Assembly: GCA_014379595.1 (NCBI GenBank)
Contig: JACMLM010000067.1
Coordinates: forward strand, 62,001-126,000
Source of the DNA: Anaerolineales bacterium
Lineage (GTDB): Bacteria > Chloroflexota > Anaerolineae > Anaerolineales > Villigracilaceae
Direction: 5' to 3'
Length of the DNA stretch: 64,000 bases
In this document: positions 1 to 64,000 of the stretch, piece after piece
Layout of the letters: each line of letters begins with the position of its first letter
Numbering within the stretch: the first letter of the stretch is position 1
Translations under genes and position numbers: made by a program
The notes under the pieces: generated by a model
The model's input: the letters and a program-made list of their open reading frames with translations, nothing else
The model's database searches: none
What the model was told of the DNA's origin: nothing

Positions 1-770
1 GTTGGGACGGAGATTGGTTCCGACGGGCCTATGATAATTTTGGTCATGTGTTGGGTTCAAAAGAAAATACTGAGGGCAGTATCTTTATTGAGCCGCAGGG
101 TATTTGTATTATGGCTGGCTTGGGTTTAGAAAACGGCAACGCCATCAAAGCACTTGATTCGGTTGCGGAACACCTTGCAACGCCACATGGCATTGTGCTG
201 CAACAACCTGCATTCAGTCAATATTATTTACACTTGGGTGAGATTTCATCTTATCCGCCAGGCTATAAAGAAAATGCGGGCATCTTCTGTCACACTAATC
301 CGTGGATCATGATCGCTGAGGCCATGGTTGGGCGCGGAGACAAGGCATTTGATTATTACAAGCGTATCAATCCATCGGCGCGTGAAGAGTTAAGCGAATT
401 ACACAAATGTGAACCATATGTCTATGCTCAAATGATCGCTGGTAAAGATGCGCCCACACATGGGGAAGCCAAAAACTCCTGGCTTACGGGTACATCTGCA
501 TGGAACTACAGTGCTATCACTCAGTATATTCTTGGCATTCGCCCTGCTTTTGATGGCTTGGAAATTGACCCTTCAATTCCTGCGGAGTGGGATGGCTTCA
601 AAGTCACGCGCAATTATCGTGATGTGACTTACCACATCAATGTGACAAACCCGAAGCACATCTGCAAAGGTGTGGAAAAAGTGACAGTTAATGGAAAACA
701 GGTTGAAGGGAATCTGATCCGCACAGAAAAAGGTGTGAGCGAAGTGAATGTTGAAGTAGTGATGGGGTAA
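1..770 (+). CDS. GH94 glycoside phosphorylase, C-terminal part (5' end outside window)
   Basis: The frame is open from the left edge (first full codon at position 3), so only the last 255 or so residues are visible. They match the C-terminal catalytic half of GH94 cellobiose/chitobiose-type phosphorylases: [11 protein letters not shown] (family WDGEWF, whose Asp is the general acid), [19 protein letters not shown] and [15 protein letters not shown]. The family splits a beta-glucoside with phosphate into alpha-glucose 1-phosphate plus a shorter sugar, in the cytoplasm. The stop overlaps the next ATG (TAATG at 768-772), so the two genes are probably translationally coupled. With the GH1 enzyme downstream this suggests beta-glucan or cellodextrin use. 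The exact substrate cannot be read from this fragment. Confidence 0.85.
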
Positions 771-1639
771 TGGGCGACTCCCCTCTTCCATTCGCATCGA
801 TTGAAAATAAAGTTTTACGGCTCGATTATTTAACTTCAACGGGGCCGCGCATTATTGGTTTATACGCGCATGGCGCGAAGGGAACAACAGGGAACTTGCT
901 TGCAGAGACTCCTGATGCTCATTGGCCAACGCCGCATGGAGAATATTATTTACACGGGGGGCATCGTTTGTGGACTGCACCAGAGGATACTTTCTATACA
1001 TGTCCTGAAGATGGTCTGAGTGTATTTGAGGAAAAAGATAAAGTTATTTTAAGAAGCCCAGTGGATGCTTCGGGCTTGGAAAAAGAAATAGCTTTTCGTT
1101 TGGATGAAAATTGTGTGCATCTCACCCACCGCATTACATGGCATGGTGACCAAACCATTGAGTTTGCACCATGGGGTATTACACAATTGCGATTAGGAGG
1201 TATGGCGATCCTGCCGTTATCTTCATCGGAAGGATTGGAGCCAAATCGCAATCTTATATTTTGGCCCTATTCACAAATCCATGATGAAAGGCTCAAGTTA
1301 CAAGACGATTTGATCCTACTCCATGGCCGCTCATCGGAACATGCATTGAAGATCGGCAATTTCAATAAACTCGGATGGGTCGCCTGCACAGTAAGCAATG
1401 TACTATTCATCAAACGATTTTCATGCGATGAATCAAAAGTTTATGCAGATATGGGCTGCAATGTGGAAGTTTATGTAAAGGATGCATGTATTGAATTGGA
1501 AACACTTGGGCCCTTAACAAAATTAAATCCAGGCGAAAGCATGATACATAATGAAACCTGGGAAGTTATTGCGGATTCAGTATATGCCGCAACTTTAGAA
1601 ACAGCTCGTGCAATCTGTGCAAGACTTTCATCAAAATAA
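770..1639 (+). CDS. Mutarotase-fold-like protein (DUF4380-like), function unknown
   Basis: A 289-residue soluble protein with no signal peptide or membrane segment. The motif YYLHGGHRLWTAPE near residues 60-75 and the ending ELETLGPLTKLNPGESMIHNE followed by TWEV resemble DUF4380-type proteins, which have a galactose-mutarotase-like beta-sandwich. The family has no settled reaction; sugar binding or epimerisation is the usual guess. The start overlaps the stop of the GH94 gene by one base, and the GH1 gene follows 17 bases after its stop, so it belongs to the same beta-glucoside operon. I infer a supporting role with the sugars released by those enzymes. An assignment to aldose 1-epimerase is not justified by the motifs I can see. 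Confidence 0.6.
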   Translation: MGDSPLPFASIENKVLRLDYLTSTGPRIIGLYAHGAKGTTGNLLAETPDAHWPTPHGEYYLHGGHRLWTAPEDTFYTCPEDGLSVFEEKDKVILRSPVDASGLEKEIAFRLDENCVHLTHRITWHGDQTIEFAPWGITQLRLGGMAILPLSSSEGLEPNRNLIFWPYSQIHDERLKLQDDLILLHGRSSEHALKIGNFNKLGWVACTVSNVLFIKRFSCDESKVYADMGCNVEVYVKDACIELETLGPLTKLNPGESMIHNETWEVIADSVYAATLETARAICARLSSK

Positions 1640-1656
1640 TTTTTAAGGAGTAAAAA

Positions 1657-3018
1657 ATGGCAAACAAAACCGTATTTCCAAAAGATTTCCTGTGGGGTGC
1701 AGCAACCGCTTCATATCAGATCGAAGGTGCATGGGATAAACATGGCAAGGGCGAATCCACCTGGGATCGTTTTACACACACGCCCGGCAAAATAAAGAAT
1801 AATGATAACGGCGATGTGGCTAATGATCATTACCGCCTGTGGAAAAAAGATATCGGCTTGATGAAGAAACTTGGCTTAAAAGCATATCGCTTTTCAATTG
1901 CATGGCCGCGTATTCTACCAACCGGGAGTGGCAAAGTGAACCAAAAGGGTATCGATTTTTACAGCCGCTTGGTGGACGGATTACTCGATGCGAACATTAC
2001 GCCATTTGCCACACTATTTCATTGGGATCTTCCGCAAACATTGGAAGATGAAGGCGGCTGGGCCGTTCGTTCCACGACTGATGCGTTTGTGGAATACACA
2101 GATGCCATTACACGTGCACTTGGTGATCGCGTGAAACATTGGGCCACTCTTAATGAATTATCGGTAGTTGCATGGCTTGGGTATGAGATGGGAGTTCATG
2201 CGCCAGGCTTAAAGGATATAAAACTATCAGTACGTGCTGCACATCATCTTTTGCTCGCTCATGGATTGGCAGTACCGGTCATTCGCCGTAACAGTCCAGA
2301 TGCAGAAGTGGGAACTGTGCTCAACATCGGCTGGAAGGTTCCAGCTTCGAAGAGCACAATGGATATGGACTCGGCTCGCATTGACGATGGAAGATGGTTC
2401 CGTTGGTTCGCCGATCCCGTCTATGGCCGTGGCTATCCCGCAGACATGGTTGAGCATTTCTCAAGCCTGGGTGCACTCCCAAATGGTATGGATTTTGTGC
2501 AAGAAGGCGATATGAAAGTGATCGCTGCCCCAACAGACTTTGTTGGGTTGAATTACTATGGCCGCAACCTTCATCGTGTGGATGCTCCTGATAACGATCC
2601 GCAGATCGATTTCCCTTTCCCTAAAACCCCCGAGCATTGGACGGAAATGGATTGGGAGAATTATCCCGATGGTCTTACCGGTTCACTGGCGCGCGTATAC
2701 TTCGATTACCAACCACGCAAAATTTATATCACTGAGAATGGTGCCAGCTATTCCACTCCGCCGGATGAAAAGGGAAATGTCCTCGATGTACATCGCACAA
2801 ACTATTTGAAGACTCACTTTGCCGCGGCGCATCGTGCCATGCAGGCAGGCGTTCCGCTGGCTGGATACTTCGTCTGGTCGTTGATGGATAACTTTGAATG
2901 GTCGTTTGGTTACGGTCAGCGCTTTGGCATTGTATGGGTTAACTTTGAGACTCAGGAACGTATCTTGAAAGACAGCGCCAAGTGGTACAAGACGGTAATT
3001 AAGAAGAACGGGTTTTAG
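1657..3018 (+). CDS. bglA: GH1 beta-glucosidase
   Basis: A 453-residue protein of normal GH1 length without a signal peptide, so cytoplasmic. The N-terminal FPKDFLWGAATASYQIEGA is the GH1 signature. The acid/base Glu lies in TLNEL (usually TFNEP; the Pro is Leu here) near residue 168. The nucleophile Glu lies in YITENGASY near residue 356, and the C-terminal VWSLMDNFEWSFGY forms the aglycone-site region. It hydrolyses beta-1,4-linked glucosides such as cellobiose. A ribosome site AAGGAG sits 7-8 bases before the ATG. It is the last gene of the GH94-GH1 operon and is followed by a strong hairpin. The family call is firm; preference for glucosides over galactosides or fucosides is not. Confidence 0.93.
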   Translation: MANKTVFPKDFLWGAATASYQIEGAWDKHGKGESTWDRFTHTPGKIKNNDNGDVANDHYRLWKKDIGLMKKLGLKAYRFSIAWPRILPTGSGKVNQKGIDFYSRLVDGLLDANITPFATLFHWDLPQTLEDEGGWAVRSTTDAFVEYTDAITRALGDRVKHWATLNELSVVAWLGYEMGVHAPGLKDIKLSVRAAHHLLLAHGLAVPVIRRNSPDAEVGTVLNIGWKVPASKSTMDMDSARIDDGRWFRWFADPVYGRGYPADMVEHFSSLGALPNGMDFVQEGDMKVIAAPTDFVGLNYYGRNLHRVDAPDNDPQIDFPFPKTPEHWTEMDWENYPDGLTGSLARVYFDYQPRKIYITENGASYSTPPDEKGNVLDVHRTNYLKTHFAAAHRAMQAGVPLAGYFVWSLMDNFEWSFGYGQRFGIVWVNFETQERILKDSAKWYKTVIKKNGF

Positions 3019-3025
3019 AAATTTG

Positions 3026-3060
3026 TAGTTTGTTCGAGGGCTTAGCCCTCGAACAAACTA
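3026..3060. terminator. Bidirectional hairpin between convergent genes
   Basis: Perfect 16-bp inverted repeat TAGTTTGTTCGAGGGC / GCCCTCGAACAAACTA with loop TTA. It lies 8 bases after the GH1 stop and 8 bases from the stop of the oppositely oriented MFS gene, so it can end transcription from both sides. There is no long T-run. Confidence 0.75.
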
Positions 3061-3068
3061 TTAGCACA

Positions 3069-4244
3069 TTAAGATTCGGGCTTCGTCCACCACAGGCATA
3101 ATACTCCGATCAACCAGCCTACTGCTGACAAAGCATATAGCCAGCGTGCACCGATCACATCAAAGATAGCGCCTGCTATTGGCGCTGAAATAATATTGAC
3201 AAGTCCAGCAATGGTGACTGTGAACAGTGCAAGTACAGTCCCAGTGTGTGTAGATTGTGTGCGGCTGCTGATGAGCCCGACAAATGAAATCGTGTAAAAG
3301 CTGAATGAAACTCCGCCTATAAAGCGCACGACCATGATCGTGGCAATGAACGGCAGAAATAAAACTGCGAGACGTTGAAACAAGATGATAGCCATGGCCG
3401 CCAACATGAGACGATGTGCCCCAACGCGGCGGATGATCCTATCTGAGAAGATCATGAATGGCAGTTCAACTATTGCACTTAGGATGCCAGCTACAGAAAT
3501 AACCTGTTTGGAAGCGCCTAGCTCGGCAAGGAAAACATTTTCAAATTGCAATACACCATTGTTCAGGAAGCCGATGGCAACCAAAGCAAGCGCAAAGCCG
3601 AGCAATACTTTGTCCTGCCAGATGTATTGAAGGGCAATGCGTACATTCGGTTTTGGCTGATCGGCTATTTGCTGTGAACTAAAATATCGTGGATTAATAA
3701 AGAATATCAACGCTGAAGCTGTCAGCCACATGACGCAGATTCCGATAAAGCCAGCGATATATCCGAAGCGGGCAATCAGCCATCCCGAAGAAAGAACGCA
3801 GATGATCCATCCCACAGAAGCCCAGACTCGCACGCTTCCATATCCCGTATCTGATTCCTGTGCAACCGTCACAGCCATTGAATCGGAAATGGGCATAATG
3901 CCTGAAGATGCAAGTGAATGCAGAAATATCATCAGAAGAATCAAAGGAAAAAATTTCTGCAGGCCTATAACAATATAACCAAGAGCGCCGAGGATCAGTG
4001 CGATCTGTAAAATACGTCGGGCTTGGGGATGTTTCTTCACTTCACTCACCCACCAAGGGGAGGCTACCATGCCCACAATGGCGCTGATGGAAGAGATAAC
4101 GCCGATCTGTTTTCCATTGAAGCCAAGGCTGATAAAAAAGAGATTCATGAAAGGCAAAACGAAGCCCCAGCCTCCCATGAAGGAAAAATAATATAGGCGT
4201 GCAAAAAACAGGTCGTTGAAATGGATTTTGAATTTTGGCATCAT
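3069..4244 (-). CDS. MFS transporter (LacY/nucleoside-symporter-like, MFS_1-like)
   Basis: About 391 residues with some twelve hydrophobic segments. The N-terminal stretch ARLYYFSFMGGWGFVLPFMN and the short motif SDKIIRR-type loop (here SDRIIRRVGAHR) are typical of the MFS_1-like/LacY branch. The frame runs 17 codons further upstream, but those residues are unlike the family, so I place the start at one of two adjacent ATGs (4244 or 4241). It converges on the GH1 gene and is transcribed away from the ABC permeases. A paralogue of the same branch is found at 30523-31671. Substrate unknown; the setting makes a sugar or nucleoside plausible. Confidence 0.75.
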   Translation of the reverse strand: MMPKFKIHFNDLFFARLYYFSFMGGWGFVLPFMNLFFISLGFNGKQIGVISSISAIVGMVASPWWVSEVKKHPQARRILQIALILGALGYIVIGLQKFFPLILLMIFLHSLASSGIMPISDSMAVTVAQESDTGYGSVRVWASVGWIICVLSSGWLIARFGYIAGFIGICVMWLTASALIFFINPRYFSSQQIADQPKPNVRIALQYIWQDKVLLGFALALVAIGFLNNGVLQFENVFLAELGASKQVISVAGILSAIVELPFMIFSDRIIRRVGAHRLMLAAMAIILFQRLAVLFLPFIATIMVVRFIGGVSFSFYTISFVGLISSRTQSTHTGTVLALFTVTIAGLVNIISAPIAGAIFDVIGARWLYALSAVGWLIGVLCLWWTKPES

Positions 4245-4418
4245 TATATAAATCGGGCAGAGTATAACACTCACAATTATGAAAATATGCAATGCTCTTG
4301 ATGAAATTTGCTGACCCTTGGAAACATTCTGGAGAAGGTTGACGCGCTGTATTTTTTTATGATAAAGTGAAAGATTGATATAAAATCAAAACGTGTACTT
4401 TTCGATATAAAGGAAATC

Positions 4419-5324
4419 ATGACTATTCGAACTACGCCCCGCCTGCGCTACGATAAACGATTTGGACTGTTGCTGATCTCACCCTGGGTAATCGGCTTGT
4501 TATTATTCAAGCTGCTCCCCATTCTGGCTTCGCTCGCCATCTCATTTACGAATTTTCAACTGCTTACTCCCGAAGAAACCAGGTTTACCGGCCTGGAGAA
4601 TTACATCCGTTTGATGCAGGACGATGCAGTGGGATATGTATTGTTCGAGACAATTTCGTTGGGAATCACTACGATTCCGCTTCAATTGGTTGCATCCATT
4701 TTTCTCGCATCCCTGCTCAGCAATCCGCGTTTGAAATCTGGCAACCTAATGCGGACGCTGTTCTTTTTGCCAAGTATCGTTCCCGGCGTAGCCATCTTTT
4801 TTATGTGGATTGGGTTTGCAGACCCTGCCACCGGCTGGCTGAATAAACTAATTCTTCATCCCCTTGGGTTAACTGGTTTCAATAATTTGTTTTCAGATGG
4901 GGCCATTGCATTCCTTTTTAGTATCAGTTCCCTTTGGTCTGTCGGCCCGGGGATGCTGATCATGCTTGGCGCATTACAAGGATTACCCCATGAGATCAAT
5001 GAAGCCGCGCGCGTGGATGGTGCAGGTCCGCTTGTGCGCTTTTTCTATATCACCCTGCCGCTCATTTCTCCAGCTATTTTCTTTGCGATCATTATCAATA
5101 TGATCGCGATATTCGGCGGCGTGATCCTGCTTGACCGTGGCAATGTGTTCAGTGGAAGTTTCTCACCTTACGACGGCTATGTCACCTATATTCTTTTTGA
5201 ACGATATGATCTCGGGTACGCGGCAAGCCTGGCATGGTTCTTCTTCGTTATCGTGATGTTCGTAGTGTATGCGCTTTTTTCGAGCGCGCGCCGTTGGGTC
5301 TATTATCCAGATCGGGATGCATAA
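4419..5324 (+). CDS. Carbohydrate ABC transporter permease, MalF/UgpA type
   Basis: A 301-residue inner-membrane permease with about six membrane segments. The cytoplasmic EAA loop that docks the ATPase reads EINEAARVDGAGPLVRFF with ITLPLISP following, close to the CUT1 consensus. An AAGGAA sequence precedes the ATG. The MalG-type partner starts 3 bases after the stop. Together they form the membrane channel of a CUT1 sugar importer. No solute-binding protein or MsmK/MalK-type ATPase is in the window; many systems of this class borrow a shared ATPase. The nearby GH94/GH1 genes suggest oligosaccharide or beta-glucoside import, which is inference from context. Confidence 0.9.
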   Translation: MTIRTTPRLRYDKRFGLLLISPWVIGLLLFKLLPILASLAISFTNFQLLTPEETRFTGLENYIRLMQDDAVGYVLFETISLGITTIPLQLVASIFLASLLSNPRLKSGNLMRTLFFLPSIVPGVAIFFMWIGFADPATGWLNKLILHPLGLTGFNNLFSDGAIAFLFSISSLWSVGPGMLIMLGALQGLPHEINEAARVDGAGPLVRFFYITLPLISPAIFFAIIINMIAIFGGVILLDRGNVFSGSFSPYDGYVTYILFERYDLGYAASLAWFFFVIVMFVVYALFSSARRWVYYPDRDA

Positions 5325-5326
5325 AT

Positions 5327-6406
5327 ATGACAACACAATCAAAACACAAATGGCTTACGCCGCATAATTACCTTTCACTGAAATTATGGGAAACCATAGG
5401 GACAGGACTTTTTAATTTATTTATTTTTCTAATGATCTTTGCCTACCTGTTCCCCATGGTCTTTATGGTGGCAACCTCATTGATGGAAGGCCCTCAGTTA
5501 ACTGATCGTAATGCCCCTGCCTACCCAGCCAAACATGTACGGTATGAGTATGAAGGCAAGACGTATCCAGTCTACAAAGTGCCGTTTCCCAATGGAGAAG
5601 TTCGCGAGCTTGCCTTGGTGGAGCCGGGGCGAACGTCCAGCCAGTTTATTGACCCGAAAAACCCTGAAGCTGGTCTCATTTTATGGGAAGGGAACCGTCG
5701 GCCATTAATAGGTGTGTATGAATTCCATGTCACACTGAATAATTTCACTACCCTCTTTGGCGCATTACCCCTCTCACGAATGTTACAAAACACCTTAATA
5801 ATGACCATCATTGCTGAGATCGGCGTTTTGCTTTCGTCTATTGTTGTTGCTTATGGATTCTCACGCTTTCCGTTGCCGGGCGGAGATCTTCTTTTTTATG
5901 TATTGATCGCCACTATTTTAATCCCCGAAAAAGTAACGCTTATCCCCACCTACTTCTTTTTCGTACGCATCCTTCATTGGGAAGGCACTTGGCTTCCCAT
6001 TCTCGTCCCATTCTTTTTTGGGAATGCAGTGTATATTTTCCTTCTGCGTCAAAACTTCAAAAGTATTCCCAAGGATATTGATGAAGCAGCCATGATAGAT
6101 GGCGCCGGTCCGCTGCGGGTTTTGTTCCAGGTGATCCTGCCGCAATGCTGGCCCACGGTGATCACTGTTTCACTTTTACATTTCTTCTATATGTGGAATG
6201 AAACGCGGCAGGCTTCGCTTTATCTCAGCATCAGCCGAGACATTGCCCCAATTTCATTCGGTGTGCAAAACTTTCAAAGCCTCGCCCCGATCCAGAATCA
6301 ACTACAGGCCAGTGCGCTTATCTTAATGATCGTGCCTGTCATCGTACTGCTCATTTCACAACGATATTTTATGCGTGATATGGTGGTAACAGGAATGGAA
6401 AAATAA
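5327..6406 (+). CDS. Carbohydrate ABC transporter permease, MalG/UgpE type, with an extra extracytoplasmic insert
   Basis: About 359 residues. The EAA loop DIDEAAMIDGAGPLRVLFQ with VILPQCWP following marks the second CUT1 permease. I use the ATG at 5327, 3 bases after the MalF-type stop; an upstream in-frame start lies inside that gene. Between the first membrane segment (FIFLMIFAYLFPMVFMVATS) and the next lies a hydrophilic stretch of about 85 residues, including GPQLTDRNAPAYPAKHVRYE and RPLIGVYEFHVTLNNF. That is much longer than in E. coli MalG/UgpE-like proteins and should face outside. The role is otherwise as for its partner. Confidence 0.88.
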   Translation: MTTQSKHKWLTPHNYLSLKLWETIGTGLFNLFIFLMIFAYLFPMVFMVATSLMEGPQLTDRNAPAYPAKHVRYEYEGKTYPVYKVPFPNGEVRELALVEPGRTSSQFIDPKNPEAGLILWEGNRRPLIGVYEFHVTLNNFTTLFGALPLSRMLQNTLIMTIIAEIGVLLSSIVVAYGFSRFPLPGGDLLFYVLIATILIPEKVTLIPTYFFFVRILHWEGTWLPILVPFFFGNAVYIFLLRQNFKSIPKDIDEAAMIDGAGPLRVLFQVILPQCWPTVITVSLLHFFYMWNETRQASLYLSISRDIAPISFGVQNFQSLAPIQNQLQASALILMIVPVIVLLISQRYFMRDMVVTGMEK

Positions 6407-6411
6407 ATATT

Positions 6412-7722
6412 ATGTTTCGCAATCCTAATCATCGAACTATTTTTGGCATCTGGCTGGGGTGGGCAATCATTATGCTGGCGTATCACGTTTTTCTGCCTGC
6501 CCGCTATACGATCCAGCCGCCTGACCGCGCACTTGACTGGACAGCTACCGAAACCATGCCCGGCAGTCAAAACGGAAAGATCTACCTCAACGAGCCGTTT
6601 CTGAATCGCCACGTTTCATGGGATTCGGAATATTATCTCGCTATTGCTGTTGGTGGCTATGAAGCGCCCGGTCCCGCTCGCATCCGTGGAGAAGTTGGCA
6701 ACGCAACTGCTACTACAGGATATTGGCCTTTCGTCATCCCACCCCAAGCTGTTGTTATCCCGGGTATTTCTCTCAGCTATGCCTTCTTCCCGTTCTATCC
6801 GATGATGATGCGTTTGCTTGCATTGCCCCTTTCATTATTTGGATTAAACGCCATCGCCACAGCCACATTGGCCGGCGTGATCGTTTCGATGCTCGGAACT
6901 CTAGCAGCCATGTTTGCACTATATGAATTTGCCAGCGTTGAAATGGATGAAGCCAGCGGAGTCCGTGCGGCCTTTTACATGCTCATTTTTCCAAGCGGCT
7001 TTTTTCTAGCTGAAATATATACCGAGGGATTATTCGTCGGGCTTGCATTCAGCAGTCTTTTACTACTCCGTCGCGGATATCGCGGGTGGGCGGCAGTAAT
7101 AGCGATCCTGGCTACTTTCACACGTGCCGCGGGAGTAGTGCTTGCAATCCCATTAATTATTTCGTGGATCAAAGAAGCTGAATGGCTGGAACTCGACATG
7201 GAATGGAATCAAATTTATTATCGAGGCGTGCCGTGGCGCATTGTAGCAAATGGATTAATTGCAGCATCACCGTTATTTGCTTTCTTCCTTTGGCGCATCT
7301 CCTATTATGGGCTGGCCTTCAGCCTTGTAGAGGAGGAATTCTTCGGGCGTGGACTGCTTTCATTTGGGGTCACGTTCATCACCTGGTCTGATGGGTTACG
7401 TGCAATATTTGAAAGCAATCCGCAGGCCGCCGCTTATTATTTTGTGGAATGGCTTGGCGTGATCATTGGATTCACAGCTTGTATTGTGGGATTCAAAAAA
7501 CATCCTGATCTTGCCATCTTTGGTTTTCTTGTAGTCTTTCTTTCGTTTACCAGTGGTCCTGCACAAGGAATATATCGCTATGTTTTAGCTGCACCACCCG
7601 TCTTTCTCTTCCTCAGCAGGCTCGGCAGGAATCCCATTTTTGATCGCGTGTGGACAATTGCCAGTATGTTAATCATGAGCATCATGTGCGCCATGTATAT
7701 GTTCAACATGTGGTCTGGATAA
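6412..7722 (+). CDS. PIG-V-like integral membrane mannosyl/glycosyltransferase (GT-C fold)
   Basis: 436 residues with many hydrophobic segments. After the first membrane helix the luminal/extracellular loop contains HVSWDSEYYLAIAVGGYE, and a second motif YAFFPFYPMMMRLLALPL follows. These are the WDxxWY...IA..GY and FFPLYP signatures of the PIG-V/GPI mannosyltransferase family (GT76-like) and its bacterial relatives. Such enzymes move a sugar from a polyprenyl-phosphate donor to a lipid or protein outside the membrane. It begins 5 bases after the MalG-type permease stop, so it is co-transcribed with the sugar importer, an unusual partner. Donor and acceptor are unknown. Confidence 0.7.
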   Translation: MFRNPNHRTIFGIWLGWAIIMLAYHVFLPARYTIQPPDRALDWTATETMPGSQNGKIYLNEPFLNRHVSWDSEYYLAIAVGGYEAPGPARIRGEVGNATATTGYWPFVIPPQAVVIPGISLSYAFFPFYPMMMRLLALPLSLFGLNAIATATLAGVIVSMLGTLAAMFALYEFASVEMDEASGVRAAFYMLIFPSGFFLAEIYTEGLFVGLAFSSLLLLRRGYRGWAAVIAILATFTRAAGVVLAIPLIISWIKEAEWLELDMEWNQIYYRGVPWRIVANGLIAASPLFAFFLWRISYYGLAFSLVEEEFFGRGLLSFGVTFITWSDGLRAIFESNPQAAAYYFVEWLGVIIGFTACIVGFKKHPDLAIFGFLVVFLSFTSGPAQGIYRYVLAAPPVFLFLSRLGRNPIFDRVWTIASMLIMSIMCAMYMFNMWSG

Positions 7723-7875
7723 ATATTTTAGCTGTGTTAGACCTCTATTATAAGTAAGGTCGTCAGCCACACACCTGCCCTGGCGGACGGTGCCAGGGGA
7801 GCACACAGAGACCTTTGAGAAGAGGCTCTTAAATCTCATTCTTCTCTGTGGACTCTGTGGCAAAAGTCTTTGTTT

Positions 7876-7934
7876 TGTTCCGTCAGTAGTTGTACTGCTG
7901 ACGGTTCGGCAGTACAACTACCGAAAAAACTTCT
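7876..7934 (+). repeat. Dispersed palindromic repeat, copy A
   Basis: Arms GTAGTTGTACTGC (7886-7898) and GCAGTACAACTAC (7909-7921) are exact inverted repeats around a 10-base loop. The flanks TTTGTTCCGT on the left and CCGAAAAAACTTC on the right also occur, in reverse orientation, in copy B at 12865-12930. Confidence 0.75.
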
Positions 7935-7972
7935 TCATAAACGTACTTATGCCAGAAGTCTATTGTGAATGC

Positions 7973-8010
7973 AAATGTAGCGCGAGATGCTTATCTCGCG
8001 CTACATTTTT
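7973..8010 (+). terminator. Strong hairpin terminator
   Basis: A 16-bp perfect stem (AAATGTAGCGCGAGAT with its complement) and loop GCTT, followed by a run of T. It probably ends the sugar transport/PIG-V operon about 250 bases after the last gene. The palindrome is also the kind found as a dispersed repeat. Confidence 0.75.
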
Positions 8011-8194
8011 TAAAAACAAAATGCCCGCCGATAGGATGAGGGGGGCATCCTACCGACGGACAAGTACATTATACACAATTTAGTTGATTGTGCAAGAGAA
8101 TTTTCTGGTAAGATGGATTTTTGGTGCTATACTCTTATATTAACTTAATCAAAATTATCAGAACATTTTCTATTCAAAGGCTAGGTTGAAGAAT

Positions 8195-10804
8195 ATGCCT
8201 CAAAAAAAGAAAACACTTGCAAAACCAAAAACTCCCAGGCCTATTAAAAACACATTGAAGAAAGATATTGCCAAAGGTCGTCAAAAGGTCAACATCCCCA
8301 TCGTTGGCATCGGTGCATCTGCCGGCGGATTGGAAGCGCTGGAATTGTTTTTAACCAATGTACCGGAAAACAGCGGTATGTCCTTTGTGATCGTGCAGCA
8401 TCTCGACCCAACGCGTAAGGGTATTTTGGTGGAATTGCTTCAGCGCTGCACCAGTATGAGAGTTTTTCAGGTCAAAGATCGGGTGAGAGTTGAAGCGGAC
8501 TGTGTTTATATCATCCCACCCAACAAGGATTTGTCCATCCTGCACGGCAAACTTCATTTACTTGTTCCAACTGCGCCACGCGGGCTTCGTCTGCCAATTG
8601 ATTTCTTCTTCCGTGCGCTCGCACTGGACCAGCAGGAAAATAGCATCGGCGTGATCCTTTCGGGAATGGGTTCAGACGGCACACTCGGTTTGCGCGCTAT
8701 TAAGGAAAAAGCGGGCGTGGTATTTGTACAGGAACCAGGTTCTGCGAAATTTGATGGAATGCCTAGCAGTGCTGTGGAGGCTGGTCTTGCAGATCTTATT
8801 GCACCCGCAGATGCTTTGCCCGGCAAAATCATTGCGTACCTGCAGCATATGCCGCTGGTGGCCAAACCCGGTCTTGCCGAGGAACACATATCCCAAAGTG
8901 CTTTTGAAAAAGTGGTGCTCCTGCTGCGCGGGCAAACAGGCCACGATTTTTCGCAGTATAAAAAGACCACCATCTATCGCCGCATCGAACGGCGCATGGG
9001 GCTGCATCAGATCGGCAAGATCACAAGCTATGTACGTTACCTGCAGGAGAATGCGCAGGAGGTAGAGCTGCTGTTTCGCGAATTATTGATCGGGGTGACA
9101 AATTTTTTCCGCGACCCGGAAGCCTGGGAACAGTTAAGAGTTGAAGTTTTACCGGCGTTGTTGAACAAACAGGAACCGCATCAGACACTGCGCGCCTGGG
9201 TCTCCGCCTGCGCCACGGGCGAGGAAGCCTATTCCTTGGCGATCCTGTTCAAGGAAACGATTGAAAAACTCAAGCCGAATAAGAAAGTTACCATCCAGAT
9301 CTTCGCCACTGATCTTGACCCTCAGGCCATTGAGAAGGCGCGCGAGGGCATCTTCCCGGCCAATATTGTTGCAGATATTTCGAAGAAGCGGCTGGACCGA
9401 TTCTTTGTTAAGGTGGAGCGTGGTTATCAAGTATCCAAGTCCATTCGCGAGATGGTTATCTTTGCCCCACAAAACATCATCATGGAGCCGCCCTTTACCA
9501 GGCTCGACCTTGTTTGCTGCCGTAACCTGCTGATCTATTTGGGCCCGGAACTGCAAAAGAAACTTCTGCCGCTTTTTTATTACAGCTTGAAACAGGATGG
9601 ATTTTTATTTTTAGGGAGTGCGGAAACCATTGGAAATTTTAATCATTTATTTGCGCCACTGGCAGGGAAAAACCGCTTATATCGCAAACTCGAATCTGGG
9701 CACGCTCCGGAACTAATCGATTTTCCCACCGGCGCTATCGCCTCTCGAGTCGGCGCTGCCGCCACGCCGCTCTTATCACCGCCCAATCTACAGACACTGG
9801 CAGATCAGCTTCTTTTGCAAAATCATTCCCCAGCCGCAGCGCTTACAAACAACAAAGGTGACATTCTATATACCAGCGGGCGCACGGGAAAATACCTGGA
9901 ACCAGCAGCTGGCAGGGCCAATTGGAATATTTTCGTAATGGTGCGTGAAAGTCTGCGTTATGAAATGATCTCTGCTTTCAAAAAGGCACTTCGTCAACAG
10001 GAGACGGTTACGATCAAAAATTTGGTGATGGGTACCAACGGTGGGAAGCAAACCATACACCTAACCGTACAGCCGCTCAAGGAAAAAAATACCTTGCAGG
10101 GTATGGTGATGGTTGTCTTTACCGAAGTGCCTATGAAACTCAACACAAAAGCGACGGGCAAGACAGGGGCAAACACCATACGAGTGAACGAGTTGGAACA
10201 GGATATTGAACGTGCCGGTCAGGAAATGCAGGGCATACGCGAAGAGATGCAAACCTCGCAAGAGGAACTTAGATCGGCAAATGAGGAATTGCAATCGACC
10301 AATGAGGAACTGCAATCGACCAATGAAGAGTTAACTACTTCAAAGGAGGAGATGCAGTCAATGAACGAAGAAATGCAAACGGTCAATCATGAATTGCAGA
10401 TCAGGCTGGATGAACTTTCACGCAACAATAACGACATGAAAAATTTGCTCGACAGTACCGACATCGCTACCTTGTTTCTGGATAACAGCTTATCCGTGAG
10501 GCGCTTTACCAGCGAGACAAGCAAGCTCACCCAATTGATTCCTGGCGATGTTGGAAGGCCCATTACCGATATTGCATCGGCTTTGCTCTACCCTGAATTA
10601 GCCAACGACGCGCACAAAGTCCTGCGCACACTGGTCAAAGCCGAGCGCGAGATTCCCATCCCGGATGGGACCTGGTTTGCAGCACGCATCCTGCCCTACC
10701 GCACCATGGATAATAGGATCGATGGCGTGGTAATTACCTTTACTGATATTACGGCTTCCAAAAACCTGGAGGCAGATTTAAGAAACAAGAAGAGCCGTCA
10801 ATGA
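8195..10804 (+). CDS. CheB-CheR-PAS fusion protein
   Basis: About 869 residues. Residues 34-215 form a CheB methylesterase domain with the catalytic triad visible as Ser42 (GASAGG), His69 (QHLDP) and Asp161 (GMGSDG). Residues ~225-490 form a CheR methyltransferase with SACATGEEAYSLAI and CCRNLLIYL. Residues ~655-720 are a coiled coil rich in ANEELQSTNEEL-type repeats, then a C-terminal PAS domain (~725-860). There is no CheB receiver domain and no kinase domain. I choose the ATG at 8195, 9 bases after an AGG, over a TTG at 8186. The gene is followed 29 bases later by a histidine kinase, its probable partner. No receptor, CheA or flagellar gene is nearby, so the role is likely non-chemotactic signalling. 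Confidence 0.9.
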   Translation: MPQKKKTLAKPKTPRPIKNTLKKDIAKGRQKVNIPIVGIGASAGGLEALELFLTNVPENSGMSFVIVQHLDPTRKGILVELLQRCTSMRVFQVKDRVRVEADCVYIIPPNKDLSILHGKLHLLVPTAPRGLRLPIDFFFRALALDQQENSIGVILSGMGSDGTLGLRAIKEKAGVVFVQEPGSAKFDGMPSSAVEAGLADLIAPADALPGKIIAYLQHMPLVAKPGLAEEHISQSAFEKVVLLLRGQTGHDFSQYKKTTIYRRIERRMGLHQIGKITSYVRYLQENAQEVELLFRELLIGVTNFFRDPEAWEQLRVEVLPALLNKQEPHQTLRAWVSACATGEEAYSLAILFKETIEKLKPNKKVTIQIFATDLDPQAIEKAREGIFPANIVADISKKRLDRFFVKVERGYQVSKSIREMVIFAPQNIIMEPPFTRLDLVCCRNLLIYLGPELQKKLLPLFYYSLKQDGFLFLGSAETIGNFNHLFAPLAGKNRLYRKLESGHAPELIDFPTGAIASRVGAAATPLLSPPNLQTLADQLLLQNHSPAAALTNNKGDILYTSGRTGKYLEPAAGRANWNIFVMVRESLRYEMISAFKKALRQQETVTIKNLVMGTNGGKQTIHLTVQPLKEKNTLQGMVMVVFTEVPMKLNTKATGKTGANTIRVNELEQDIERAGQEMQGIREEMQTSQEELRSANEELQSTNEELQSTNEELTTSKEEMQSMNEEMQTVNHELQIRLDELSRNNNDMKNLLDSTDIATLFLDNSLSVRRFTSETSKLTQLIPGDVGRPITDIASALLYPELANDAHKVLRTLVKAEREIPIPDGTWFAARILPYRTMDNRIDGVVITFTDITASKNLEADLRNKKSRQ

Positions 10805-10833
10805 CTATCACTCTCATTGCATAGGAATAATCT

Positions 10834-12765
10834 TTGAAAAAGAAAACCACTCTCAAGCCAGAGACCAGCGAGCTGCGCCACCATGCGGAAAAAAAGCTAA
10901 GCGAGCGTAACAAGAAAGCTTCGACAACTCCTGAGAAGAAGGCCGATATTCAAAGACTCGTTCACGAATTGCAAGTACACCAGATCGAGTTGGAAATGCA
11001 GAACGAAGAACTGATGCAATCGCGGGCAGAGTTGGAATCGACGCTAAATCTATATACTGAATTGTATGCCTTTGCTCCGGCGGGTTACTTTACACTCATG
11101 CGCGATGGAACGATCCGCCGTGCTAATTTAACCGGCGCAAAACTCCTCGATAAGGGACTCGCCGACCTGATCAAGCGGCCCTTTGAAATATTTATTTCCT
11201 CTCAATCGCATACAACGTTCAAAACCTTCCTTGAGAGGGTATTTATAAGCGAGAAAACAGAGTCTTGTGATGTCGCTCTTGAGAACGACGGTCCTGCTGT
11301 GTCCTGGGTGCACATGGAAGCAGTCATCGAATCTGCGCATGGGCATAGTGACATGTGCTATGTCATCGTGAGCGATATCACCGAGCGCAAACGGGCGGAA
11401 GAAGAACTGAGTCGCTTCAGTGCACATGATGGATTAACCGGTTTCCATAACCGAGGAATGGACGCCTCTGAACTACGACGTGAGGCGGAAACGAAGTTAA
11501 GCGAGCGCAAGAAAAAAACTGTAATGCCTCGAGCAAAAAAAACCGATCTCGAGCGGCTGATCTACGATATGGAAGTGCACCAGATCGAATTAGAGATGCA
11601 GAAGGATGAATTGATACGCTCACGCGCTGAAGCGGAAGAAGCTTTTCGTCAATATACAGACCTGTATGATTTTGCCCCAGTGGGTTATTTTACGCTGGCA
11701 CGTGATGGCACAATCAATAAAATTAATTTGGCCGGGGCAAACCTTTTGGGCATTGAGCGCGGTTATTTAATCCGGCGCAGCCTGGATTTGTTTCTTTTTG
11801 CTGAGTCGCGCCGCACTTTTAGAACTTTTCTTGAAAAACTTTTAACAGGAAGCGGCAAAGAAAACTGCGAGTTGGAATTCGTAAAAAACAAGAACGTGTT
11901 GATATGGACTCGCGTAGAAGCTACCTGCTTCGAGGGCGGTCTGGAATGCCGTGTCGCAATAGTAGACATCACACAGCGTAAGAAGTCTGAGGAAATAATT
12001 CGGCAACATGCCATCGAATTGGAAGCGCGGGTTGAAGAACGAACCGCAGAACTTGTTCATGCCAACCGTGCCAAGGATGAATTCCTGGCAACTATGAGTC
12101 ATGAATTACGCACACCATTGAGCGGTATCTTAGGGTTTTCTGAAAACCTTTTGGAAGGGGTTCGCGGACCGCTTAATGAACAGCAGGAACAGGCTGTGCA
12201 AATGATTGCATCCAGCGGCAGGCATCTGTTGAGCTTGATCAATGATGTTTTGGATGTTTCGAAGATCGAAGCTGGAAAATTTGAGGGCCATCCTCAACTT
12301 ATTTTAGTGAATGATGTTTGCCAGGAAAGCCTGGATTTCACCAAACAGCTTGCAAATAAAAAATCAATCACAGTAAATTTTTCCCCAGCTTCAGATTCTG
12401 TCAGTGTTATGGCTGACATGCAAAGCATCAAACACATATTAGTTAATTTACTGAGCAATGCTGTGAAATTCACCCCGGAACATGGAAGGATCACCTTGGA
12501 AGTAGCTGCTGATGCTGAAAACAACAGAATTTATTTCTCTGTTACAGATACCGGCATTGGAATCGCATCTAATGATCTAAAGAAATTGTTCCAGCCGTTT
12601 GTACAATTGGATAGCAGCATATCCCGCAAATATGAGGGATCTGGCTTGGGGTTGATGCTGGCCCGCAGGTTGGCAGAAATCCATGGCGGCACTATAGAAG
12701 TGGAGAGTGAAATAGGCAAAGGCAGCCGTTTTACTTTTATATTGCCCTGGAATCAAACAATATAA
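10834..12765 (+). CDS. Sensor histidine kinase with two tandem PAS modules
   Basis: 643 residues, TTG start, no membrane segment, so cytoplasmic. Two related modules follow each other: a coiled region with VHQIELEMQ (about residues 50 and 250) and a PAS domain with FAPAGYFTL or FAPVGYFTL. The short stretch between them, FSAHDGLTGFHNRGM, looks like the opening of a GGDEF domain. HisKA follows with SHELRTPL (phosphoacceptor His), then HATPase with NLLSNAVKFTP, DTGIGI and GSGLGLMLARRLAEIHGG. No receiver domain or response regulator is adjacent. It forms a two-gene unit with the CheB-CheR-PAS protein, whose C-terminal PAS it could contact. The signal is unknown. Confidence 0.9.
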   Translation: MKKKTTLKPETSELRHHAEKKLSERNKKASTTPEKKADIQRLVHELQVHQIELEMQNEELMQSRAELESTLNLYTELYAFAPAGYFTLMRDGTIRRANLTGAKLLDKGLADLIKRPFEIFISSQSHTTFKTFLERVFISEKTESCDVALENDGPAVSWVHMEAVIESAHGHSDMCYVIVSDITERKRAEEELSRFSAHDGLTGFHNRGMDASELRREAETKLSERKKKTVMPRAKKTDLERLIYDMEVHQIELEMQKDELIRSRAEAEEAFRQYTDLYDFAPVGYFTLARDGTINKINLAGANLLGIERGYLIRRSLDLFLFAESRRTFRTFLEKLLTGSGKENCELEFVKNKNVLIWTRVEATCFEGGLECRVAIVDITQRKKSEEIIRQHAIELEARVEERTAELVHANRAKDEFLATMSHELRTPLSGILGFSENLLEGVRGPLNEQQEQAVQMIASSGRHLLSLINDVLDVSKIEAGKFEGHPQLILVNDVCQESLDFTKQLANKKSITVNFSPASDSVSVMADMQSIKHILVNLLSNAVKFTPEHGRITLEVAADAENNRIYFSVTDTGIGIASNDLKKLFQPFVQLDSSISRKYEGSGLGLMLARRLAEIHGGTIEVESEIGKGSRFTFILPWNQTI

Positions 12766-12813
12766 GATAACGCCGTCCAATATTCGTTCGAAGCTGAATC
12801 ATAAAGTGTTAAG

Positions 12814-12864
12814 TATTAGGCTCCTTGCTACGCCCACAACTTTTTCACTACATTCCCACAAACG
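12814..12864. repeat. Direct repeat R1 (copy of the 3' end of the metallo-hydrolase gene)
   Basis: About 51 bases matching 12935-12985 at some 44 positions by eye, offset 121 bases. It includes a degenerate copy of the last codons and stop of the hydrolase gene (FVGM-stop on the minus strand). Confidence 0.7.
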
Positions 12865-12930
12865 AAGTTTTTTCGGCAGTTCGCGAAGCGTGCCGAACCG
12901 TCAGCAGTACAACTACTAACGGAACAAAGT
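12865..12930 (-). repeat. Dispersed palindromic repeat, copy B (inverted relative to copy A)
   Basis: Read on the minus strand it gives TTTGTTCCGT, AGTAGTTGTACTGCTGACGG, TTCGGCA and CCGAAAAAACTTC, as in copy A. The right inverted arm of copy A is replaced by a segment containing GTTCGCGAA, which also opens the palindrome at 28502. It sits exactly between R1 and R2. Confidence 0.7.
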
Positions 12931-12934
12931 TATT

Positions 12935-12985
12935 TATTGGGCTCCTTGTTATGCCCATAACCTATTTACTACATTCCCACAAACG
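12935..12985. repeat. Direct repeat R2 (overlaps the 3' end of the metallo-hydrolase gene)
   Basis: Partner of R1. It covers the hydrolase stop codon at 12969-12971 and the last codons, plus about 34 downstream bases. Confidence 0.7.
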
Positions 12986-13604
12986 GATTATTCCTCTTCT
13001 CATCACCTACTATCGTTTCCGGGCCATGACCTGATAGCAATCTCGTTTCATCAGGCATGTTGAATATCTGTGTGCGGATGCTGTTTTCCAAAGCATTCCA
13101 ATCACCGCCGGGCAGATCTGTGCGGCCAACACCTCCGTTGAAGATCAAATCCCCGCAGAAACAAATATTTTCTTTAGCCACATACAATACGCAATGACCT
13201 TTTGTATGCCCCGGTGTATAACGGACTTCGAATTCACTGGAGCCGAGTCTAAGAATCTGTCCATGAGCGAAATCAATCGTCGGTTCAGGGCCAGGGTCAA
13301 TCTCAAAGCCAAAGAATGCGCCGCCTCCGCCTGCACGCCACAGAACATGGTCATCGGGATGAAGCGCCACAAGCGGAAGCGGATTCAATGCATCCGCAAT
13401 TGCGCCTGCACCGCCAATATGATCAAAGTGCGCGTGTGTATACCATAAATGACCGATGCGCCAGCCGCGATCCTGCGCCGCTTTAAGAATGATGTGACCA
13501 TCCCATGCTGGATCAATAACCACAGCTTCCTTGGTCTCTGAGTCAGCAACAAGATAGGCGTTTGTGGATGCAGGGCCGAGTGTGAATGAAACAATTTCAA
13601 GCAT
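12969..13604 (-). CDS. Metallo-beta-lactamase-fold hydrolase (glyoxalase II-like)
   Basis: 211 residues. Metal ligands are visible: THAHFDH (HxHxDH) near residue 57, the His of TPGHTKGH near 135, the Asp of CFCGDLIF and the His of LLSGHGPET near 190. This is the glyoxalase-II-like branch, usually thioester hydrolases such as hydroxyacylglutathione hydrolase or YcbL-type enzymes. It lacks the long C-terminal domain of true GloB. It lies downstream of the MFS gene on the same strand, separated by a 15-bp palindrome that probably acts as a terminator. Its 3' end is duplicated downstream (R1/R2). Confidence 0.85.
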   Translation of the reverse strand: MLEIVSFTLGPASTNAYLVADSETKEAVVIDPAWDGHIILKAAQDRGWRIGHLWYTHAHFDHIGGAGAIADALNPLPLVALHPDDHVLWRAGGGGAFFGFEIDPGPEPTIDFAHGQILRLGSSEFEVRYTPGHTKGHCVLYVAKENICFCGDLIFNGGVGRTDLPGGDWNALENSIRTQIFNMPDETRLLSGHGPETIVGDEKRNNPFVGM

Positions 13605-13627
13605 AATGATTTACCTTTCCAAATTCA

Positions 13628-13661
13628 AGGTGACAGTCACTTTAAGAAGTGACTGTCACCT
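13628..13661 (-). repeat. Palindrome at the 3' end of the MFS gene, possible terminator
   Basis: Exact 15-bp inverted repeat AGGTGACAGTCACTT / AAGTGACTGTCACCT with loop TAAG. One arm and the loop carry the last codons (VTVTS) and the TAA stop of the MFS gene, so the gene ends inside the palindrome. Confidence 0.75.
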
Positions 13662-14778
13662 GCTCTTTTCGCGGAGAAAAGAAATAACTGACAACAATCG
13701 AGACAACAGTGATCCCAATGGAAATAGGATAAACAATGAAAGGATCGATCTCAAATAAATAACCTGCAATAGGCGGTGTAAAAATAAAGATTATTGCGCT
13801 AATGGTCTCCATAATGCCATAGCTAATTCCCATTTGCGATTCATGTACAAGTTCGCGTGCCTGCGCCATCGCCATCGGACGCCCAGCACGAAACCCGCCC
13901 AGTAGAAAATATCCCAATGCAAAGATAGGCAGGCTCGTGCCTTTCCAAATACATAGTGCAAACAAGATTACCAACGCCTGTGCAAATAAAAACCCGCGGC
14001 GAGGGTCTACGCGGCTGAATGCAATTGCCAACAATGAATTGCCCAATGCACCTGCTGTAAAAATAAGCCCAGTTTCACTTAATGAAAGTCCGCGAATGTC
14101 TTCTATAAAATTTGGCGTAAGCGGCTGTGATAAATACATGGCGAATATTGCAAACGCAAGCACACCCATCAAAGCAATAAAACGCCGATTTCCCATCAAC
14201 GTTGGCGGCGGAGCGTCAGGGTCGTGATGATCAATAGGTTGATTCTCAGCGAAGAACATAAACACAGTTGAAAAGACAAATACCACTGCCGCGGTCAAAA
14301 AGCTCATGCGCATTCCGTAATGATCGCCGATCCAACCGCTGATCAAAGGCCCCATCGCCATGCCCATGCCAAATGTCGCAGTGGTCAGCGACAGCACGGT
14401 TCCCACGGACCACTTTCCGCGTGCCGCCGTTACGTAGCTGCTCAAAGGCGATGAAACGAAAGCGGTTAATCCATAACCGAATAAACCGATCAGAAAAAGT
14501 GGTAAAGCTATGGCCAATCCCATTACTAGTGTCGAGATCAAACCAAGCACCCAGGCAATCATCAATAAAGGCTTGCGCCCAATTCGGTCTGCAAGACGGC
14601 CTGCCGGTATATGGGTAATCGCCATTGAAAAACCAAATGCACCCAGGATCAAACCAATTTCATACTTGCTCATCAGAAACTGGTTGTCCAAATAGATTGG
14701 CACAAAATTAAAAAACATTCCTTCGCCAAATCCCCACAGAAACAAAGCGGCGGCAACGAAAAAAAGATTACGATTCAA
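13642..14778 (-). CDS. MFS transporter
   Basis: About 378 residues with twelve hydrophobic segments. The loop AGRLADRIGRKPLL is the MFS motif A signature, and PIDHHDPDAPPPTLMGNRRF is the central cytoplasmic loop. The frame extends 40 codons upstream, but that part lies inside the preceding hydrolase gene. A TTG at 14778 with GGAGAG 6 bases before it gives a better start and a short overlap with the hydrolase stop (14768). The two are likely co-translated. The substrate is unknown; drug/proton antiport is common in this branch. The last codons lie in a palindromic repeat. Confidence 0.75.
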   Translation of the reverse strand: MNRNLFFVAAALFLWGFGEGMFFNFVPIYLDNQFLMSKYEIGLILGAFGFSMAITHIPAGRLADRIGRKPLLMIAWVLGLISTLVMGLAIALPLFLIGLFGYGLTAFVSSPLSSYVTAARGKWSVGTVLSLTTATFGMGMAMGPLISGWIGDHYGMRMSFLTAAVVFVFSTVFMFFAENQPIDHHDPDAPPPTLMGNRRFIALMGVLAFAIFAMYLSQPLTPNFIEDIRGLSLSETGLIFTAGALGNSLLAIAFSRVDPRRGFLFAQALVILFALCIWKGTSLPIFALGYFLLGGFRAGRPMAMAQARELVHESQMGISYGIMETISAIIFIFTPPIAGYLFEIDPFIVYPISIGITVVSIVVSYFFSPRKEQVTVTS

Positions 14779-15547
14779 ATCGACTCTCCACTTTACTAAT
14801 AAATTCTGCCGCGGCTTCAAATACTTGATGACGAGCCGCATCACTCGTAACAACGTGACCTGACCCTGTAACGTAAAGTTTCGTCTTATCTGATACATTC
14901 ACCAGCCCAGCGAAAACATTTTCAGCGTTCTTCGGCAAAACATAGTTGTCATCTTTGGAATGAATCAACAAGATAGGCTTACGAACTTCAGGCAAAGCTG
15001 TTTTCATTTCATTAATTAGCAATTTCAATTGCACCACCGAGATCAGCGGGTTTTGCGGATATGAAACATGATTGGCATACGAAGCTTTGTCAAACCATGA
15101 AGCGCCCGGTGTTTCATTTGATTTTGGAGTATAACGAACAAACTTGCCATACAAACGCAGCATCCACAACGGATAATCTCTCGGCAGTTGATACGGCGTG
15201 GATATTGCAATTACACCCGCTACGGCCAACCGAGTTGACATCAGCAGGGATAGCACACCGCCCATAGAAAGCCCAGCAAGGTAAACACGGTCAGTAACAC
15301 CTCGGAGCAGATGAAAGCCATCTTCAACAGAGGCAGTCCAATCGGTCCAGCGTGAACGGCGCATATCATCAGGGTCGGTAGCATGGCCTGAGAGTCGAAT
15401 CCCCAAACAGGTGTAGCCTTTCTCATTAAGGGCTTCACCCATCAAACGTACTTCTTTGGGTGTGCCGGTGAATCCATGAATGAGCAGAATGCCTGTTTTA
15501 TTTCCTGGAAGGAAAAATGGCTCAGCGGTTGGAATGATATCGAACAT
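14768..15547 (-). CDS. Alpha/beta hydrolase (carboxylesterase / monoacylglycerol-lipase-like)
   Basis: 259 residues, cytoplasmic. The oxyanion-hole motif HGFTGTP lies near residue 25, the nucleophile Ser in GLSMGG near 94, the acid Asp probably in HSKDDNYV near 205 and the catalytic His in GSGHVVTSD near 237. The pattern is that of Est30-type carboxylesterases and bacterial monoacylglycerol lipases acting on short to medium acyl esters. Its stop overlaps the beginning of the MFS gene downstream. It is divergent from the DUF2270 gene, so a promoter region is expected between 15548 and 15645. Confidence 0.85.
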   Translation of the reverse strand: MFDIIPTAEPFFLPGNKTGILLIHGFTGTPKEVRLMGEALNEKGYTCLGIRLSGHATDPDDMRRSRWTDWTASVEDGFHLLRGVTDRVYLAGLSMGGVLSLLMSTRLAVAGVIAISTPYQLPRDYPLWMLRLYGKFVRYTPKSNETPGASWFDKASYANHVSYPQNPLISVVQLKLLINEMKTALPEVRKPILLIHSKDDNYVLPKNAENVFAGLVNVSDKTKLYVTGSGHVVTSDAARHQVFEAAAEFISKVESRFES

Positions 15548-15645
15548 TGTTTATCCCTGACATATTGCTTGGAGTGAAGTAAAAAGATGTAAAATGATTA
15601 TATCCGAATCCCTCAAAGCAATATTTTTGACAGCGAGAGTATTTC

Positions 15646-16695
15646 ATGCCAAGACAAAAAACACCACCTCCGATAGATACAGAAGAACCTGTCTGGACTT
15701 ATCGCGGCTACAAACTTAAGACCAGCGAATTCGTCACCGCCATGGTGCATTTATTTCGTGCCGAAATTCAACGCGCAAACGTCTGGCGCCAAAGATTGGA
15801 TACAACGACGAATTGGGCTGTTGTAGTAACAGGTGCAACTCTTTCCATTGCATTCAGCCAGCCAGAGATCCATCATGCCATCATTCTGTTGAATACATTA
15901 TTGGTGATGTGGTTTTTATTTATTGAAGCTCGGCGCTATCGTTATTATGAACTATGGAGTTACCGCGTGCGATTAATGGAAACGGATTTTTTCGCAGCTA
16001 TGCTGGTGCCTCCATTCCACCCATCACCAGATTGGGCGGAGAATCTTGCCGAAAATTTACTCACGCCCAGTTTTCCCATTTCCATTTTAGAAGCCTTTGG
16101 ACGACGCCTGCGCCGAAATTATTTTTGGATATTCCTGATTCTTGGCGCATCATGGGTTGCAAAGATCTGGCTCTTTCCCGCTTCACCAGCAGATCTCGCC
16201 GAATTCATAAGCCGCAGTTCTGTTGGACCTTTCTCAGGCCAGATCATGATCGCGCTCGGTCTTGTTTATTACACTTTGCTTACGCTCGTCGCACTTGCCA
16301 CTGTAACCCTGACACGCGCCACTGGTGAGGTACTTCCACGCTTTGGTTATGAATCTGCAACCGCTGCGCCATCCGAACAAGGCAAACAAAAGGGATTACG
16401 CGCATTATTAGCACCACGGCAACGCCGCAGGCAATTACTGGCACTCATCATCACAGATAAAGCCAAAAGCGTTTCCGACCGAATTCTTACAGACCTCAAG
16501 CGCGGCGTAACTGCCATTGACGGCACAGGGATGTATACAGGCACAGCTCGCACAATTCTGCTCTGCGCATTAACCGTCACCGAAGTGCATAATCTTAAAT
16601 CTGCTGTTGCAAAAGAAGACTCGAAAGCCGTAGTGATTGTTTCGCCTGCTCAAGAAATACTCGGCGGCGGCTTTAGCCCATTGGAAGAACAATAA
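15646..16695 (+). CDS. Membrane protein, DUF2270 domain fused to a DUF2179-like domain
   Basis: 349 residues. Residues 20-235 match DUF2270: TSEFVTAMVHLFRAEIQRAN, then helices around 65-90, 155-175 and 195-225, with the polar ARRYRYYELWSYRVRLMETD between. Residues ~265-345 match DUF2179: VSDRILTDLKRGVTAIDGTG, MYTGTARTILLC, VIVSPAQEILGGGF. In YitT-type proteins that domain is a soluble C-terminal unit after a different membrane domain. Neither has a settled reaction, although DUF2179 is often thought to bind a small ligand. The gene stands alone between divergent and convergent neighbours. Confidence 0.75.
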   Translation: MPRQKTPPPIDTEEPVWTYRGYKLKTSEFVTAMVHLFRAEIQRANVWRQRLDTTTNWAVVVTGATLSIAFSQPEIHHAIILLNTLLVMWFLFIEARRYRYYELWSYRVRLMETDFFAAMLVPPFHPSPDWAENLAENLLTPSFPISILEAFGRRLRRNYFWIFLILGASWVAKIWLFPASPADLAEFISRSSVGPFSGQIMIALGLVYYTLLTLVALATVTLTRATGEVLPRFGYESATAAPSEQGKQKGLRALLAPRQRRRQLLALIITDKAKSVSDRILTDLKRGVTAIDGTGMYTGTARTILLCALTVTEVHNLKSAVAKEDSKAVVIVSPAQEILGGGFSPLEEQ

Positions 16696-16753
16696 AATTA
16701 AGTAACCCACCAAAGCTCGTATATTCAAAATGCTGTAAGGCTATAAGCCTGAC

Positions 16754-17185
16754 CTACTTGAGTATTTCAATCAACCCGCGTAATCCCAACTCATAAGAGC
16801 GCCAGCCAAAGCCAACAACTTTTCCTTTGCATACTGCTGAGATCATCGAAGCATGACGGAATTCTTCACGCGCATACACGTTTGATAAATGTGCTTCGAT
16901 CACGGGAATCTCAATTGCCGAAATCGCATCACGCAGTGCAATAGATGTATGTGTATATCCACCAGGGTTAAATACAACGCCGCTCGCCCATGTTCGAGCA
17001 TCCTGTAAAGCATCGATCAATGCACCTTCATGATTCGATTGCAGGCATTTCACTTCCGCACCCAATTCTTTTCCCAACCCGATCATCTTCTTATTAATAT
17101 CATCAAGAGACATCGAACCATAAATTTCAGGTTCGCGTGTGCCAAGCAAATTGAGATTCGGGCCGTGCAAGATCAATATTTTCAT
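16754..17185 (-). CDS. aroQ: Type II 3-dehydroquinate dehydratase
   Basis: 143 residues, the usual length. HGPNLNLLGTREPEIYG carries the catalytic Tyr and Arg of type II enzymes, NPGGYTHTS the substrate-binding Asn and Thr/Ser, and EAHLSNVYAREEFRH the catalytic His. It dehydrates 3-dehydroquinate to 3-dehydroshikimate, step three of the shikimate pathway. Its start follows the aroK-aroB stop with no gap, and it is the last gene of the operon. The short gap to the convergent DUF2270 gene (16696-16753) has a weak AAGGCT/AGCCT hairpin. Confidence 0.96.
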   Translation of the reverse strand: MKILILHGPNLNLLGTREPEIYGSMSLDDINKKMIGLGKELGAEVKCLQSNHEGALIDALQDARTWASGVVFNPGGYTHTSIALRDAISAIEIPVIEAHLSNVYAREEFRHASMISAVCKGKVVGFGWRSYELGLRGLIEILK

Positions 17186-18718
17186 TTAGTTCTCCAACAC
17201 CTTCTCCAGGTTCGTCACATCCATCAACTTTATTTTACCGATCTCAACGGGCAGTGCAAATCGAATCGCATTTGAATTTTTCTTTTTATCGACTTTCATT
17301 GAATTGACGATCTCTTCGCGCGTCATTTCATTTGGAATATCGATAGGCAGCCCCAACGCTTTAAGCGACACAGCAATCGCTTCATCCAACCCCTTCTCTG
17401 CCACGCCGATCCGAACAGCGTACCTCGCCTCAGCCACCATCCCGATGGCAATGGCTTCTCCATGCCTTAAGTTAAATTTACTGACCAGCTCCACTGCATG
17501 CCCCACCGTGTGACCTAGATTTAAAGCCGCACGAAATCCTTTTTCGTATGGATCTTCTTCAATAATTTTTATCTTCACTTCCATCGCACGTTTGATGACC
17601 TCATCTAAATTATTTTTCACCCAATCCAATCCGCGTGAGCATAGCTTGAATAACTCGGGATCAGAAATAATTCCGTGCTTCACTACCTCAGCCATACCAG
17701 AGATCAATTCTGCCTGTGGTAAAGTGTGAAGCAATTGCGGGTCGGCCAGCACCAGCTTCGGCGGATAAAACGAGCCAATCAAATTCTTGCCTTCAGGGAG
17801 ATCAAACCCCGTCTTTCCTCCCATTGATGCATCTACCATTGATAATAATGTTGTTGGTACACCAACCCATGCAATTCCGCGCATGTAGGTGGAAGCAGCA
17901 AAGCCTGCCATATCTCCGATCACGCCCCCGCCCAAAGCAATGACTGTACTTTTACGGTCAAGACCTGTCTCGAGGAATGATCTCCACAAGATAGAAATCG
18001 TTTCAAGATTTTTATGTGCTTCTCCCGCTGAGATAGTCAACACTTTCGGGTTAAAACCTGATGCACGCAAAGAAGCCGCTACTTTTTCAGCGTGAAATTT
18101 AGCCACATTTTCATCAGTGACAATGACAGGGTTTTGTAATCCACGCTCCTGAAGCAAGTGACCAATTTGCTCCACACTTTGTACAAGGACATCATATTCC
18201 CCCATCGCAGAGAGATGATGCCTTCCCATAACCATCTGCACTTGATATGCATTTTGATCGGCAGTCTCTTCATTTATATTCACGATCACAGAAAAAGAGT
18301 TGTAATGTTCATTGCGTTTCTCAAGCAATGCCATTAGTTTTTCGCGTAAATCACCTTTAAGCAATGGACGTTTAACTGAATCATTTTGTAATCGTTCAAT
18401 TAATATCTCCAACTCTGCGGTAAGCAGAATCACCCTTCCATTCGTCAGTGCAAAATCACGGTTTTCATCATTTAAGAGAGCCCCTGCACCAAGAGCAACC
18501 ACGCTTTCTCTTTCATCTTCCAGATCGATCAATGCTGAAGTTTCAAGGCTGCGAAATACTGACTCACCCTGCTGTTTCATGATCTTTGGAATCGTCATCC
18601 CTGCCTTCAACTCGATGACTTGATCTAAATCAATGAATGGCAAAGAAAGATTCTGCGCGAGTATTTTTCCAATTGTAGATTTGCCTGTCCCAGGCGGGCC
18701 ATAGAGGAAGATGTGCAT
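17186..18718 (-). CDS. aroKB: Bifunctional shikimate kinase / 3-dehydroquinate synthase
   Basis: 510 residues with two enzymes fused. Residues 1-165 are shikimate kinase: Walker A GPPGTGKST, the shikimate-binding LPFIDLDQ, FRSLE and ALGAGALL (family GGG; here GAG). Residues ~170-510 are 3-dehydroquinate synthase: ALGGGVIGDMAGFAAS (NAD), GVPTTLLSMVDASMGGKTG, and metal ligands in MAEVVKHG, NLGHTVGHA and LRHGEAIAIGM. The fusion covers steps two and five of the pathway. AroK-AroB fusions are known in Thermotoga and some other phyla. It lies between the vanZ-like gene and aroQ in the aromatic operon. Confidence 0.95.
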   Translation of the reverse strand: MHIFLYGPPGTGKSTIGKILAQNLSLPFIDLDQVIELKAGMTIPKIMKQQGESVFRSLETSALIDLEDERESVVALGAGALLNDENRDFALTNGRVILLTAELEILIERLQNDSVKRPLLKGDLREKLMALLEKRNEHYNSFSVIVNINEETADQNAYQVQMVMGRHHLSAMGEYDVLVQSVEQIGHLLQERGLQNPVIVTDENVAKFHAEKVAASLRASGFNPKVLTISAGEAHKNLETISILWRSFLETGLDRKSTVIALGGGVIGDMAGFAASTYMRGIAWVGVPTTLLSMVDASMGGKTGFDLPEGKNLIGSFYPPKLVLADPQLLHTLPQAELISGMAEVVKHGIISDPELFKLCSRGLDWVKNNLDEVIKRAMEVKIKIIEEDPYEKGFRAALNLGHTVGHAVELVSKFNLRHGEAIAIGMVAEARYAVRIGVAEKGLDEAIAVSLKALGLPIDIPNEMTREEIVNSMKVDKKKNSNAIRFALPVEIGKIKLMDVTNLEKVLEN

Positions 18719-18741
18719 GTTCAGTATCCAGTGATCAGTAA

Positions 18742-19332
18742 TTATTGCGATTGGCGAACAACATCATAAATATATGTAAATATATGCCTGTGGTGAATTT
18801 TAAGCCTGTTTGTTATATATGAATATAGCCAGCCAAATATTCTAAAGAAGCCATATCCCAGCAGGACGCCTGTTACATTGAGAATGACATCGTTAATATC
18901 CACGACTCGAAATGAGTTTCTTGTTACAAAAGATATTATCAGTTGAATGAGTTCAAAGGTAAATCCAACTGCAACTGCCAGCCAGAGTACGTTTTTTGAT
19001 CTGACGCGGAAGATGAAACCGACCCCAAACCCAAAAGGTACTGTAAGCAGAATATTTTCATATATATTCCTGATACACAACGGCAACATATCAGGGTGAC
19101 AAATTCCAAAATCAAATGGGACAAGATTTACACTTGGCTTGAAATCTGGATTGGGATAACCGATTGGGAATGGGAAAGCAACCACGCTGACCACACTTAT
19201 TATATACAGCAAAAATATGGAAAAGAAAAACAGATATGAGAAACTTTTGTTTTTCTTCCATAAAATGATCAAAACTATTGCAAGGATGACAATCCCAATA
19301 AATAAATGAGTGTTAGTAAAGTTGATCATCAT
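18742..19332 (-). CDS. VanZ-like membrane protein
   Basis: About 196 residues with five or six hydrophobic segments. NLVPFDF, IYENILLTVPFGFGVGFIF, FELIQLIISF and VVDINDVILNVTGVLLGYGF are the conserved VanZ-family stretches (N-x-L-x-F-x-P-x-G, D-x-x-D-x-x-x-N). A longer upstream frame runs into aroC, so I use the ATGs at 19332/19329, 10-13 bases after the aroC stop. VanZ proteins have no proven reaction; the founding member gives low-level teicoplanin resistance. It sits in the aromatic operon between aroC and aroKB with short gaps, so it is probably co-transcribed, for no evident metabolic reason. Confidence 0.8.
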   Translation of the reverse strand: MMINFTNTHLFIGIVILAIVLIILWKKNKSFSYLFFFSIFLLYIISVVSVVAFPFPIGYPNPDFKPSVNLVPFDFGICHPDMLPLCIRNIYENILLTVPFGFGVGFIFRVRSKNVLWLAVAVGFTFELIQLIISFVTRNSFRVVDINDVILNVTGVLLGYGFFRIFGWLYSYITNRLKIHHRHIFTYIYDVVRQSQ

Positions 19333-19342
19333 AAGCAGCAAA

Positions 19343-20509
19343 TTACTCCCAAAATATATGCGGAATGTTATCCATTGGCAAGTCTTCCAGGGTGGCTTTT
19401 CGCAAGGATTCAAATCGAGGTTTCATTTCATTCATCGAGTCACCGCCAATTTTTTCGATGAGTGCATCTGCAATTACAAATGCGACCATTGTTTCCAAAA
19501 TTGGAACAGCACGTGGAACGGGGCAAAAGTCGGAGCGTTCATATTTGGTGGGGGATTCTGTTCCTGACGCCAGATCAACTGTCGGCTGGGGAAGAAGAGT
19601 GGTGGCAATCGGTTTCATCGCAGCGCGGATGATGATTGGCTGTCCGTTGGAGATTCCACCTTCTGTTCCTCCTGCGCGATTGGTTGACCGATGAATATTT
19701 GTTTCTTCCAACATCATAGGGTCGTGGGCTTGAGTACCCAATCGCTTTGCATTTTCAAATGCATCACCTACTTCGACGCCTTTGATGGCCTGTACAGACA
19801 TGATCGCCATAGCGAGTTTTGCTTCAAGGCGTTTATCCCATTGCATAAAGCTGCCAAGGCCAACGGGCATGTTAAGCACAACGATTTCAAGAATACCACC
19901 GAGAGTGTTTTTCCCATGAATCGTTTTTTCGATTTCATCTCTCATCTTTGATGCAGATGATTCAATGGGACATCGCACATCAGATTCTTCTGCAAGTTTA
20001 AATCTTTTTTCGTAAGGCATGTTATCAAAATCAGCTTGGATCTCACCGATGGATGAAACATATCCGCCAACGATGATGCCAAACTGTGAAAGAAAATGTT
20101 TACATACTGCTCCAACTGCAACCCGCATGGTGGTTTCTCTCGCCGAAGCACGCTCAAGCGCGGGACGCAGATCTTTATATCCGTATTTGACTGCACCCGT
20201 TAAATCTGCATGACCTGGGCGTGGCGCAGTCATCGGCTCAATGGCTTTGCCTTTCCATTTTACATGGTCGTCATTTTGGACAAGCATGGCAATCGGCGCG
20301 CCTGTGGTTTCACCAGACATAACCCCGCTGAGAATTTGCACAGTGTCCTTTTCGATCTTCATACGTCCGCCCGAACCGTAGCCTTGTTGACGGCGAGCAA
20401 GTTCTTTATTGATGATTTCAGTTGTGACGGAAAATCCCGCAGGCATACCATCCAAGATGGCGGTTAATGATGGTCCGTGAGATTCTCCAGCAGTTAAAAA
20501 GCGAAGCAT
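19343..20509 (-). CDS. aroC: Chorismate synthase
   Basis: 388 residues. GESHGPSLTAILDGMPAG, RRQQGYGSGGRMKIE, RPGHADLTGAVKYGY and ERASARETTMRVAVGA are the family signatures, including the FMN- and EPSP-binding Arg and His residues. The C-terminal RSDFCPVPRAVPILE is also conserved. It converts EPSP to chorismate with reduced FMN, the last step of the shared pathway. It is separated from aroE upstream by a 48-bp palindromic repeat and followed closely by the vanZ-like gene. Confidence 0.97.
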   Translation of the reverse strand: MLRFLTAGESHGPSLTAILDGMPAGFSVTTEIINKELARRQQGYGSGGRMKIEKDTVQILSGVMSGETTGAPIAMLVQNDDHVKWKGKAIEPMTAPRPGHADLTGAVKYGYKDLRPALERASARETTMRVAVGAVCKHFLSQFGIIVGGYVSSIGEIQADFDNMPYEKRFKLAEESDVRCPIESSASKMRDEIEKTIHGKNTLGGILEIVVLNMPVGLGSFMQWDKRLEAKLAMAIMSVQAIKGVEVGDAFENAKRLGTQAHDPMMLEETNIHRSTNRAGGTEGGISNGQPIIIRAAMKPIATTLLPQPTVDLASGTESPTKYERSDFCPVPRAVPILETMVAFVIADALIEKIGGDSMNEMKPRFESLRKATLEDLPMDNIPHIFWE

Positions 20510-20525
20510 AAGTTCTCCAGTAAGT

Positions 20526-20573
20526 GGTGGTTTCGATACGTCTTCGGCTTTCGCCTCAGACTACTCAACCACC
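20526..20573 (-). repeat. Palindromic repeat, GGTGGTTGAGTAG family, copy 1
   Basis: 48 bases bounded by GGTGGTTTCGATACG and CTACTCAACCACC. Read on the minus strand, its GTG GTT GAG TAG supplies the last three codons and the stop of aroE. The interior TTCGGCTTTCGCC can fold. Two further copies lie at 25739 and 25823. Confidence 0.8.
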
Positions 20574-21385
20574 GATGTATATAAAATTTCTCTTGGTGGA
20601 TTTTTTCCTGTCCAAATTTCAAAAGCAAGTGCGGCTTGTTCGATTAACATGCCAAGTCCAGTGGTTGCATGCAATCCTTGTGAACGAGCAATTTTCACCA
20701 TCCTTGTCTCGCGCGGATTGTAGATCAAATCATAAACCATAATATGTTGTGGCAAACATACATTTTCAGGAAGAGGAGATAGATCAATATCAGGAGACAT
20801 ACCAAGAGGAGTGGTGTTTACAATCAGTTGAAAAGTTGAAGGTTGGAAAGTTTGAAGGTTGAGCTCCACTACATTGACATTCTGGAATTGTGTGGCTAAT
20901 TCCTGTGCTTGTTCGACACGTCGCGCGGCGATGGTGACATTCCAAGCATCGTTGACTAAAGCATACACTACTGCCCGCGCGGAACCACCAGCTCCCAGAA
21001 TCAACACTGATTTTCCAATTCCCAATTCCCGATTCTCGATGAACTTCTTCAAGTCTGCTAAAAACCCTGGTGCATCTGTATTATCGCCAACAAGTTTTCC
21101 ATCACGCAGATAAATCGTATTAACTGCGCCGATGGCTTTTGCAGTCGGAGTCAATTCATCTATAAATTCGATTACATTTTGTTTATGCGGAATGGTCACG
21201 TTGAGCCCAGTAATTTCACCAAAGCGGACTCGACCTAGTAAATCTTTCAAGCCTTGTTTGTCGTCGGGGTGAATTGGGAATAGTGAATAGTCACCTTTTA
21301 AATTACAGGCTTTTAACGCGGCAGTGTGAATCATTGGTGACAAACTATGCCCAAGCGGATACCCGATCAATCCAAGATGAATCAT
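20561..21385 (-). CDS. aroE: Shikimate dehydrogenase (NADP+)
   Basis: 274 residues. GYPLGHSLSPMIHTAAL and NVTIPHKQNV (with the catalytic Lys) bind shikimate; AVNTIY and GDNTDAPGF (with the catalytic Asp) follow. GAGGSARAVVYAL is the NADP-binding turn and AARR the 2'-phosphate site. It reduces 3-dehydroshikimate to shikimate. Its ATG overlaps the aroA stop (ATGA), so it is translationally coupled. The final residues SVVE and the stop codon lie within a palindromic repeat, so the natural C-terminus has been replaced or extended by the repeat. Confidence 0.95.
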   Translation of the reverse strand: MIHLGLIGYPLGHSLSPMIHTAALKACNLKGDYSLFPIHPDDKQGLKDLLGRVRFGEITGLNVTIPHKQNVIEFIDELTPTAKAIGAVNTIYLRDGKLVGDNTDAPGFLADLKKFIENRELGIGKSVLILGAGGSARAVVYALVNDAWNVTIAARRVEQAQELATQFQNVNVVELNLQTFQPSTFQLIVNTTPLGMSPDIDLSPLPENVCLPQHIMVYDLIYNPRETRMVKIARSQGLHATTGLGMLIEQAALAFEIWTGKNPPREILYTSVVE

Positions 21386-22677
21386 CGTAAAGTTTCCAGT
21401 ACTTCAAAATAATTTGGAAAGGTCTTGGAAACACAAGATGGATTTTCAATCGTGACTCCATCAAAACGCAAGCCAATTAATGAAAAAGCCATTGCCATGC
21501 GATGATCATTATAAGTTTGGATGGAAGCAGATCGCATCTTTTCTACGGGATAAATGGTCATCCCATCTTCATGCTCTTCCACACTGACGCCAAGTCTGGC
21601 AAGCTCGGTGCATGTTGCATGGACTCGATCCGTTTCCTTCACTCTCGCAGATGCAATCCCTCGAATCCTTGTTGGTGAATTAGCAAATGGTGCAATGGCG
21701 GCAAGGGTTTGGGCTGTATCTGGAATGTCGCGCATATCAACATCCACACCATTCAATAATTCTGCACTTGTGACTTCAATCCAGTTATCCCCTTCTGTAA
21801 TCTGACAACCCATTTGCTTTAGCACATCTAAAAATCCGATATCGCCTTGCAGGGATTTACGCGAGATATTTTCCACGCGGACAGTTCCCCCACAAATGGC
21901 AGGGGCGGCGAAGAAGTATGAGGCGGCGGATGCGTCAGATTCAATAGCATAGGTGGAAAGTGGTAAGTAGTGGTTTGGGTGAATAGTAAAACGCGAGTAA
22001 TCATCGCGTTCGATCTCTATGCCAAAATCTTTCATAACAGCAATGGTCATATCGACATAAGGTTTGGAATTCAATTCAGTGGAAAGAGTAATTTCAATTT
22101 TGCCTTGTGCATACGGAGCGACCATGAGCAAGGCAGATAAAAATTGAGAGGAAATATCGCCAGCAATTTTTGTCTTTCCGCCAGATAAACCTTTTGCAAA
22201 TATTTCCACAGGCGGACAGTTATTCACAGATTCAACTTCCACGCCAAGTTGATTGAGCGCATTAATCAAATCACCTATTGGACGTTCTCGCATACGAGGC
22301 TCGCCATCTAAAATATATTCACCATTTCCAAGCGTGAGAAATGCAGATAAAAATCTTGCGGCTGTGCCAGCATTGCCAATGAATAACTCTGCTTTTTTGG
22401 CAGGGATTTTTCCTCCAAGCCCAGTAACTGTCATATCATGATTTGCTTCATCTAATTTCACGTCAAAACCAAGTGTTTGCAAAGCTTGGGCAAAATATTT
22501 TGAGTCATCAGAAAACAGAGCATTGCTCAACTTGGTCGTTCCTTTTGCAAGCGCGGCAATCAACAAAGCACGGTTGGTCAGTGACTTGGAACCAGGTACG
22601 CGAACAGAGGCATTCAATGGATGAAGGATAGGAGTGATTTTCATGGTAGCGGATTTTGAATCGGATAAGCGGATCAT
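21382..22677 (-). CDS. aroA: 3-phosphoshikimate 1-carboxyvinyltransferase (EPSP synthase)
   Basis: 431 residues. PGSKSLTNRALLIAALA (shikimate-3-phosphate binding Lys, Ser), LFIGNAGTAARFLSAFL, GEPRMRERPIGDL, the catalytic Asp of IPDTAQTLAAIA and RVKETDR near the C-terminus are all family motifs. It joins shikimate-3-phosphate with PEP. The ATG at 22677 overlaps the tyrA stop (ATGA), which favours it over an internal ATG at 22644. The glycine-rich motif reads GNAGTAAR, in which the Gly next to the Thr-Ala is retained (glyphosate-sensitive or class II cannot be decided by eye). Confidence 0.96.
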   Translation of the reverse strand: MIRLSDSKSATMKITPILHPLNASVRVPGSKSLTNRALLIAALAKGTTKLSNALFSDDSKYFAQALQTLGFDVKLDEANHDMTVTGLGGKIPAKKAELFIGNAGTAARFLSAFLTLGNGEYILDGEPRMRERPIGDLINALNQLGVEVESVNNCPPVEIFAKGLSGGKTKIAGDISSQFLSALLMVAPYAQGKIEITLSTELNSKPYVDMTIAVMKDFGIEIERDDYSRFTIHPNHYLPLSTYAIESDASAASYFFAAPAICGGTVRVENISRKSLQGDIGFLDVLKQMGCQITEGDNWIEVTSAELLNGVDVDMRDIPDTAQTLAAIAPFANSPTRIRGIASARVKETDRVHATCTELARLGVSVEEHEDGMTIYPVEKMRSASIQTYNDHRMAMAFSLIGLRFDGVTIENPSCVSKTFPNYFEVLETLR

Positions 22678-23528
22678 GATGAAAATATTTGGTGTTTAGT
22701 TTGTGCTTGGTTCAAGAACAATTCAAGTTTGGAAAAATCATTTGATGATAAAGAAGATTCGATCTCAGCCAGTTGACTTTGCAAACCATGCAAAGCATTC
22801 AATACGTTTTCACGATTGGATTGCAAAACACCTAACATCATTGAGGAAGATGTCCCAGCCAAACGGCTTGCAGATTTGAAACCTGGTCCGACAAATGAAG
22901 CGACACCATCTGGAGTTGTAAGTGCCAATGCAGATGAAAGCAAAAATGGCAAATGACTTGTGGATGCTAGGATACGGTCATGTTCTTTTGCATCAAGGAT
23001 TTTTGCTTTCGCACCCACTGCATCAACAATTTGATGCGCCGCAGATAATGCTCGTGGCGAAGTTCTTTCTAATGGCGTGAGCAAAAATGGAGCGGCATAA
23101 TATAAAGTCCGTTCGGCGTTGGCAAGTGAGAGTTTTTCTTTTCCACAGATGGGATGTCCGCCGATGGGATCAAAATTTTCAGGCAAGCGTGACATTGATT
23201 CAACAATTAACTTTTTAGTCGAACCCAAGTCCATGACGATGCAAGACCTTGAAGTAAATGTTGGCAACTGTTCAAGCAAAGTCAAAATTGCAGGGACTGG
23301 CGCAGATAAAATTACCAAGTCAACTTCGGGGAGAAGTTTGGCAGGGTCACTGTCAGCGTAATCGACTATATGTTGAGACAGAGCAAGTTCGAGCGTAGGT
23401 TGATGCGAGTCAATTCCATATAACGCTGCACACTTTCCTTTTAATCCCAACGCGAGCGAGCCACCCATCAATCCCAATCCGATGATTGCGATTTTGGACT
23501 CTGCGAGATTAAAGTCAGACTCTTTCAT
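22674..23528 (-). CDS. tyrA: Prephenate/arogenate dehydrogenase
   Basis: About 284 residues. [17 protein letters not shown] is the NAD(P)-binding fingerprint; [10 protein letters not shown] corresponds to the HPMAG substrate motif and STSHLPF carries the catalytic His. It oxidatively decarboxylates prephenate (or arogenate) toward tyrosine. There is no ACT domain, so feedback control by tyrosine through ACT is unlikely. I start at the ATG at 23528, which overlaps the end of the upstream DAHP synthase by 14 bases. No prephenate dehydratase or trp gene is present in the operon. Confidence 0.92.
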
Positions 23529-24549
23529 GTTGATCAACCAAACGACGATCAACCGCTTCAGCAATCGCTTTGACCTGCTTCACCATTTTGGCAAATGCTT
23601 CAGGCGTGAGCGATTGCTTGCCATCAGAGATTGCGTGCGCGGGATCATTATGCACTTCAACGATGACACCATCGGCACCAGCGGCGACACCCGCTTTTGC
23701 TATGGCAGAGACATAAGCCGAATCACCCGTGGAATGACTTGGATCAATGATGACTGGAAGATGAGTTAACTTTTTGAGAACAGGAATCGCATTGATGTCT
23801 GTGGTGTTGCGTGTGGCAGTTTCAAACGTGCGAATGCCACGTTCACATAACATAACTTTGGTGTTGCCGCCGCTGAGAATATATTCACTTGCCATTAACA
23901 TTTCTTCAATGGTTGCAGACATGCCACGTTTGAAAAGAACTGGCGTGCGCGTTTCACCAATGGCACGCAGTAAATTAAAGTTTTGCATGTTACGTGCGCC
24001 GAGTTGAAAGACATCTACATATTTTTCCATCATCTTGATCTGTGAAACAGCCATCACTTCCACAACGATGGGCAGACCTGTTTTTTCGCGAGCTTCAGCC
24101 ATATATTCAAGACCTTCTTCGCCGAGACCTTGAAAGGCATAAGGTGATGTACGCGGCTTGAACACGCCACCACGCAATGCATTTGCACCTGCTTCTTTGA
24201 CAGATTGTGCAATTTCTAAAATCTGCTCACGAGATTCAACAGAACATGGACCTGCAATAATTGGAATTTGATTTTCTCCAATAGTGAAACCATCCAATTG
24301 AAAAACAGAATCTTGTTCATGAAATTGACGAGATGCCAATTTATAGGGTTGAGAAATCCGTTGAACAGACATTACGCCTGGCAAAGCTTCAAAAATTTCC
24401 TTGGCAACATAATGCCCGTCACCGACTGCGCCGATGATGGTTTGTTCCACGCCTTCAATCACATGCGATGACAATTTCTGCTTTTCGATTTCGGCAATCA
24501 CGCCGCTGACTTGTTCTTTGGGTGCACCTGGGTGCATGATGATCATCAT
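23515..24549 (-). CDS. aroF: 3-deoxy-7-phosphoheptulonate (DAHP) synthase, copy 1
   Basis: About 344 residues of the type I-beta class. The N-terminal ~80 residues form a ferredoxin-like regulatory domain ([20 protein letters not shown]). The barrel follows with [62 protein letters not shown] and [12 protein letters not shown]. It condenses PEP and erythrose 4-phosphate, the entry step. The start is set at MMIIM (24549) by analogy with copy 2, with AAGGA about 12 bases upstream. It is closely similar to the neighbour at 24651-25709, so the pair is a tandem duplication. Confidence 0.95.
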
Positions 24550-24576
24550 GATAAATATTTTCCTTTTTGTTTTGAT

Positions 24577-24645
24577 GTAGGGGCGAGTCATCTCGCCCCT
24601 TTATTTTGTTTACATTGGGCAAGGGCGGGGTTCTCCCGCCCCTAC
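24577..24645. repeat. Double-hairpin repeat between the two DAHP synthase genes
   Basis: Outer ends GTAGGGGCGAG and CCCGCCCCTAC are inverted. Inside are two hairpins: AGGGGCGAG/CTCGCCCCT (24579-24600, loop TCAT, then a T-rich stretch on the plus strand) and GGGCGGG/CCCGCCC (24623-24641). The ends resemble those of the 94-bp elements at the RAYT gene. It may also reduce transcription between the genes. Confidence 0.7.
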
Positions 24646-24650
24646 GAGTT

Positions 24651-25709
24651 TTACGCCCAACCTTGTTTCACGGGTTGAATATCACCTTGAACAGTCGCGA
24701 GTCTCCTGCCCATGATCTGTGCGATCTGGCCTACCTGCTTAACCATCTCAGCGAATTTTTCAGGCTTGAGAGATTGCTTGCCATCTGAAACTGCTTTTGC
24801 AGGGTCAGGGTGAACTTCAATGATGAGCCCATCTGCTCCCGCGGCAATTCCAGCGCGGGCAATGGCGGCAACATAGTCCGCGTGACCAGTGGAATGTGAC
24901 GGATCGAGAATCACAGGTAAATGTGTTAAGTTTTTCAAAACAGGAATCGCATTGATATCAGTTGTGTTACGCGTGGAAGTTTCAAATGTACGAATACCGC
25001 GTTCACACAACATTACACGTTGATTTCCCCCAGCCAAAACATATTCAGCAGACATAAGCAATTCTTCAACGGTTGCAGATAAACCACGCTTCAATAAAAC
25101 GGCTGTGCGTGTTTCACCAATGGCACGCAGCAAATTAAAATTCTGCATGTTGCGTGCGCCCACTTGCAACACATCCACATATTTCACCATCACATCAATT
25201 TGCACCTGTGACATGATTTCAACAACGATTGGTAAGCCAGTGATCTCGCGTGCTTCGGCTAATAATTCGAGACCTTCTTCGCCCAACCCTTGAAATGAAT
25301 ACGGAGACGTTCTTGGTTTGAATACTCCCCCACGCAATGCGGATGCTCCCGCCTCTTTCACAGCCTGAGCTGTTTCTAAAATCTGTGAGCGACTCTCCAC
25401 CGAACATGGTCCCGCAATCACAGCAATTTCATTTCCACCCACAGCAAATCCATTCATTGAAATAATAGAATCTTCCGGGTGAAATTGACGCGACGCAAGT
25501 TTGTAAGGCTGTGTGATTCGTTGAACCAAATCAACGCCATCTAAACTCTCAAATCGGTCGGCAGGGATATTGTGAGTCTCGCCAATCGCACCGATAACAG
25601 TCGCTTCGACTCCCTGTGAAAGATGGACAGCCAGCCCTGCAGTTTTGATCTGTTCGATCACTGCTTCTACTTGCTGTGGTGTTGCGTTGGATTTCATTAT
25701 GATCATCAT
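24651..25709 (-). CDS. aroF: 3-deoxy-7-phosphoheptulonate (DAHP) synthase, copy 2
   Basis: 352 residues, same architecture as copy 1: a ferredoxin-like N-terminal domain starting MMIIMKSNATPQQVEAVIEQ, then [62 protein letters not shown] and DPSHSTGHADYV. The catalytic region is nearly the same as copy 1, while the N-terminal regulatory domain and the last 15 residues differ more. This suggests distinct effector responses, which is inference. It lies second in the operon, after aroH and a 171-base gap with two palindromic repeats. Confidence 0.95.
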   Translation of the reverse strand: MMIIMKSNATPQQVEAVIEQIKTAGLAVHLSQGVEATVIGAIGETHNIPADRFESLDGVDLVQRITQPYKLASRQFHPEDSIISMNGFAVGGNEIAVIAGPCSVESRSQILETAQAVKEAGASALRGGVFKPRTSPYSFQGLGEEGLELLAEAREITGLPIVVEIMSQVQIDVMVKYVDVLQVGARNMQNFNLLRAIGETRTAVLLKRGLSATVEELLMSAEYVLAGGNQRVMLCERGIRTFETSTRNTTDINAIPVLKNLTHLPVILDPSHSTGHADYVAAIARAGIAAGADGLIIEVHPDPAKAVSDGKQSLKPEKFAEMVKQVGQIAQIMGRRLATVQGDIQPVKQGWA

Positions 25710-25738
25710 GGTGATTTCTCCTGTTTATTTATCTATTT

Positions 25739-25789
25739 GGTGGTTGAGTAGCCTTGAGCGTTCTTTGCGAAAGGCGTATCGAAACCACC
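25739..25789 (+). repeat. Palindromic repeat, GGTGGTTGAGTAG family, copy 2
   Basis: 51 bases bounded by GGTGGTTGAGTAG and CGTATCGAAACCACC, the reverse orientation of copies 1 and 3. Lies between aroH and the copy 2 DAHP synthase. Confidence 0.8.
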
Positions 25790-25822
25790 ACGTTTTCAAG
25801 TAATTTTATATTTTCATCAACT

Positions 25823-25869
25823 GCTGGTTTCGATACGGGCGAGAAAATCACTCGCCCTACTCAACCAGC
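25823..25869 (-). repeat. Palindromic repeat, GGTGGTTGAGTAG family, copy 3
   Basis: 47 bases bounded by GCTGGTTTCGATACG and CTACTCAACCAGC. The outer bases show a compensating change (GC instead of GG/CC) that keeps the arms paired. The interior GGGCGAG/CTCGCCC forms its own hairpin. It ends 11 bases from the aroH stop. Confidence 0.8.
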
Positions 25870-25880
25870 GGAGTTTCAGA

Positions 25881-26252
25881 TTATTGTGCGGCAACCAAGT
25901 CGGGTCTGAGTTTGACCGCGTCACGTAAATACACATGCGTAATTTCATTTTGCGGCGTATCCGTATTCCAGTGAACAAGCACACGAATAACTTTTCGCAA
26001 GCTGCCTGGCACAGGGATCTCTCTCGCGCACATCATCGGGACGAGACCCCAGCCCATTTGACGCGCACCTTGTGCAGGAAAGGTGGAAGCGAGATCATCA
26101 GTCACGGTAAAAAGCGCGCTACCTACATCTTCGAGTTTCATTCCAGCATTTGCTTCCAGAATCGACTCCAACAATTCTCGCGTGGCTTCGAGAATTAAAT
26201 CAGGTTCATCTGCTGAAACAGTTGTTGCGCCACGAATTCCACGAATTGCCAT
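25881..26252 (-). CDS. aroH: Chorismate mutase, AroH type
   Basis: 123 residues, the usual size of monofunctional AroH-fold chorismate mutases. IRGATTVSADEPDLILEATR contains the active-site Arg and Thr; FTVTDDLASTFPAQGAR carries the Phe and Arg that hold chorismate, and HVYLRDAVKLRPDL the C-terminal Tyr and Arg. It turns chorismate into prephenate, feeding tyrA at the other end of the operon. AAGGAG lies 6 bases before the ATG. It is the first enzyme gene of the operon and is preceded by a terminator and an aromatic-rich leader peptide, so its expression is probably set by attenuation. Confidence 0.95.
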   Translation of the reverse strand: MAIRGIRGATTVSADEPDLILEATRELLESILEANAGMKLEDVGSALFTVTDDLASTFPAQGARQMGWGLVPMMCAREIPVPGSLRKVIRVLVHWNTDTPQNEITHVYLRDAVKLRPDLVAAQ

Positions 26253-26264
26253 AAGTGCTCCTTG

Positions 26265-26312
26265 TTGAAAATAAAATAAAAAAGAGCGAGACCGTGTGGT
26301 CTCGCTCTTTTT
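26265..26312 (-). terminator. Rho-independent terminator in the aro operon leader (proposed attenuator)
   Basis: A perfect 15-bp stem AAAAAGAGCGAGACC / GGTCTCGCTCTTTTT with a 4-base loop, followed on the minus strand by TATTTTATTTTC. It lies downstream of the leader-peptide stop and about 12 bases before the aroH ribosome site, so it would end transcription before the operon. The 5' arm AGAGCGAGACC can instead pair with GGTGACGCTT (26340-26349), which overlaps the leader stop codon: nine pairs plus one G-U with two mismatches, by hand. This gives a plausible antiterminator. Confidence 0.8.
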
Positions 26313-26337
26313 GCATACAGTTTATTTCCCTGTCTAC

Positions 26338-26418
26338 TTAAGCGTCACCAGCGGCAACCAGATTCTGGAAACCGTAATAATAAAAGTAAAATGCAAACCA
26401 GCGGGTAGACTTAAGCAT
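26338..26418 (-). CDS. Aromatic-rich leader peptide of the aro operon (proposed)
   Basis: A 26-codon frame starting MLKSTR and ending NLVAAGDA before TAA. Residues 7-17 read WFAFYFYYYGF: nine aromatics in eleven, with one Trp, four Phe and four Tyr, the three end products of the operon. This is the hallmark of leader peptides in attenuated amino acid operons (compare E. coli PheL). There is no clear Shine-Dalgarno site. A good promoter places the transcript start only a few bases before the ATG, so translation would be leaderless. A stall at the aromatic codons would leave the antiterminator segment free, and a ribosome at the stop codon would cover it. The coding call is inference from composition and position. 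Confidence 0.75.
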   Translation of the reverse strand: MLKSTRWFAFYFYYYGFQNLVAAGDA

Positions 26419-26421
26419 ATT

Positions 26422-26457
26422 GGGCGCAATTCTATGCGAGTCAATACCATAAGTCAA
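26422..26457 (-). promoter_or_regulatory. Promoter of the aro operon
   Basis: On the minus strand: -35 TTGACT (26452-26457), a 17-base spacer and -10 TAGAAT (26429-26434). The expected start is near 26422, about 4 bases before the leader-peptide ATG. Close to the sigma-70 consensus. Confidence 0.75.
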
Positions 26458-26540
26458 GGGGTATTTATGATCCAATTTAAGGCAGACGTAAGTACTAAAG
26501 GACATACTATATGTTAAGGTTGGAAGTATAATCAACAGAT

Positions 26541-27746
26541 ATGTCCGTCTTTTCTGGCAAACACATAATACTTGGCGTAACAGGTTCCATTGCAGGTTAT
26601 AAAGCAGCTGACCTTGCTTCAAAGCTATCACAAGCAGGTGCACAAGTGGATGTGATCTTAACTAGCGCTGGGGAAAAATTTGTTACACCACTTACCTTCC
26701 AATCGGTGACTGGCAGACGTGCATATACTGATCAAGACCTATGGGGCAATGAAGCTCATGTCTTACATGTAGGTCTCAGCAAAACAGCGGACTTGTTTGT
26801 GATCGCACCGTGCACCGCAGATACGATTGCAAAGCTAGCAAATGGTATTGCAGATAATTTACTGACTGTCACTGCGTTAGCGGCACAATGTCAGTTGTTG
26901 ATTGCTCCAGCTATGGATGGCGGCATGTTTGATCACCCCGCCACACAAGAGAATCTTGCGAAGCTAAAAGAACGCGGTGTGATGATTATCGGACCTGCGG
27001 ATGGTCATCTCGCTTCTGGATTAACAGGTACGGGCCGCATGGTTGAGCCTGCTGAAATTTTCGGTCATATTCGCATCGCACTTGGTAAAAACGGAAAACT
27101 CGCTGGCAAAAAAATTGTCGTCACTGCGGGTGGGACGCAGGAAGCAATTGACCCGGTCCGCATTATTACGAATCATTCAAGCGGTAAACAAGGATATGCT
27201 CTTGCTCAAGCCGCACTCGATTCAGGCGCAGACGTACGCTTGATCACTACACCCACAGCATTGACTCCGCCCGTGGGAGCATGTGTTATCCATGTGAAAA
27301 GCGTACAGGAAATGCTTGATGCACTAATGAATGAATCTGCCGATGCATTGATCATGGCAGCAGCCGCGTCAGATTTTCGGCCAAAGCAGACCGCGAAAGA
27401 AAAAATGAAAAAGCGTGATGGTATTCCGCAGATCGAACTCGAAGCGGCACCTGATATCCTTAAAACAATATCAGACTCACAGTTAAGTAAGAAGCGTTTC
27501 AAAGTCGTGATAGGGTTTGCAGCGGAGAGTCAAAATCTTCTTGAAAATGCGAATGAAAAATTGGAATCAAAACGTTTGGATTTGATCATTGCAAATGATA
27601 TCTCCGCTGAATATGCAGGTTTTGCAGTGGATACGAATCAAGTCACGTTGTTGTTTGCAAATGGAACAAGGGAAGTTCTTCCGCTGGCAAGCAAAATGGA
27701 AGTAGCAGAAAAAATTATAGAACACACAGCAAGGCTGTTGGAGTAA
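26541..27746 (+). CDS. coaBC: Phosphopantothenoylcysteine decarboxylase / phosphopantothenate-cysteine ligase
   Basis: 401 residues, normal for the bifunctional enzyme. Residues 1-185 are the FMN-dependent decarboxylase: GVTGSIAGYKAADL, the catalytic His in HVGLSKTADLFVIAP, and APAMDGGMF where the family usually has PAMNxxMW. Residues ~190-401 are the ligase with VTAGGTQEAIDPVR, NHSSGKQGYALA and MAAAASDFRP. It makes 4'-phosphopantetheine for coenzyme A in two steps. It is divergent from the aro operon leader. The phosphoesterase gene follows 2 bases after its stop. Confidence 0.94.
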   Translation: MSVFSGKHIILGVTGSIAGYKAADLASKLSQAGAQVDVILTSAGEKFVTPLTFQSVTGRRAYTDQDLWGNEAHVLHVGLSKTADLFVIAPCTADTIAKLANGIADNLLTVTALAAQCQLLIAPAMDGGMFDHPATQENLAKLKERGVMIIGPADGHLASGLTGTGRMVEPAEIFGHIRIALGKNGKLAGKKIVVTAGGTQEAIDPVRIITNHSSGKQGYALAQAALDSGADVRLITTPTALTPPVGACVIHVKSVQEMLDALMNESADALIMAAAASDFRPKQTAKEKMKKRDGIPQIELEAAPDILKTISDSQLSKKRFKVVIGFAAESQNLLENANEKLESKRLDLIIANDISAEYAGFAVDTNQVTLLFANGTREVLPLASKMEVAEKIIEHTARLLE

Positions 27747-27748
27747 AT

Positions 27749-28480
27749 ATGCGAGTTTTGGTCATTTCAGATGTTCATGCAAATTACACTGCACTCGAAG
27801 CAGTTTTGAAAGATGCAGGCCAGGTGGATGAAACCTGGTGCCTTGGTGATCTCGTTGGGTATGGCCCAGACCCGAATGCAGTGGTGGAGGAAATACGCGA
27901 AATCCCTAATCTCGTTTGCATACTTGGAAATCATGACGCGGCAGTTATGGGTAGAATACCGCTTGAAACTTTCAACGGTGATGCGCGTCGTTCATTGGCA
28001 TATCATGAAAAAGTGATCAATGCCAGCAATGTGGATTTCATACGCACGCTTCCAGCAAATCCACTGGTACGCGGTCAAGCCACGCTTGTACATGGAAGTC
28101 CGCGTGACCCATTGTGGGAATATATTTTGAATGCACTTTCAGCACGACTCAACTTCGAACATTTCGAAACGCCATGGTGTTTAGTTGGGCATACTCACAT
28201 TCAATGTATGTTCACACTGAATACAAAAACGGATCGCGTAACGATGGATCAGACCAAGCCCGACATAACGATCGAACTCAGCCCAAAGCTGATTCTGAAC
28301 CCAGGCTCGGTCGGTCAACCACGCGACCGTGACCCGCGCGCCGCCTATGCCATTTACGATACCGAAGCCCGCACATGGACTCCGCGCCGTGTGGAATATA
28401 ACATCGCCGAAGTTCAGGAGCGAATTCGCGCAGTAGGCTTGCCAGAAAAACACGCCATACGTATTGCCGAAGGTTGGTAA
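27749..28480 (+). CDS. Calcineurin-like metallophosphoesterase (YfcE/DR1281-like)
   Basis: 243 residues. Metal ligands are clear: ISDVHANYTAL, CLGDLVGYGPDP, LGNHDAAV, LVHGSPRDPLW and VGHTHIQC, followed by NPGSVGQPRD. This is the small DevR/YfcE-like phosphodiesterase group with two metals; the biological substrate of most members is unknown. It is probably co-transcribed with coaBC (2-base gap). Residues 155-175 form a loop with TKTDRVTMDQTKPD. The functional class is firm and the substrate is not. Confidence 0.88.
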   Translation: MRVLVISDVHANYTALEAVLKDAGQVDETWCLGDLVGYGPDPNAVVEEIREIPNLVCILGNHDAAVMGRIPLETFNGDARRSLAYHEKVINASNVDFIRTLPANPLVRGQATLVHGSPRDPLWEYILNALSARLNFEHFETPWCLVGHTHIQCMFTLNTKTDRVTMDQTKPDITIELSPKLILNPGSVGQPRDRDPRAAYAIYDTEARTWTPRRVEYNIAEVQERIRAVGLPEKHAIRIAEGW

Positions 28481-28501
28481 ATATTCCTTGTTTCAGATGA
28501 A

Positions 28502-28546
28502 GTTCGCGAAGCGTACACCCTGCTCGCAGTCCAACTGCTCGCGAAC
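28502..28546. repeat. Palindromic repeat with GTTCGCGA ends
   Basis: 45 bases bounded by GTTCGCGA and TCGCGAAC with CTGCTCGCAG inside. AGTTCGCGAAGCGT also occurs in copy B of the dispersed repeat near 12879, so the two are related. Confidence 0.6.
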
Positions 28547-28636
28547 AAAAAGATGGGGATGAGGGCGGAACTATTTCTCTATAATGTTCGTCCTTTGGCC
28601 AGAGAAATCATCAAAGGTAAATAAGGAGAAGAAATC

Positions 28637-29614
28637 ATGAAACGAATATTGCCATTTAGTCTTATTGTCATTGCATCATTGATCCTTGCTGCATGTGGAA
28701 GTTACCGTGCATCAGCAACAGAAATGCCATCAGTGGGATTTTATGATGCACTTGGTGGTGATGTACCCATGGAAGCGCCTGCCGCAGCGGGGCCAGAGCA
28801 GGAGGTATTTACTACGGCAAGAGATGTAAATGAATCAGTTTCTGTAGCAAACGCCGCACAGGTAGAACGGATCGTCATCAAAAATGCAGACCTTGCCATC
28901 GTTGTAGCAGATGTGGAAGGTCGTATGAAGAATATTCAGATCATGGCTGAACAAATGGGCGGATTCGTTGTCTCATCCAATTTATATCAGAGCTATACGA
29001 GTGATTATGTTGAAGTTCCAGAAGCGCAGATTGTTATCCGCGTGCCTTCTGAAAAATTAGAAGAAGCAATGAATCAAATTAAGAAAGACGTGGTCGAAGT
29101 CCAGAGTGAAACGGTTTCAGGTCAAGATGTTACAGCTGAGTATGTAGACTTAAAGTCACGGCTGAAGAATCTCGAAGCCGCTGAAGCACAATTGGATGAG
29201 ATCCTCAAAACAGCCACAGAGACCGAAGATGTAGTCAACGTATTCAATCAACTGGTTTATTACCGCGAGCAGATCGAGTTGGTAAAAGGTCAGATCAAAT
29301 ATTATGATGAAGCCGCCGCACTTTCTTCAATCAGCGTGCGCATCATTGCCGAAGCAACTGTTCAACCAATTGTGATCGGAAAATGGGAGCCGAAAGGTAT
29401 AGCACTCGAAGCAATACAGGACCTGATCAACTTTATGCAAGGCTTCACCGAATTCCTGATCCGCTTTGTGATCTTCACCTTGCCAGCTCTGATCATCATC
29501 GCTATTCCTCTTTATCTCTTGTTCATTGGTGTACGCGCACTCGCACGAAAAATGCGCGGCAATAAAGCCAAGAAACAACAGCCGCAAGAAGAAGATTCTG
29601 TAGAAAAGAAATAA
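28637..29614 (+). CDS. DUF4349 lipoprotein
   Basis: 325 residues. A lipoprotein signal peptide ends in ILAAC, giving a lipidated Cys at residue 20. Residues ~80-250 match DUF4349: ERIVIKNADLAIVVADVEGR, AQIVIRVPSEKLEEAMNQIK, VTAEYVDLKSRLKNLEAAE, with a coiled coil near 165-220. A membrane helix follows (~275-305) and a Lys/Gln-rich cytoplasmic tail. The domain has no known reaction and is often a cell-surface or stress-linked protein. A TATAAT at 28580-28585 and AAGGAG before the ATG serve as expression signals. A strong terminator closes the unit. Confidence 0.8.
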   Translation: MKRILPFSLIVIASLILAACGSYRASATEMPSVGFYDALGGDVPMEAPAAAGPEQEVFTTARDVNESVSVANAAQVERIVIKNADLAIVVADVEGRMKNIQIMAEQMGGFVVSSNLYQSYTSDYVEVPEAQIVIRVPSEKLEEAMNQIKKDVVEVQSETVSGQDVTAEYVDLKSRLKNLEAAEAQLDEILKTATETEDVVNVFNQLVYYREQIELVKGQIKYYDEAAALSSISVRIIAEATVQPIVIGKWEPKGIALEAIQDLINFMQGFTEFLIRFVIFTLPALIIIAIPLYLLFIGVRALARKMRGNKAKKQQPQEEDSVEKK

Positions 29615-29618
29615 TCAT

Positions 29619-29654
29619 AAAAAGAGAGGTCGCTGTTTGGCGACCTCTCTTTTT
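29619..29654 (+). terminator. Rho-independent terminator
   Basis: 15-bp stem AAAAAGAGAGGTCGC / GCGACCTCTCTTTTT with loop TGTTTG, just after the DUF4349 gene. Confidence 0.9.
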
Positions 29655-29656
29655 GC

Positions 29657-29662
29657 TATAAT
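29657..29662 (+). promoter_or_regulatory. -10 box of rsmG, leaderless arrangement
   Basis: TATAAT lies only 6 bases before the rsmG ATG at 29669, so the transcript would start at or next to the A of the ATG. The -35 region overlaps the terminator and is weak. Confidence 0.55.
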
Positions 29663-29668
29663 CCACTC

Positions 29669-30379
29669 ATGGAAAATCTAGCCCGCGACGCACTATCCCT
29701 TTTCAATGTTCACCTGATGGGCAGACAAACCATCTCCCTCATCACCTATGAACGCGAACTGCTTGAGTGGAATCAGAAATTCAATCTGACTGCCATTCGA
29801 GACGTAGAGTCGATTCGCACCAAACATTTTCTGGATTCATTTTCCTGCGTCTTAGCGTGGAACGCCAGTCCCCCGCTTCGCCTCATTGACGTGGGAACTG
29901 GTGCAGGGTTCCCGGGCATTCCCTTGAAAATAATTTACCCCAACATGCAGTTGACATTGGTCGAGTCTGTGGGAAAGAAAGCCATGTTCTGCCAGCATAT
30001 AGTCCGCGTGCTTGGTTTAGAAGGAGTGAATGTGATTCAAGCCCGCGCCGAAAGTTTGGGACAAAAACACGAGCATCGTGAATCTTATGATTGGGCTGTA
30101 GCTCGCGCAGTTGCAAACCTCAACGTGTTGAGTGAATATCTTCTTCCACTTGTAAAAGTCGGCGGGACAGCCATCGCACAAAAAGGTGAAAGCGGACCTG
30201 CCGAAGCGCAGTCCGCTGAAAAGGCAATGAAAGTATTGGGTGGAAAATTAAAAAAAGTGATCCCAGTTAATTTACCAGGTGTTGTCGATGACCGTTATCT
30301 TGTACTTGTGGATAAAGTTGCTGCTACACCGCCGCAGTATCCACGCAATGCAGGGATGGCGGCGAAGGCGCCTTTGTAG
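29669..30379 (+). CDS. rsmG: 16S rRNA (guanine-N7) methyltransferase G
   Basis: 236 residues. NLTAIRDVESIRTKHFLDSF and LIDVGTGAGFPGIPLKI (SAM motif I, with the GxGxGxPG pattern) followed by LTLVESVGKKAMF and DWAVARAVANLNVLSEYLLP are diagnostic of GidB/RsmG. It methylates N7 of G527 in 16S rRNA (E. coli numbering) within the decoding centre; its loss gives low-level streptomycin resistance in other bacteria. It stands alone between a terminator and the next promoter, and seems to be read from a leaderless transcript. Confidence 0.95.
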   Translation: MENLARDALSLFNVHLMGRQTISLITYERELLEWNQKFNLTAIRDVESIRTKHFLDSFSCVLAWNASPPLRLIDVGTGAGFPGIPLKIIYPNMQLTLVESVGKKAMFCQHIVRVLGLEGVNVIQARAESLGQKHEHRESYDWAVARAVANLNVLSEYLLPLVKVGGTAIAQKGESGPAEAQSAEKAMKVLGGKLKKVIPVNLPGVVDDRYLVLVDKVAATPPQYPRNAGMAAKAPL

Positions 30380-30459
30380 AGATAGTAAGTTTTGCGGGGA
30401 TAACCAGAAAATCAAGCAAATAGATTATGAAGAAAATATGCGTTATGTATAAATTTTAC

Positions 30460-30486
30460 TTGACTTAAATGTGGGTCGCATATAAT
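30460..30486 (+). promoter_or_regulatory. Promoter of the MFS gene at 30523
   Basis: TTGACT (30460-30465) and TATAAT (30481-30486) with a short 15-base spacer. The start would be near 30493, giving a leader of about 30 bases. Confidence 0.55.
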
Positions 30487-30522
30487 GTACGTTACTCTGA
30501 GAATAACACCAATAAGGATATT

Positions 30523-31671
30523 ATGAAAAAATTCTGGCCGTTTAGTTTCTATTTTTTGTATTTTGCCGCTGCATCTTCTCTCTTTCCCTTCTTTGTGATC
30601 TTTTATCAAGAACTTGGTTACAGCGGTACACAGATCGGTTTGCTCACGGGCATCCCGCCGCTTATTACAATCATAGCTGCTCCATTTGGAACAGGCCTTG
30701 CTGATTCCACCAAGCGACATAAATTAGTCATGGGCATTGGGCTTTTCGTCGGGATTTCGATGATCGTGATGCTCCCTTTTCTTAGAATCTTTGGACTCGT
30801 TTTTACTGCTGTTATTTTGCATAATATTTTTATGTCACCCATCGGGTCGTTGGGAGATAGCGCGACTCTTACTATGCTTGGAGAGGAACGAACCATGTAT
30901 GGGCGTATCCGCTTGGGTGGGACATTAGGCTGGGGATTATTTGCACCCATTGCTGGCTTTCTGGTTCAGCATCAAGGTTTGAAAATAGCCTTCTGGTCAT
31001 TTTCGATCATCATGGCTGTGAATCTTTTTGTAAGCCAAAAATTTGATTTTGGTGCACCAGCAGAAAATACGTCCAGCAATGGTGGGATAAAAACATTGTT
31101 GAGTAATAGAACCTGGATATTCTTTCTTTTGACGGCTTTCCTCGGCGGCTTGGGAGCATTTTCAACTGCCTCATATTTATATCCATATATGGCTGAGTTG
31201 GGCGCAGTAGAAAGTCAGATGGGATTTGCTTCGTTAATCGCCACCATGACCGAACTTCCAATTTTCTTTTTTGGTCATCGCTTAATCAGGCGTTTTAAGT
31301 CCCATAATTTATTTATTACAGCCATTATCCTGATGGGGATTCGCGCCCTCTTGTTTTCAGTAGCAAGCACACCATCCATGGTGTATTTGGTTCAAGCCCT
31401 GGGCGGGACAATGTTTCCACTGTTATGGCTTGCAGGAGTCAACTATGCAGACGAGAATGCCCCCGCTGGGTTGAAGTCTACAGCGCAAGGACTTTTCAGT
31501 GCCATGTCATTTGGCTTTGGTTCAGCAGTTGGCGGATTTGTTGGCGGCATTTTGCTTGCAAACATTGGCGGACGTTCCATGTTCTTTGTATTTGGAATTG
31601 CAATTTTGGTTTTGATAGTTTTAATTGAAACCATTCGAAGATTAACCGTAGGCCATGCTGTTCCTCAATAA
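30523..31671 (+). CDS. MFS transporter (MFS_1-like)
   Basis: About 382 residues with twelve hydrophobic segments. FYFLYFAAASSLFPFFVIFY, GLLTGIPPLITIIAAPFG, LADSTKRHKLVMG and TMYGRIRLGGTLGWGLFAPI are typical of the LacY-like MFS_1 branch, which it shares with the gene at 3069-4244. I use the ATG at 30523 with AAGGA 5 bases before it; the extra 18 upstream codons overlap the -10 box. The substrate is unknown. The glycosyltransferase gene follows 11 bases after the stop and may be co-transcribed. Confidence 0.8.
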   Translation: MKKFWPFSFYFLYFAAASSLFPFFVIFYQELGYSGTQIGLLTGIPPLITIIAAPFGTGLADSTKRHKLVMGIGLFVGISMIVMLPFLRIFGLVFTAVILHNIFMSPIGSLGDSATLTMLGEERTMYGRIRLGGTLGWGLFAPIAGFLVQHQGLKIAFWSFSIIMAVNLFVSQKFDFGAPAENTSSNGGIKTLLSNRTWIFFLLTAFLGGLGAFSTASYLYPYMAELGAVESQMGFASLIATMTELPIFFFGHRLIRRFKSHNLFITAIILMGIRALLFSVASTPSMVYLVQALGGTMFPLLWLAGVNYADENAPAGLKSTAQGLFSAMSFGFGSAVGGFVGGILLANIGGRSMFFVFGIAILVLIVLIETIRRLTVGHAVPQ

Positions 31672-31682
31672 ATAGAAACAAA

Positions 31683-33653
31683 ATGACCACAGCTGTTCCG
31701 CCTGAACAATCTTCCTTCCTTAAGAAAAATCTTTTCTTCGACATCACACCTACAACTTTATTCCTGATTCTTATCATGGTATTGGCACTTGCCTTGCACA
31801 TGTACAACATCGAATCCATTGGCGATGCAAATGCTTATTACACTGCCGCAGTAGAGTCCATGTTGAAATCGTGGAGCAATTTCTTCTTCGCAGCAGCAGA
31901 ACCTGGTGGTTCTGTCACCGTGGATAAACCTCCGCTGGGTTTATGGGTCGAAGCGATCTTCGCTTATTTTCTCGGCGTAAGTGGTTTTAGTGTTTCACTC
32001 CCTAACATTCTCTCAGGGGTATTTGGAATTCCGCTTCTTTACGTGATGGTGAAAAAATATATGGGCGAACTGGCTGGCATCGTCGCGGCGCTGGTAATGG
32101 CAGTTACGCCCGTATTTGTTGCCACGAATCGCAACAACACGATGGACGGTTTATTAGTCTTCACACTTCTACTCGCCGCATGGGTATTTATCAAAGCCAC
32201 TGACACAGGAAAGCTTGGCTGGCTTTTACTTGGTGCATTTATCCTCGGCCTCGGTTTCAATATCAAAATGATGCAAGCCTTTCTGCCTCTGCCTGCATTC
32301 TATGCCTTATATTTCCTCGGTTCAAAAGAAGGCTGGGCGCACAAAGCTATCAACCTCGGCCTTGCAACCATTTTATTAATTGCTATTTCTCTTTCGTGGG
32401 CCGTCATTGTAGATCTAACTCCCGTCGATCAACGACCATACATTGGCTCAAGCGATGACAATACAGTTATGGGATTGATGTTCGGGCATAACGGAATCGC
32501 ACGGCTCGAAAATACTGGAGGCCCACAAAATGACCAGACGCCTCCCTCCGCGCCGCAACCCTTCGATCAAACTCAGGACGAGCCTGATTCACATCCCAAT
32601 CAAGCGACTCAGCCTCAAGCTGGTTCGCGTCGTGGTGGTTATACACAATTCAGCCAGGAAACTGGTGAACCCGGCGTCTTGCGTTTCTTCATTACCCCTC
32701 TTTCCAAACAAATGTCCTGGCTTTTACCATTTGCATTGATCAGTATTGTGCTTGGAATTTTAAGCTCACGTATTCAATTACCCATTGAATCAGGTGGGCA
32801 TAAAGCGCTCATCCTATGGGGCGGATGGTTATTGACATGTATTGTTTTCTTCAGCATGGTTTCCGGAATCTTCCATGCATATTATGCAATTATGCTGGCC
32901 CCTGCTTTAGGTGCAGTCGTTGGAATCGGTTTCTCTCAATTATGGGAGTGGAGTCAAAATAAAAATTGGATCGGTATTTTGCTCATTGCTGCATCTGTTA
33001 TAACGATTGGCTTTCAAGTCTTTACATCTTATGAATATAACGAAAGATCGTGGTGGATGCTTATCGCTGGACTCCTGCTCATCGTGGGAATCATTTTGAT
33101 GGTCGTCAGGAAGCGTGTTGCCTACGTCACACTCCTCGCCGCGATGCTGGTCATCCCCACTTATTGGACAGTGATGACTGTGGTCGTGAATCCAAATATT
33201 AATTTACCAACTGCTTATATAGGCGGCGATCAAGAAAGTGGACCTGATGATGGTGCAAATCATCAAGGCGGACCTGGCCAGAATGTGAATGAAGAAATGT
33301 TGGCCTATCTTGAAGAGAATACGAAAGATGTAGAATACCTCGTAGCGGTTCCATCTTCGCAGCAAGGTTCATGGCTTGTGCTTGCAACGGGACGACCTGT
33401 TTTATACATGGGTGGATTCACCGGACAGGACAATGTGGTCAGTGTTGATGATTTGAGTGCAATGGTTGCAAATGGAGAACTACGTTATGTTTTATATGGC
33501 GACGAGCGCCCCAGCAAGCAGGATATTATTAATTGGTTAAATTCGGCCTGCTCAGTCATGTTGGATTTTAGTCAGGCAGGTATGGCTAATTCTCAAACAA
33601 TCAACGGTGGCAATCCTGGCCATCAAGCAATGACGCTGTACCTGTGCAAGTGA
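31683..33653 (+). CDS. GT-C membrane glycosyltransferase (ArnT/PMT-like)
   Basis: 656 residues. About eleven or twelve membrane segments, with the first extracellular loop holding SIGDANAYYTAAVESML and SVTVDKPPLGLWVEA, the acidic and DKPP motifs of ArnT/PMT_2 enzymes, and TNRNNTMDGLLV following. These transfer a sugar from a polyprenyl-phosphate donor to a lipid or protein at the outer face. Residues ~275-335 are a hydrophilic loop rich in Gln, Pro and Asp. A soluble C-terminal domain starts near 515 with a His/Gly/Gln-rich hinge (GPDDGANHQGGPGQN) and VEYLVAVPSSQQGSW. Acceptor unknown; cell-envelope sugar modification is likely. Confidence 0.82.
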   Translation: MTTAVPPEQSSFLKKNLFFDITPTTLFLILIMVLALALHMYNIESIGDANAYYTAAVESMLKSWSNFFFAAAEPGGSVTVDKPPLGLWVEAIFAYFLGVSGFSVSLPNILSGVFGIPLLYVMVKKYMGELAGIVAALVMAVTPVFVATNRNNTMDGLLVFTLLLAAWVFIKATDTGKLGWLLLGAFILGLGFNIKMMQAFLPLPAFYALYFLGSKEGWAHKAINLGLATILLIAISLSWAVIVDLTPVDQRPYIGSSDDNTVMGLMFGHNGIARLENTGGPQNDQTPPSAPQPFDQTQDEPDSHPNQATQPQAGSRRGGYTQFSQETGEPGVLRFFITPLSKQMSWLLPFALISIVLGILSSRIQLPIESGGHKALILWGGWLLTCIVFFSMVSGIFHAYYAIMLAPALGAVVGIGFSQLWEWSQNKNWIGILLIAASVITIGFQVFTSYEYNERSWWMLIAGLLLIVGIILMVVRKRVAYVTLLAAMLVIPTYWTVMTVVVNPNINLPTAYIGGDQESGPDDGANHQGGPGQNVNEEMLAYLEENTKDVEYLVAVPSSQQGSWLVLATGRPVLYMGGFTGQDNVVSVDDLSAMVANGELRYVLYGDERPSKQDIINWLNSACSVMLDFSQAGMANSQTINGGNPGHQAMTLYLCK

Positions 33654-33860
33654 AATAATCTTTTATAAAAACCAAAGAAGAATGCCATGCTGAGAAATAA
33701 ATTCCCTAAGCATGAACATACATGATGCCGCCTAATTCAACACTATTAACTTGTGTACTTGCAGGCCGGCGCCTCCTGGTCTATAGGCAAATAAGGGTAT
33801 CGTTTCATTACTTTGGAATCCAACGTCAAATCCTTACCAACTTGGTATAATATGCGAGTT
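33654..33860 (+). promoter_or_regulatory. Intergenic region with a -10 box for miaB
   Basis: TATAAT at 33846-33851 would give a start near 33858, only a few bases before the ATG at 33861. I see no good -35 box at 16-18 bases. The rest of this 207-base gap shows only a small GGCCGGCGCC palindrome near 33764. Confidence 0.45.
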
Positions 33861-35237
33861 ATGGATAGTATTAGCAAGAGCAATATGAAATATCACATCT
33901 GGACCGAAGGATGTCAAATGAACGTAGCCGACTCCCAGCGGGTTGGCTCTTCTCTTGAGCATCTTGGCTACACGCTAACCGAAACCATTGAAGAAGCGGA
34001 TATTATTGTTTTAAACACCTGTGTCGTGCGCCAGTCTGCAGAAGATAAGGCGATGGGGCGTGTTACGTCGCTTGCGCCGCTCAAGAAGAAGAATCCTAAT
34101 CTAGTCATTAACTTAATGGGATGCATGGTCGGTGTACGAGGTGCGGAGAAATTGCGCGCGAAACTTCCTTTCGTGGATGTATTCTCCCCACCCTCCGACC
34201 CTGGCCCGTTGATCTCGCATCTCACGCAAGGTGAAATTCATTCGCTTGAAGATTCAGAAACCACGCGTCGTTTTCTGATGATGGATGAAGAACTCATCCT
34301 ACCTATTGCAGAGCAGGGCAAACTAATTAGTGCGCATGTGCCGATTGTTTATGGCTGTTCACATGCCTGCACATTTTGCATTATTCCTTCCAAACGCGGC
34401 GGTGAACGTTCTCGTCCCGTTGGTGATATTGTCGCGGAGATTCGTTCTCTGGCAAGACAAGGCGTAAAAGAAGTTACTTTGCTTGGTCAGATCGTGGATC
34501 GGTATGGAAAAGATATTCCTGACGGCCCCAACCTTGCCAAGCTTCTGCGCATCATTCACGATGTTGAAGGCATTGAGCGCATTCGCTTCTTAACCTCGCA
34601 TCCAAATTATTTTGATGATGATCTTATTCAAGCCATTGCTGAACTACCGCGCGTGATGCCGCACATTGAACTTCCCATCCAAGCCGGGCACGATGAAGTG
34701 TTGGCAAATATGAAACGCGGATATACACAACAGGAATATCGTGACCTTGTGGCAAAAATCCGCGAGCAGATTCCAAATTGCTCCATTGCAACCGACATCA
34801 TCGTTGGATTTCCCGGCGAGACCGAAGAACAGTTCATGGAAACATATCGCGTCTTATCTGACCTGAAACTGGATGTGGCGCATCTGGCACGTTACTCCCT
34901 TCGAGAGGGTACCGTAGCCACACGCCGCATGGATGATAATGTGCCCGAAGAAGACAAACTACGCCGCCTGCACATGCTTGATGATTTGCAGGAACAGATA
35001 GTTGGCGAGATCAATAAAAAATATCTCGGTGAAACTGTAGAAGTTTTATTTGAAGAGAAAGTCAAAGACCGTTGGCGCGGACGTACTCCCACCAACAAAT
35101 TGGTTTTCGTCGAATCAGATGATGATTTAAAAGGCAGGACCATGCCTGTCACTATCACATGGACGGGGCCATGGTCCATGCAGGCAGTACTGGCTGGGGT
35201 TCACTCAATAAAACAACCCGTATTACTGACAATTTAA
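33861..35237 (+). CDS. miaB: tRNA-2-methylthio-N6-dimethylallyladenosine synthase (MiaB-type methylthiotransferase)
   Basis: About 458 residues. Three Cys of the auxiliary cluster lie in EGCQMNVADSQ, LNTCVVRQSAEDKAMG and LMGCMVG. The radical-SAM motif is YGCSHACTFCIIPSKRGGERS (CxxxCxxC), then LLGQIVDRYG, where many MiaB proteins have GQNVNSYG, and TDIIVGFPGETEEQF. A C-terminal TRAM domain is present (~390-455). It adds a methylthio group to i6A37 of tRNAs. Starts at 33852, 33861 and 33885 are all possible; a -10 box at 33846 argues against an earlier one. MtaB or RimO are less likely because of GCQMN and NTCVVR. Confidence 0.92.
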   Translation: MDSISKSNMKYHIWTEGCQMNVADSQRVGSSLEHLGYTLTETIEEADIIVLNTCVVRQSAEDKAMGRVTSLAPLKKKNPNLVINLMGCMVGVRGAEKLRAKLPFVDVFSPPSDPGPLISHLTQGEIHSLEDSETTRRFLMMDEELILPIAEQGKLISAHVPIVYGCSHACTFCIIPSKRGGERSRPVGDIVAEIRSLARQGVKEVTLLGQIVDRYGKDIPDGPNLAKLLRIIHDVEGIERIRFLTSHPNYFDDDLIQAIAELPRVMPHIELPIQAGHDEVLANMKRGYTQQEYRDLVAKIREQIPNCSIATDIIVGFPGETEEQFMETYRVLSDLKLDVAHLARYSLREGTVATRRMDDNVPEEDKLRRLHMLDDLQEQIVGEINKKYLGETVEVLFEEKVKDRWRGRTPTNKLVFVESDDDLKGRTMPVTITWTGPWSMQAVLAGVHSIKQPVLLTI

Positions 35238-35239
35238 CC

Positions 35240-35271
35240 AAATGGACACAGCGGATGCTGTGTCCATTTTT
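35240..35271 (+). terminator. Rho-independent terminator of miaB
   Basis: 13-bp stem AAATGGACACAGC / GCTGTGTCCATTT with loop GGAT and a following T-run, 2 bases after the stop codon. Confidence 0.9.
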
Positions 35272-35330
35272 GTTATATAATCCCCGTCATATTCTTCAAC
35301 GATGCCTGTATGTCTAGCGAGGTTAATGAA

Positions 35331-36563
35331 ATGCTGTATTCGCGTAAATTTGTTTTAAGAGTAGTGGCGGTCATATTGACAGCTGCGATAATTTCGTTGA
35401 ATACACAGCAGGCTCAAGGTCAGGCAGGAATCGCGATAGAAAATCCCAGAGTGACGGTCAACTTTGGGCAGTCAATCACATTTGAAGCCCGCATCCTGTC
35501 TTCGCTCCCCATCACGCAGGCTTCCATTCTTTTTCGCGGCGTGAATGAAGAAGTGACACGCGTGGAAACTCTACAAGTTGCCGAGGATGGCTCAGTAAAT
35601 TTTACGTATGACGCTTCGCTAAATGTGTTTCCTCCATTCAGCTCAATCGTATATTGGTTTCAAGCCACGCTGACAGATAACGTAACATATACCAGCGATG
35701 CGATCAATTTTTCTTATAATGACAATCGTTTTCCCTGGCGCAACACAACCAGAGTAAATGTAACCATCCATTGGTATGCAGGTGATGATGCTTTTGGCGC
35801 AGCCGCATTGGATGCCGCTGGTGCCGGCATGTTGGCAATGCGCGAGTTCATTCCCATCTCGCTTACCGAACCAATTAATATTTATATTTATTCCAACGCA
35901 CCTGATTTGCAAAATACATTATTCCTCGGCGGTGAAGATTGGGCAGGCGGACATGCCAGCCCTGACCTTGGTGTTGCATTGGTTGCCATTGCGCCGGGTA
36001 CGAGTCAATTCACTGAAATGGAAACAAAGATCCCGCATGAGCTTACACATATCATGATGTATCGCGCACTCGGTGATAAATATGCAACTCAGCCCATCTG
36101 GCTGCTGGAAGGCATTGCTGCCATGGTAGAGCTTTATCCGAATCCAGAGTATGCACGTGCGCTTGATATTGCGAGCGGAAATGATTCACTGCTCGCCTTC
36201 GAAGACTTATGCGCCTCTTTCCCCGCCGATGCAGGCAACGCCTTTCTGGCATATGCTCAATCTCAATCATTCGTTACCTACATCCGCGATACATATGGGA
36301 CCTCAGGATTGACAAGATTAACGAATGCCTACAGTGATGGATTCAATTGTGAGCTTGGTGCCACAAATGCGCTCGGCACTCCGCTCAGTCAATTGGATTC
36401 ACGCTGGCGCGAAAGTGTATTAGGACAAAATATCACCGGCGTGGCCGCTCGCAATCTTTCACCATTTATATTACTTATGGCATTAGTGCTCGTCGTGCCT
36501 TTGTGGGGGGCTATTGATATATTGCGTCAAAGGAGGAAGCGTCGTGGAAAGCAACCCCAATGA
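35331..36563 (+). CDS. Secreted, membrane-anchored HExxH peptidase (peptidase MA-like)
   Basis: About 410 residues. A signal peptide (RKFVLRVVAVILTAAIISLN, cleaved after QAQG or similar) leads to a beta-rich domain (~30-145). A gluzincin domain follows with IPHELTHIMMYRAL (HExxH) and the third ligand probably the Glu of WLLEGIAAMVELY. A C-terminal helix (FILLMALVLVVPLWGAIDIL) and a basic tail anchor it. It is thus an extracytoplasmic metalloprotease of the MA clan. I choose the ATG at 35331 with GAGG 8 bases upstream over an earlier one at 35310; TATAAT occurs at 35275-35280. The acylphosphatase start lies inside its 3' end. Confidence 0.82.
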   Translation: MLYSRKFVLRVVAVILTAAIISLNTQQAQGQAGIAIENPRVTVNFGQSITFEARILSSLPITQASILFRGVNEEVTRVETLQVAEDGSVNFTYDASLNVFPPFSSIVYWFQATLTDNVTYTSDAINFSYNDNRFPWRNTTRVNVTIHWYAGDDAFGAAALDAAGAGMLAMREFIPISLTEPINIYIYSNAPDLQNTLFLGGEDWAGGHASPDLGVALVAIAPGTSQFTEMETKIPHELTHIMMYRALGDKYATQPIWLLEGIAAMVELYPNPEYARALDIASGNDSLLAFEDLCASFPADAGNAFLAYAQSQSFVTYIRDTYGTSGLTRLTNAYSDGFNCELGATNALGTPLSQLDSRWRESVLGQNITGVAARNLSPFILLMALVLVVPLWGAIDILRQRRKRRGKQPQ

Positions 36564-36846
36564 TGAAGTGATACGTGTGCATATATGGGTAAAAGGGCGC
36601 GTGCAAAATGTGGGTTTTCGCGCACATGTCGAATATCACGCGCTGCAAATAGGAGTGCTCGGATGGGTACGTAATATCGGCTCAGATACCGTTGAAACAG
36701 TTGCTGAAGGCACACGCACACAAATTGCTGAATTTATTAAATCTGTAAAACAAGGTCCACGGGCATCGCATGTGGATGAAGCGCGTATGGAATTTGAACC
36801 TCTTACAGGACAGCTAACCGGATTTGATGTAAAGAAAAGTATGTAA
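36544..36846 (+). CDS. acyP: Acylphosphatase
   Basis: 100 residues from a GTG start. IWVKGRVQNVGFRAHVEYHA holds the catalytic Arg in the GRVQGVxFR motif (Asn replaces the second Gly) and GWVRNIGSDTVE the catalytic Asn. It hydrolyses acyl phosphates such as acetyl or carbamoyl phosphate. A strong AGGAGG at 36531-36536, 7 bases before the GTG, fixes the start and lies within the 3' end of the peptidase gene (20-base overlap), so the two are translationally coupled. Confidence 0.92.
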   Translation: MESNPNDEVIRVHIWVKGRVQNVGFRAHVEYHALQIGVLGWVRNIGSDTVETVAEGTRTQIAEFIKSVKQGPRASHVDEARMEFEPLTGQLTGFDVKKSM

Positions 36847-36851
36847 GTTTT

Positions 36852-37559
36852 TTATGTAAACCCCAATCCGCGCTCTTTCAATGAAACCCATTTCCCCTGA
36901 CCGATCACCAAATGATCGAGTACATCCACATCCAATAATTTACCTGCCTGTGTGATCGCCCGTGTCACAGCCACATCATCAGGGCTGGGCGTTGGGTCAC
37001 CACTTGGATGATTGTGTACCACGATCAAAGCTGAAGCATTTGTACGAATTGCTTCTTTGAACAACTCCCCCACTCTCACTTGTGAAGAATTGACCGAGCC
37101 TTTATAGACTTCAACAATTTCCAAAACCCGATTCCTTCTATCAAGCAAAATAACACGCAAATGCTCCTGTTCCAATGCAGACATTTCATACTGTACGAGC
37201 GCGGCAGCATCTCCTGGACTGTTTATAGCCAGCTTCTCTTCAGGTGCTTCAACAGTCAGCCTTCTTCCCAATTCAATCGCAGCTTTGATTTGGGCTGCTT
37301 TGGCTTCGCCAATCCCATGTTGTTCGATCAATTCTTTAATAGGCGCTCGATGTAAACCACCCAACCCGCCATATTTTTGCAATAAGCGCTGACCTACTTC
37401 CACTGCATTTTCGCCCGGCACACCAACACGCAATAAAATGGCGATCAGCTCAGCATTGGTTAATGCTTGTGGGCCGAGAGTTGCCAGCCGCTCACGCGGG
37501 CGCTCTGATTCATGCAAGTCCGCAATACGGTATACAGGTTTGGAATTAGGTTCAGTCAT
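36852..37559 (-). CDS. radC: RadC-family JAMM protein
   Basis: 235 residues. An N-terminal helix-hairpin-helix region (~30-110, with [20 protein letters not shown]) is followed by the JAMM metalloprotease-like domain with [16 protein letters not shown] (HxH and D ligands) and an upstream Glu in ELFKEA. The name comes from a DNA-repair phenotype later assigned to another gene, so the real role is unresolved. It is convergent with the acylphosphatase gene (5-base gap) and is separated from its upstream neighbour by a terminator. Confidence 0.92.
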
Positions 37560-37615
37560 GGCTTATGCCCTCATTTGGGATTTATCAATTTTACAACAAT
37601 AAACCTAATTAAACA

Positions 37616-37648
37616 AAAAAAGAGACCGATTTAATCGGTCTCTTTTTT
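37616..37648 (-). terminator. Rho-independent terminator
   Basis: 15-bp stem AAAAAAGAGACCGAT / ATCGGTCTCTTTTTT with loop TTA. Directly follows the stop of the Thr/Pro-rich protein gene on the minus strand. Confidence 0.9.
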
Positions 37649-37650
37649 GT

Positions 37651-38715
37651 TTATGGCGTTGGTGCCACTTCTGTTACTTCAACTGAGTCAATTTGTGATC
37701 CATCAGGTGCTCCACTAAGCGGAGAGATAACTACAATGTAATCATAACTTCCCGCAGGTGGTGCACTCGGTGCATTATCTACATCGATCAAAATACCTGT
37801 TCCGCCAGTAGAATCTGGGTGCAGGTCTGTGGCGGGAATAACTCGGTTATCACATTCCGGTGGCGAAGAGGTGCAAGCTAGATCTGCTGGTAAGTCGTTT
37901 GTATCAACATTCGTGTTTGTATCACGATTGTTATCTCCCCAATTGAAAACTTCGTAAAATATACTTCCATCGGCCAATTGTGAAATACCAAGGACAACAC
38001 TGTCCATTAGAACATTGCCGCCACCAGTATCACTTTCGTAATAAACAAAATCATAATTCGTTTCAGAACTACCTGTAACTACAATGGGGCGACCGCTTAT
38101 ATTTAAAATAATATAAGTACCAGGAGCAATACTACCAACATCTCCATCGGGTGTTCCAATTTCAATTTCTGCAGGTGGAGGCGCTATCGTTAGAGAAGGG
38201 TCGATGGTTGACTCAATTGGTGGTAACGGAGTTGCAGTCCCTGTTGCAGTAACAATAATAGTAGGTGTAGGCGTATCGTCCTCATCTGGTGGTTTCTTTG
38301 TAGGAGTAGCAGATGGAACTGTAGTCACTACCGTTGGAGAAGGAGTCACTGGAGTAGTTGCAGTTTCTGTAATTGTTGGAGAAGCTGTAGGTGAACTTGT
38401 CGGAGATGGGGTGGCAGTTGGCTCGAACACAATAAAAGGAGGAAATACAATATCATCACCAGAACCAGAATTAGGTGTAAGGAATGTATCAAACCAGCCC
38501 AGCGGTGTAAGTATCTCCGGTAATACTGGTACAAGACCAGCTTGTTGCTTAGGAGCAGTGGCAGGGTCCAGATTGGATTGCATCCCCGCGTTTATACTCC
38601 ACTCTGGCACGATACGAATCGCGATTTGTCCTGCAATCAGCATGAAAATGATGCCAATCGGGATGATGAAAATAAGCAAAGTCCAATCACGCCGCTCACG
38701 AGTTGTTATTTTCAT
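37651..38715 (-). CDS. Membrane-anchored Thr/Pro-rich surface protein of unknown function
   Basis: 354 residues, not a family I recognise. A single helix near the N-terminus (TLLIFIIPIGIIFMLIAGQI) is preceded by a basic cytoplasmic start. A low-complexity linker (~95-170) of Thr, Pro, Ser and Ala, with units like TATPSPTSSPTASPT, follows. A C-terminal domain (~185-350) rich in Gly, Asp and Ser could be beta-structured, with NWGDNNRDTNTNVDTNDLPA looking like a Ca-binding or dockerin-like Asp-rich stretch. Its ATG overlaps the kinase stop (ATGA), so the two are coupled; it may be the kinase's target or its ligand-sensing partner. That link is inference from position only. Confidence 0.6.
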   Translation of the reverse strand: MKITTRERRDWTLLIFIIPIGIIFMLIAGQIAIRIVPEWSINAGMQSNLDPATAPKQQAGLVPVLPEILTPLGWFDTFLTPNSGSGDDIVFPPFIVFEPTATPSPTSSPTASPTITETATTPVTPSPTVVTTVPSATPTKKPPDEDDTPTPTIIVTATGTATPLPPIESTIDPSLTIAPPPAEIEIGTPDGDVGSIAPGTYIILNISGRPIVVTGSSETNYDFVYYESDTGGGNVLMDSVVLGISQLADGSIFYEVFNWGDNNRDTNTNVDTNDLPADLACTSSPPECDNRVIPATDLHPDSTGGTGILIDVDNAPSAPPAGSYDYIVVISPLSGAPDGSQIDSVEVTEVAPTP

Positions 38716-40592
38716 GATTCTTTCTCCACTACTTTTTCCGCAGGCAGGGAAACAAAGAACTTGCTGCCCGGATTAGTCTGTTCATTATAGCCTACACTCT
38801 CCACCCAAATATGGCCCCCATGGGCTTCTACAATACCACGAGCAATGGCAAGCCCAAGCCCGGGTCCACCGCCTTTGAATTTTGTCTTCCCGGAAGAGTG
38901 TAAAAGTACTTCCCCGGTTTGATTAAATTTCTCGAAAATCGTACTTTTTGAGCCAGCGTCAATGCCAATGCCGGTATCGCGGACGGTGACTTCCACTCTT
39001 GGTGGTTCAGTGCCATTCAAATATTGTCCACTGACAGTTATCGAGCCGCCATCTGGAGTAAATTTAATGGCATTCATAATCAAATGGTAGAAGACCTTTT
39101 GAAGCAAATCAGGATCAGCCGGAATAATAGGTAGTTTATCCAGTCCATTTGTGTCAAATTTTATTTTTCGTTCTTTAAACGCTTCTGTAAATCCCTTCTG
39201 CACTTTTTTAATAAGCTGGTCGATCTGCAAGCCTGTCTTCCTTAAGAATAAAGCATTGCTGTCAATGCGGGAAACATCCAACATACTATCTACAATATCA
39301 TTCATGCGTTCCGAGCCTTCCAGGATACCTTCTGCCAATTTCTTTAATTGGGAATTATTTTTAGTATCCTGTTCCAGCATTTGTGAGTACCCCATAATTA
39401 GCGTAAGCGGAGTGCGTAATTCGTGAGCTGATATCTGGATGAAATTAGTTTTCGTCTTATCGATTTTTTGCAGGGTTTCATTCATCTGTTCTAATTCGTT
39501 CGTCCGTTCCTGCAAGCGTCTGGTCATCTCGTCAAAATTATTAGCAAGTGTACCAATTTCATCATTGCTTTGAATACCTGTCCGTTGATCAAGATTGCCA
39601 CCTGCAATCACCTTTGAGGTATTTACAAGAGAATATATTGGCTTGGTAATGACCAGTGAAACAAAAAAACCAATTACAATCACGACCAGAAAAACAAAGG
39701 TAAATAAGACAATATAGGTTGTTCGGCTATCCAACCCGGATTGAATGACAAAATCCAGGGGCAATACTACGGCAAACACACCAATACGATCACTCCCCAC
39801 CTGCAAAGGACCGCGTGCAAGGCTGTACATGCGTCCATCTAGCGGAAAGTTATTTCCTGTTACAAGGTCACTCGAAGCGATGATTTTTCTAAATTCATCT
39901 TGTGAGATCGAAACAACTTTCAATGTATCCTGATCAGCTGCGCCCAAGGTAGTACCAACAGCTTGTCCATTACCACCATAAATAATGATATCTGCAAGGG
40001 ATGTGCTTTTTAAGAATGGGAGAATATTTCGAATGGAAGTACCAATGACGACTACACCAGAAAACCTGCCATTAGAAGATACAGGAATGGATGTATAGTA
40101 ATAAGTTCCATCGTTCACCAAATTAACACCCAAGGCACGGTGGGGTGCTTCCTGTGCATTTCTGTTGGTTAAAAATGGGACAACAATTGGAGAGCTGGAC
40201 GCGCCTGTATTTTCCAGAACTCGTTCCAATTCGCCATTTTCATTCACAATCAAATGAACAAGTTCATTTCCCTGAGGTGAGATCAATATCAAGTTTTCAA
40301 CGCCAAGCCCAGAAATGACGGGAGCCGCCAAGACCAACGCGGCGTCGCTATCTTCATTTGCAAGGGCATCTGCCATACCAGTTGTAAAAGCGATAATGCG
40401 CGCAGTTTCAACATGCGTAACTTCCTGCCGCACAAAATTATCTGAAACCACCCTCCCGGCTTCCAATAATTGATTGGTAAGCCGTTCACGCATTGTATTC
40501 GCTACAAGACGCGTGACCACATAGACCCCGATCACAGAAACGACCACGGTCAACAAGAGGTATGGCAAGATAACTTTAAGACGAATACTCAT
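38712..40592 (-). CDS. Membrane sensor histidine kinase (dCACHE-HAMP-HisKA-HATPase)
   Basis: 626 residues. A first helix (ILPYLLLTVVVSVIGVYVVT) and a second (IVLFTFVFLVVIVIGFFVSL, ~292-312) enclose an extracytoplasmic sensor of about 260 residues, probably a double CACHE domain. HAMP follows (~315-365), then HisKA with SAHELRTPLTLIMGY (phosphoacceptor His) and HATPase with HLIMNAIKFTPDGG, DTGIGI and GPGLGLAIARGIVEAHGG. It autophosphorylates in response to an unknown external signal. No response regulator lies next to it; instead its stop overlaps the start of the Thr/Pro-rich protein. A gap of 149 bases upstream (40593-40741) shows no other gene. Confidence 0.9.
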   Translation of the reverse strand: MSIRLKVILPYLLLTVVVSVIGVYVVTRLVANTMRERLTNQLLEAGRVVSDNFVRQEVTHVETARIIAFTTGMADALANEDSDAALVLAAPVISGLGVENLILISPQGNELVHLIVNENGELERVLENTGASSSPIVVPFLTNRNAQEAPHRALGVNLVNDGTYYYTSIPVSSNGRFSGVVVIGTSIRNILPFLKSTSLADIIIYGGNGQAVGTTLGAADQDTLKVVSISQDEFRKIIASSDLVTGNNFPLDGRMYSLARGPLQVGSDRIGVFAVVLPLDFVIQSGLDSRTTYIVLFTFVFLVVIVIGFFVSLVITKPIYSLVNTSKVIAGGNLDQRTGIQSNDEIGTLANNFDEMTRRLQERTNELEQMNETLQKIDKTKTNFIQISAHELRTPLTLIMGYSQMLEQDTKNNSQLKKLAEGILEGSERMNDIVDSMLDVSRIDSNALFLRKTGLQIDQLIKKVQKGFTEAFKERKIKFDTNGLDKLPIIPADPDLLQKVFYHLIMNAIKFTPDGGSITVSGQYLNGTEPPRVEVTVRDTGIGIDAGSKSTIFEKFNQTGEVLLHSSGKTKFKGGGPGLGLAIARGIVEAHGGHIWVESVGYNEQTNPGSKFFVSLPAEKVVEKES

Positions 40593-40741
40593 AGCAAAGC
40601 CCTCTGCGCGCTAATGCACAAAGGTGTCCGCTTCTATTATACGAACTTAATGGGTAATAATCCACCCTAAAAAAATGCAAGATTATTGCAATGTGAATTT
40701 GACATTTTCGGTTTGTTTGGGTAAATAGGCAGAAAACGAGG

Positions 40742-41182
40742 CTACAATGGCTTCACAAAATGGACTAATCGCTCAACTTCAGCATATCCCAGCTTTGTAT
40801 GAGCGCGAATACTCGTTTCATTATCCAACCAGGTATCTGAACCCATTTCAGTACAGCCTTTTTCGCGTGCCCAATTTTCGGCAGAATTTGTTAAAACACC
40901 CGCCACGCCGCTGCCTCGAAAATCTTCATAGACAAACCAGGCTTCAATATAGCCCACGGGACTTGTCTCACAGCCTTCGCCGTATTCTCTTAAGCTTGCC
41001 TCGATCATCCCTACCGGCTTGTCTTCGACTAATGCAAAGAACACTATGTCGTTATCACTTCCAAGAATTTCATCCAGATCAAAATCCAAATATTCGTCTG
41101 GAGCTTCGGGCCAGATGCTCTTCCGCATCCTGAACCATTCACCCTTATCTTCATGTGCTGCGCGGCGAATTGTAATTTCCAT
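40742..41182 (-). CDS. GNAT acetyltransferase, aminoglycoside 6'-N-acetyltransferase-like
   Basis: 146 residues. VGYIEAWFVYEDFRGSGVAG is the acetyl-CoA binding motif A. The overall layout (an early EWFRMRKSIWP, then IEASLREYGEGCETSPVGYI, AENWAREKGCTEMGSDTWLD and HTKLGYAEVERLVHF) follows the AAC(6')-I enzymes, particularly in ASLR-GCE-SPV and the SDT motif. Enzymes like these acetylate the 6' amine of kanamycin-type drugs, but many chromosomal relatives act on other amines. Resistance is therefore possible rather than shown. Its start is 17 bases after the prs stop. Confidence 0.75.
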   Translation of the reverse strand: MEITIRRAAHEDKGEWFRMRKSIWPEAPDEYLDFDLDEILGSDNDIVFFALVEDKPVGMIEASLREYGEGCETSPVGYIEAWFVYEDFRGSGVAGVLTNSAENWAREKGCTEMGSDTWLDNETSIRAHTKLGYAEVERLVHFVKPL

Positions 41183-41199
41183 ATAACTCCTATAAAAAT

Positions 41200-42174
41200 T
41201 TATTCGCCGAAAACAAACAAATCACTAAGTGACTCGCGGTTAATGTTATGGCGAATGGCATCTGCAAAGACTGTCGCAACGGAAAGTACAGTGAGCTTTG
41301 GGTGTATTTTCTCAGGGGGAATATGGACAGTATCAGTTGTGATGATCTCACTGATTTGAGGGATAGCAGTCAGCCTCCCAAGTCCGCCGCGACTGAAGAC
41401 TCCATGGGTGCAGATAACCTGAATATCCTCAATACCTTCTTCGATCAATAATCGAGTCAATTCAAGTATTGATCCACCAGTAGCAATTTCATCATCATAG
41501 ATCAGAGCGCGTTTATGCCCACGGACCTGGCTCCCTACCAAGCCGCTGATAATAACTTCTGAATCCGAGATGCGTTCTTTATTCCCGGCAGCAACAGGTA
41601 AACCCAGAGTCTTTGCAAAACGCGCCGCAGATTTGGCTTGACCCATATCAGGCGCTACCATGATTGCCCCGGTCAAATCTTTCTGCGAAAGGTATTCCTT
41701 GAAAACCACGCGGCTGCTCAACGGATCAGTGGGAATACCAAAGAAGCCGTGGACTTGAGGCGAATGAAACATCATACTCATTACATGAGTAGCTCCAGCG
41801 GTTTTCAACAGGTCTGCGACCAAACGGGCTGTGATGGATATACGCGGTGCATCTTTTTTATCTGAGCGGCCAAAGGAATAGTACGGGATGATGGCATGTA
41901 TCTCAGATGCGGCCGCCCCGCGCGCAATATCGATCATCATCAACAATTCCATCAAGTGATCGTTAACTGGTTGCGAAAGCGATTGCACAATATACACGCG
42001 CCGGTAACGCACACTGGCACTCAGCTGAATATAAAGATTGTCATTACTAAAGCGTGTGATGTGAGTACCATCCAACGGCACACCTAACTTGGAAGCAATA
42101 TTCTCTGCCAGTTGCGGATTTGAGCTGCCACTGAAAAAACGGACCTCACCTGCCGAGATTGGGACATTGGTCAT
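41200..42174 (-). CDS. prs: Ribose-phosphate pyrophosphokinase
   Basis: 324 residues. FFSGSSNPQLAENIASKLG, IPYYSFGRSDKKDAPRISIT (with the flexible-loop Lys/Arg and pyrophosphate contacts) and RALIYDDEIATGGS for the ribose-phosphate loop identify PRPP synthase. The last motif differs from the usual VDDMIDTGGT (Ile-Asp replaced by Ile-Ala). It makes PRPP from ribose 5-phosphate and ATP for nucleotide, His and Trp biosynthesis. It is longer than E. coli Prs by about 10 residues. It has a 35-base gap to the methyltransferase-like gene upstream. If the loop change matters, it could be a divergent paralogue; a second prs elsewhere in the genome would bear on this. Confidence 0.85.
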   Translation of the reverse strand: MTNVPISAGEVRFFSGSSNPQLAENIASKLGVPLDGTHITRFSNDNLYIQLSASVRYRRVYIVQSLSQPVNDHLMELLMMIDIARGAAASEIHAIIPYYSFGRSDKKDAPRISITARLVADLLKTAGATHVMSMMFHSPQVHGFFGIPTDPLSSRVVFKEYLSQKDLTGAIMVAPDMGQAKSAARFAKTLGLPVAAGNKERISDSEVIISGLVGSQVRGHKRALIYDDEIATGGSILELTRLLIEEGIEDIQVICTHGVFSRGGLGRLTAIPQISEIITTDTVHIPPEKIHPKLTVLSVATVFADAIRHNINRESLSDLFVFGE

Positions 42175-42209
42175 TTTGCCCTCATTTTCTGAAAAGAATT
42201 ATCATCCAT

Positions 42210-42689
42210 TTAACTCACTTTATTTATACGAGGTATCCAACGCGGCACTCTCTGACTGTATTCATCATAAGATGCACCAAATGTATTTTTCAATATAGGT
42301 TCTTCAATAAACACAACCAGAACATAAAAAGCAAGGAAGAACAATAAAAAATATAGCATTATAAGGGGAGATGCAAACCACAGAATATATCCAAGTTGGA
42401 TAAGCAGCGCACCTACATAAATTGGATTACGAACATAACGATACAACCCATTGATAACCAATTCTTTTGGAGGGTCAACGTGAGCAGGAGTGCCCCGTCC
42501 CTTATTGATGAAATCCATTGAACACCAAATGATCGTTAATATACCCATAACCCAAAACGGAAAAGCAACATAACGAAACAGGCCAAAGTCAAAGTAGGGT
42601 TTGTCAATGGAAGCGAGTTGATAAGGAAAATAAAACGTGAAGAAGCCGTGCATGATCCCCATATAAAGAAAAGTTTTAAGTGTGTTCAT
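42210..42689 (-). CDS. Isoprenylcysteine carboxyl methyltransferase-like membrane protein
   Basis: 159 residues with four or five hydrophobic segments. LVINGLYRYVRNPIYVGALL is the cofactor-binding core (RxxRNPxY) and VFIEEPILKNTFGASYDEY with RVPRWIP the C-terminal motif of the ICMT/PEMT-type family. Bacterial members methylate unknown lipid-like or protein targets in the membrane using SAM. It precedes two small genes on the same strand upstream (gaps 18-36 bases), so they form a small operon with prs. Confidence 0.82.
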   Translation of the reverse strand: MNTLKTFLYMGIMHGFFTFYFPYQLASIDKPYFDFGLFRYVAFPFWVMGILTIIWCSMDFINKGRGTPAHVDPPKELVINGLYRYVRNPIYVGALLIQLGYILWFASPLIMLYFLLFFLAFYVLVVFIEEPILKNTFGASYDEYSQRVPRWIPRINKVS

Positions 42690-42707
42690 ATATTCGCAAA
42701 TGAAATT

Positions 42708-42917
42708 CTATTCATTCTCGGGTTTTGACAGAAAATATGCAAACACAATGATGCCGCTAAAAAATAATAAGGCGCCTATCAAACCAAGAACCCAACGCGG
42801 AATATCTAAATCCACAGGCAGAATATTAAAATAAATCAGGAGAGCAACGGCTCCGAGAATGCTATCCATTGCGCCCGAGATCATAAAAATAACTCGCTTT
42901 GAAATTTTATTTTCCAT
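42708..42917 (-). CDS. Small two-helix membrane protein, unknown
   Basis: About 69 residues from the ATG at 42917, with AGAGG about 9 bases before it. Two hydrophobic helices (VIFMISGAMDSILGAVALLI and WVLGLIGALLFFSGIIVFAY) are separated by a short polar loop NILPVDLDIP. I recognise no family. It sits between the ICMT-like gene and the 83-residue gene, likely in the same transcript. Confidence 0.55.
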   Translation of the reverse strand: MENKISKRVIFMISGAMDSILGAVALLIYFNILPVDLDIPRWVLGLIGALLFFSGIIVFAYFLSKPENE

Positions 42918-42953
42918 CTTATGATCCTCTCTCACCCAATCTAGTAGTAAGGG

Positions 42954-43205
42954 TCAAGCCGAACTGGATCGATCATCAAGTTTCTTGATCATATCCTCCA
43001 GCACTAGTTTCAAGACCTGTGAAAACAGACGTTTCCTTTCAGGGCGGGTTAGTACAATGTTTTCCGCGTTCAATGCGTTCTCATAAGCCGTTTGCAAAAT
43101 AACCAATATCTGGTCATTGACATTCGCATTAACCTTTTTGAACATTCGCTCTTTCAGATTGTGATAAGAGCCAGGAACTTGTTGTTCACCAAAAGGGTTT
43201 TTCAT
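42954..43205 (-). CDS. Small helical soluble protein, unknown
   Basis: 83 residues, mostly charged and helical, with no membrane segment: ERMFKKVNANVNDQILVILQ, then ENALNAENIVLTRPERKRLF and VLKLVLEDMIKKL. No motif I recognise; it might bind nucleic acid or a partner protein. Its start lies 23 bases after the polX stop. A single-copy, in-line position with similar codon use supports a real gene. Confidence 0.5.
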   Translation of the reverse strand: MKNPFGEQQVPGSYHNLKERMFKKVNANVNDQILVILQTAYENALNAENIVLTRPERKRLFSQVLKLVLEDMIKKLDDRSSSA

Positions 43206-43228
43206 ATTATCTCGTTTTCAATTATGAA

Positions 43229-44956
43229 TTAACCGCGTTTCTTTAACCAATCGACCAGCTTCTTTGTAGGCCAGGTATTGATCACATCATCCTTCAAAAT
43301 ACCTGCACGCCTCGCAATGGCAACTCCATAGTTAAGCATATCGTAATCTGCTTCGGAATGTGCGTCAGTGTTAATGCTGAGGAGCACACCCAATTCCTTC
43401 GCGCGGCGGGCATGCATATCGTCAAGATCGAGGCGATATGGACTGGCGTTAATTTCCACGGCTACGCCTGACTTTGCGGCAGCTTGTAAAATCAATTCCA
43501 TATCCAAATCTGCGCCTTCACGGTCTGGGATTTCACGCCCTGTTGGGTGACCGATAATATCCACGTGAGGATTATTCACCGCATTCAAAAGTCGCTGTGT
43601 AACTTTTTCGCGCGGCTGGCGCAAGCTGGAATGTAATGAAGCAACTACAAGATCAAGCGATGCAAGAAAATCATCAGGATAATCGAGCGAACCATCGGCT
43701 TTGATTTCTACTTCGCTGGCATGAAGAATAAGAATTTCGTCGCCAAGTTGTTTTTGGATCTTTTTAATTTCAGCAGCTTGTTTTTTATGGTCTTCAAATG
43801 ACAAGCCATTGGCCACTGCCAGGCTCACCGAATGATCTGAAAAGACAATCACTTTCAATCCGCGTTTGATTGCGGCTTTCGCCATATCCATCATACTCAG
43901 TGTGCCATCACTATACGTGGAATGCATGTGCAAATTTGCTTTGATATCTTTTACTTCAATTAACTTGGGAAGCTTATTTGCTTTTGCAAGTTGAATTTCA
44001 TCACGTCCTTCACGCAGTTCGGGCGGAATCCATTGCAAGCCCAGTGTTTTATAAACTTCTTCTTCGGTGGCGCAGAAAATTTCACCTTTGCCATTCGTTT
44101 TTGCAAAAGAATGTTCGGATAATGATAAACCTTTATCGAGTGCAAGTTGACGTAACTGCACATTATGATCCTTTGAACCCGTGGCGTATTGAAGCGCTGT
44201 TCCAAATTTTTCAGGTGGATGCACCCATACTTGTGCACGAATGCCATCAGAAAATTCAATACTTGATTTTGTTTCACCTTTACCAAGCACACGACTCACA
44301 CGGGGCAATTTGACAAATGCATCCATCACAGCTGCTGAATCTTTTGCTGCCACCAAAATATCTAAGTCCCCTATAGTGGAACGCATCCTTCTTAAACTGC
44401 CAGCGGGTTGCGCATCAACGACTCCTTTTACCTTTTTGAGAGTCGCGATGATTTCATTTGCAAGCGGATACGCCCGCCCAACTGAAATTCTACCTGTCCT
44501 CCTCCCAACAGATGCAAGACCTTCTAAAATCGATGTCTCAGATTTTGCACCCATGCCTGGCATATTGCGTAGCTTACCATCTTTTGCTGCTTTCTCAAGT
44601 TCAGCAAGAGTTGTGATGTTCAATGTCTTATTAATCATCGCGATCTTCTTGGGCCCTAAGCTTGGAACTTTCATCCACGCAGCCAAATCAGGATGTACTT
44701 CTTTTTTCAACTTTTCCAAAAATTCCAACTTGCCTGTTGAAAGCAATTCATCAATTTTTTCCCCAATCGCTTTACCCACACCAGGAATTTCCAACAACTT
44801 TTTCTCTTTCCAATATTCGCTGGCTTCACGGCTCAAACCGACCAAACTTTCGGCGGCTTTGCGATAAGCAATGGTTTTATAAATAATCTCGCCTTTGATT
44901 TCTAATAAATCTGCGATCAGTGTAAATGTATCTGCAAGTTGTTTATTGTTCATCAT
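43229..44956 (-). CDS. polX: DNA polymerase/3'-5' exonuclease PolX, with an altered polymerase active site
   Basis: 575 residues, the full family length. Residues ~1-105 hold helix-hairpin-helix motifs (PGVGKAIGEKID and NMPGMGAKSE). The polymerase palm has GDLDILVAA, which retains the first two catalytic Asp. The third, in the usual VDLRVV strand, is replaced: the aligned segment reads GIRAQVWVHPPEKFG. The PHP nuclease domain (~335-575) retains LHMHSTYSDGTLSM, VFSDHS, ASEVEI, GHPTGR and NTDAHSE. It is expected to act in base-excision or end repair. The polymerase activity could be lost while the PHP phosphoesterase remains. Confidence 0.92.
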   Translation of the reverse strand: MMNNKQLADTFTLIADLLEIKGEIIYKTIAYRKAAESLVGLSREASEYWKEKKLLEIPGVGKAIGEKIDELLSTGKLEFLEKLKKEVHPDLAAWMKVPSLGPKKIAMINKTLNITTLAELEKAAKDGKLRNMPGMGAKSETSILEGLASVGRRTGRISVGRAYPLANEIIATLKKVKGVVDAQPAGSLRRMRSTIGDLDILVAAKDSAAVMDAFVKLPRVSRVLGKGETKSSIEFSDGIRAQVWVHPPEKFGTALQYATGSKDHNVQLRQLALDKGLSLSEHSFAKTNGKGEIFCATEEEVYKTLGLQWIPPELREGRDEIQLAKANKLPKLIEVKDIKANLHMHSTYSDGTLSMMDMAKAAIKRGLKVIVFSDHSVSLAVANGLSFEDHKKQAAEIKKIQKQLGDEILILHASEVEIKADGSLDYPDDFLASLDLVVASLHSSLRQPREKVTQRLLNAVNNPHVDIIGHPTGREIPDREGADLDMELILQAAAKSGVAVEINASPYRLDLDDMHARRAKELGVLLSINTDAHSEADYDMLNYGVAIARRAGILKDDVINTWPTKKLVDWLKKRG

Positions 44957-44974
44957 GACGCACCTCTAAAATAA

Positions 44975-45652
44975 TTATACTGTTCCATATGAAATTACGA
45001 TCTCCTCAAATATAGGATCAAGTCCTAAACGATTTGCAAGATTTGCAGAGGCAATGTTTTCCATCTTATGACTATAAAAGGGCACTTTCCCTGCCGAAAT
45101 CAAATTTGTTGCCCATATACTAGCGACCATTTGAGCAAATCCCCTATTGCGGAATTCAGGGTCAGTATACACCCATGCTTCCCCACAAAATTCATTCTCG
45201 CGTGTAGAAACACATGCAGCTCTGATCCTGCCTTCACGTTCGATTGCATAAATCTTGTCAGAGAAATCGTCAAAACCAAAAGCTTGAACATTAGGCGCAT
45301 GTTTATGAAGACATATCACGTTGATATTCGATAAGTCTGCAAATTGAGAAGGAAATATATACGTTTTGTAATGTCCAATCTCAAATAAAATGTTTTGTGC
45401 TTTCAGAACATCAAGCAGCGGTTCGATCTCTGGAAATACAATGCCTTGGATTCGCTTTGCCAACTCCGTGTGTATTTCAGATAGTAAGGTCTCATCGTAG
45501 TATGCAATCATTTGATTATCTGACAGTTGGGCGAAAAGCATCAAAGGCATATCTTCATCTGGCACAATTTCTACCTGTTTTAACAGATCATTGCCAATAG
45601 GATATTTCCCTTCCAGCCGCAACTGCATATGAAGGTAATGAGACAAGTCCAT
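44975..45652 (-). CDS. GNAT-family acetyltransferase
   Basis: 225 residues. The C-terminal half holds AWVYTDPEFRNRGFAQMVAS (acetyl-CoA motif A, RNRGFA) and ENIASANLANRLGLDPIFEE (motif B). The N-terminal 110 residues are divergent, with a leucine-rich start DLSHYLHMQLRLEGKYPIGN. This resembles FR47-like GNAT enzymes. The substrate is unknown. It is divergent from the methyltransferase gene at 45676, with a gap of only 23 bases, so their promoters overlap. Confidence 0.75.
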   Translation of the reverse strand: MDLSHYLHMQLRLEGKYPIGNDLLKQVEIVPDEDMPLMLFAQLSDNQMIAYYDETLLSEIHTELAKRIQGIVFPEIEPLLDVLKAQNILFEIGHYKTYIFPSQFADLSNINVICLHKHAPNVQAFGFDDFSDKIYAIEREGRIRAACVSTRENEFCGEAWVYTDPEFRNRGFAQMVASIWATNLISAGKVPFYSHKMENIASANLANRLGLDPIFEEIVISYGTV

Positions 45653-45675
45653 ATTCTTTATGATACCATTCCTAC

Positions 45676-46215
45676 ATGGATCACAAAGACCATGTAAATC
45701 TGCTGCGACCTGCCAACTTTACTCAAGAAAACGCTTCATGGGCGGACCTAGGAGCTGGTTCTGGCGCATTTACAGTTGCCCTGCGAGAACTGATCGGGCC
45801 AACTGCAAACATCTACGCCGTAGACAAAGACCGCGCCAGTTTGAATCAACTACAAAGAGATCATCAAATCCGTTTTGAAGATTCTAACAACCTTCATCTT
45901 GTTGTCGGTGATTTTTCACGCGCACTCAGCTTGCCTCCTCTTGATGGCATCTTAATGGCAAATTCACTGCATTTCTTCAAAGATAAAGTAAAAGTTTTAG
46001 AGCATGTCAAGTCATTTCTTAAACCTAAAGGCACATTAATTCTCGTTGAATACAACGTGGACAAAGGCAATCTCTGGGTTCCGTATCCATTTACGTTTTC
46101 CACTTTTGGTAAACTCGCCAAACAAAGCGGCTTTGCAGAGCCGCGCCAGCTTGCCACCGCACCGTCCAGTTTCTTGCATGGATTTTATTCAACAATTACC
46201 AATAAGATAGATTGA
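45676..46215 (+). CDS. Class I SAM-dependent methyltransferase
   Basis: 179 residues. SWADLGAGSGAFTVALREL is SAM motif I, NIYAVDKDRASLNQL motif II, and LDGILMANSLHFF with KGTLILVEYNVD the later strands. No specific subfamily is evident. A TATGAT at 45659-45664 lies 11 bases before the ATG, giving a very short leader. The stop overlaps a possible TTG start of the next gene. Confidence 0.78.
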   Translation: MDHKDHVNLLRPANFTQENASWADLGAGSGAFTVALRELIGPTANIYAVDKDRASLNQLQRDHQIRFEDSNNLHLVVGDFSRALSLPPLDGILMANSLHFFKDKVKVLEHVKSFLKPKGTLILVEYNVDKGNLWVPYPFTFSTFGKLAKQSGFAEPRQLATAPSSFLHGFYSTITNKID

Positions 46216-46220
46216 ATCGT

Positions 46221-47768
46221 ATGAATCGGTTTTCAAAATATTTTCTGATAATCATAATTACTATCAGCGGAATTTTAGCTTTGATGCGATCCGTCTCGCT
46301 TCAAATTGGCACATCTTATGACGACGCCCATTACATCATCCTCGCCGAAAGCCTCTCCAGCGGACAAGGCTATCAACTGATCAATTTTCCGCGACCACAA
46401 ATTGAGCGTGCCTTCCCGCCTGGCTGGCCTATTTTGCTCGCGCCATTCACATTATTATTCCCAAGTAATTATTCAATCCTGAAATTATTTTCGCTTGCTC
46501 TTGGACTAGCATCTATTTTTTTGGTTTATAAGCTTTTTTCAAAACGCCTTTCATCTCCTTATCTTGAAATCCTGACTGGCTTCGTTGCGCTAAATCCTTT
46601 GCTTATCGGCACATCTGTCACTGTGATGTCTGAATCAGCTTATTTATTTTTCTCTCTGCTTGCATTGGTCATGTTTGATTCCGCAGGTCACGCTTTTAGC
46701 GTGACTAATAAAACGGCAGTCTACAAGCCTGCCCTACATATAGCAGTTGCCATTTTCGCTTTTTACACACAACTTATCAGAACTGTTGGAATTTCGCTCA
46801 TAATTGCACTCGTCATTTATTTGTTATTGACACGTCGTTTTCGTGAAGTTGGAATCACCATCTTCGTATTCATTGCTGGAACGCTTTTACAGCTATGGAT
46901 TAATGGCACTATCCTTTCGACGGGCTATCAATCTCAAATGTTTAATAGTTCAATTATCGAAAAAATCAACCAAGTATTTTCCAACTTCGTTGGTTACTAC
47001 AATGAAGTTTTAACAGGTGCTTTAATTCCCATCTTTGGCTCAAGGCTGGATTCGTTTTTAGAAAATTATAGGCTGCAATTTGTTCCACTTATTCTCAACA
47101 TTCTGATTTTGCTAATTATTTTATGGGGCATGGTCATTTCAAAACCAAAACTTGAATGGATGCATATTTATTTCATAGTTTATATCTTGGCTATTCTTGC
47201 ATTTTGGAATCCCCGAGTTGGGAGCGTGAAGGCTCGTTTTCTTATACCGATCATCCCATTTCTATATTTTTATTTTATTCAGGGATTGAGATGGGGTATC
47301 AACAAGTTAACAAGGGATAATATCGTTTACACAACTCGAATTACAGTTAGCGTGGCAGGAGTTATCGCTTTATTATTACTGGCGCGTAACCTGCAAGATT
47401 GGCGCAATCCAATTAAAAATCAAATGACTGATTTATCTATTGGAACAAACTGGATATCCCAGAATGCTCCTTCAGATGCAATTGTCATGGTTAATGAACC
47501 TGTGCCTGCTTATATCCATGTGCAAAGGAAAACAATAGGTTATCCAAATGATAATCAAGACCTCGAAAAATATCTGAATAACCAAGGAATTGACTATATT
47601 GTTGTCTCGCCCAAGCTCCAATCACCGCGCACTACAAAGTTAGACGAATATACCGAAGCGCAGATTCTGCCTGTTCTCATGTCAAATCCAGAGCGATTTA
47701 TCGTTGTATATAACAACTCCGAATATAATGTCACCGTGTATCAATACGAAGGTGATATAAATCAATAA
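46221..47768 (+). CDS. GT-C membrane glycosyltransferase (ArnT/PMT_2-like), uncharacterised
   Basis: About 515 residues with ten or more hydrophobic segments. After the first helix comes SYDDAHYIILAESLSSGQGY, the acidic motif of PMT_2-like enzymes, followed by ERAFPPGWPILLAPFTLLFP. A C-terminal soluble part holds SIGTNWISQNAPSDAIVMVN. It probably moves a sugar from a polyprenyl-phosphate carrier at the outer membrane face. I prefer the ATG at 46221 over a TTG at 46212 that overlaps the methyltransferase stop. Codon use matches its neighbours. Acceptor and donor are unknown. Confidence 0.72.
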   Translation: MNRFSKYFLIIIITISGILALMRSVSLQIGTSYDDAHYIILAESLSSGQGYQLINFPRPQIERAFPPGWPILLAPFTLLFPSNYSILKLFSLALGLASIFLVYKLFSKRLSSPYLEILTGFVALNPLLIGTSVTVMSESAYLFFSLLALVMFDSAGHAFSVTNKTAVYKPALHIAVAIFAFYTQLIRTVGISLIIALVIYLLLTRRFREVGITIFVFIAGTLLQLWINGTILSTGYQSQMFNSSIIEKINQVFSNFVGYYNEVLTGALIPIFGSRLDSFLENYRLQFVPLILNILILLIILWGMVISKPKLEWMHIYFIVYILAILAFWNPRVGSVKARFLIPIIPFLYFYFIQGLRWGINKLTRDNIVYTTRITVSVAGVIALLLLARNLQDWRNPIKNQMTDLSIGTNWISQNAPSDAIVMVNEPVPAYIHVQRKTIGYPNDNQDLEKYLNNQGIDYIVVSPKLQSPRTTKLDEYTEAQILPVLMSNPERFIVVYNNSEYNVTVYQYEGDINQ

Positions 47769-47835
47769 AACTTGGGCGGGAAAAGCAAGTTAAAATATAG
47801 CAGGTCAAAAAAAGCATAGAAGGCACATTGAATTT

Positions 47836-48741
47836 ATGGAATCCAGAGCATCTGTTGCGAGAAAAATAAAGGTAAGGAATCTACCCAAAATCAATTTGGA
47901 TATTTATTCAATGATCGCATTGAATAATCTCGTCGTCTATGCTGTGCATTTTTTGCAGGAGCGCCAAGTCACTGCCACGGTCGAAGAAGTGGTTTCGATT
48001 TGTTTCAGACTATTTCCACAAAGTTTTGCGCTGAAGAACTATCCGCGCTGGCCTGATTCGGCGCTGGTAATCCGCCGTTTAAATGATGGCAGAGAAAAGG
48101 GAAATCTCAAAGGCAATTCAATGGATGGTTTCCTTGTGAAGTACAAAGGGAAACAACTTGCAAAAAAAGTCGCCAAAGCACTCGGGTTGGTTAAACCTAC
48201 TAAAGCAAAGATAAAGCGAACGAAAGTTATCTCGCAAAAGAAAATATCCATTGCGCCGGTGGTAAAGAAGTTAACTAAAAGAAAGTTGACCAAACCTTTA
48301 ACTCAACCAATTAAGGCAAAGAAACCACCTTCAAGTGAAAAAAGAAAAAACATTGTTCAGCGACCAGAAAAAACTATTATTGCAGAAAAGATTATTGCTC
48401 CTCAGTTGTCTAAAGAAGAGAAAGCAAAAGCAGGAAAGTTTGTGCATTCAATGGAAAGGTCAGATGCCTATATTCATTACAAGAAGAATGGCAAAAATTC
48501 GAAGCTCGGTGAGTTCGATTTCAGAAGTATGCTGTTATGCACAATGGAATCATCGCGCGAGACACTCATAAAGAACATAAACTTATTCAAAGGATACGCA
48601 GGGATCCATAACCGTCAGGACTTAATAACGTTTCTAAGTCATTGTGAAGACAGATTTTCGTATTTACTGGCCGCACCACAGAAGCAATTAAAGAAGCCAC
48701 TACGAAATCAAGGAACTAAAGAAAGGAAATTTCATGGTTAG
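47836..48741 (+). CDS. Basic Lys-rich protein, partner of the GHKL ATPase, unknown
   Basis: 301 residues, no family recognised. The N-terminal 90 residues look like a winged-helix-type domain (IYSMIALNNLVVYAVHFLQE, TVEEVVSICFRLFP, PDSALVIRRLNDGREKGNL). The middle ~100 residues are strongly basic and low-complexity (units like KPTKAKIKRTKV and KKLTKRKLTKPL), suited to nucleic-acid binding. The C-terminal ~75 residues are a separate helical domain (SMERSDAYIHYKKNGKNSKL, ESSRETLIKNINLFKGY, LITFLSHCEDRFSYLL). The stop overlaps the ATPase start by 8 bases, so the two are coupled and probably form one system. Confidence 0.65.
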   Translation: MESRASVARKIKVRNLPKINLDIYSMIALNNLVVYAVHFLQERQVTATVEEVVSICFRLFPQSFALKNYPRWPDSALVIRRLNDGREKGNLKGNSMDGFLVKYKGKQLAKKVAKALGLVKPTKAKIKRTKVISQKKISIAPVVKKLTKRKLTKPLTQPIKAKKPPSSEKRKNIVQRPEKTIIAEKIIAPQLSKEEKAKAGKFVHSMERSDAYIHYKKNGKNSKLGEFDFRSMLLCTMESSRETLIKNINLFKGYAGIHNRQDLITFLSHCEDRFSYLLAAPQKQLKKPLRNQGTKERKFHG

Positions 48742-50614
48742 CAGTCGAAAATTACAATACGCTGACCGCGTTGCCCTTCAACAAGCAGACCAGGCCATAC
48801 GCAAGGATGTGCTGCGGGCACTGGTGGAGATCATTACCAATTGTAATGATAGTTATTCACGGCTTGAACATGCAGGTCAGAGTGTTGATGGGGAGATGAT
48901 CATTGATATTCAAAGGAAGCACAAAAATTCCGTGATCCGTGTGCGTGACTTTGCCGAAGGCATGACTGACATTCGCATGGACAAAGTAGTTGGCACATAC
49001 GGTGAAGCAACCAGTGGATTAAAAGAAGACAAGCACGTGCGCGGCATGTGGGGACGCGGTCTCAAAGATTCTATTTTTGGTTTGGGATATGGATATGTAC
49101 ATTCCTTCAAAGGCGCCAATTTTTATTCGTGTTCATTGCTGCTCAAAAACGGGATACCCACTTTTGAACTTAGTGAACCTGTAAGAGCAACGGTGCCACT
49201 TCGGGAAAAATATGGAATCCCCGAAGGCAACGGCACCATCATTGAGATCATTGTTTCGCGCGATGATGTAAAAGTGCCGCAGTTCGATAACTTCCGAAAT
49301 TATCTGCAACGGCATTTCGAACTTCGCCCGATCATGAGCGACCCAAAGCGCAAGATCATTTTGCGGGAAATTCTCCCAGGGGAGAAAATTCGTCATGAGC
49401 ACGTACTCAGCTACAAGTCACCGCGAGGCGAGAAAGTTCTAAATGAGAGAATCAAGATCAGCGGGCATCCTGCAACGGCGAAGTTGGAAGTCTTTAGGTC
49501 GAGCATCCAGTTATCAACAAGAAGCGAGGAAGGCGATTATGCAGATGGCGGCCTGTTGGTGATCAGCAAGGCGACCGTGATTTCGCTGACCATGCTTAAA
49601 TTTGAGAATGACCCATATGCTGGTTATTTCTACGGTTCGATCCAATGCGATTATTTGCATGACCTCTTGAAGAATGATGAACCCGTATTAACTGCCACGC
49701 GCGACGGCATTAATTGGACGCATCCGTTTGCAAAGGCGTTGAAGCTGGCAGTGGAAAGCAAGCTCGAACCGCTGATCGAAGCGGAACGTAAACATGCAGT
49801 CCATGATGAACAAACCAATTTGGATAAGCAGTTACGCCAAAAAATAAATCATGCATTGCACGAATTGAATTCAATTGCATTTACTGAATTGAGTGATAGA
49901 AGAGACGATGGCATTCAAAGACAAATAGACCTGCCGCCTTCTGGAATTGGATTCTCTCCTGAGCGCGCTTATGTGCAAACAGGACAAACGGTTACATTGA
50001 CTTTGTTAGTAGAGTTGGTGGAAAAAGGGCGGGCAGGTGCAACAGTTACAGTGGTTTCGAACAGCGCTGAAATTATTGTGTTGAATCCGCAGGTTGTAAT
50101 ACACCCACATAAAAACGATCCGAAGATCGGGCAGGCACGCGTAAAAGTGGAAGGAAGACAAGTTGGCGGCGAAGGGACAATAACTGCTTATCTTGGAAAA
50201 TATCGAGCGCAGGCACTGGTTCAAGTAAGGTCAAAGAAAGAGACAATGACTGTTGCACCCTCGAGGGGCAGCAATACTTTGTTCACCGACATTCACTTTG
50301 ATGATCGAACCGATCCGCGTCAACGCGTATATTTTGATCGAGTGAATTCCAGTATTGTGATCGCAACTGCGGCGCCTTCTGTGAAAATATATTTGGATAA
50401 ACAAAATCGATTGGATACGACGGTTCAGGGCCAGGTTTTACTGGCTGAGTTAATCACAGAAGCAGTGTGCCGCGAGATCGCGCGCAGCGGTGTGGAACGC
50501 GGAAAATTTCTTGCTCCTGATGGCGCAGAAGCGGATGCCATCCATAACCATTTCATTCGTTTGCAGAATCGATATTCACATTTGATCCACGAATATATTG
50601 TGACATTAGAGTAA
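48734..50614 (+). CDS. GHKL (Hsp90/MORC-like) ATPase, unknown system
   Basis: 626 residues. The GHKL nucleotide site is clear: the N-box VEIITNCNDSY (Glu32, Asn36), G1 DFAEGM, and the lid GMWGRGLKDSIFGLG. The following region (~200-350) could be an S5-like transducer, then a linker, an Ig-like beta domain (~400-500, GFSPERAYVQTGQTVTLTLL) and a C-terminal domain (~525-626) with VYFDRVNSSIVIATAAPSVK and NRYSHLIHEYI. There is no histidine-kinase HisKA, MutL endonuclease or topoisomerase motif, so it is closest in plan to MORC/Hsp90-type ATPases. AAAGGAA precedes the ATG. With its basic partner it may be a DNA-linked or defence system; this is conjecture. Confidence 0.75.
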   Translation: MVSSRKLQYADRVALQQADQAIRKDVLRALVEIITNCNDSYSRLEHAGQSVDGEMIIDIQRKHKNSVIRVRDFAEGMTDIRMDKVVGTYGEATSGLKEDKHVRGMWGRGLKDSIFGLGYGYVHSFKGANFYSCSLLLKNGIPTFELSEPVRATVPLREKYGIPEGNGTIIEIIVSRDDVKVPQFDNFRNYLQRHFELRPIMSDPKRKIILREILPGEKIRHEHVLSYKSPRGEKVLNERIKISGHPATAKLEVFRSSIQLSTRSEEGDYADGGLLVISKATVISLTMLKFENDPYAGYFYGSIQCDYLHDLLKNDEPVLTATRDGINWTHPFAKALKLAVESKLEPLIEAERKHAVHDEQTNLDKQLRQKINHALHELNSIAFTELSDRRDDGIQRQIDLPPSGIGFSPERAYVQTGQTVTLTLLVELVEKGRAGATVTVVSNSAEIIVLNPQVVIHPHKNDPKIGQARVKVEGRQVGGEGTITAYLGKYRAQALVQVRSKKETMTVAPSRGSNTLFTDIHFDDRTDPRQRVYFDRVNSSIVIATAAPSVKIYLDKQNRLDTTVQGQVLLAELITEAVCREIARSGVERGKFLAPDGAEADAIHNHFIRLQNRYSHLIHEYIVTLE

Positions 50615-50762
50615 TGTAAACTTTACGCCCAGAGCGAAATGACGAGCGACAGCGAGGAATGTGGTCGAAGGGCGGCTTGATGTAAATGTAAACTATCTTG
50701 AAACATCATCCTTCGACTACGCCGCGAAATAATATCGGCTCCGCTCACATCGCGAAGAAAAT
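50615..50762. other. Intergenic gap with a short palindrome
   Basis: About 150 bases between convergent genes. A GTCGAAGG/CCTTCGAC inverted repeat (near 50672 and 50711) and repeated TGTAAAC words are present. No terminator with a T-run is seen. Confidence 0.4.
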
Positions 50763-51200
50763 TTATTTTACGGTCAGCCAAACCCCTATTAGAACTACAG
50801 CTATTCCAAAAATGCGTGTCGCGTCTAAAGGTTTTTCGATTGCGCCTAATACACCAAAGTGATCAAGGAGCATTCCTACTAAAAGTTGACCCGCCACAAC
50901 CGTGGTGACCGATACTGCCACGCCTGCACGCGGGATAATATAACTGATGGCCGTAATAACAATGACACCAAAAGCTCCCGCAACCAGTGTGTACCAGGGA
51001 AGCATTTGCCATTGTCCCAGTTTTCCGCCGCCATAGTACAACAGGGGAATCAGAACTACAAGTGCGCCACCGAGATGGACAATGAAGACGCTTTCCAAAA
51101 CTCCAAGCCGTTGACTGATCATGCTGGCAAGAGGCGATTGTATGCCAACTGCCACCCCGCCTATCAGACCGATAAGAATAATAAGTATGATCGATTGCAT
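50763..51200 (-). CDS. DMT-superfamily membrane protein (YdcZ/DUF606-like)
   Basis: 145 residues with four or five hydrophobic segments: IILIILIGLIGGVAVGIQSP, FIVHLGGALVVLIPLLYYGG, MLPWYTLVAGAFGVIVITAI, and a last helix IFGIAVVLIGVWLTVK. The GGxAVGIQSPL and HLGGALV motifs are typical of the YdcZ family. It is half the size of a usual DMT carrier and may dimerise or act in pairs. The substrate is unknown. Confidence 0.8.
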   Translation of the reverse strand: MQSIILIILIGLIGGVAVGIQSPLASMISQRLGVLESVFIVHLGGALVVLIPLLYYGGGKLGQWQMLPWYTLVAGAFGVIVITAISYIIPRAGVAVSVTTVVAGQLLVGMLLDHFGVLGAIEKPLDATRIFGIAVVLIGVWLTVK

Positions 51201-51330
51201 ATTTTTTTCCTTTGGTTTTTATTTTTGAATATGATACTTGATTTCCATTGTTTATTTTACGAGTCTTTGTCTTGGTGATGCAGGCTTGTTTCGATTATTA
51301 TTGAAGCATGAAGATAAAAGGCGATAAGTT

Positions 51331-52431
51331 GTGACCAAACCATTATTTGATAAACACACTAATTTTGTAGTGAAGCAAGAGAATCCGTTTAATGGCGGGC
51401 CGCCGCCAAAGTTGTTGAATCGATCTCACACCACGCCAACGGATTTGTTCTTCGTCCGCAGTCATGGGGATGTGCCAGAAGTGGATGTCAATTCTTATCG
51501 CTTGGAAATAAACGGCAGGGTAGCAAAGGTTTTATCTTTATCACTGGACGAGATCAAAAATAATTTCGAGCATGTGACCATCTCTGCCACTTTGCAGTGT
51601 GCGGGCAATCGACGCGAGGAATTGATGGCTGTAAAACCAATCCTCAAAGAATTGAAGTGGGGTGTGGATGCAATCAGTCATGCGGTGTGGGCGGGAGTCA
51701 GACTTCGGGATGTGTTATCAGCTGCGGGCGTGGAAAGCGAAGCAGATTCTCATCTTCATATAGAGTTTGGTGGACTCGATACAACTGAACGTTTGAATAA
51801 ACGATTTAATTTCGGCGGATCGATTCCCCTTTCAAAAGGATTCTGTTCCGAGGTCATTTTGGCATACGAGATGAATGGCGAGCCGTTACCGCCCGTACAT
51901 GGATTTCCATTGCGGGCAATCGTGCCTGGGTATATTGGCGCGCGCAGCGTCAAGTGGCTGGATCGAATTACTATACAAGATGAGCCTTCTCAAAATTATT
52001 TTCAAAGACATGCGTATCGATTGTTTGCATCAGATATCGATCCTGAGAATGTGAAATGGGAAGAGGGTGTGATGCTCGGTGAGATGAATGTCACATCTGT
52101 GATCTGTTCACATCAGGAAAATGAAGAAGTAGATTCTGGAACTGTAACGATACAAGGATATGCAATTGCAGGCGGCGGGAGAGAGATTACACGTGTAGAT
52201 GTATCCTGCGACTGTGGCGCGACTTGGATACAGGCTGAATTACTAAAAGATTCTTCGTGGGCATGGACTTTATGGAAAGCAAGCGTTGAGTTAAAACCTG
52301 GAAAGCATCAACTAGCTGTACGTGCGATGGATACGGCTATAAATACTCAGCCTGAAAATATTTCGCAAGTTTGGAACTTCAAAGGATATATGAACAACGC
52401 CTGGCATCGCGTGAACATTGAAGTAAAGTAA
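51331..52431 (+). CDS. Sulfite-oxidase-family molybdenum enzyme
   Basis: 366 residues from a GTG start. An N-terminal molybdopterin domain (~1-235) has HTTPTDLFFVRSHGD and ISATLQCAGNRREEL, where the Cys ligates Mo. VHGFPLRAIVPGYIGARSVKWL follows as the conserved cofactor region. A C-terminal Mo-co dimerisation domain (~245-366) has TIQGYAIAGGGREITRVDVS. No Tat signal and no heme domain are present, so it should be cytoplasmic, unlike most bacterial SorA/YedY enzymes. It probably oxidises sulfite or a related compound. The phytanoyl-type dioxygenase follows after 33 bases. Confidence 0.9.
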   Translation: MTKPLFDKHTNFVVKQENPFNGGPPPKLLNRSHTTPTDLFFVRSHGDVPEVDVNSYRLEINGRVAKVLSLSLDEIKNNFEHVTISATLQCAGNRREELMAVKPILKELKWGVDAISHAVWAGVRLRDVLSAAGVESEADSHLHIEFGGLDTTERLNKRFNFGGSIPLSKGFCSEVILAYEMNGEPLPPVHGFPLRAIVPGYIGARSVKWLDRITIQDEPSQNYFQRHAYRLFASDIDPENVKWEEGVMLGEMNVTSVICSHQENEEVDSGTVTIQGYAIAGGGREITRVDVSCDCGATWIQAELLKDSSWAWTLWKASVELKPGKHQLAVRAMDTAINTQPENISQVWNFKGYMNNAWHRVNIEVK

Positions 52432-52464
52432 TGAGATACTATATATTTTATATCGGAGGCAATC

Positions 52465-53199
52465 ATGAATGACCAGCAACTTAAACAACTGGATGAACAA
52501 GGCTACTTGATCTTTAAAAATATGTTGTCATCTTCGCAAATTGAAGCTTTGCTTGGTTGGCTTGAGGAACTGTGGGCTAAGGAAGGCGATAGCGCGGGAG
52601 AAGAGAACTATATCGAAGTTGGTGTGAGGCGGCTTGCAAACCTTGCCAACAAAGGTGATATTTTTCGCGGGATCTATGCTCATCCACAAATACTGGAAGT
52701 GATCGAAACCATAATAGGACCAGATATGCGCGCCAGCATGGTCAATGCCCGTGATGTGCCTCCGAACACAGGCGTGCGCATGTCCTTTCACATGGACTCG
52801 GACAAGGGACGTGCGCGTGACGCAACTGGTTACAGCGCCGCAACTGCCATTTGGATGCTGGACCCGTTCACCGTTGAGAATGGTGCGACGGCGTTCGTCC
52901 CCGGCTCACATCTGCTCGGCAAAAGTCCAAAAGAGGTTCTCAGTGATTTAAATGCCTCGCACCCTGATGAAATCATTATCGAAGGTCAGTCAGGTGATGT
53001 ATTGGTCTTCAATGGTCACGGCTGGCATGCGGGCCGACCTAACTTGACGAATGGTCATCGCCGCGCAATCCTTGTTCATTATTTACGAGCAGATGTACCG
53101 CGGCCCGAAAACCGCCGTCAGCATGTTGAACCAGAAAATCAAACTGAGTTAACCCCACTTGAACGTGAATTGCTTGGATTGGATGATAAGTTAAGTTAA
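52465..53199 (+). CDS. Phytanoyl-CoA dioxygenase (PhyH) family protein
   Basis: 244 residues. SFHMDSD gives the HxD part of the iron facial triad and GWHAGRPNLTNGHRRAI the distal His with the Arg that holds 2-oxoglutarate. ENGATAFVPGSHLLG is also a family signature. It is a 2-oxoglutarate/Fe(II) oxygenase; bacterial members act on varied small molecules, and the substrate here is unknown. GGAGG 5 bases before the ATG. A hairpin terminator follows. Confidence 0.88.
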   Translation: MNDQQLKQLDEQGYLIFKNMLSSSQIEALLGWLEELWAKEGDSAGEENYIEVGVRRLANLANKGDIFRGIYAHPQILEVIETIIGPDMRASMVNARDVPPNTGVRMSFHMDSDKGRARDATGYSAATAIWMLDPFTVENGATAFVPGSHLLGKSPKEVLSDLNASHPDEIIIEGQSGDVLVFNGHGWHAGRPNLTNGHRRAILVHYLRADVPRPENRRQHVEPENQTELTPLERELLGLDDKLS

Positions 53200-53201
53200 A
53201 T

Positions 53202-53236
53202 AAAAACATCCGAGTTTATTAGACTCGGATGTTTTT
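53202..53236. terminator. Bidirectional terminator between the PhyH and ferritin genes
   Basis: 14-bp stem AAAAACATCCGAGT / ACTCGGATGTTTTT with a 7-base loop TTATTAG. It has A- and T-runs on both sides and sits between convergent genes. Confidence 0.88.
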
Positions 53237-53260
53237 ATTTATGCTTGGAATAGTATATTC

Positions 53261-53761
53261 TTATCCTGCGCCGCGTTTAGAGAGTTCATGATCAAGGATC
53301 ATCACACCGGTGCCTGTGCCACGCTCGTCGATCAGTTTCAAGTTCGCAACGATCTCGGCTGCGTTCTTTTCTTCCTCTACCTGCTCAGTGATGAACCATT
53401 GCAACATGACCTGTGAGGCATAGTCCTTCTCTGTGAGCGCCAATTCATACAGGGTGTGGATCGAAGCTGTGACCTTGGCTTCGTGAGCGGCTACTTCTTC
53501 AGCCAGCTCTAAATATGACTTCCACTCAGTTTTAGGTGCTTCAATTGCTTTAAGAGTAACTTTGCCGCCGCGCTCAAGAACATAGTCATATAGTTTCATG
53601 GCGTGGACTCGTTCTTCGGATTCCTGCATTCGCATCCAGTGGGTAAAGCCCGAGAGGCTGCGTTCTTCAAAATAGGCTGCCATTGAGAGATATAAATACG
53701 AGGAGAATAACTCCTTGTTGATCTGTTCATTCATTGCGTCTTGCATTATCTTTCCGATCAT
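53261..53761 (-). CDS. ftnA: Ferritin
   Basis: 166 residues. QINKELFSSYLYLSMAAYFE, with ferroxidase Glu and Tyr, SGFTHWMRMQESEERVHAMK (Glu and the ExxH motif) and WFITEQVEEEKNAAEIV are the non-heme bacterial ferritin signatures. It stores iron as a ferric core in a 24-mer. The ATG lies after AGGCAC-type weak ribosome site. No Fur-like box was evident by eye. Confidence 0.95.
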   Translation of the reverse strand: MIGKIMQDAMNEQINKELFSSYLYLSMAAYFEERSLSGFTHWMRMQESEERVHAMKLYDYVLERGGKVTLKAIEAPKTEWKSYLELAEEVAAHEAKVTASIHTLYELALTEKDYASQVMLQWFITEQVEEEKNAAEIVANLKLIDERGTGTGVMILDHELSKRGAG

Positions 53762-53807
53762 AGTGCCTCCATTTCCATTTCATTATACGTCGTTTTATTG
53801 ATAGGAT

Positions 53808-54407
53808 TTATCTTGTGTTAACTGGATTCTCGTCATCCCCATCCCATAATAGCGGATTGGCTTCGATGTAATCAGTTTTGTTTTGCAGATCCTTTTCATT
53901 GCGAATCACGTGCTCATAATAATTTCGCTGCCAAATAGGCGTCTCTTTAAATTCAGGAAATTTCCATATTTCTTTTGTAACACGGGATTTGAATTGTGCA
54001 ATGATCGCGCCAAGAGATGCTGGTTTGGGCCCACGGGGTAAGGGCGACCCATCCATGCTGACCGAGGAAATGGCTTGCAATGGTTTTACATCTGAATTCG
54101 GGCTTGCTTGACTCTGGCGGGTCGCCCCTACGTTCTCGTGAATAAATAAAATTCCATGAAAATGATTTGGCATGACCGCACGCGCACCTAATTCAACATA
54201 TGGTAATCGTTTGGGTAACTCCAACCATTCCCTTTCAACAATTTTTCCGACCTTGTTCAATTTCATTTCTTGATTCTTTATTTCCCCAAATAAAAATTCC
54301 CTTTGCCATGTCACAATGGTGACAAAATACGCACCCGCCTGAGAATAATCATATCCTTTCAAGCGGATGGATCGGCGATGATGAACCTTAGGATCAAACT
54401 TGACCAT
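53808..54407 (-). CDS. REP-associated tyrosine transposase (RAYT, IS200-like)
   Basis: About 199 residues from an ATG at 54407 (MVKFDPKVHHRRSIRLKG). AYFVTIVTWQREFLFGEI, the HUH motif VMPNHFHGILF and IWQRNYYEHVIRNEKDL (catalytic Tyr) followed by YIEANPLLW identify the TnpA_REP family, single-strand-specific nucleases that move or cut REP elements. Residues ~93-123 (from ATRQSQASPN to MDGSPLP) are encoded by a 94-bp repeat element lying in frame in the gene. A second copy lies just upstream (54435-54528). The family call is firm; whether the enzyme is still active is unknown. Confidence 0.88.
   Translation of the reverse strand: MVKFDPKVHHRRSIRLKGYDYSQAGAYFVTIVTWQREFLFGEIKNQEMKLNKVGKIVEREWLELPKRLPYVELGARAVMPNHFHGILFIHENVGATRQSQASPNSDVKPLQAISSVSMDGSPLPRGPKPASLGAIIAQFKSRVTKEIWKFPEFKETPIWQRNYYEHVIRNEKDLQNKTDYIEANPLLWDGDDENPVNTR
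54038..54131 (-). repeat. 94-bp REP-like element inside the RAYT gene (copy E2)
   Basis: Bounded on the plus strand by GTAAGGGCGACCC and GGGTCGCCCCTAC, near-inverted ends. Ungapped alignment by hand to 54435-54528 gives about 61 of 94 identities, including the central TTGC and GGTT words. It is translated as part of the transposase. Confidence 0.75.
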
Positions 54408-54434
54408 GATGGAATTATAAATGGTGTATCGCAC

Positions 54435-54528
54435 GTAGGGACGACCCGTCAATGCCATAAGACGTAATGATTTGCGACGGTTCTTTGCCTGACCATGACC
54501 TATGTTCACCCTGACCGGTCGCCCCTAC
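54435..54528 (-). repeat. 94-bp REP-like element upstream of the RAYT gene (copy E1)
   Basis: Ends GTAGGGACGACCCGTCA and TGACCGGTCGCCCCTAC are inverted with two mismatches in 17. Same length and orientation as the copy inside the gene. It ends 28 bases before the transposase ATG. Confidence 0.8.
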
Positions 54529-54608
54529 ACCACCCCCCAAACAACCTTCCGTGACACGAAACGTATATTATTAAAATTGATGACGTTTTTTACTAAAAGG
54601 ACAATGAC

Positions 54609-55004
54609 ATGCACAAACATAAAAAACATGGACACGGACATTATTTCCCAGGCGGAATGATTTGGTGGTTTATCTTTATGATGATGTTCATGAAGGGAGA
54701 ATGGTGGCCCTGGTTTTTGATACCAATTGGGTTCTGGATAGTTTGTGGTTCTATGTTCAAAGAAGATGCGCAAAAACCTGAAAGAAAGCATCCGCCAAAA
54801 TCGCACTTTGACTCTGCCCCTCCCCCCGTGCCGAGAGCTGACCCTGTACCCGTCCCTACGGGACAAATCCATCGCGCGGACTTGCTGCCCCTCACCTGTC
54901 CAAAATGCGGCGGACCCGTCCGCTCTTACGAGGTCAAATGGACAGGTGCGCAATCGGCGGCCTGCTCGTATTGTGGGTCAAATCTTCCCATGAAGAAGAC
55001 ATAA
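54609..55004 (+). CDS. Small His-rich membrane protein with a C-terminal zinc ribbon, unknown
   Basis: 131 residues. A His/Lys-rich N-terminus (MHKHKKHGHGHYFPGG) precedes two hydrophobic segments (MIWWFIFMMMFMKGEWWPWF and IPIGFWIVCGSMF). A Pro-rich linker (PPPVPRADPVPVPTG) leads to a zinc ribbon with LTCPKCGGPVRSYE and CSYCGSNLP. The two Cys pairs imply a metal or nucleic-acid/protein binding fold. AAAAGGA lies before the ATG. The linker coding region has CCCGTCCCTACGGG, which resembles nearby repeat ends. It stands alone between the RAYT locus and the 35-bp repeats. No function can be assigned. Confidence 0.6.
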   Translation: MHKHKKHGHGHYFPGGMIWWFIFMMMFMKGEWWPWFLIPIGFWIVCGSMFKEDAQKPERKHPPKSHFDSAPPPVPRADPVPVPTGQIHRADLLPLTCPKCGGPVRSYEVKWTGAQSAACSYCGSNLPMKKT

Positions 55005-55006
55005 CT

Positions 55007-55042
55007 CAAGCGGACATGACTCATCATTAATCAACCCCGCGC
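55007..55042 (+). repeat. 35-bp dispersed repeat, copy i
   Basis: Reads CAAGCGGACATGACTCATCA then TTAATCAACCCCGCGC. Starts 2 bases after the stop of the zinc-ribbon gene. Similar copies at 55170 and 57707. Confidence 0.75.
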
Positions 55043-55169
55043 AAACTCAAACATTATTCACGCCTAATCACCGCCCTGACGTGAACGTCTGGGCTATTCC
55101 TACAAAATCGGCTCAAGCCGATTAGTCCGTTTGCGTCCGTGAATCCGTGACACAGTCCGTTGATAACCT

Positions 55170-55204
55170 CACGCGGACATGGCTCGTCATCAATCACCCC
55201 TCGC
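55170..55204 (+). repeat. 35-bp dispersed repeat, copy ii
   Basis: Reads CACGCGGACATGGCTCGTCA then TCAATCACCCCTCGC. Lies just beyond the truncated end of the gene remnant at 55229. Confidence 0.75.
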
Positions 55205-55228
55205 CCAAATATCTCCAGTTCTGAATTT

Positions 55229-55384
55229 TCACATCTCAGAAAAAAGAAATTCGAGTTGACCTTTCCAGGCAAAAAGTACACCGGCCGTACCGAGCGAAAT
55301 ACCGCGCCACGACCATTGACCGATCCACGCGCCGAGCGTGAGGATGGCGAACAGGACGAACATTGATTCAGTGAATGGGTTCAT
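55229..55384 (-). pseudogene. N-terminal remnant of a membrane antiporter (AspT/YidE-like)
   Basis: A 51-codon frame from an ATG at 55384. The first ~40 residues form a membrane helix and a motif: ESMFVLFAILTLGAWIGQWS, then WRGISLGTAGVLFAW. The ISLGTAGVLF pattern is close to the duplicated N-terminal motif of AspT/YidE/YbjL-type antiporters, which normally continue with a glycine-rich helix and run past 500 residues. Here it breaks off into unrelated sequence and a stop, 25 bases before copy ii of the 35-bp repeat. I read it as a truncated gene; the match is short, so the family is tentative. Confidence 0.4.
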
Positions 55385-55587
55385 AATAAGTCAATCTCTA
55401 TTTTGAAATTGCCCCGCAATTGTAGCTGATATTATCAATGGTAATTTCGAGATGAAGCAAGAACGTCAGTCGTTTCGTAGAACAAGCCATGAGAAATAAA
55501 ATTTGTGCAAGGAAAAGTGTCCGCTTTTGGTTTTTTCTACGATATGTAAATATACTTGCATGAAAGCCTTCCCTTGAGGAGATGTAT

Positions 55588-56145
55588 ATGGAGCATGAAG
55601 GACCGCGGCAGGTGGAGATCGAGCTTACTACCATCCAGCGTGCATTGGCAGGCGAGGAAGCGGCGCTGGCACAGATCTATGATGCCTATGCCAGGCCGAT
55701 CTATCGCTACCACTATTCACGTGTGGGTAATGCCGCCGATGCCGAAGACCTGACATCGCAGACGTTCATTGCGGCGCTGGAGGCCCTGCCTCGCTATCAA
55801 CATCGCGGACGTTTCACCGCGTGGATGTTTCAGATCGCACGCAACAAGGCGATGGATCATTTTCGCAAAAATCACAGCATGAGCGATATGACCGATTCTG
55901 TAGCAGACCCTATTCAAACCGATGCCATCGAAGCGATCTACCAGAATGAGTCGCGTGCAAGGCTTAGAACGTTGATGCGGTTATTGGACGATGATGAGCG
56001 GGAGCTATTACGCCTGCGATTTACGGCTGAGCTTTCTTTCGTGCAGATCGGTCAATTGCTTGGGCGCAGTGAAGATGCCGCGCGGAAATCCATTCGACGC
56101 ATATTGGATCGTTTGGCCCTTCAAATGGAGGCGCAAAATGCCTGA
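55588..56145 (+). CDS. ECF-type RNA polymerase sigma factor
   Basis: About 185 residues. Region 2 is AEDLTSQTFIAALEALPRYQ with RFTAWMFQIARNKAMDHFRK; region 4 is DERELLRLRFTAELSFVQIG with LGRSEDAARKSIRRILDRL. The ATG at 55588 has TGAGGAG 6 bases upstream; an ATG at 55582 is too close. The stop lies 8 bases inside the next gene, a likely anti-sigma factor, so the pair is coupled. It is expected to direct RNA polymerase to a small regulon in response to an envelope signal. Confidence 0.92.
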   Translation: MEHEGPRQVEIELTTIQRALAGEEAALAQIYDAYARPIYRYHYSRVGNAADAEDLTSQTFIAALEALPRYQHRGRFTAWMFQIARNKAMDHFRKNHSMSDMTDSVADPIQTDAIEAIYQNESRARLRTLMRLLDDDERELLRLRFTAELSFVQIGQLLGRSEDAARKSIRRILDRLALQMEAQNA

Positions 56146-57571
56146 GCCGATTCAATCGTCAGAGTTGGAAAAAGCTGTGAGAGATGTATCAGCCGTCCCT
56201 GAGCCAGATGCGGAGTTCGTCAACGCCCTGCGCGCCCGCTTCATTGCGGAAGGTCATGCAAGCGCGATCAAACATCAGGAGAACCAAATGAAAAGCAGAA
56301 GTTTGACAAAGCGTTTGACGTGGGCTGTGGTTGTGCTCATTTTGGTTGCGCTGGTATTGTTATCCACGAGCCCGACCGTGGTGAATGCGTTGAAGCGTTT
56401 GTTAGGGTATGTGCCGAATGTGGGCATCATTGACCAATCAGCGCAGGTAATGGTGTTGAGCGAACCAGTGACAATGACACGCGACGGCTTCACTCTCACG
56501 GTAGAGCAGGCAGTGTTGAACAATGGGATGCTGACGATCGTGTATTCGTATGTTATGCCCGCAGACTTTGTATTTGTCCCCGACCCAAACGGTATATTTG
56601 GCGAATCGTCCTACCTCATTTTGGCCGATGGTACACGGGTCGATATTGTGGCGGGCAAACAGGTGAACACAGCCGATTGCCCCTCATGCAGTGTGCGCTA
56701 TGCAATGGACCTTGCACCTGTGCCCAGCGGTCTGGAATCAGCGACGTTCGTAGTGCCGACATTGGTGATGATGCAAGTGGGCGCAGCGCCGGAAGATTGG
56801 AGGATTCCATTGAAACTCAAACCTGCCGGCCCCGATGATTTTGCGCCGGTGATCGAATTGGAAGTTACCCCTCCACCCACAGCGACCCAGTCAGTGAGCG
56901 AGACACCGACAGAATCTGTCAACACGTATGGCATCACGAACATCCTCGATAAAGTTATTGTGTTGCCCGACGGATATATTTTATATGGTATTACGGCGTG
57001 GACTGACCCCAGCGTTCTGCCATACGGTGCTGGCGCCATCCTTGCCACTATTACCGATGCGAATGGCGCGCAGGTGCCTTACGATTATGCCGACCCTGGC
57101 ATCTATACATTGACCAGCGACCAGAAGATCTATTGGGCGTATAAAGTGGCCAAGGACGTTGCCACGCCATTGACCCTCAACTTTGTGATGACCGCCTCTC
57201 TCCCAGCCGACGGCGGGGCTTTCACCTTTGACCCTGGCGCTGACCCTCAGCTTGGTCAAAAATGGGATATCAACCAGGATGCTGTGGTGAATGGACAGGT
57301 AGTGCATGTACTCTCCGCCGAACAGGGAGGCATCGAGCCAGGCTACTTCCAGTTCATGATGCAATCTGAAGGAAACATCGTGGGCGCAGCCATCACTGAC
57401 CTGGCGCACCCGCCGCAAGGGTCTGGCGGCGGTGGCGGCGGCCTGCCAGAGACTACTTTCGCCGCGGGGTTCCAGTATCAAATGCCCCTGCCGCCGGGAC
57501 CGTTCACGTATACGTTCATAAATGTCCAGATCATCGTCCCCGGCGATTGGAAGTTGACGTGGAGCCCGTAG
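56138..57571 (+). CDS. Membrane anti-sigma-like protein with a large extracytoplasmic domain
   Basis: About 477 residues from the ATG at 56138. The N-terminal ~60 residues are cytoplasmic and acidic (LEKAVRDVSAVPEPDAEFVN), in the place of a sigma-binding domain. A single helix follows (LTWAVVVLILVALVLLSTSP). The ~390-residue outside part has two beta-rich segments separated by a Thr/Pro/Ser linker (PPPTATQSVSETPTESV) and a CPSC motif at ~180, then a glycine-rich tail. This resembles DUF4179-type anti-sigma partners. The overlap with the sigma gene supports a regulatory pair; the ligand sensed outside is unknown. Confidence 0.72.
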   Translation: MPEPIQSSELEKAVRDVSAVPEPDAEFVNALRARFIAEGHASAIKHQENQMKSRSLTKRLTWAVVVLILVALVLLSTSPTVVNALKRLLGYVPNVGIIDQSAQVMVLSEPVTMTRDGFTLTVEQAVLNNGMLTIVYSYVMPADFVFVPDPNGIFGESSYLILADGTRVDIVAGKQVNTADCPSCSVRYAMDLAPVPSGLESATFVVPTLVMMQVGAAPEDWRIPLKLKPAGPDDFAPVIELEVTPPPTATQSVSETPTESVNTYGITNILDKVIVLPDGYILYGITAWTDPSVLPYGAGAILATITDANGAQVPYDYADPGIYTLTSDQKIYWAYKVAKDVATPLTLNFVMTASLPADGGAFTFDPGADPQLGQKWDINQDAVVNGQVVHVLSAEQGGIEPGYFQFMMQSEGNIVGAAITDLAHPPQGSGGGGGGLPETTFAAGFQYQMPLPPGPFTYTFINVQIIVPGDWKLTWSP

Positions 57572-57609
57572 GTTGACGAATCTGAATCCGCGATTCGTGT
57601 AAAGCTCTT

Positions 57610-57651
57610 AACGAGATAACACTGGGACATTCCGCCCAGTGTTATCTCGTT
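57610..57651 (+). terminator. Long hairpin after the anti-sigma gene
   Basis: 17-bp stem AACGAGATAACACTGGG / CCCAGTGTTATCTCGTT with an 8-base loop. No clear T-run, so it may be a terminator or a REP-type palindrome. Confidence 0.6.
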
Positions 57652-57706
57652 ATCCAAAATGCTCGCTTTGTGCAATTTCACAATATTTTTCGCTCTTTTC
57701 TCCTCT

Positions 57707-57742
57707 CACGCGGACATGACTCATTATCAATCAGCCCCTCGC
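57707..57742 (+). repeat. 35-bp dispersed repeat, copy iii
   Basis: Reads CACGCGGACATGACTCATTA then TCAATCAGCCCCTCGC. It ends 6 bases before the stop of the NUDIX gene on the other strand. Confidence 0.75.
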
Positions 57743-57748
57743 ATAACA

Positions 57749-58348
57749 CTATAAAGCAAAATATCTCATTAATGCGCTAAGAGTAAACGTATCTTCAATT
57801 TTATCCTCACGCACCATGTTCTTAATTTCATCTATGTTAAAAAACTTAAAATCCAATATACCTTCTTCTTGACTCATTTTGCTTGTGATAACCTCAACAT
57901 CGAGCAAAACTAATCCAACAGGGTTTTCAAAGAATGTTGTGTTTTGATATAAGGAACCAATTTTCCTGCTGCTTATAACTTCACACTGACCAATCTCTTC
58001 TATCGTTTCCCTTTTAGCAGTTGCAATGTTATCTTCATCATTAGGGTCGCCAAAACCTCTCGGGCAGGCCCAGAACCATTTGGCTGGAACAGGTCGCCAT
58101 TCCCACACAAGCCCTATTTCATTGTTTTGGTTTCTAACCAAAATTACAGTATTGTTTTCTGGTTCCTTAATTGAAAAAGTGTCATACAAGAATTCTCCAC
58201 CGGCAGATGTAATAATATACCTTAGGAGCTTAACATTTAGTTTGATATTTTCCAGAACAATATTTGTATCACCTCCACCAAATCGCCATTCAAATGATGA
58301 TTCATTGTTTTTAATTTTCTTTTTTATTATTGGGATAATATTTTCCAT
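57749..58348 (-). CDS. NUDIX hydrolase 1
   Basis: 199 residues. The NUDIX box reads GFGDPNDEDNIATAKRETIE with EIG, fitting G-x5-E-x7-REUxEExGU. An unusual N-terminal stretch of ~80 residues (VKLLRYIITSAGGEFLYDTF) precedes it. PVPAKWFWACPRGFGD suggests an ADP-sugar or related diphosphate substrate. It is last in the order NUDIX 2, orphan, NUDIX 1 on the minus strand, with a 40-base gap to the orphan. The region is visibly richer in A and T than the neighbouring sigma pair. The substrate is unknown. Confidence 0.82.
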   Translation of the reverse strand: MENIIPIIKKKIKNNESSFEWRFGGGDTNIVLENIKLNVKLLRYIITSAGGEFLYDTFSIKEPENNTVILVRNQNNEIGLVWEWRPVPAKWFWACPRGFGDPNDEDNIATAKRETIEEIGQCEVISSRKIGSLYQNTTFFENPVGLVLLDVEVITSKMSQEEGILDFKFFNIDEIKNMVREDKIEDTFTLSALMRYFAL

Positions 58349-58388
58349 TTTGCGAATCCTTAGATTTAGTCTGTATTTAGTATTGATG

Positions 58389-59855
58389 TTACTTCTGAGG
58401 TGGTGGAGCCGTTAACCAATCCCTAACTCTACCAATCATTACTTCTTTATCTTTTTGAATAAAAAAGCTTCCTATTTTTTCCTTAAGCGGGCCGATTTTG
58501 ACACCAGCTTTTTCAAGCGTAGTAGAAGCGAGTTCTCCTACTAGGCTTGCAACCAAAGGAATATCCCCAAGGTATTCTCCCAATCTGTGACTAACGTAAA
58601 CCCTGATACCAAATGACAGGCCTTTGTAGCTATACTCAACAATTCGACCTTTTCCGCTCTGCTTTATTATTACATTCGAAAAGTGTTGAGTAAGGAAATC
58701 AAGATGTTTTAACTCTTCCTTTTTGATAAAACCTTTAGGAAGACCTTTTGTTATCCTAATCTCTCTAATTCTTTCAATTTGTTTTTGTACTTCTTTTTTA
58801 TTCAATACATAAATTATTTTTTCAATCATACTTGACTGAGACTCAATTTCCTCGGGGACAATAATATTATTTTCGCTTACACCGCTCGCGATATTTGAAG
58901 TATCTACTAAATTCATATGCTTTTCTCGCACAGGAAACGGCAGAAGTGAGTCTGAACGATCCGAAAATACCAGCCTTCCATTAGCTGAAGATTCACTAAT
59001 CGTTTCGTTGTAGCATCTGTCGATATCTAAATGAAGGAGTTCTCTTAATTTGGAATCGTAATCATAAATGTGCTGATATAGATTAGATCTCTGGTTTAGC
59101 CATCTTGCTTGTTCCTTTATACGATACCTATGGTGGCTTCTTGCAATTTTCTTCATTTCACGAAAGGTGTTAATATAGTCCTTTGCAAACTCCCTTCCAT
59201 GCTCCGTCTTCAATCCATCAATCAGTTCCATGTTGTTTATGTTCTTTTCTAACTTTTCCCAAGTTGAAGTCTGTGGCAATTGAGCCCGCATTATTAGATT
59301 GGGTGCATTTAGGTAATTCTTGGTTAAGTATTCAAGAACACGCTGAAGCGTATCACGTTGATATTCGAAGTATTCCTTTTTTTTGCCGTCAACACGAATC
59401 CCTTTAAGCATGTTTTTGAAATTATGCTGTGATTTTATATTTTCATAAATCCTCAGTCTCTCACTAGAACTGAACCCCGGCCAACCTGACATAGCAAACA
59501 TGGATGAGCCAGTAACATTTTTGAATTGATTTGCACAATCTGTTAAAAAACCTGTTGGTGTCAAATCAAGATCTGGGTCATGAATACAAATTGAAAACAG
59601 AGGTATTTTTGACTTTATAAAGAAATCAGCTATATTTAACCATCCTGGCGAGTCAAGGTATTGATTTCTAGGCACACATATGATTTCACCCCACAGGATT
59701 TGTTTTATAGAAATTGCTGCCGCCGATGTAGTATGCAATAACCACGTTTTGTTATCGTCAGGTACCCACCAATTATCCTTTTCCATTGCTTTGCTCGAAA
59801 AATGCGCTGTTTTTGCACTATCCAAAGAGCCAACAAAGCGGTAATTTGCGTTCAT
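58389..59855 (-). CDS. Orphan protein between two NUDIX genes, unknown
   Basis: About 488 residues from an ATG at 59855, preceded by AAGGAGG. No family recognised. The N-terminal ~170 residues look globular, with WLLHTTSAAAISIKQILWGE, LFSICIHDPDLDLTPTGFLT and AMSGWPGFSSSERLRIYENI. The middle (~170-290) is long, helical and charged (ARSHHRYRIKEQARWLNQRS). The C-terminal third has IIYVLNKKEVQKQIERIREI and RIVEYSYKGLSFGIRVYVSH. No membrane helix, Walker motif or nuclease motif is evident. Flanked on both sides by NUDIX hydrolases on the same strand, it probably works with them on a nucleotide or its derivative. I would not assign a function. Confidence 0.65.
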   Translation of the reverse strand: MNANYRFVGSLDSAKTAHFSSKAMEKDNWWVPDDNKTWLLHTTSAAAISIKQILWGEIICVPRNQYLDSPGWLNIADFFIKSKIPLFSICIHDPDLDLTPTGFLTDCANQFKNVTGSSMFAMSGWPGFSSSERLRIYENIKSQHNFKNMLKGIRVDGKKKEYFEYQRDTLQRVLEYLTKNYLNAPNLIMRAQLPQTSTWEKLEKNINNMELIDGLKTEHGREFAKDYINTFREMKKIARSHHRYRIKEQARWLNQRSNLYQHIYDYDSKLRELLHLDIDRCYNETISESSANGRLVFSDRSDSLLPFPVREKHMNLVDTSNIASGVSENNIIVPEEIESQSSMIEKIIYVLNKKEVQKQIERIREIRITKGLPKGFIKKEELKHLDFLTQHFSNVIIKQSGKGRIVEYSYKGLSFGIRVYVSHRLGEYLGDIPLVASLVGELASTTLEKAGVKIGPLKEKIGSFFIQKDKEVMIGRVRDWLTAPPPQK

Positions 59856-59904
59856 TGTATCCTCCTTCAAACATAGTTGAATCCTTTTTTCATCTTTTCA
59901 TCGG

Positions 59905-60576
59905 CTAAAGAGTTTTTCTTTTATACATTATATAAGCCATAATCGTGAACCAATCTGTGATCTGACCGCTGAAAATCCAGTTTTCCAATTCATCTAAATT
60001 TAAGAGCTCAATTTTTTGTATTGCTTCATCTGCTGGTTTTTGAGGTTCACCTTCATTGAGTTCCGCATAATAAAAGACAGTACCAGGATCACTACCAACT
60101 TCAACTAATCTTTTCGGTGATAAAGCAACTTCTTCTAATAACTCTTTTTTTGCATTTTCCTCGGCTGATAATCCAGGTTCGCCAAATCCTCGGGGAAATT
60201 CCCAATACCAACTTCTAGTTTCGTGGCGAAAATGCTTTAAGAGTAAAACTTTGTCACCTTGAACAGGCATTACCACAACGCCAATTCCACCTTTGAGACT
60301 TGCTCGACTAATTGATCGAGTGTACCCACCAATCCTCCCGTCAGGATGCTCTACTAGATCTCGTACTATATATTCCCATTGATCTTCAGCTAAAATACCA
60401 ATATCAATCCACTCTGGCTTTTTCCCTACCTCTTTATATTCTTTTTTTAGTTTTGCTTGTAATCTCCTTAGCTCTTCGCGCTCAGTAATTATCCTGATGA
60501 TACCTTCTTCATCAGGATTTACAAACAACTGCGGATGTTCTTTCATTAGTTTGAAATACTTTGTCAGCGAAGCCAT
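59905..60576 (-). CDS. NUDIX hydrolase 2 (ADP-ribose pyrophosphatase-like)
   Basis: 223 residues. The NUDIX box is GFGEPGLSAEENAKKELLEE with VAL, where the first Arg is Lys and the terminal Gly is Ala, both tolerated changes. An N-terminal ~100 residues (PQLFVNPDEEGIIRIITERE) precede it. LLLKHFRHETRSWYWEFPRG resembles ADP-ribose/ADP-sugar pyrophosphatases. It is the first of the three-gene group. TATAAT (minus strand, 60597-60602) suggests its own promoter, with a poor -35. The substrate is unknown. Confidence 0.82.
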   Translation of the reverse strand: MASLTKYFKLMKEHPQLFVNPDEEGIIRIITEREELRRLQAKLKKEYKEVGKKPEWIDIGILAEDQWEYIVRDLVEHPDGRIGGYTRSISRASLKGGIGVVVMPVQGDKVLLLKHFRHETRSWYWEFPRGFGEPGLSAEENAKKELLEEVALSPKRLVEVGSDPGTVFYYAELNEGEPQKPADEAIQKIELLNLDELENWIFSGQITDWFTIMAYIMYKRKTL

Positions 60577-60637
60577 TTTGTTTGTCCCATATGAATATTA
60601 TACAAACAAATCATGCAAAACACTATTACTTTTTATA

Positions 60638-62341
60638 TCAAAACCCCAACTCCTTCATATTCTCTGCCTCACTCTTCTTCTTTCCTCCTCCAAGCAACTC
60701 TTTCCAGAAGGCATCATCGTACCTGCGAGATTTCACAGGCAGCGGCATCGGGACACCCCATCCTAACAATAGAACTTCTTCTTTCGGTTGGAGTCGCGCC
60801 AGCATACCGCGCAGAGCGTCCCGTCCAGATAAACCTGATAATACGGCTTGAATATCCAGGTCATCGCCGAGCCAGCCGCTGATGCGCGTCCCCAACTGGC
60901 TCATGACCTCGTCATAAATTTGCGACGGGCGCTGGTCCACGATCAACAGGGTCACGTAATATTTGCGAAGTTCGCGCGCGATGGTGGCGAAGGTCGTCTG
61001 TGCCGCCATCTCACGGTTGAGCAATTTGTGCGCTTCTTCAACAACGATCACCAATGGCCTTGGCTCACTCTTGCCATGCGTTCTGAATTCATTGGTCTTC
61101 TTCTCCCATGCCGCGCGGATCTTGCGCGTGAGCAAATTCGACACGAGCAGATAATCCAGGTCGCTTTCATGCTCGCCATACGAAAGCACCACATGCTGAC
61201 CATTCTCCAGCGCGTCGATAATATTCTTCACGCTGTCTGCGGCGGGCTTTTCAACGATATACGGCTTGCCAAACAAGCGCCGCAATTTATCGTGCAACGC
61301 TTCCGCCGCCATCACGTTCACACCGTTGGCATCTGCCCACGCCGCCACACTTTCAGGATGCGGCATGCGTTTCATCTTTCCCTTCTCGTCCTCCACTTCC
61401 ACCTCTTCGCGGTTCATCGCCTTGAAGTGCGCGAACCAGTCATTCTTGAACGACCCGAACAAGGCGTTCAACGTGGTAGGCGTGGTCTCTTTCAGATTCA
61501 ATTCACGGCTCAACGTTTCAATATCGGTTGTGGAAATGTCGCCTGTTGAGATTTCCAAATTAAAGTCAGGGACCTGGCCTCTGATGGTTGCCCCTGCTCC
61601 CAAGCCGACGATTCGTATCTTCGACTTGAATTTGGTCTTGAGTCCCGTCACGGCCATTTTCGTATCTGACGCCACATCGTCAAAACCATATTCGTTGTGC
61701 ATATCCAGCACTAACACAGACGCCTTGTTATAGTGCATCAATCCCGCCAATACTAAACGCGTCAAAAATGACTTGCCTGTGCCCGTCGCCCCAAACACCC
61801 CAGACGACCTCTGCACGAACTTCTCCATATCAATACAAACAGGATGTCCCTGCTCGCGTGTGTAACCGATAATAAAGTTACCTGCGTCATTCGGGTCACC
61901 GAAAATTTCAGCAATATCACCCTCGTTCGCCATCCGCACCTGCGAGTGATGCGGCGGCACCGTCTTCACAGGAATCGGATGCGGTTTCTTATCACCAATT
62001 TTCTTTATCCAAATATCATACTTAATTTTATAGTCAGGCGAATCGGGATCAGGACCACGCTCAAGCATCAACGCAGGCAGCACTTCGAGGTTGGTATACA
62101 GAGTCTGCCCATGCAAAGCCTTCGCCAGCGCCGCAGGCAATCGGTCAGATTTTTCATCCGCAAAGCGATCATCCGTCGCGCCAAGCTGCATATCAGTCAC
62201 GAGGCCATAGAAATGATAGTCACCGCTCTCAATCACAACAAATGCCCCCTCCTGCACTGTGAGAGGATCAACTGTAAGCCGCACGCGGAAAGACTCCTTG
62301 AGTCCACCGCCAACTACGTAGCCGATAATTTTATCTTCCAT
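60638..62341 (-). CDS. herA: HerA-type DNA translocase with an N-terminal HAS-barrel domain
   Basis: About 567 residues. The first ~100 residues form a HAS barrel (IIGYVVGGGLKESFRVRLTV). Walker A is GVFGATGTGKSFLTRL near 200, Walker B LVIVVEEAHKLLN near 450, and QRPSQIYDEVMSQLGTRISG follows as a sensor/arginine region. HerA is a hexameric ATPase that works with NurA to resect DNA ends. AAAGGAG before the ATG at 62341 supports the start over an earlier frame. The nuclease gene nurA lies further up on the same strand, but a GxxExxY gene and a HAS-barrel gene lie between. Confidence 0.9.
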   Translation of the reverse strand: MEDKIIGYVVGGGLKESFRVRLTVDPLTVQEGAFVVIESGDYHFYGLVTDMQLGATDDRFADEKSDRLPAALAKALHGQTLYTNLEVLPALMLERGPDPDSPDYKIKYDIWIKKIGDKKPHPIPVKTVPPHHSQVRMANEGDIAEIFGDPNDAGNFIIGYTREQGHPVCIDMEKFVQRSSGVFGATGTGKSFLTRLVLAGLMHYNKASVLVLDMHNEYGFDDVASDTKMAVTGLKTKFKSKIRIVGLGAGATIRGQVPDFNLEISTGDISTTDIETLSRELNLKETTPTTLNALFGSFKNDWFAHFKAMNREEVEVEDEKGKMKRMPHPESVAAWADANGVNVMAAEALHDKLRRLFGKPYIVEKPAADSVKNIIDALENGQHVVLSYGEHESDLDYLLVSNLLTRKIRAAWEKKTNEFRTHGKSEPRPLVIVVEEAHKLLNREMAAQTTFATIARELRKYYVTLLIVDQRPSQIYDEVMSQLGTRISGWLGDDLDIQAVLSGLSGRDALRGMLARLQPKEEVLLLGWGVPMPLPVKSRRYDDAFWKELLGGGKKKSEAENMKELGF

Positions 62342-62378
62342 AATGACTCCTTTTTTACTACGAGGCAAAAAACCATTT

Positions 62379-62419
62379 ACCACAAAGGGGACGAAGGGTC
62401 ACCAAGGAGAGCAAGGAAA
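62379..62419 (-). repeat. Inverted copy of the CTTTGTGG-type repeat
   Basis: ACCACAAAGG then GACGAAGGGTCACCAAGGAG, the reverse complement of the direct repeats beside the GxxExxY gene. It abuts the herA leader. Confidence 0.6.
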
Positions 62420-62428
62420 GTTCTTAAA

Positions 62429-62460
62429 CCTTTGTGTACCTTTGTGACACTTTGTGGTTG
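62429..62460 (+). repeat. Direct repeat left of the GxxExxY gene
   Basis: 32 bases: CCTTTGTGTACCTTTGTGAC then ACTTTGTGGTTG. About 27 of 32 match the copy at 62871-62902. Confidence 0.7.
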
Positions 62461-62466
62461 AAGCTC

Positions 62467-62868
62467 TTAAACTACAATCCGTTTAATCCCATCTTTCAAA
62501 TGAACCACATTGAAATTGATCAAAAATCCCAAACGAATTCCTGTCAACTTCAAGTATGTTATCAATTGCGCATCGAAAACAGGGTGCATCGTCTCAACAG
62601 ACTTAAATTCCACAATCACACAATCTTCCACGATCATATCTGGCTTAAGACCCGCATCCATTTTAATTTCGCGATATATAACAGGCAAGACAACCTGAGT
62701 CGGCGCACGCAGACCACTTTCGATCAATTCGTATTTTGTGCAAGTCTCATAAACCGACTCCAATAACCCAGGTCCAAGCGCGGTGTGAACTTTAAACGAA
62801 GCATCCAACACGGCTTTCCCAACTCGCTCCACATGCGGCGGAACAGGCAAATAAATTTTCTTTTGCAT
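62467..62868 (-). CDS. GxxExxY protein (PD-(D/E)XK-like)
   Basis: 133 residues. The name motif is GLLESVYETC. The nuclease-like core follows: AGLKPDMIVEDCVIVEFKSV, with the PD, then E-x-K residues of a PD-(D/E)XK fold, and ends LGFLINFNVVHLKDGIKRIV. The family is often a stand-alone gene near short repeats and its job is unknown; a nuclease with an unknown target is plausible. It lies inside the herA-HAS-nurA cluster, flanked by direct repeats, so it is probably a later insertion. The ribosome site is supplied by the repeat (AAAGGAA). Confidence 0.82.
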   Translation of the reverse strand: MQKKIYLPVPPHVERVGKAVLDASFKVHTALGPGLLESVYETCTKYELIESGLRAPTQVVLPVIYREIKMDAGLKPDMIVEDCVIVEFKSVETMHPVFDAQLITYLKLTGIRLGFLINFNVVHLKDGIKRIVV

Positions 62869-62870
62869 TT

Positions 62871-62902
62871 CCTTTGTGCTCCTTCGTGACCCTTTGTGGT
62901 TA
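62871..62902 (+). repeat. Direct repeat right of the GxxExxY gene
   Basis: 32 bases: CCTTTGTGCTCCTTCGTGAC then CCTTTGTGGTTA. Partner of 62429-62460. Confidence 0.7.
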
Positions 62903-62909
62903 AAAGGTT

Positions 62910-63509
62910 TTAAACAACCTCACCCAAAGCACCCAGTACACTCATCAGTGTCGGATAATCATCTCTTAACAATGCAATCAACTCCTGGACAGCTTTCTCT
63001 TTCCAGGCATCGCCGCCTTTACCATGAGCTACACACGCGCCTCCGATATGAGCAGCTAATACCTCACCCACGGGCATATCTTTATTTTGCAAGATATGTC
63101 TGAAATATCCGAATCGGCCTGATGATGTGAACCTCATCAGATCATTTTCATCACACGCATAGATCACATCCAAACTCAATGGCGGACGTGGCGGCAGAAG
63201 ATGAAAAATCTTTCCATCCTGCTCATATCCCACTGTCAGCACAGACATTTCCACAGGCACAATGCGCCGTTCGCGGTTGTCACGCATTACTTCCTCGCTA
63301 ACGTTGTCTGCAGTTACAAGCTGGCGCACCAACCCGTCATCGTCAATGTGAATATCGTTGATGAGTCCATATACCTGATAACCATTACCCAATGGCGCGC
63401 GTACCAATGCGCCCAGAGCAGGTACAGTAAATTGCGACACACGGCAGCCAGCAACAAAGCCTGTCGTCCCCGCCCGAAGTAAACGTCCGATTTCAATTTG
63501 TTGAGTCAT
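62910..63509 (-). CDS. HAS-barrel domain protein, part of the HerA-NurA cluster
   Basis: 199 residues. The N-terminal ~85 residues match the HAS-barrel fold (GFVAGCRVSQFTVPALGALV, GYQVYGLINDIHIDDDGLVR) also found on HerA. The rest is helical with RFTSSGRFGYFRHIL and a C-terminal VQELIALLRDDYPTLMSVLG. No enzyme motif is seen. GGAGAAT before the ATG. HAS-barrel proteins help HerA bind its partners, so this is likely an accessory subunit for the NurA-HerA machine. That role is inference from position and fold. Confidence 0.75.
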   Translation of the reverse strand: MTQQIEIGRLLRAGTTGFVAGCRVSQFTVPALGALVRAPLGNGYQVYGLINDIHIDDDGLVRQLVTADNVSEEVMRDNRERRIVPVEMSVLTVGYEQDGKIFHLLPPRPPLSLDVIYACDENDLMRFTSSGRFGYFRHILQNKDMPVGEVLAAHIGGACVAHGKGGDAWKEKAVQELIALLRDDYPTLMSVLGALGEVV

Positions 63510-63524
63510 GTTTTATTCTCCAAT

Positions 63525-63627
63525 TCCCACCCCCTCCTGCCTCCCCCAAATCCGCAAGAAAAAGTTTGAATGATCATTCAACATATCAATTGCGTATTTG
63601 GGGGAGGTGCCCGAAGGGCGGTGGGGG
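63525..63627. repeat. Large palindrome between the HAS-barrel gene and nurA
   Basis: Perfect inner arms CTCCCCCAAAT (63541-63551) and ATTTGGGGGAG (63596-63606) with outer CCACCCC/GGTGGGGG and a GCCCGAAGGGC hairpin (63609-63619). It lies 5 bases from the nurA stop and may terminate or process the transcript. Confidence 0.75.
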
Positions 63628-63632
63628 TCGAT

Positions 63633-64000
63633 TTACCGTTTCTTTCTTCCCTTCAAACCTTTCGCAGAACTCTTATGCGAGCCAACATCTATATCTTCAT
63701 CCTGCCGGCGTAATTCCATTGCCAGCATATTTTCGATCTGCTGTTTCTCTTCATTTTTTACAACCGCAGTTTCATGCGCGCGATGTAATAAATATGGATA
63801 CGGCTTGCTGCCCATCATGCGGCATTGCTCGACCAAGACACCATGTAACAAATCCAATTTGGATTTATCATCCACGACCCATTTAGGGATTTCCACGCGC
63901 ACGGGCCAAGGATGTCCGTCTGTGCCGACATTGAGATAAAAGAAGTGCAAAGATAAAACACCTGTATATTTCTTTTCAGAATTGGACTGTATCCCAAACA
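63633..64000 (-). CDS. nurA: NurA-domain nuclease, C-terminal part (5' end outside window)
   Basis: About 122 residues are visible, in frame to the right edge. SEKKYTGVLSLHFFYLNVG, DGHPWPVRVEIPKWVVDD, LLHGVLVEQCRMMGSKPYPY and LLHRAHETAV are typical of the C-terminal part of NurA 5'-3' nucleases, with the YPYLLHRAHE motif. The end is basic (HKSSAKGLKGRKKR). The nuclease acts with HerA in DNA end resection in archaea and some bacteria. A truncation is not shown: the gene simply runs off the window. Confidence 0.85.
   Translation of the reverse strand, partial: FGIQSNSEKKYTGVLSLHFFYLNVGTDGHPWPVRVEIPKWVVDDKSKLDLLHGVLVEQCRMMGSKPYPYLLHRAHETAVVKNEEKQQIENMLAMELRRQDEDIDVGSHKSSAKGLKGRKKR

Follow-up and report, generated by a model that had tools for sequence, protein, structure and literature searches.

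The window, a 64,000-nt stretch of Anaerolineales DNA, encodes on its minus strand a RAYT (TnpAREP) transposase whose gene carries a REP-like element in frame, and a second element of the same length lies just 5' of the gene. The features of the locus are as follows.

53808..54407, minus strand: RAYT / TnpAREP gene, 199 aa, stop codon included (53808-53810), likely start ATG 54407-54405
53853..53870, minus strand: Tyr motif YIEANP, residues 180-185; Y180 and N184 are invariant in both alignments
53928..53933, minus strand: W-Q pair, residues 159-160, the W motif of subclass 2.4
54038..54131, minus strand: in-gene double-foot REP-like element, 94 bp, codons 93-124, falling in the linker that joins the HUH strand to helix alphaC
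54038..54050, minus strand: right arm of the in-gene element, GGGTCGCCCTTAC in the gene-strand reading
54119..54131, minus strand: left arm of the in-gene element, GTAGGGGCGACCC, codons GTA GGG GCG ACC C..
54156..54164, minus strand: HUH motif H-F-H, residues 82-84; H82 and H84 are invariant in both alignments
54408..54509, minus strand: N-terminal extension of the mechanical ORF, probably untranslated, judging from where the homologue alignment begins
54435..54528, minus strand: upstream 94-bp element, in the same orientation as the in-gene copy, 27 bp 5' of the start codon

The first codon of the mechanical ORF, a GTG (54509), falls within the upstream element. Because the aligned part of the homologues begins at M-x-KFDP or a close variant (a pattern that one of the homologue searches itself looked for), we took the ATG at 54407-54405, rather than GTG 54509, as the likely start. 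With this start, the second element, initially described as just upstream, lies wholly 5' of the gene. Divergent from the RAYT gene, positions 54609-55001 encode a small protein with two CxxC pairs; its homologues (45-64% identity) adjoin RAYT in three of six orthologue loci (L036, L037, L242), there on the 3' side.

The protein displays the HUH and single-tyrosine Y---NP signature of the family in the form of NHFH and YIEANP, and H82, H84, Y180, N184 and P185 are invariant in 62 aligned proteins. The NCBIfam model NF047646 (REP_Tyr_transpos) matches it in two stretches with an E value of 1.2e-19 and 70.6 bits against a cut-off of 80, and all 62 aligned proteins match this model at E<=0.001. 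The Pfam model Y1_Tnp gives 15.8 bits, under its cut-off of 23. We suppose that the sub-cut-off profile score is owed to the insertion. When the family profile was compared with PDB sequences it found 4er8 (TnpArep; E 1.3e-07), a RAYT bound to a REP hairpin, and the predicted structure of the window protein (pLDDT 83.6, with a confident core) retrieved the same entry first in Foldseek (E 2.3e-06, TM 0.50/0.59), followed by IS200/IS605 transposases. The motifs and the fold thus bear out the initial annotation of the gene as a RAYT transposase.

Between the HUH strand (residues 82-89) and the helix at 132-147, the predicted structure has pLDDT values below 50 at residues 95-101 and 109-122, and averages of 54, 52 and 43 over the blocks 91-100, 101-110 and 111-120. 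The inner element, which had been placed at residues ~93-123 and covers codons 93-124 when counted from the ATG, therefore encodes most of this unstructured HUH-alphaC linker. Among homologues the loop ranges from 6 to 76 aa in length. Residues 93-123 are not conserved in homologues minus the repeat; the nearest paralogue in the same genome has a 13-aa loop there.

Read on the gene strand, the in-gene and upstream elements are identical at 61 of 94 positions without gaps and in the same orientation, exactly as first noticed; with one element reversed, 47 positions agree. Their arms (13+13) share 23 of 26 letters and their 68-bp interiors 38 of 68, more than any of 20,000 shuffles of one interior (mean 17.1, maximum 31). 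The inverted ends ascribed to both elements are also there: all four 12-nt ends equal GTAGGGGCGACC with at most one mismatch each. Two orthologues, in G027 (73/94) and G030 (72/94), have in-gene copies that match the upstream copy better than the window's own in-gene copy does.

The same ends recur throughout the window's genome (G000; 4.47 Mb, 72 contigs), where we counted 29 exact GTAGGGGCGACC sites, 14 forward and 15 reverse, against two forward and none reverse for the pattern read backwards. The genome search for the element ends thus did return further copies. Complete 94-bp elements (up to three mismatches in 24 end positions) number four, two of them in the window and one each on contigs C16 and C35, and there are five 61-bp elements (up to two mismatches), so the two elements belong to a dispersed repeat family with at least two sizes. 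This family resembles REPs in its GTAG foot at a palindrome and in its dispersal, with a copy number that is low for a REP. The inner element is an in-frame insertion in a variable linker, and its family is common to the upstream and dispersed copies. Chance similarity of two short stretches might be argued from the 61-position match itself and from the six matches to the 12-nt end (up to two mismatches) in the window, a number reached in 5 of 100 shuffles. Yet the interior match, the genome-wide excess of exact ends and the presence of the insert in seven orthologues make this explanation vanishingly improbable: the match between the two elements is real and lies beyond chance.

Intact 94-bp elements also occur in genus members that have no close orthologue of this RAYT (for example G019, G025 and G028), and the only 94-bp match in G004, G021 and G023 is the in-gene copy. 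The idea that the 94-bp family pairs one-to-one with the RAYT clade of the window was not supported, since genomes free of the orthologue also carry the elements. The 61-bp family, with ends as in the 94-bp one, was seen in 30 of 101 genomes, 28 of these in the window's genus, and copies of 60 to 63 bp occur in the window's genome. Some loci hold more than one RAYT gene or repeat: G021 has two RAYT genes ~2.9 kb apart, one of them the window's orthologue, and G056 likewise has two ~2.9 kb apart (L203 and L204), and in G030 (L242) a REP array lies upstream of the RAYT start, with left ends at -782, -602, -423 and -243, ~180 bp apart.

We surveyed the loop in homologues drawn from the window's genome, from 100 of its near relatives, from 400 genomes across the phylum, from 40 further regions, and from 80 named loci of many phyla that were the best 80 of 561; all counts cover matches with retrieved DNA. 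Of 188 matching ORFs, 16 with no HUH or no alphaC by patterns were set aside, and identical cores were collapsed to leave 150 genes, or 149 distinct ones after removal of one gene present twice (L094 = L042). Loops of 36 nt or more numbered 146, or 145 without the duplicate, and 136 genes had enough flank for the flank tests.

Palindromes proved to be concentrated in this loop. Exact inverted arms of at least 9 nt occur in 111 of 145 homologue loops and in 3 of 290 control segments of equal length taken from these genes, and the palindrome exceeds synonymous-codon shuffles (60 each, p<=0.05) in 117 of the 145 loops compared with 9 of the 290 controls. Taking one gene per 70% core-identity cluster gives the same picture, both for the arms (72/98 against 1/196 controls) and for the shuffles (77/98 against 5/196). 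A sliding scan found arms of at least 9 nt anywhere outside the loop in 29 of 150 homologues, and in 123 of 150 with the loop included. The trait spans lineages: among 68 named loci (from the best 80 of 561), 50 have a palindromic loop, and these fall under 16 of the 19 phylum labels, with 'none' counted as a label. When genes of other RAYT types from this lineage were examined at the equivalent place, 1 of 34 was palindromic (arms of at least 9 nt), namely L264, a member of the second family described below; in this count the windows of L281, L294 and L295 begin at an upstream HxH, and correctly placed ones have arms of 6, 7 and 6. The whole-ORF maximum for these types, 15/34, is not comparable, as their ORFs extend past the start into flanking repeats. 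In viral contigs, a relative of A1 was encoded in 2 of 49 pattern matches.

Is it the peptide or the DNA that is kept? A recognisable left foot (GT[AG]G, mostly GTAGGGGC) is present in 100 of the 123 loops with a stem, and it is read as GTA GGG (phase 0) in 50 and as xGT AGG (phase 1) in 50; the third phase is absent because it would place TAG in the frame of an open gene. The right foot, found in 102 of the 123, is read in phases 0, 1 and 2 in 40, 52 and 10 loops. Across homologues the left foot thus encodes VGA or RG, and the right foot APT, SPL or PY. On a core-only tree, built by FastTree from a short alignment of 145 genes so that change counts are rough, reading phase changed at least 31 times among 95 genes with both feet (50-shuffle mean 55) and stem family at least 58 times among 97 genes (50-shuffle mean 80). 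The foot phases and the changes on the tree thus point to DNA words that persist as the encoded peptide varies. The palindrome's presence or absence changed 19 times, and 50 shuffles gave a mean of 19.8 and a minimum of 17, that is, no phylogenetic clustering; this fits frequent decay and renewal as well as it fits function.

These patterns weigh on two readings in which the DNA palindrome would be secondary or would act as RNA. A protein-level function, with the encoded peptide (VGAT...GSPL) conserved in the transposase and the palindrome a by-product, could draw on VGAT (ARAT in one) and DGSPLP being kept in the seven orthologues of the window's clade. The same DNA words are, however, read in different frames across homologues, the palindrome exceeds synonymous shuffles in most loops, the synonymous sites of the arms are themselves conserved (see below), and the loop is predicted to be disordered, all of which renders this reading very improbable. 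Regulation at the mRNA level, by a transcript hairpin that limits translation or read-through, would profit from the palindrome being co-transcribed with the RAYT gene, and where the window's right arm has changed from C to T, the sense strand keeps a G.T pair. Across 124 loop stems the mismatches nevertheless displayed no sense-strand wobble bias (G.T 20, A.C 25, other 39), with wobble pairs not above A.C mismatches; this test gave no pointer to an mRNA hairpin, a role that we consider very improbable.

If the loop holds a repeat of the kind that the gene lives with, it should resemble its own surroundings more than those of other RAYT genes. Indeed, an exact word of at least 14 nt is common to the loop and the gene's own 1.2-kb flanks in 49 of 136 genes, compared with 77 of 2040 comparisons with the flanks of other RAYT genes and 2 of 540 for control segments of the same genes. 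Cluster representatives behave alike, with such sharing in 31 of 88 for own flanks, 33 of 1320 for foreign ones and 0 of 352 for controls. The excess means that loops often carry a repeat found around their own gene, though by this strict measure fewer than half of them do. The idea of self-targeting raised in the initial annotation fits in so far as loop repeats resemble their own flanking repeats far more often than those of other RAYTs; the targeting itself stays putative.

The window's clade offers a closer view of what is conserved. Six orthologues with 72-82% protein identity to the window RAYT carry the insert at the same place, making seven with the window's. Across these seven, the eight arm codons have a mean synonymous codon identity of 0.845, compared with 0.448 for 55 columns of matching conservation and degeneracy; none of 100,000 resamples attained the arm value. 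The contrast shrinks when all columns are pooled (arms 0.83, interior 0.61, rest 0.59). Mean nucleotide identity is 0.92 for arm codons, 0.79 for the rest of the gene and 0.60 for the interior, and the order arms > rest > interior holds in 21 of 21 orthologue pairs, although neither the pairs nor the seven orthologues are independent. The arms are not perfect throughout: mismatches number three in the right arm of G054, two in the left arm of G021 and one each in the window and in G004; in two orthologues the arms are clearly decayed. In six of the seven, a REP end (up to three mismatches in 13) starts 19-68 bp 5' of the start codon. The conserved synonymous arm sites are compatible with the regulatory site in the coding sequence that the initial annotation raised as a possibility; such a site stays putative.

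This pattern bears on the possibility that the insert is a tolerated passenger subject to renewal, in which REPs land mostly near their own RAYT, only in-frame linker insertions survive, loops decay and are refilled, and the gene gains nothing. Such turnover is in line with the numerous phase and stem-family changes on the tree, which imply that inserts are often replaced, and with the build-up of REP arrays beside the gene, as in G030. Yet in the window's clade there is one insertion place at which the interior drifts and the arms do not, synonymous sites included. Since renewal of the whole element would have renewed the interior too, it is the ends alone that are held in this clade. We regard the passenger reading as unlikely, though it deserves serious weight.

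From the repeat family, the insertion site, the own-flank resemblance and the end conservation, we favour an interpretation of the in-gene repeat as a retained, putative RAYT recognition site. A double-foot REP of the type found beside the RAYT gene would have inserted in frame into the beta3-alphaC linker. After insertion, the interior would drift freely and the inverted ends would be held as DNA, synonymous positions included, presumably since they still serve as a substrate or binding site of the RAYT; both the binding and this reason for conservation are our conjecture from the sequences. Two routes could be envisaged. The protein may bind its own gene, perhaps together with the upstream copy by the start codon, and so restrain its own expression; or cuts by the RAYT at the ends may keep them uniform by copying from nearby REPs. 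That a REP inserted into the linker and that its ends have since been held as DNA, as a putative RAYT substrate or binding site, is the account we consider reasonably probable.

A second RAYT-like gene in the window's genome (L264:1483-2106 plus flanks; G000:C22:79774-80394) carries a palindrome that is of a non-GTAG type and unrelated to the first. Its product reaches 25.7 bits with Y1_Tnp (cut-off 23) and has the motifs THYH, FQ and YIHANP, and AGACCTCCGAGGTTT-TAA-AAACCTCGGAGGTCT lies in frame in its HUH-alphaC linker, with AGACTTCCGAAGTCT repeats on both sides of the gene. AGACYTCCGARGTCT occurs 23 times in G000 and its backwards pattern not at all. Among 48 distinct homologues, 28 have loops of at least 12 aa, and 24 of these 28 show arms of at least 9 nt (controls 0/110); matches of at least 14 nt link 12 of the 28 to their own flanks, compared with a fraction of 0.129 of 280 comparisons for foreign flanks and 1 of 110 controls. 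In 21 aligned copies, namely those with a recognisable S-E/G word pair, each in its most palindromic placement, 310 of 315 pair cells are Watson-Crick against 254.6 with the right letters redealt (0 of 5000 as high), a figure that is overstated because the copies are related and were picked for palindromy. Coordinated stem changes are seen, for example, at column pairs 5-29 (C-G to T-A) and 11-23 (G-C to A-T). None of 33 pattern matches in viral contigs encodes a relative of this family, and distant matches were found in 10 plasmid records.

By motifs, L264 resembles subclass 2.1 (NH[YF]H, FQ, Y[IV]HLNP in Table 1 of PMC6006769). For that subclass the same table gives REP as 'no', the accompanying text describes no REP-like sequences near those genes, and terminal inverted repeats with another consensus are given for 20 subclass 2.1 genes (TIRYTs). 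An in-gene palindrome like that of L264 was not found in the literature searched by topic, as distinct from the letters of the repeat, supplements aside.

The two families together raise the tentative idea, which we hold to be possible but doubtful, that REP transposases have come convergently, under selection at the DNA level, to carry their own palindrome in the HUH-alphaC linker, once with the GTAG type (2.4-like, many phyla) and separately with the AGACYTCCGARGTCT type (2.1-like), the palindrome being a putative self-recognition site. If so, the transposase would act on its own gene through the in-gene copy. A cognate REP locked in frame bears on the role of RAYTs for their hosts and on how REPs and RAYTs stay matched, and it offers an experimental handle: synonymous recoding separates the palindrome from the protein, and changed activity, expression or REP movement would then point to self-recognition. 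For many RAYT genes, moreover, the loop records the repeat family with which they lived.

The closest known systems are other RAYTs. That the in-frame element is an exceptional find was not supported: in-frame REP insertions between the HUH and Tyr motifs were published for subclass 2.4 by Quentin et al. 2018 (PMC6006769), whose main text calls them a unique and predominant feature of that subclass and mentions some members, apparently of the small subclasses 2.7 and 2.8, that also have a REP insertion. According to the same source, subclass 2.4 corresponds to RAYT group 4 of Bertels et al., and its motifs in Table 1 are NH[IFV]H, WQ and YIxNNP. The window gene fits this subclass by its motifs, with one letter of the Y motif off (YIEANP against YIxNNP). 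The two share the NH[IFV]H, WQ and Y---NP motifs, a variable beta3-alphaC insertion, and long double-foot GT[AG]G...C[TC]AC REPs both beside the gene and in frame within it, and the lengths compare as a median of 194 aa for the subclass and 199 aa for the window RAYT (PMC6006769). In contrast to the elements described there, that of the window gene is a 94-bp double-foot with a long interior. As the in-gene REP has already been described for subclass 2.4, the window gene is a further case of a known phenomenon. Palindrome counts and the own-flank and synonymous-site tests were not found in the passages of PMC6006769 consulted. We see as useful additions the counts, the resemblance of loops to their own flanks, the conservation of synonymous sites and a parallel case in a second RAYT family.

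REPs of the GTAG type within genes were the subject of a 2013 paper of which Di Nocera is reportedly the first author. In that work (PMC3733652), GTAG-tagged palindromes were found within coding genes, some encoding 20-30 residues, and the likeness to the window RAYT lies in a palindrome inside a coding gene. The targets named in its text are host genes, many of them of DNA synthesis and repair, whereas the host gene in the window is the RAYT itself; the sections consulted, supplementary target list aside, do not describe REPs inside RAYT genes. On the biochemical side, TnpAREP proteins of other groups bind and cut single-stranded REPs, with GTAG and the palindrome needed to varying degrees (PMC8266576, in the parts consulted). 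Rickettsia palindromic elements (RPEs), which figure in the background of PMC3733652, are similar in that a mobile palindrome gives rise to an in-frame peptide at tolerant sites of proteins. RPEs, however, strike many unrelated genes, whereas in the present case the element sits in the gene of the very transposase presumed to move it.
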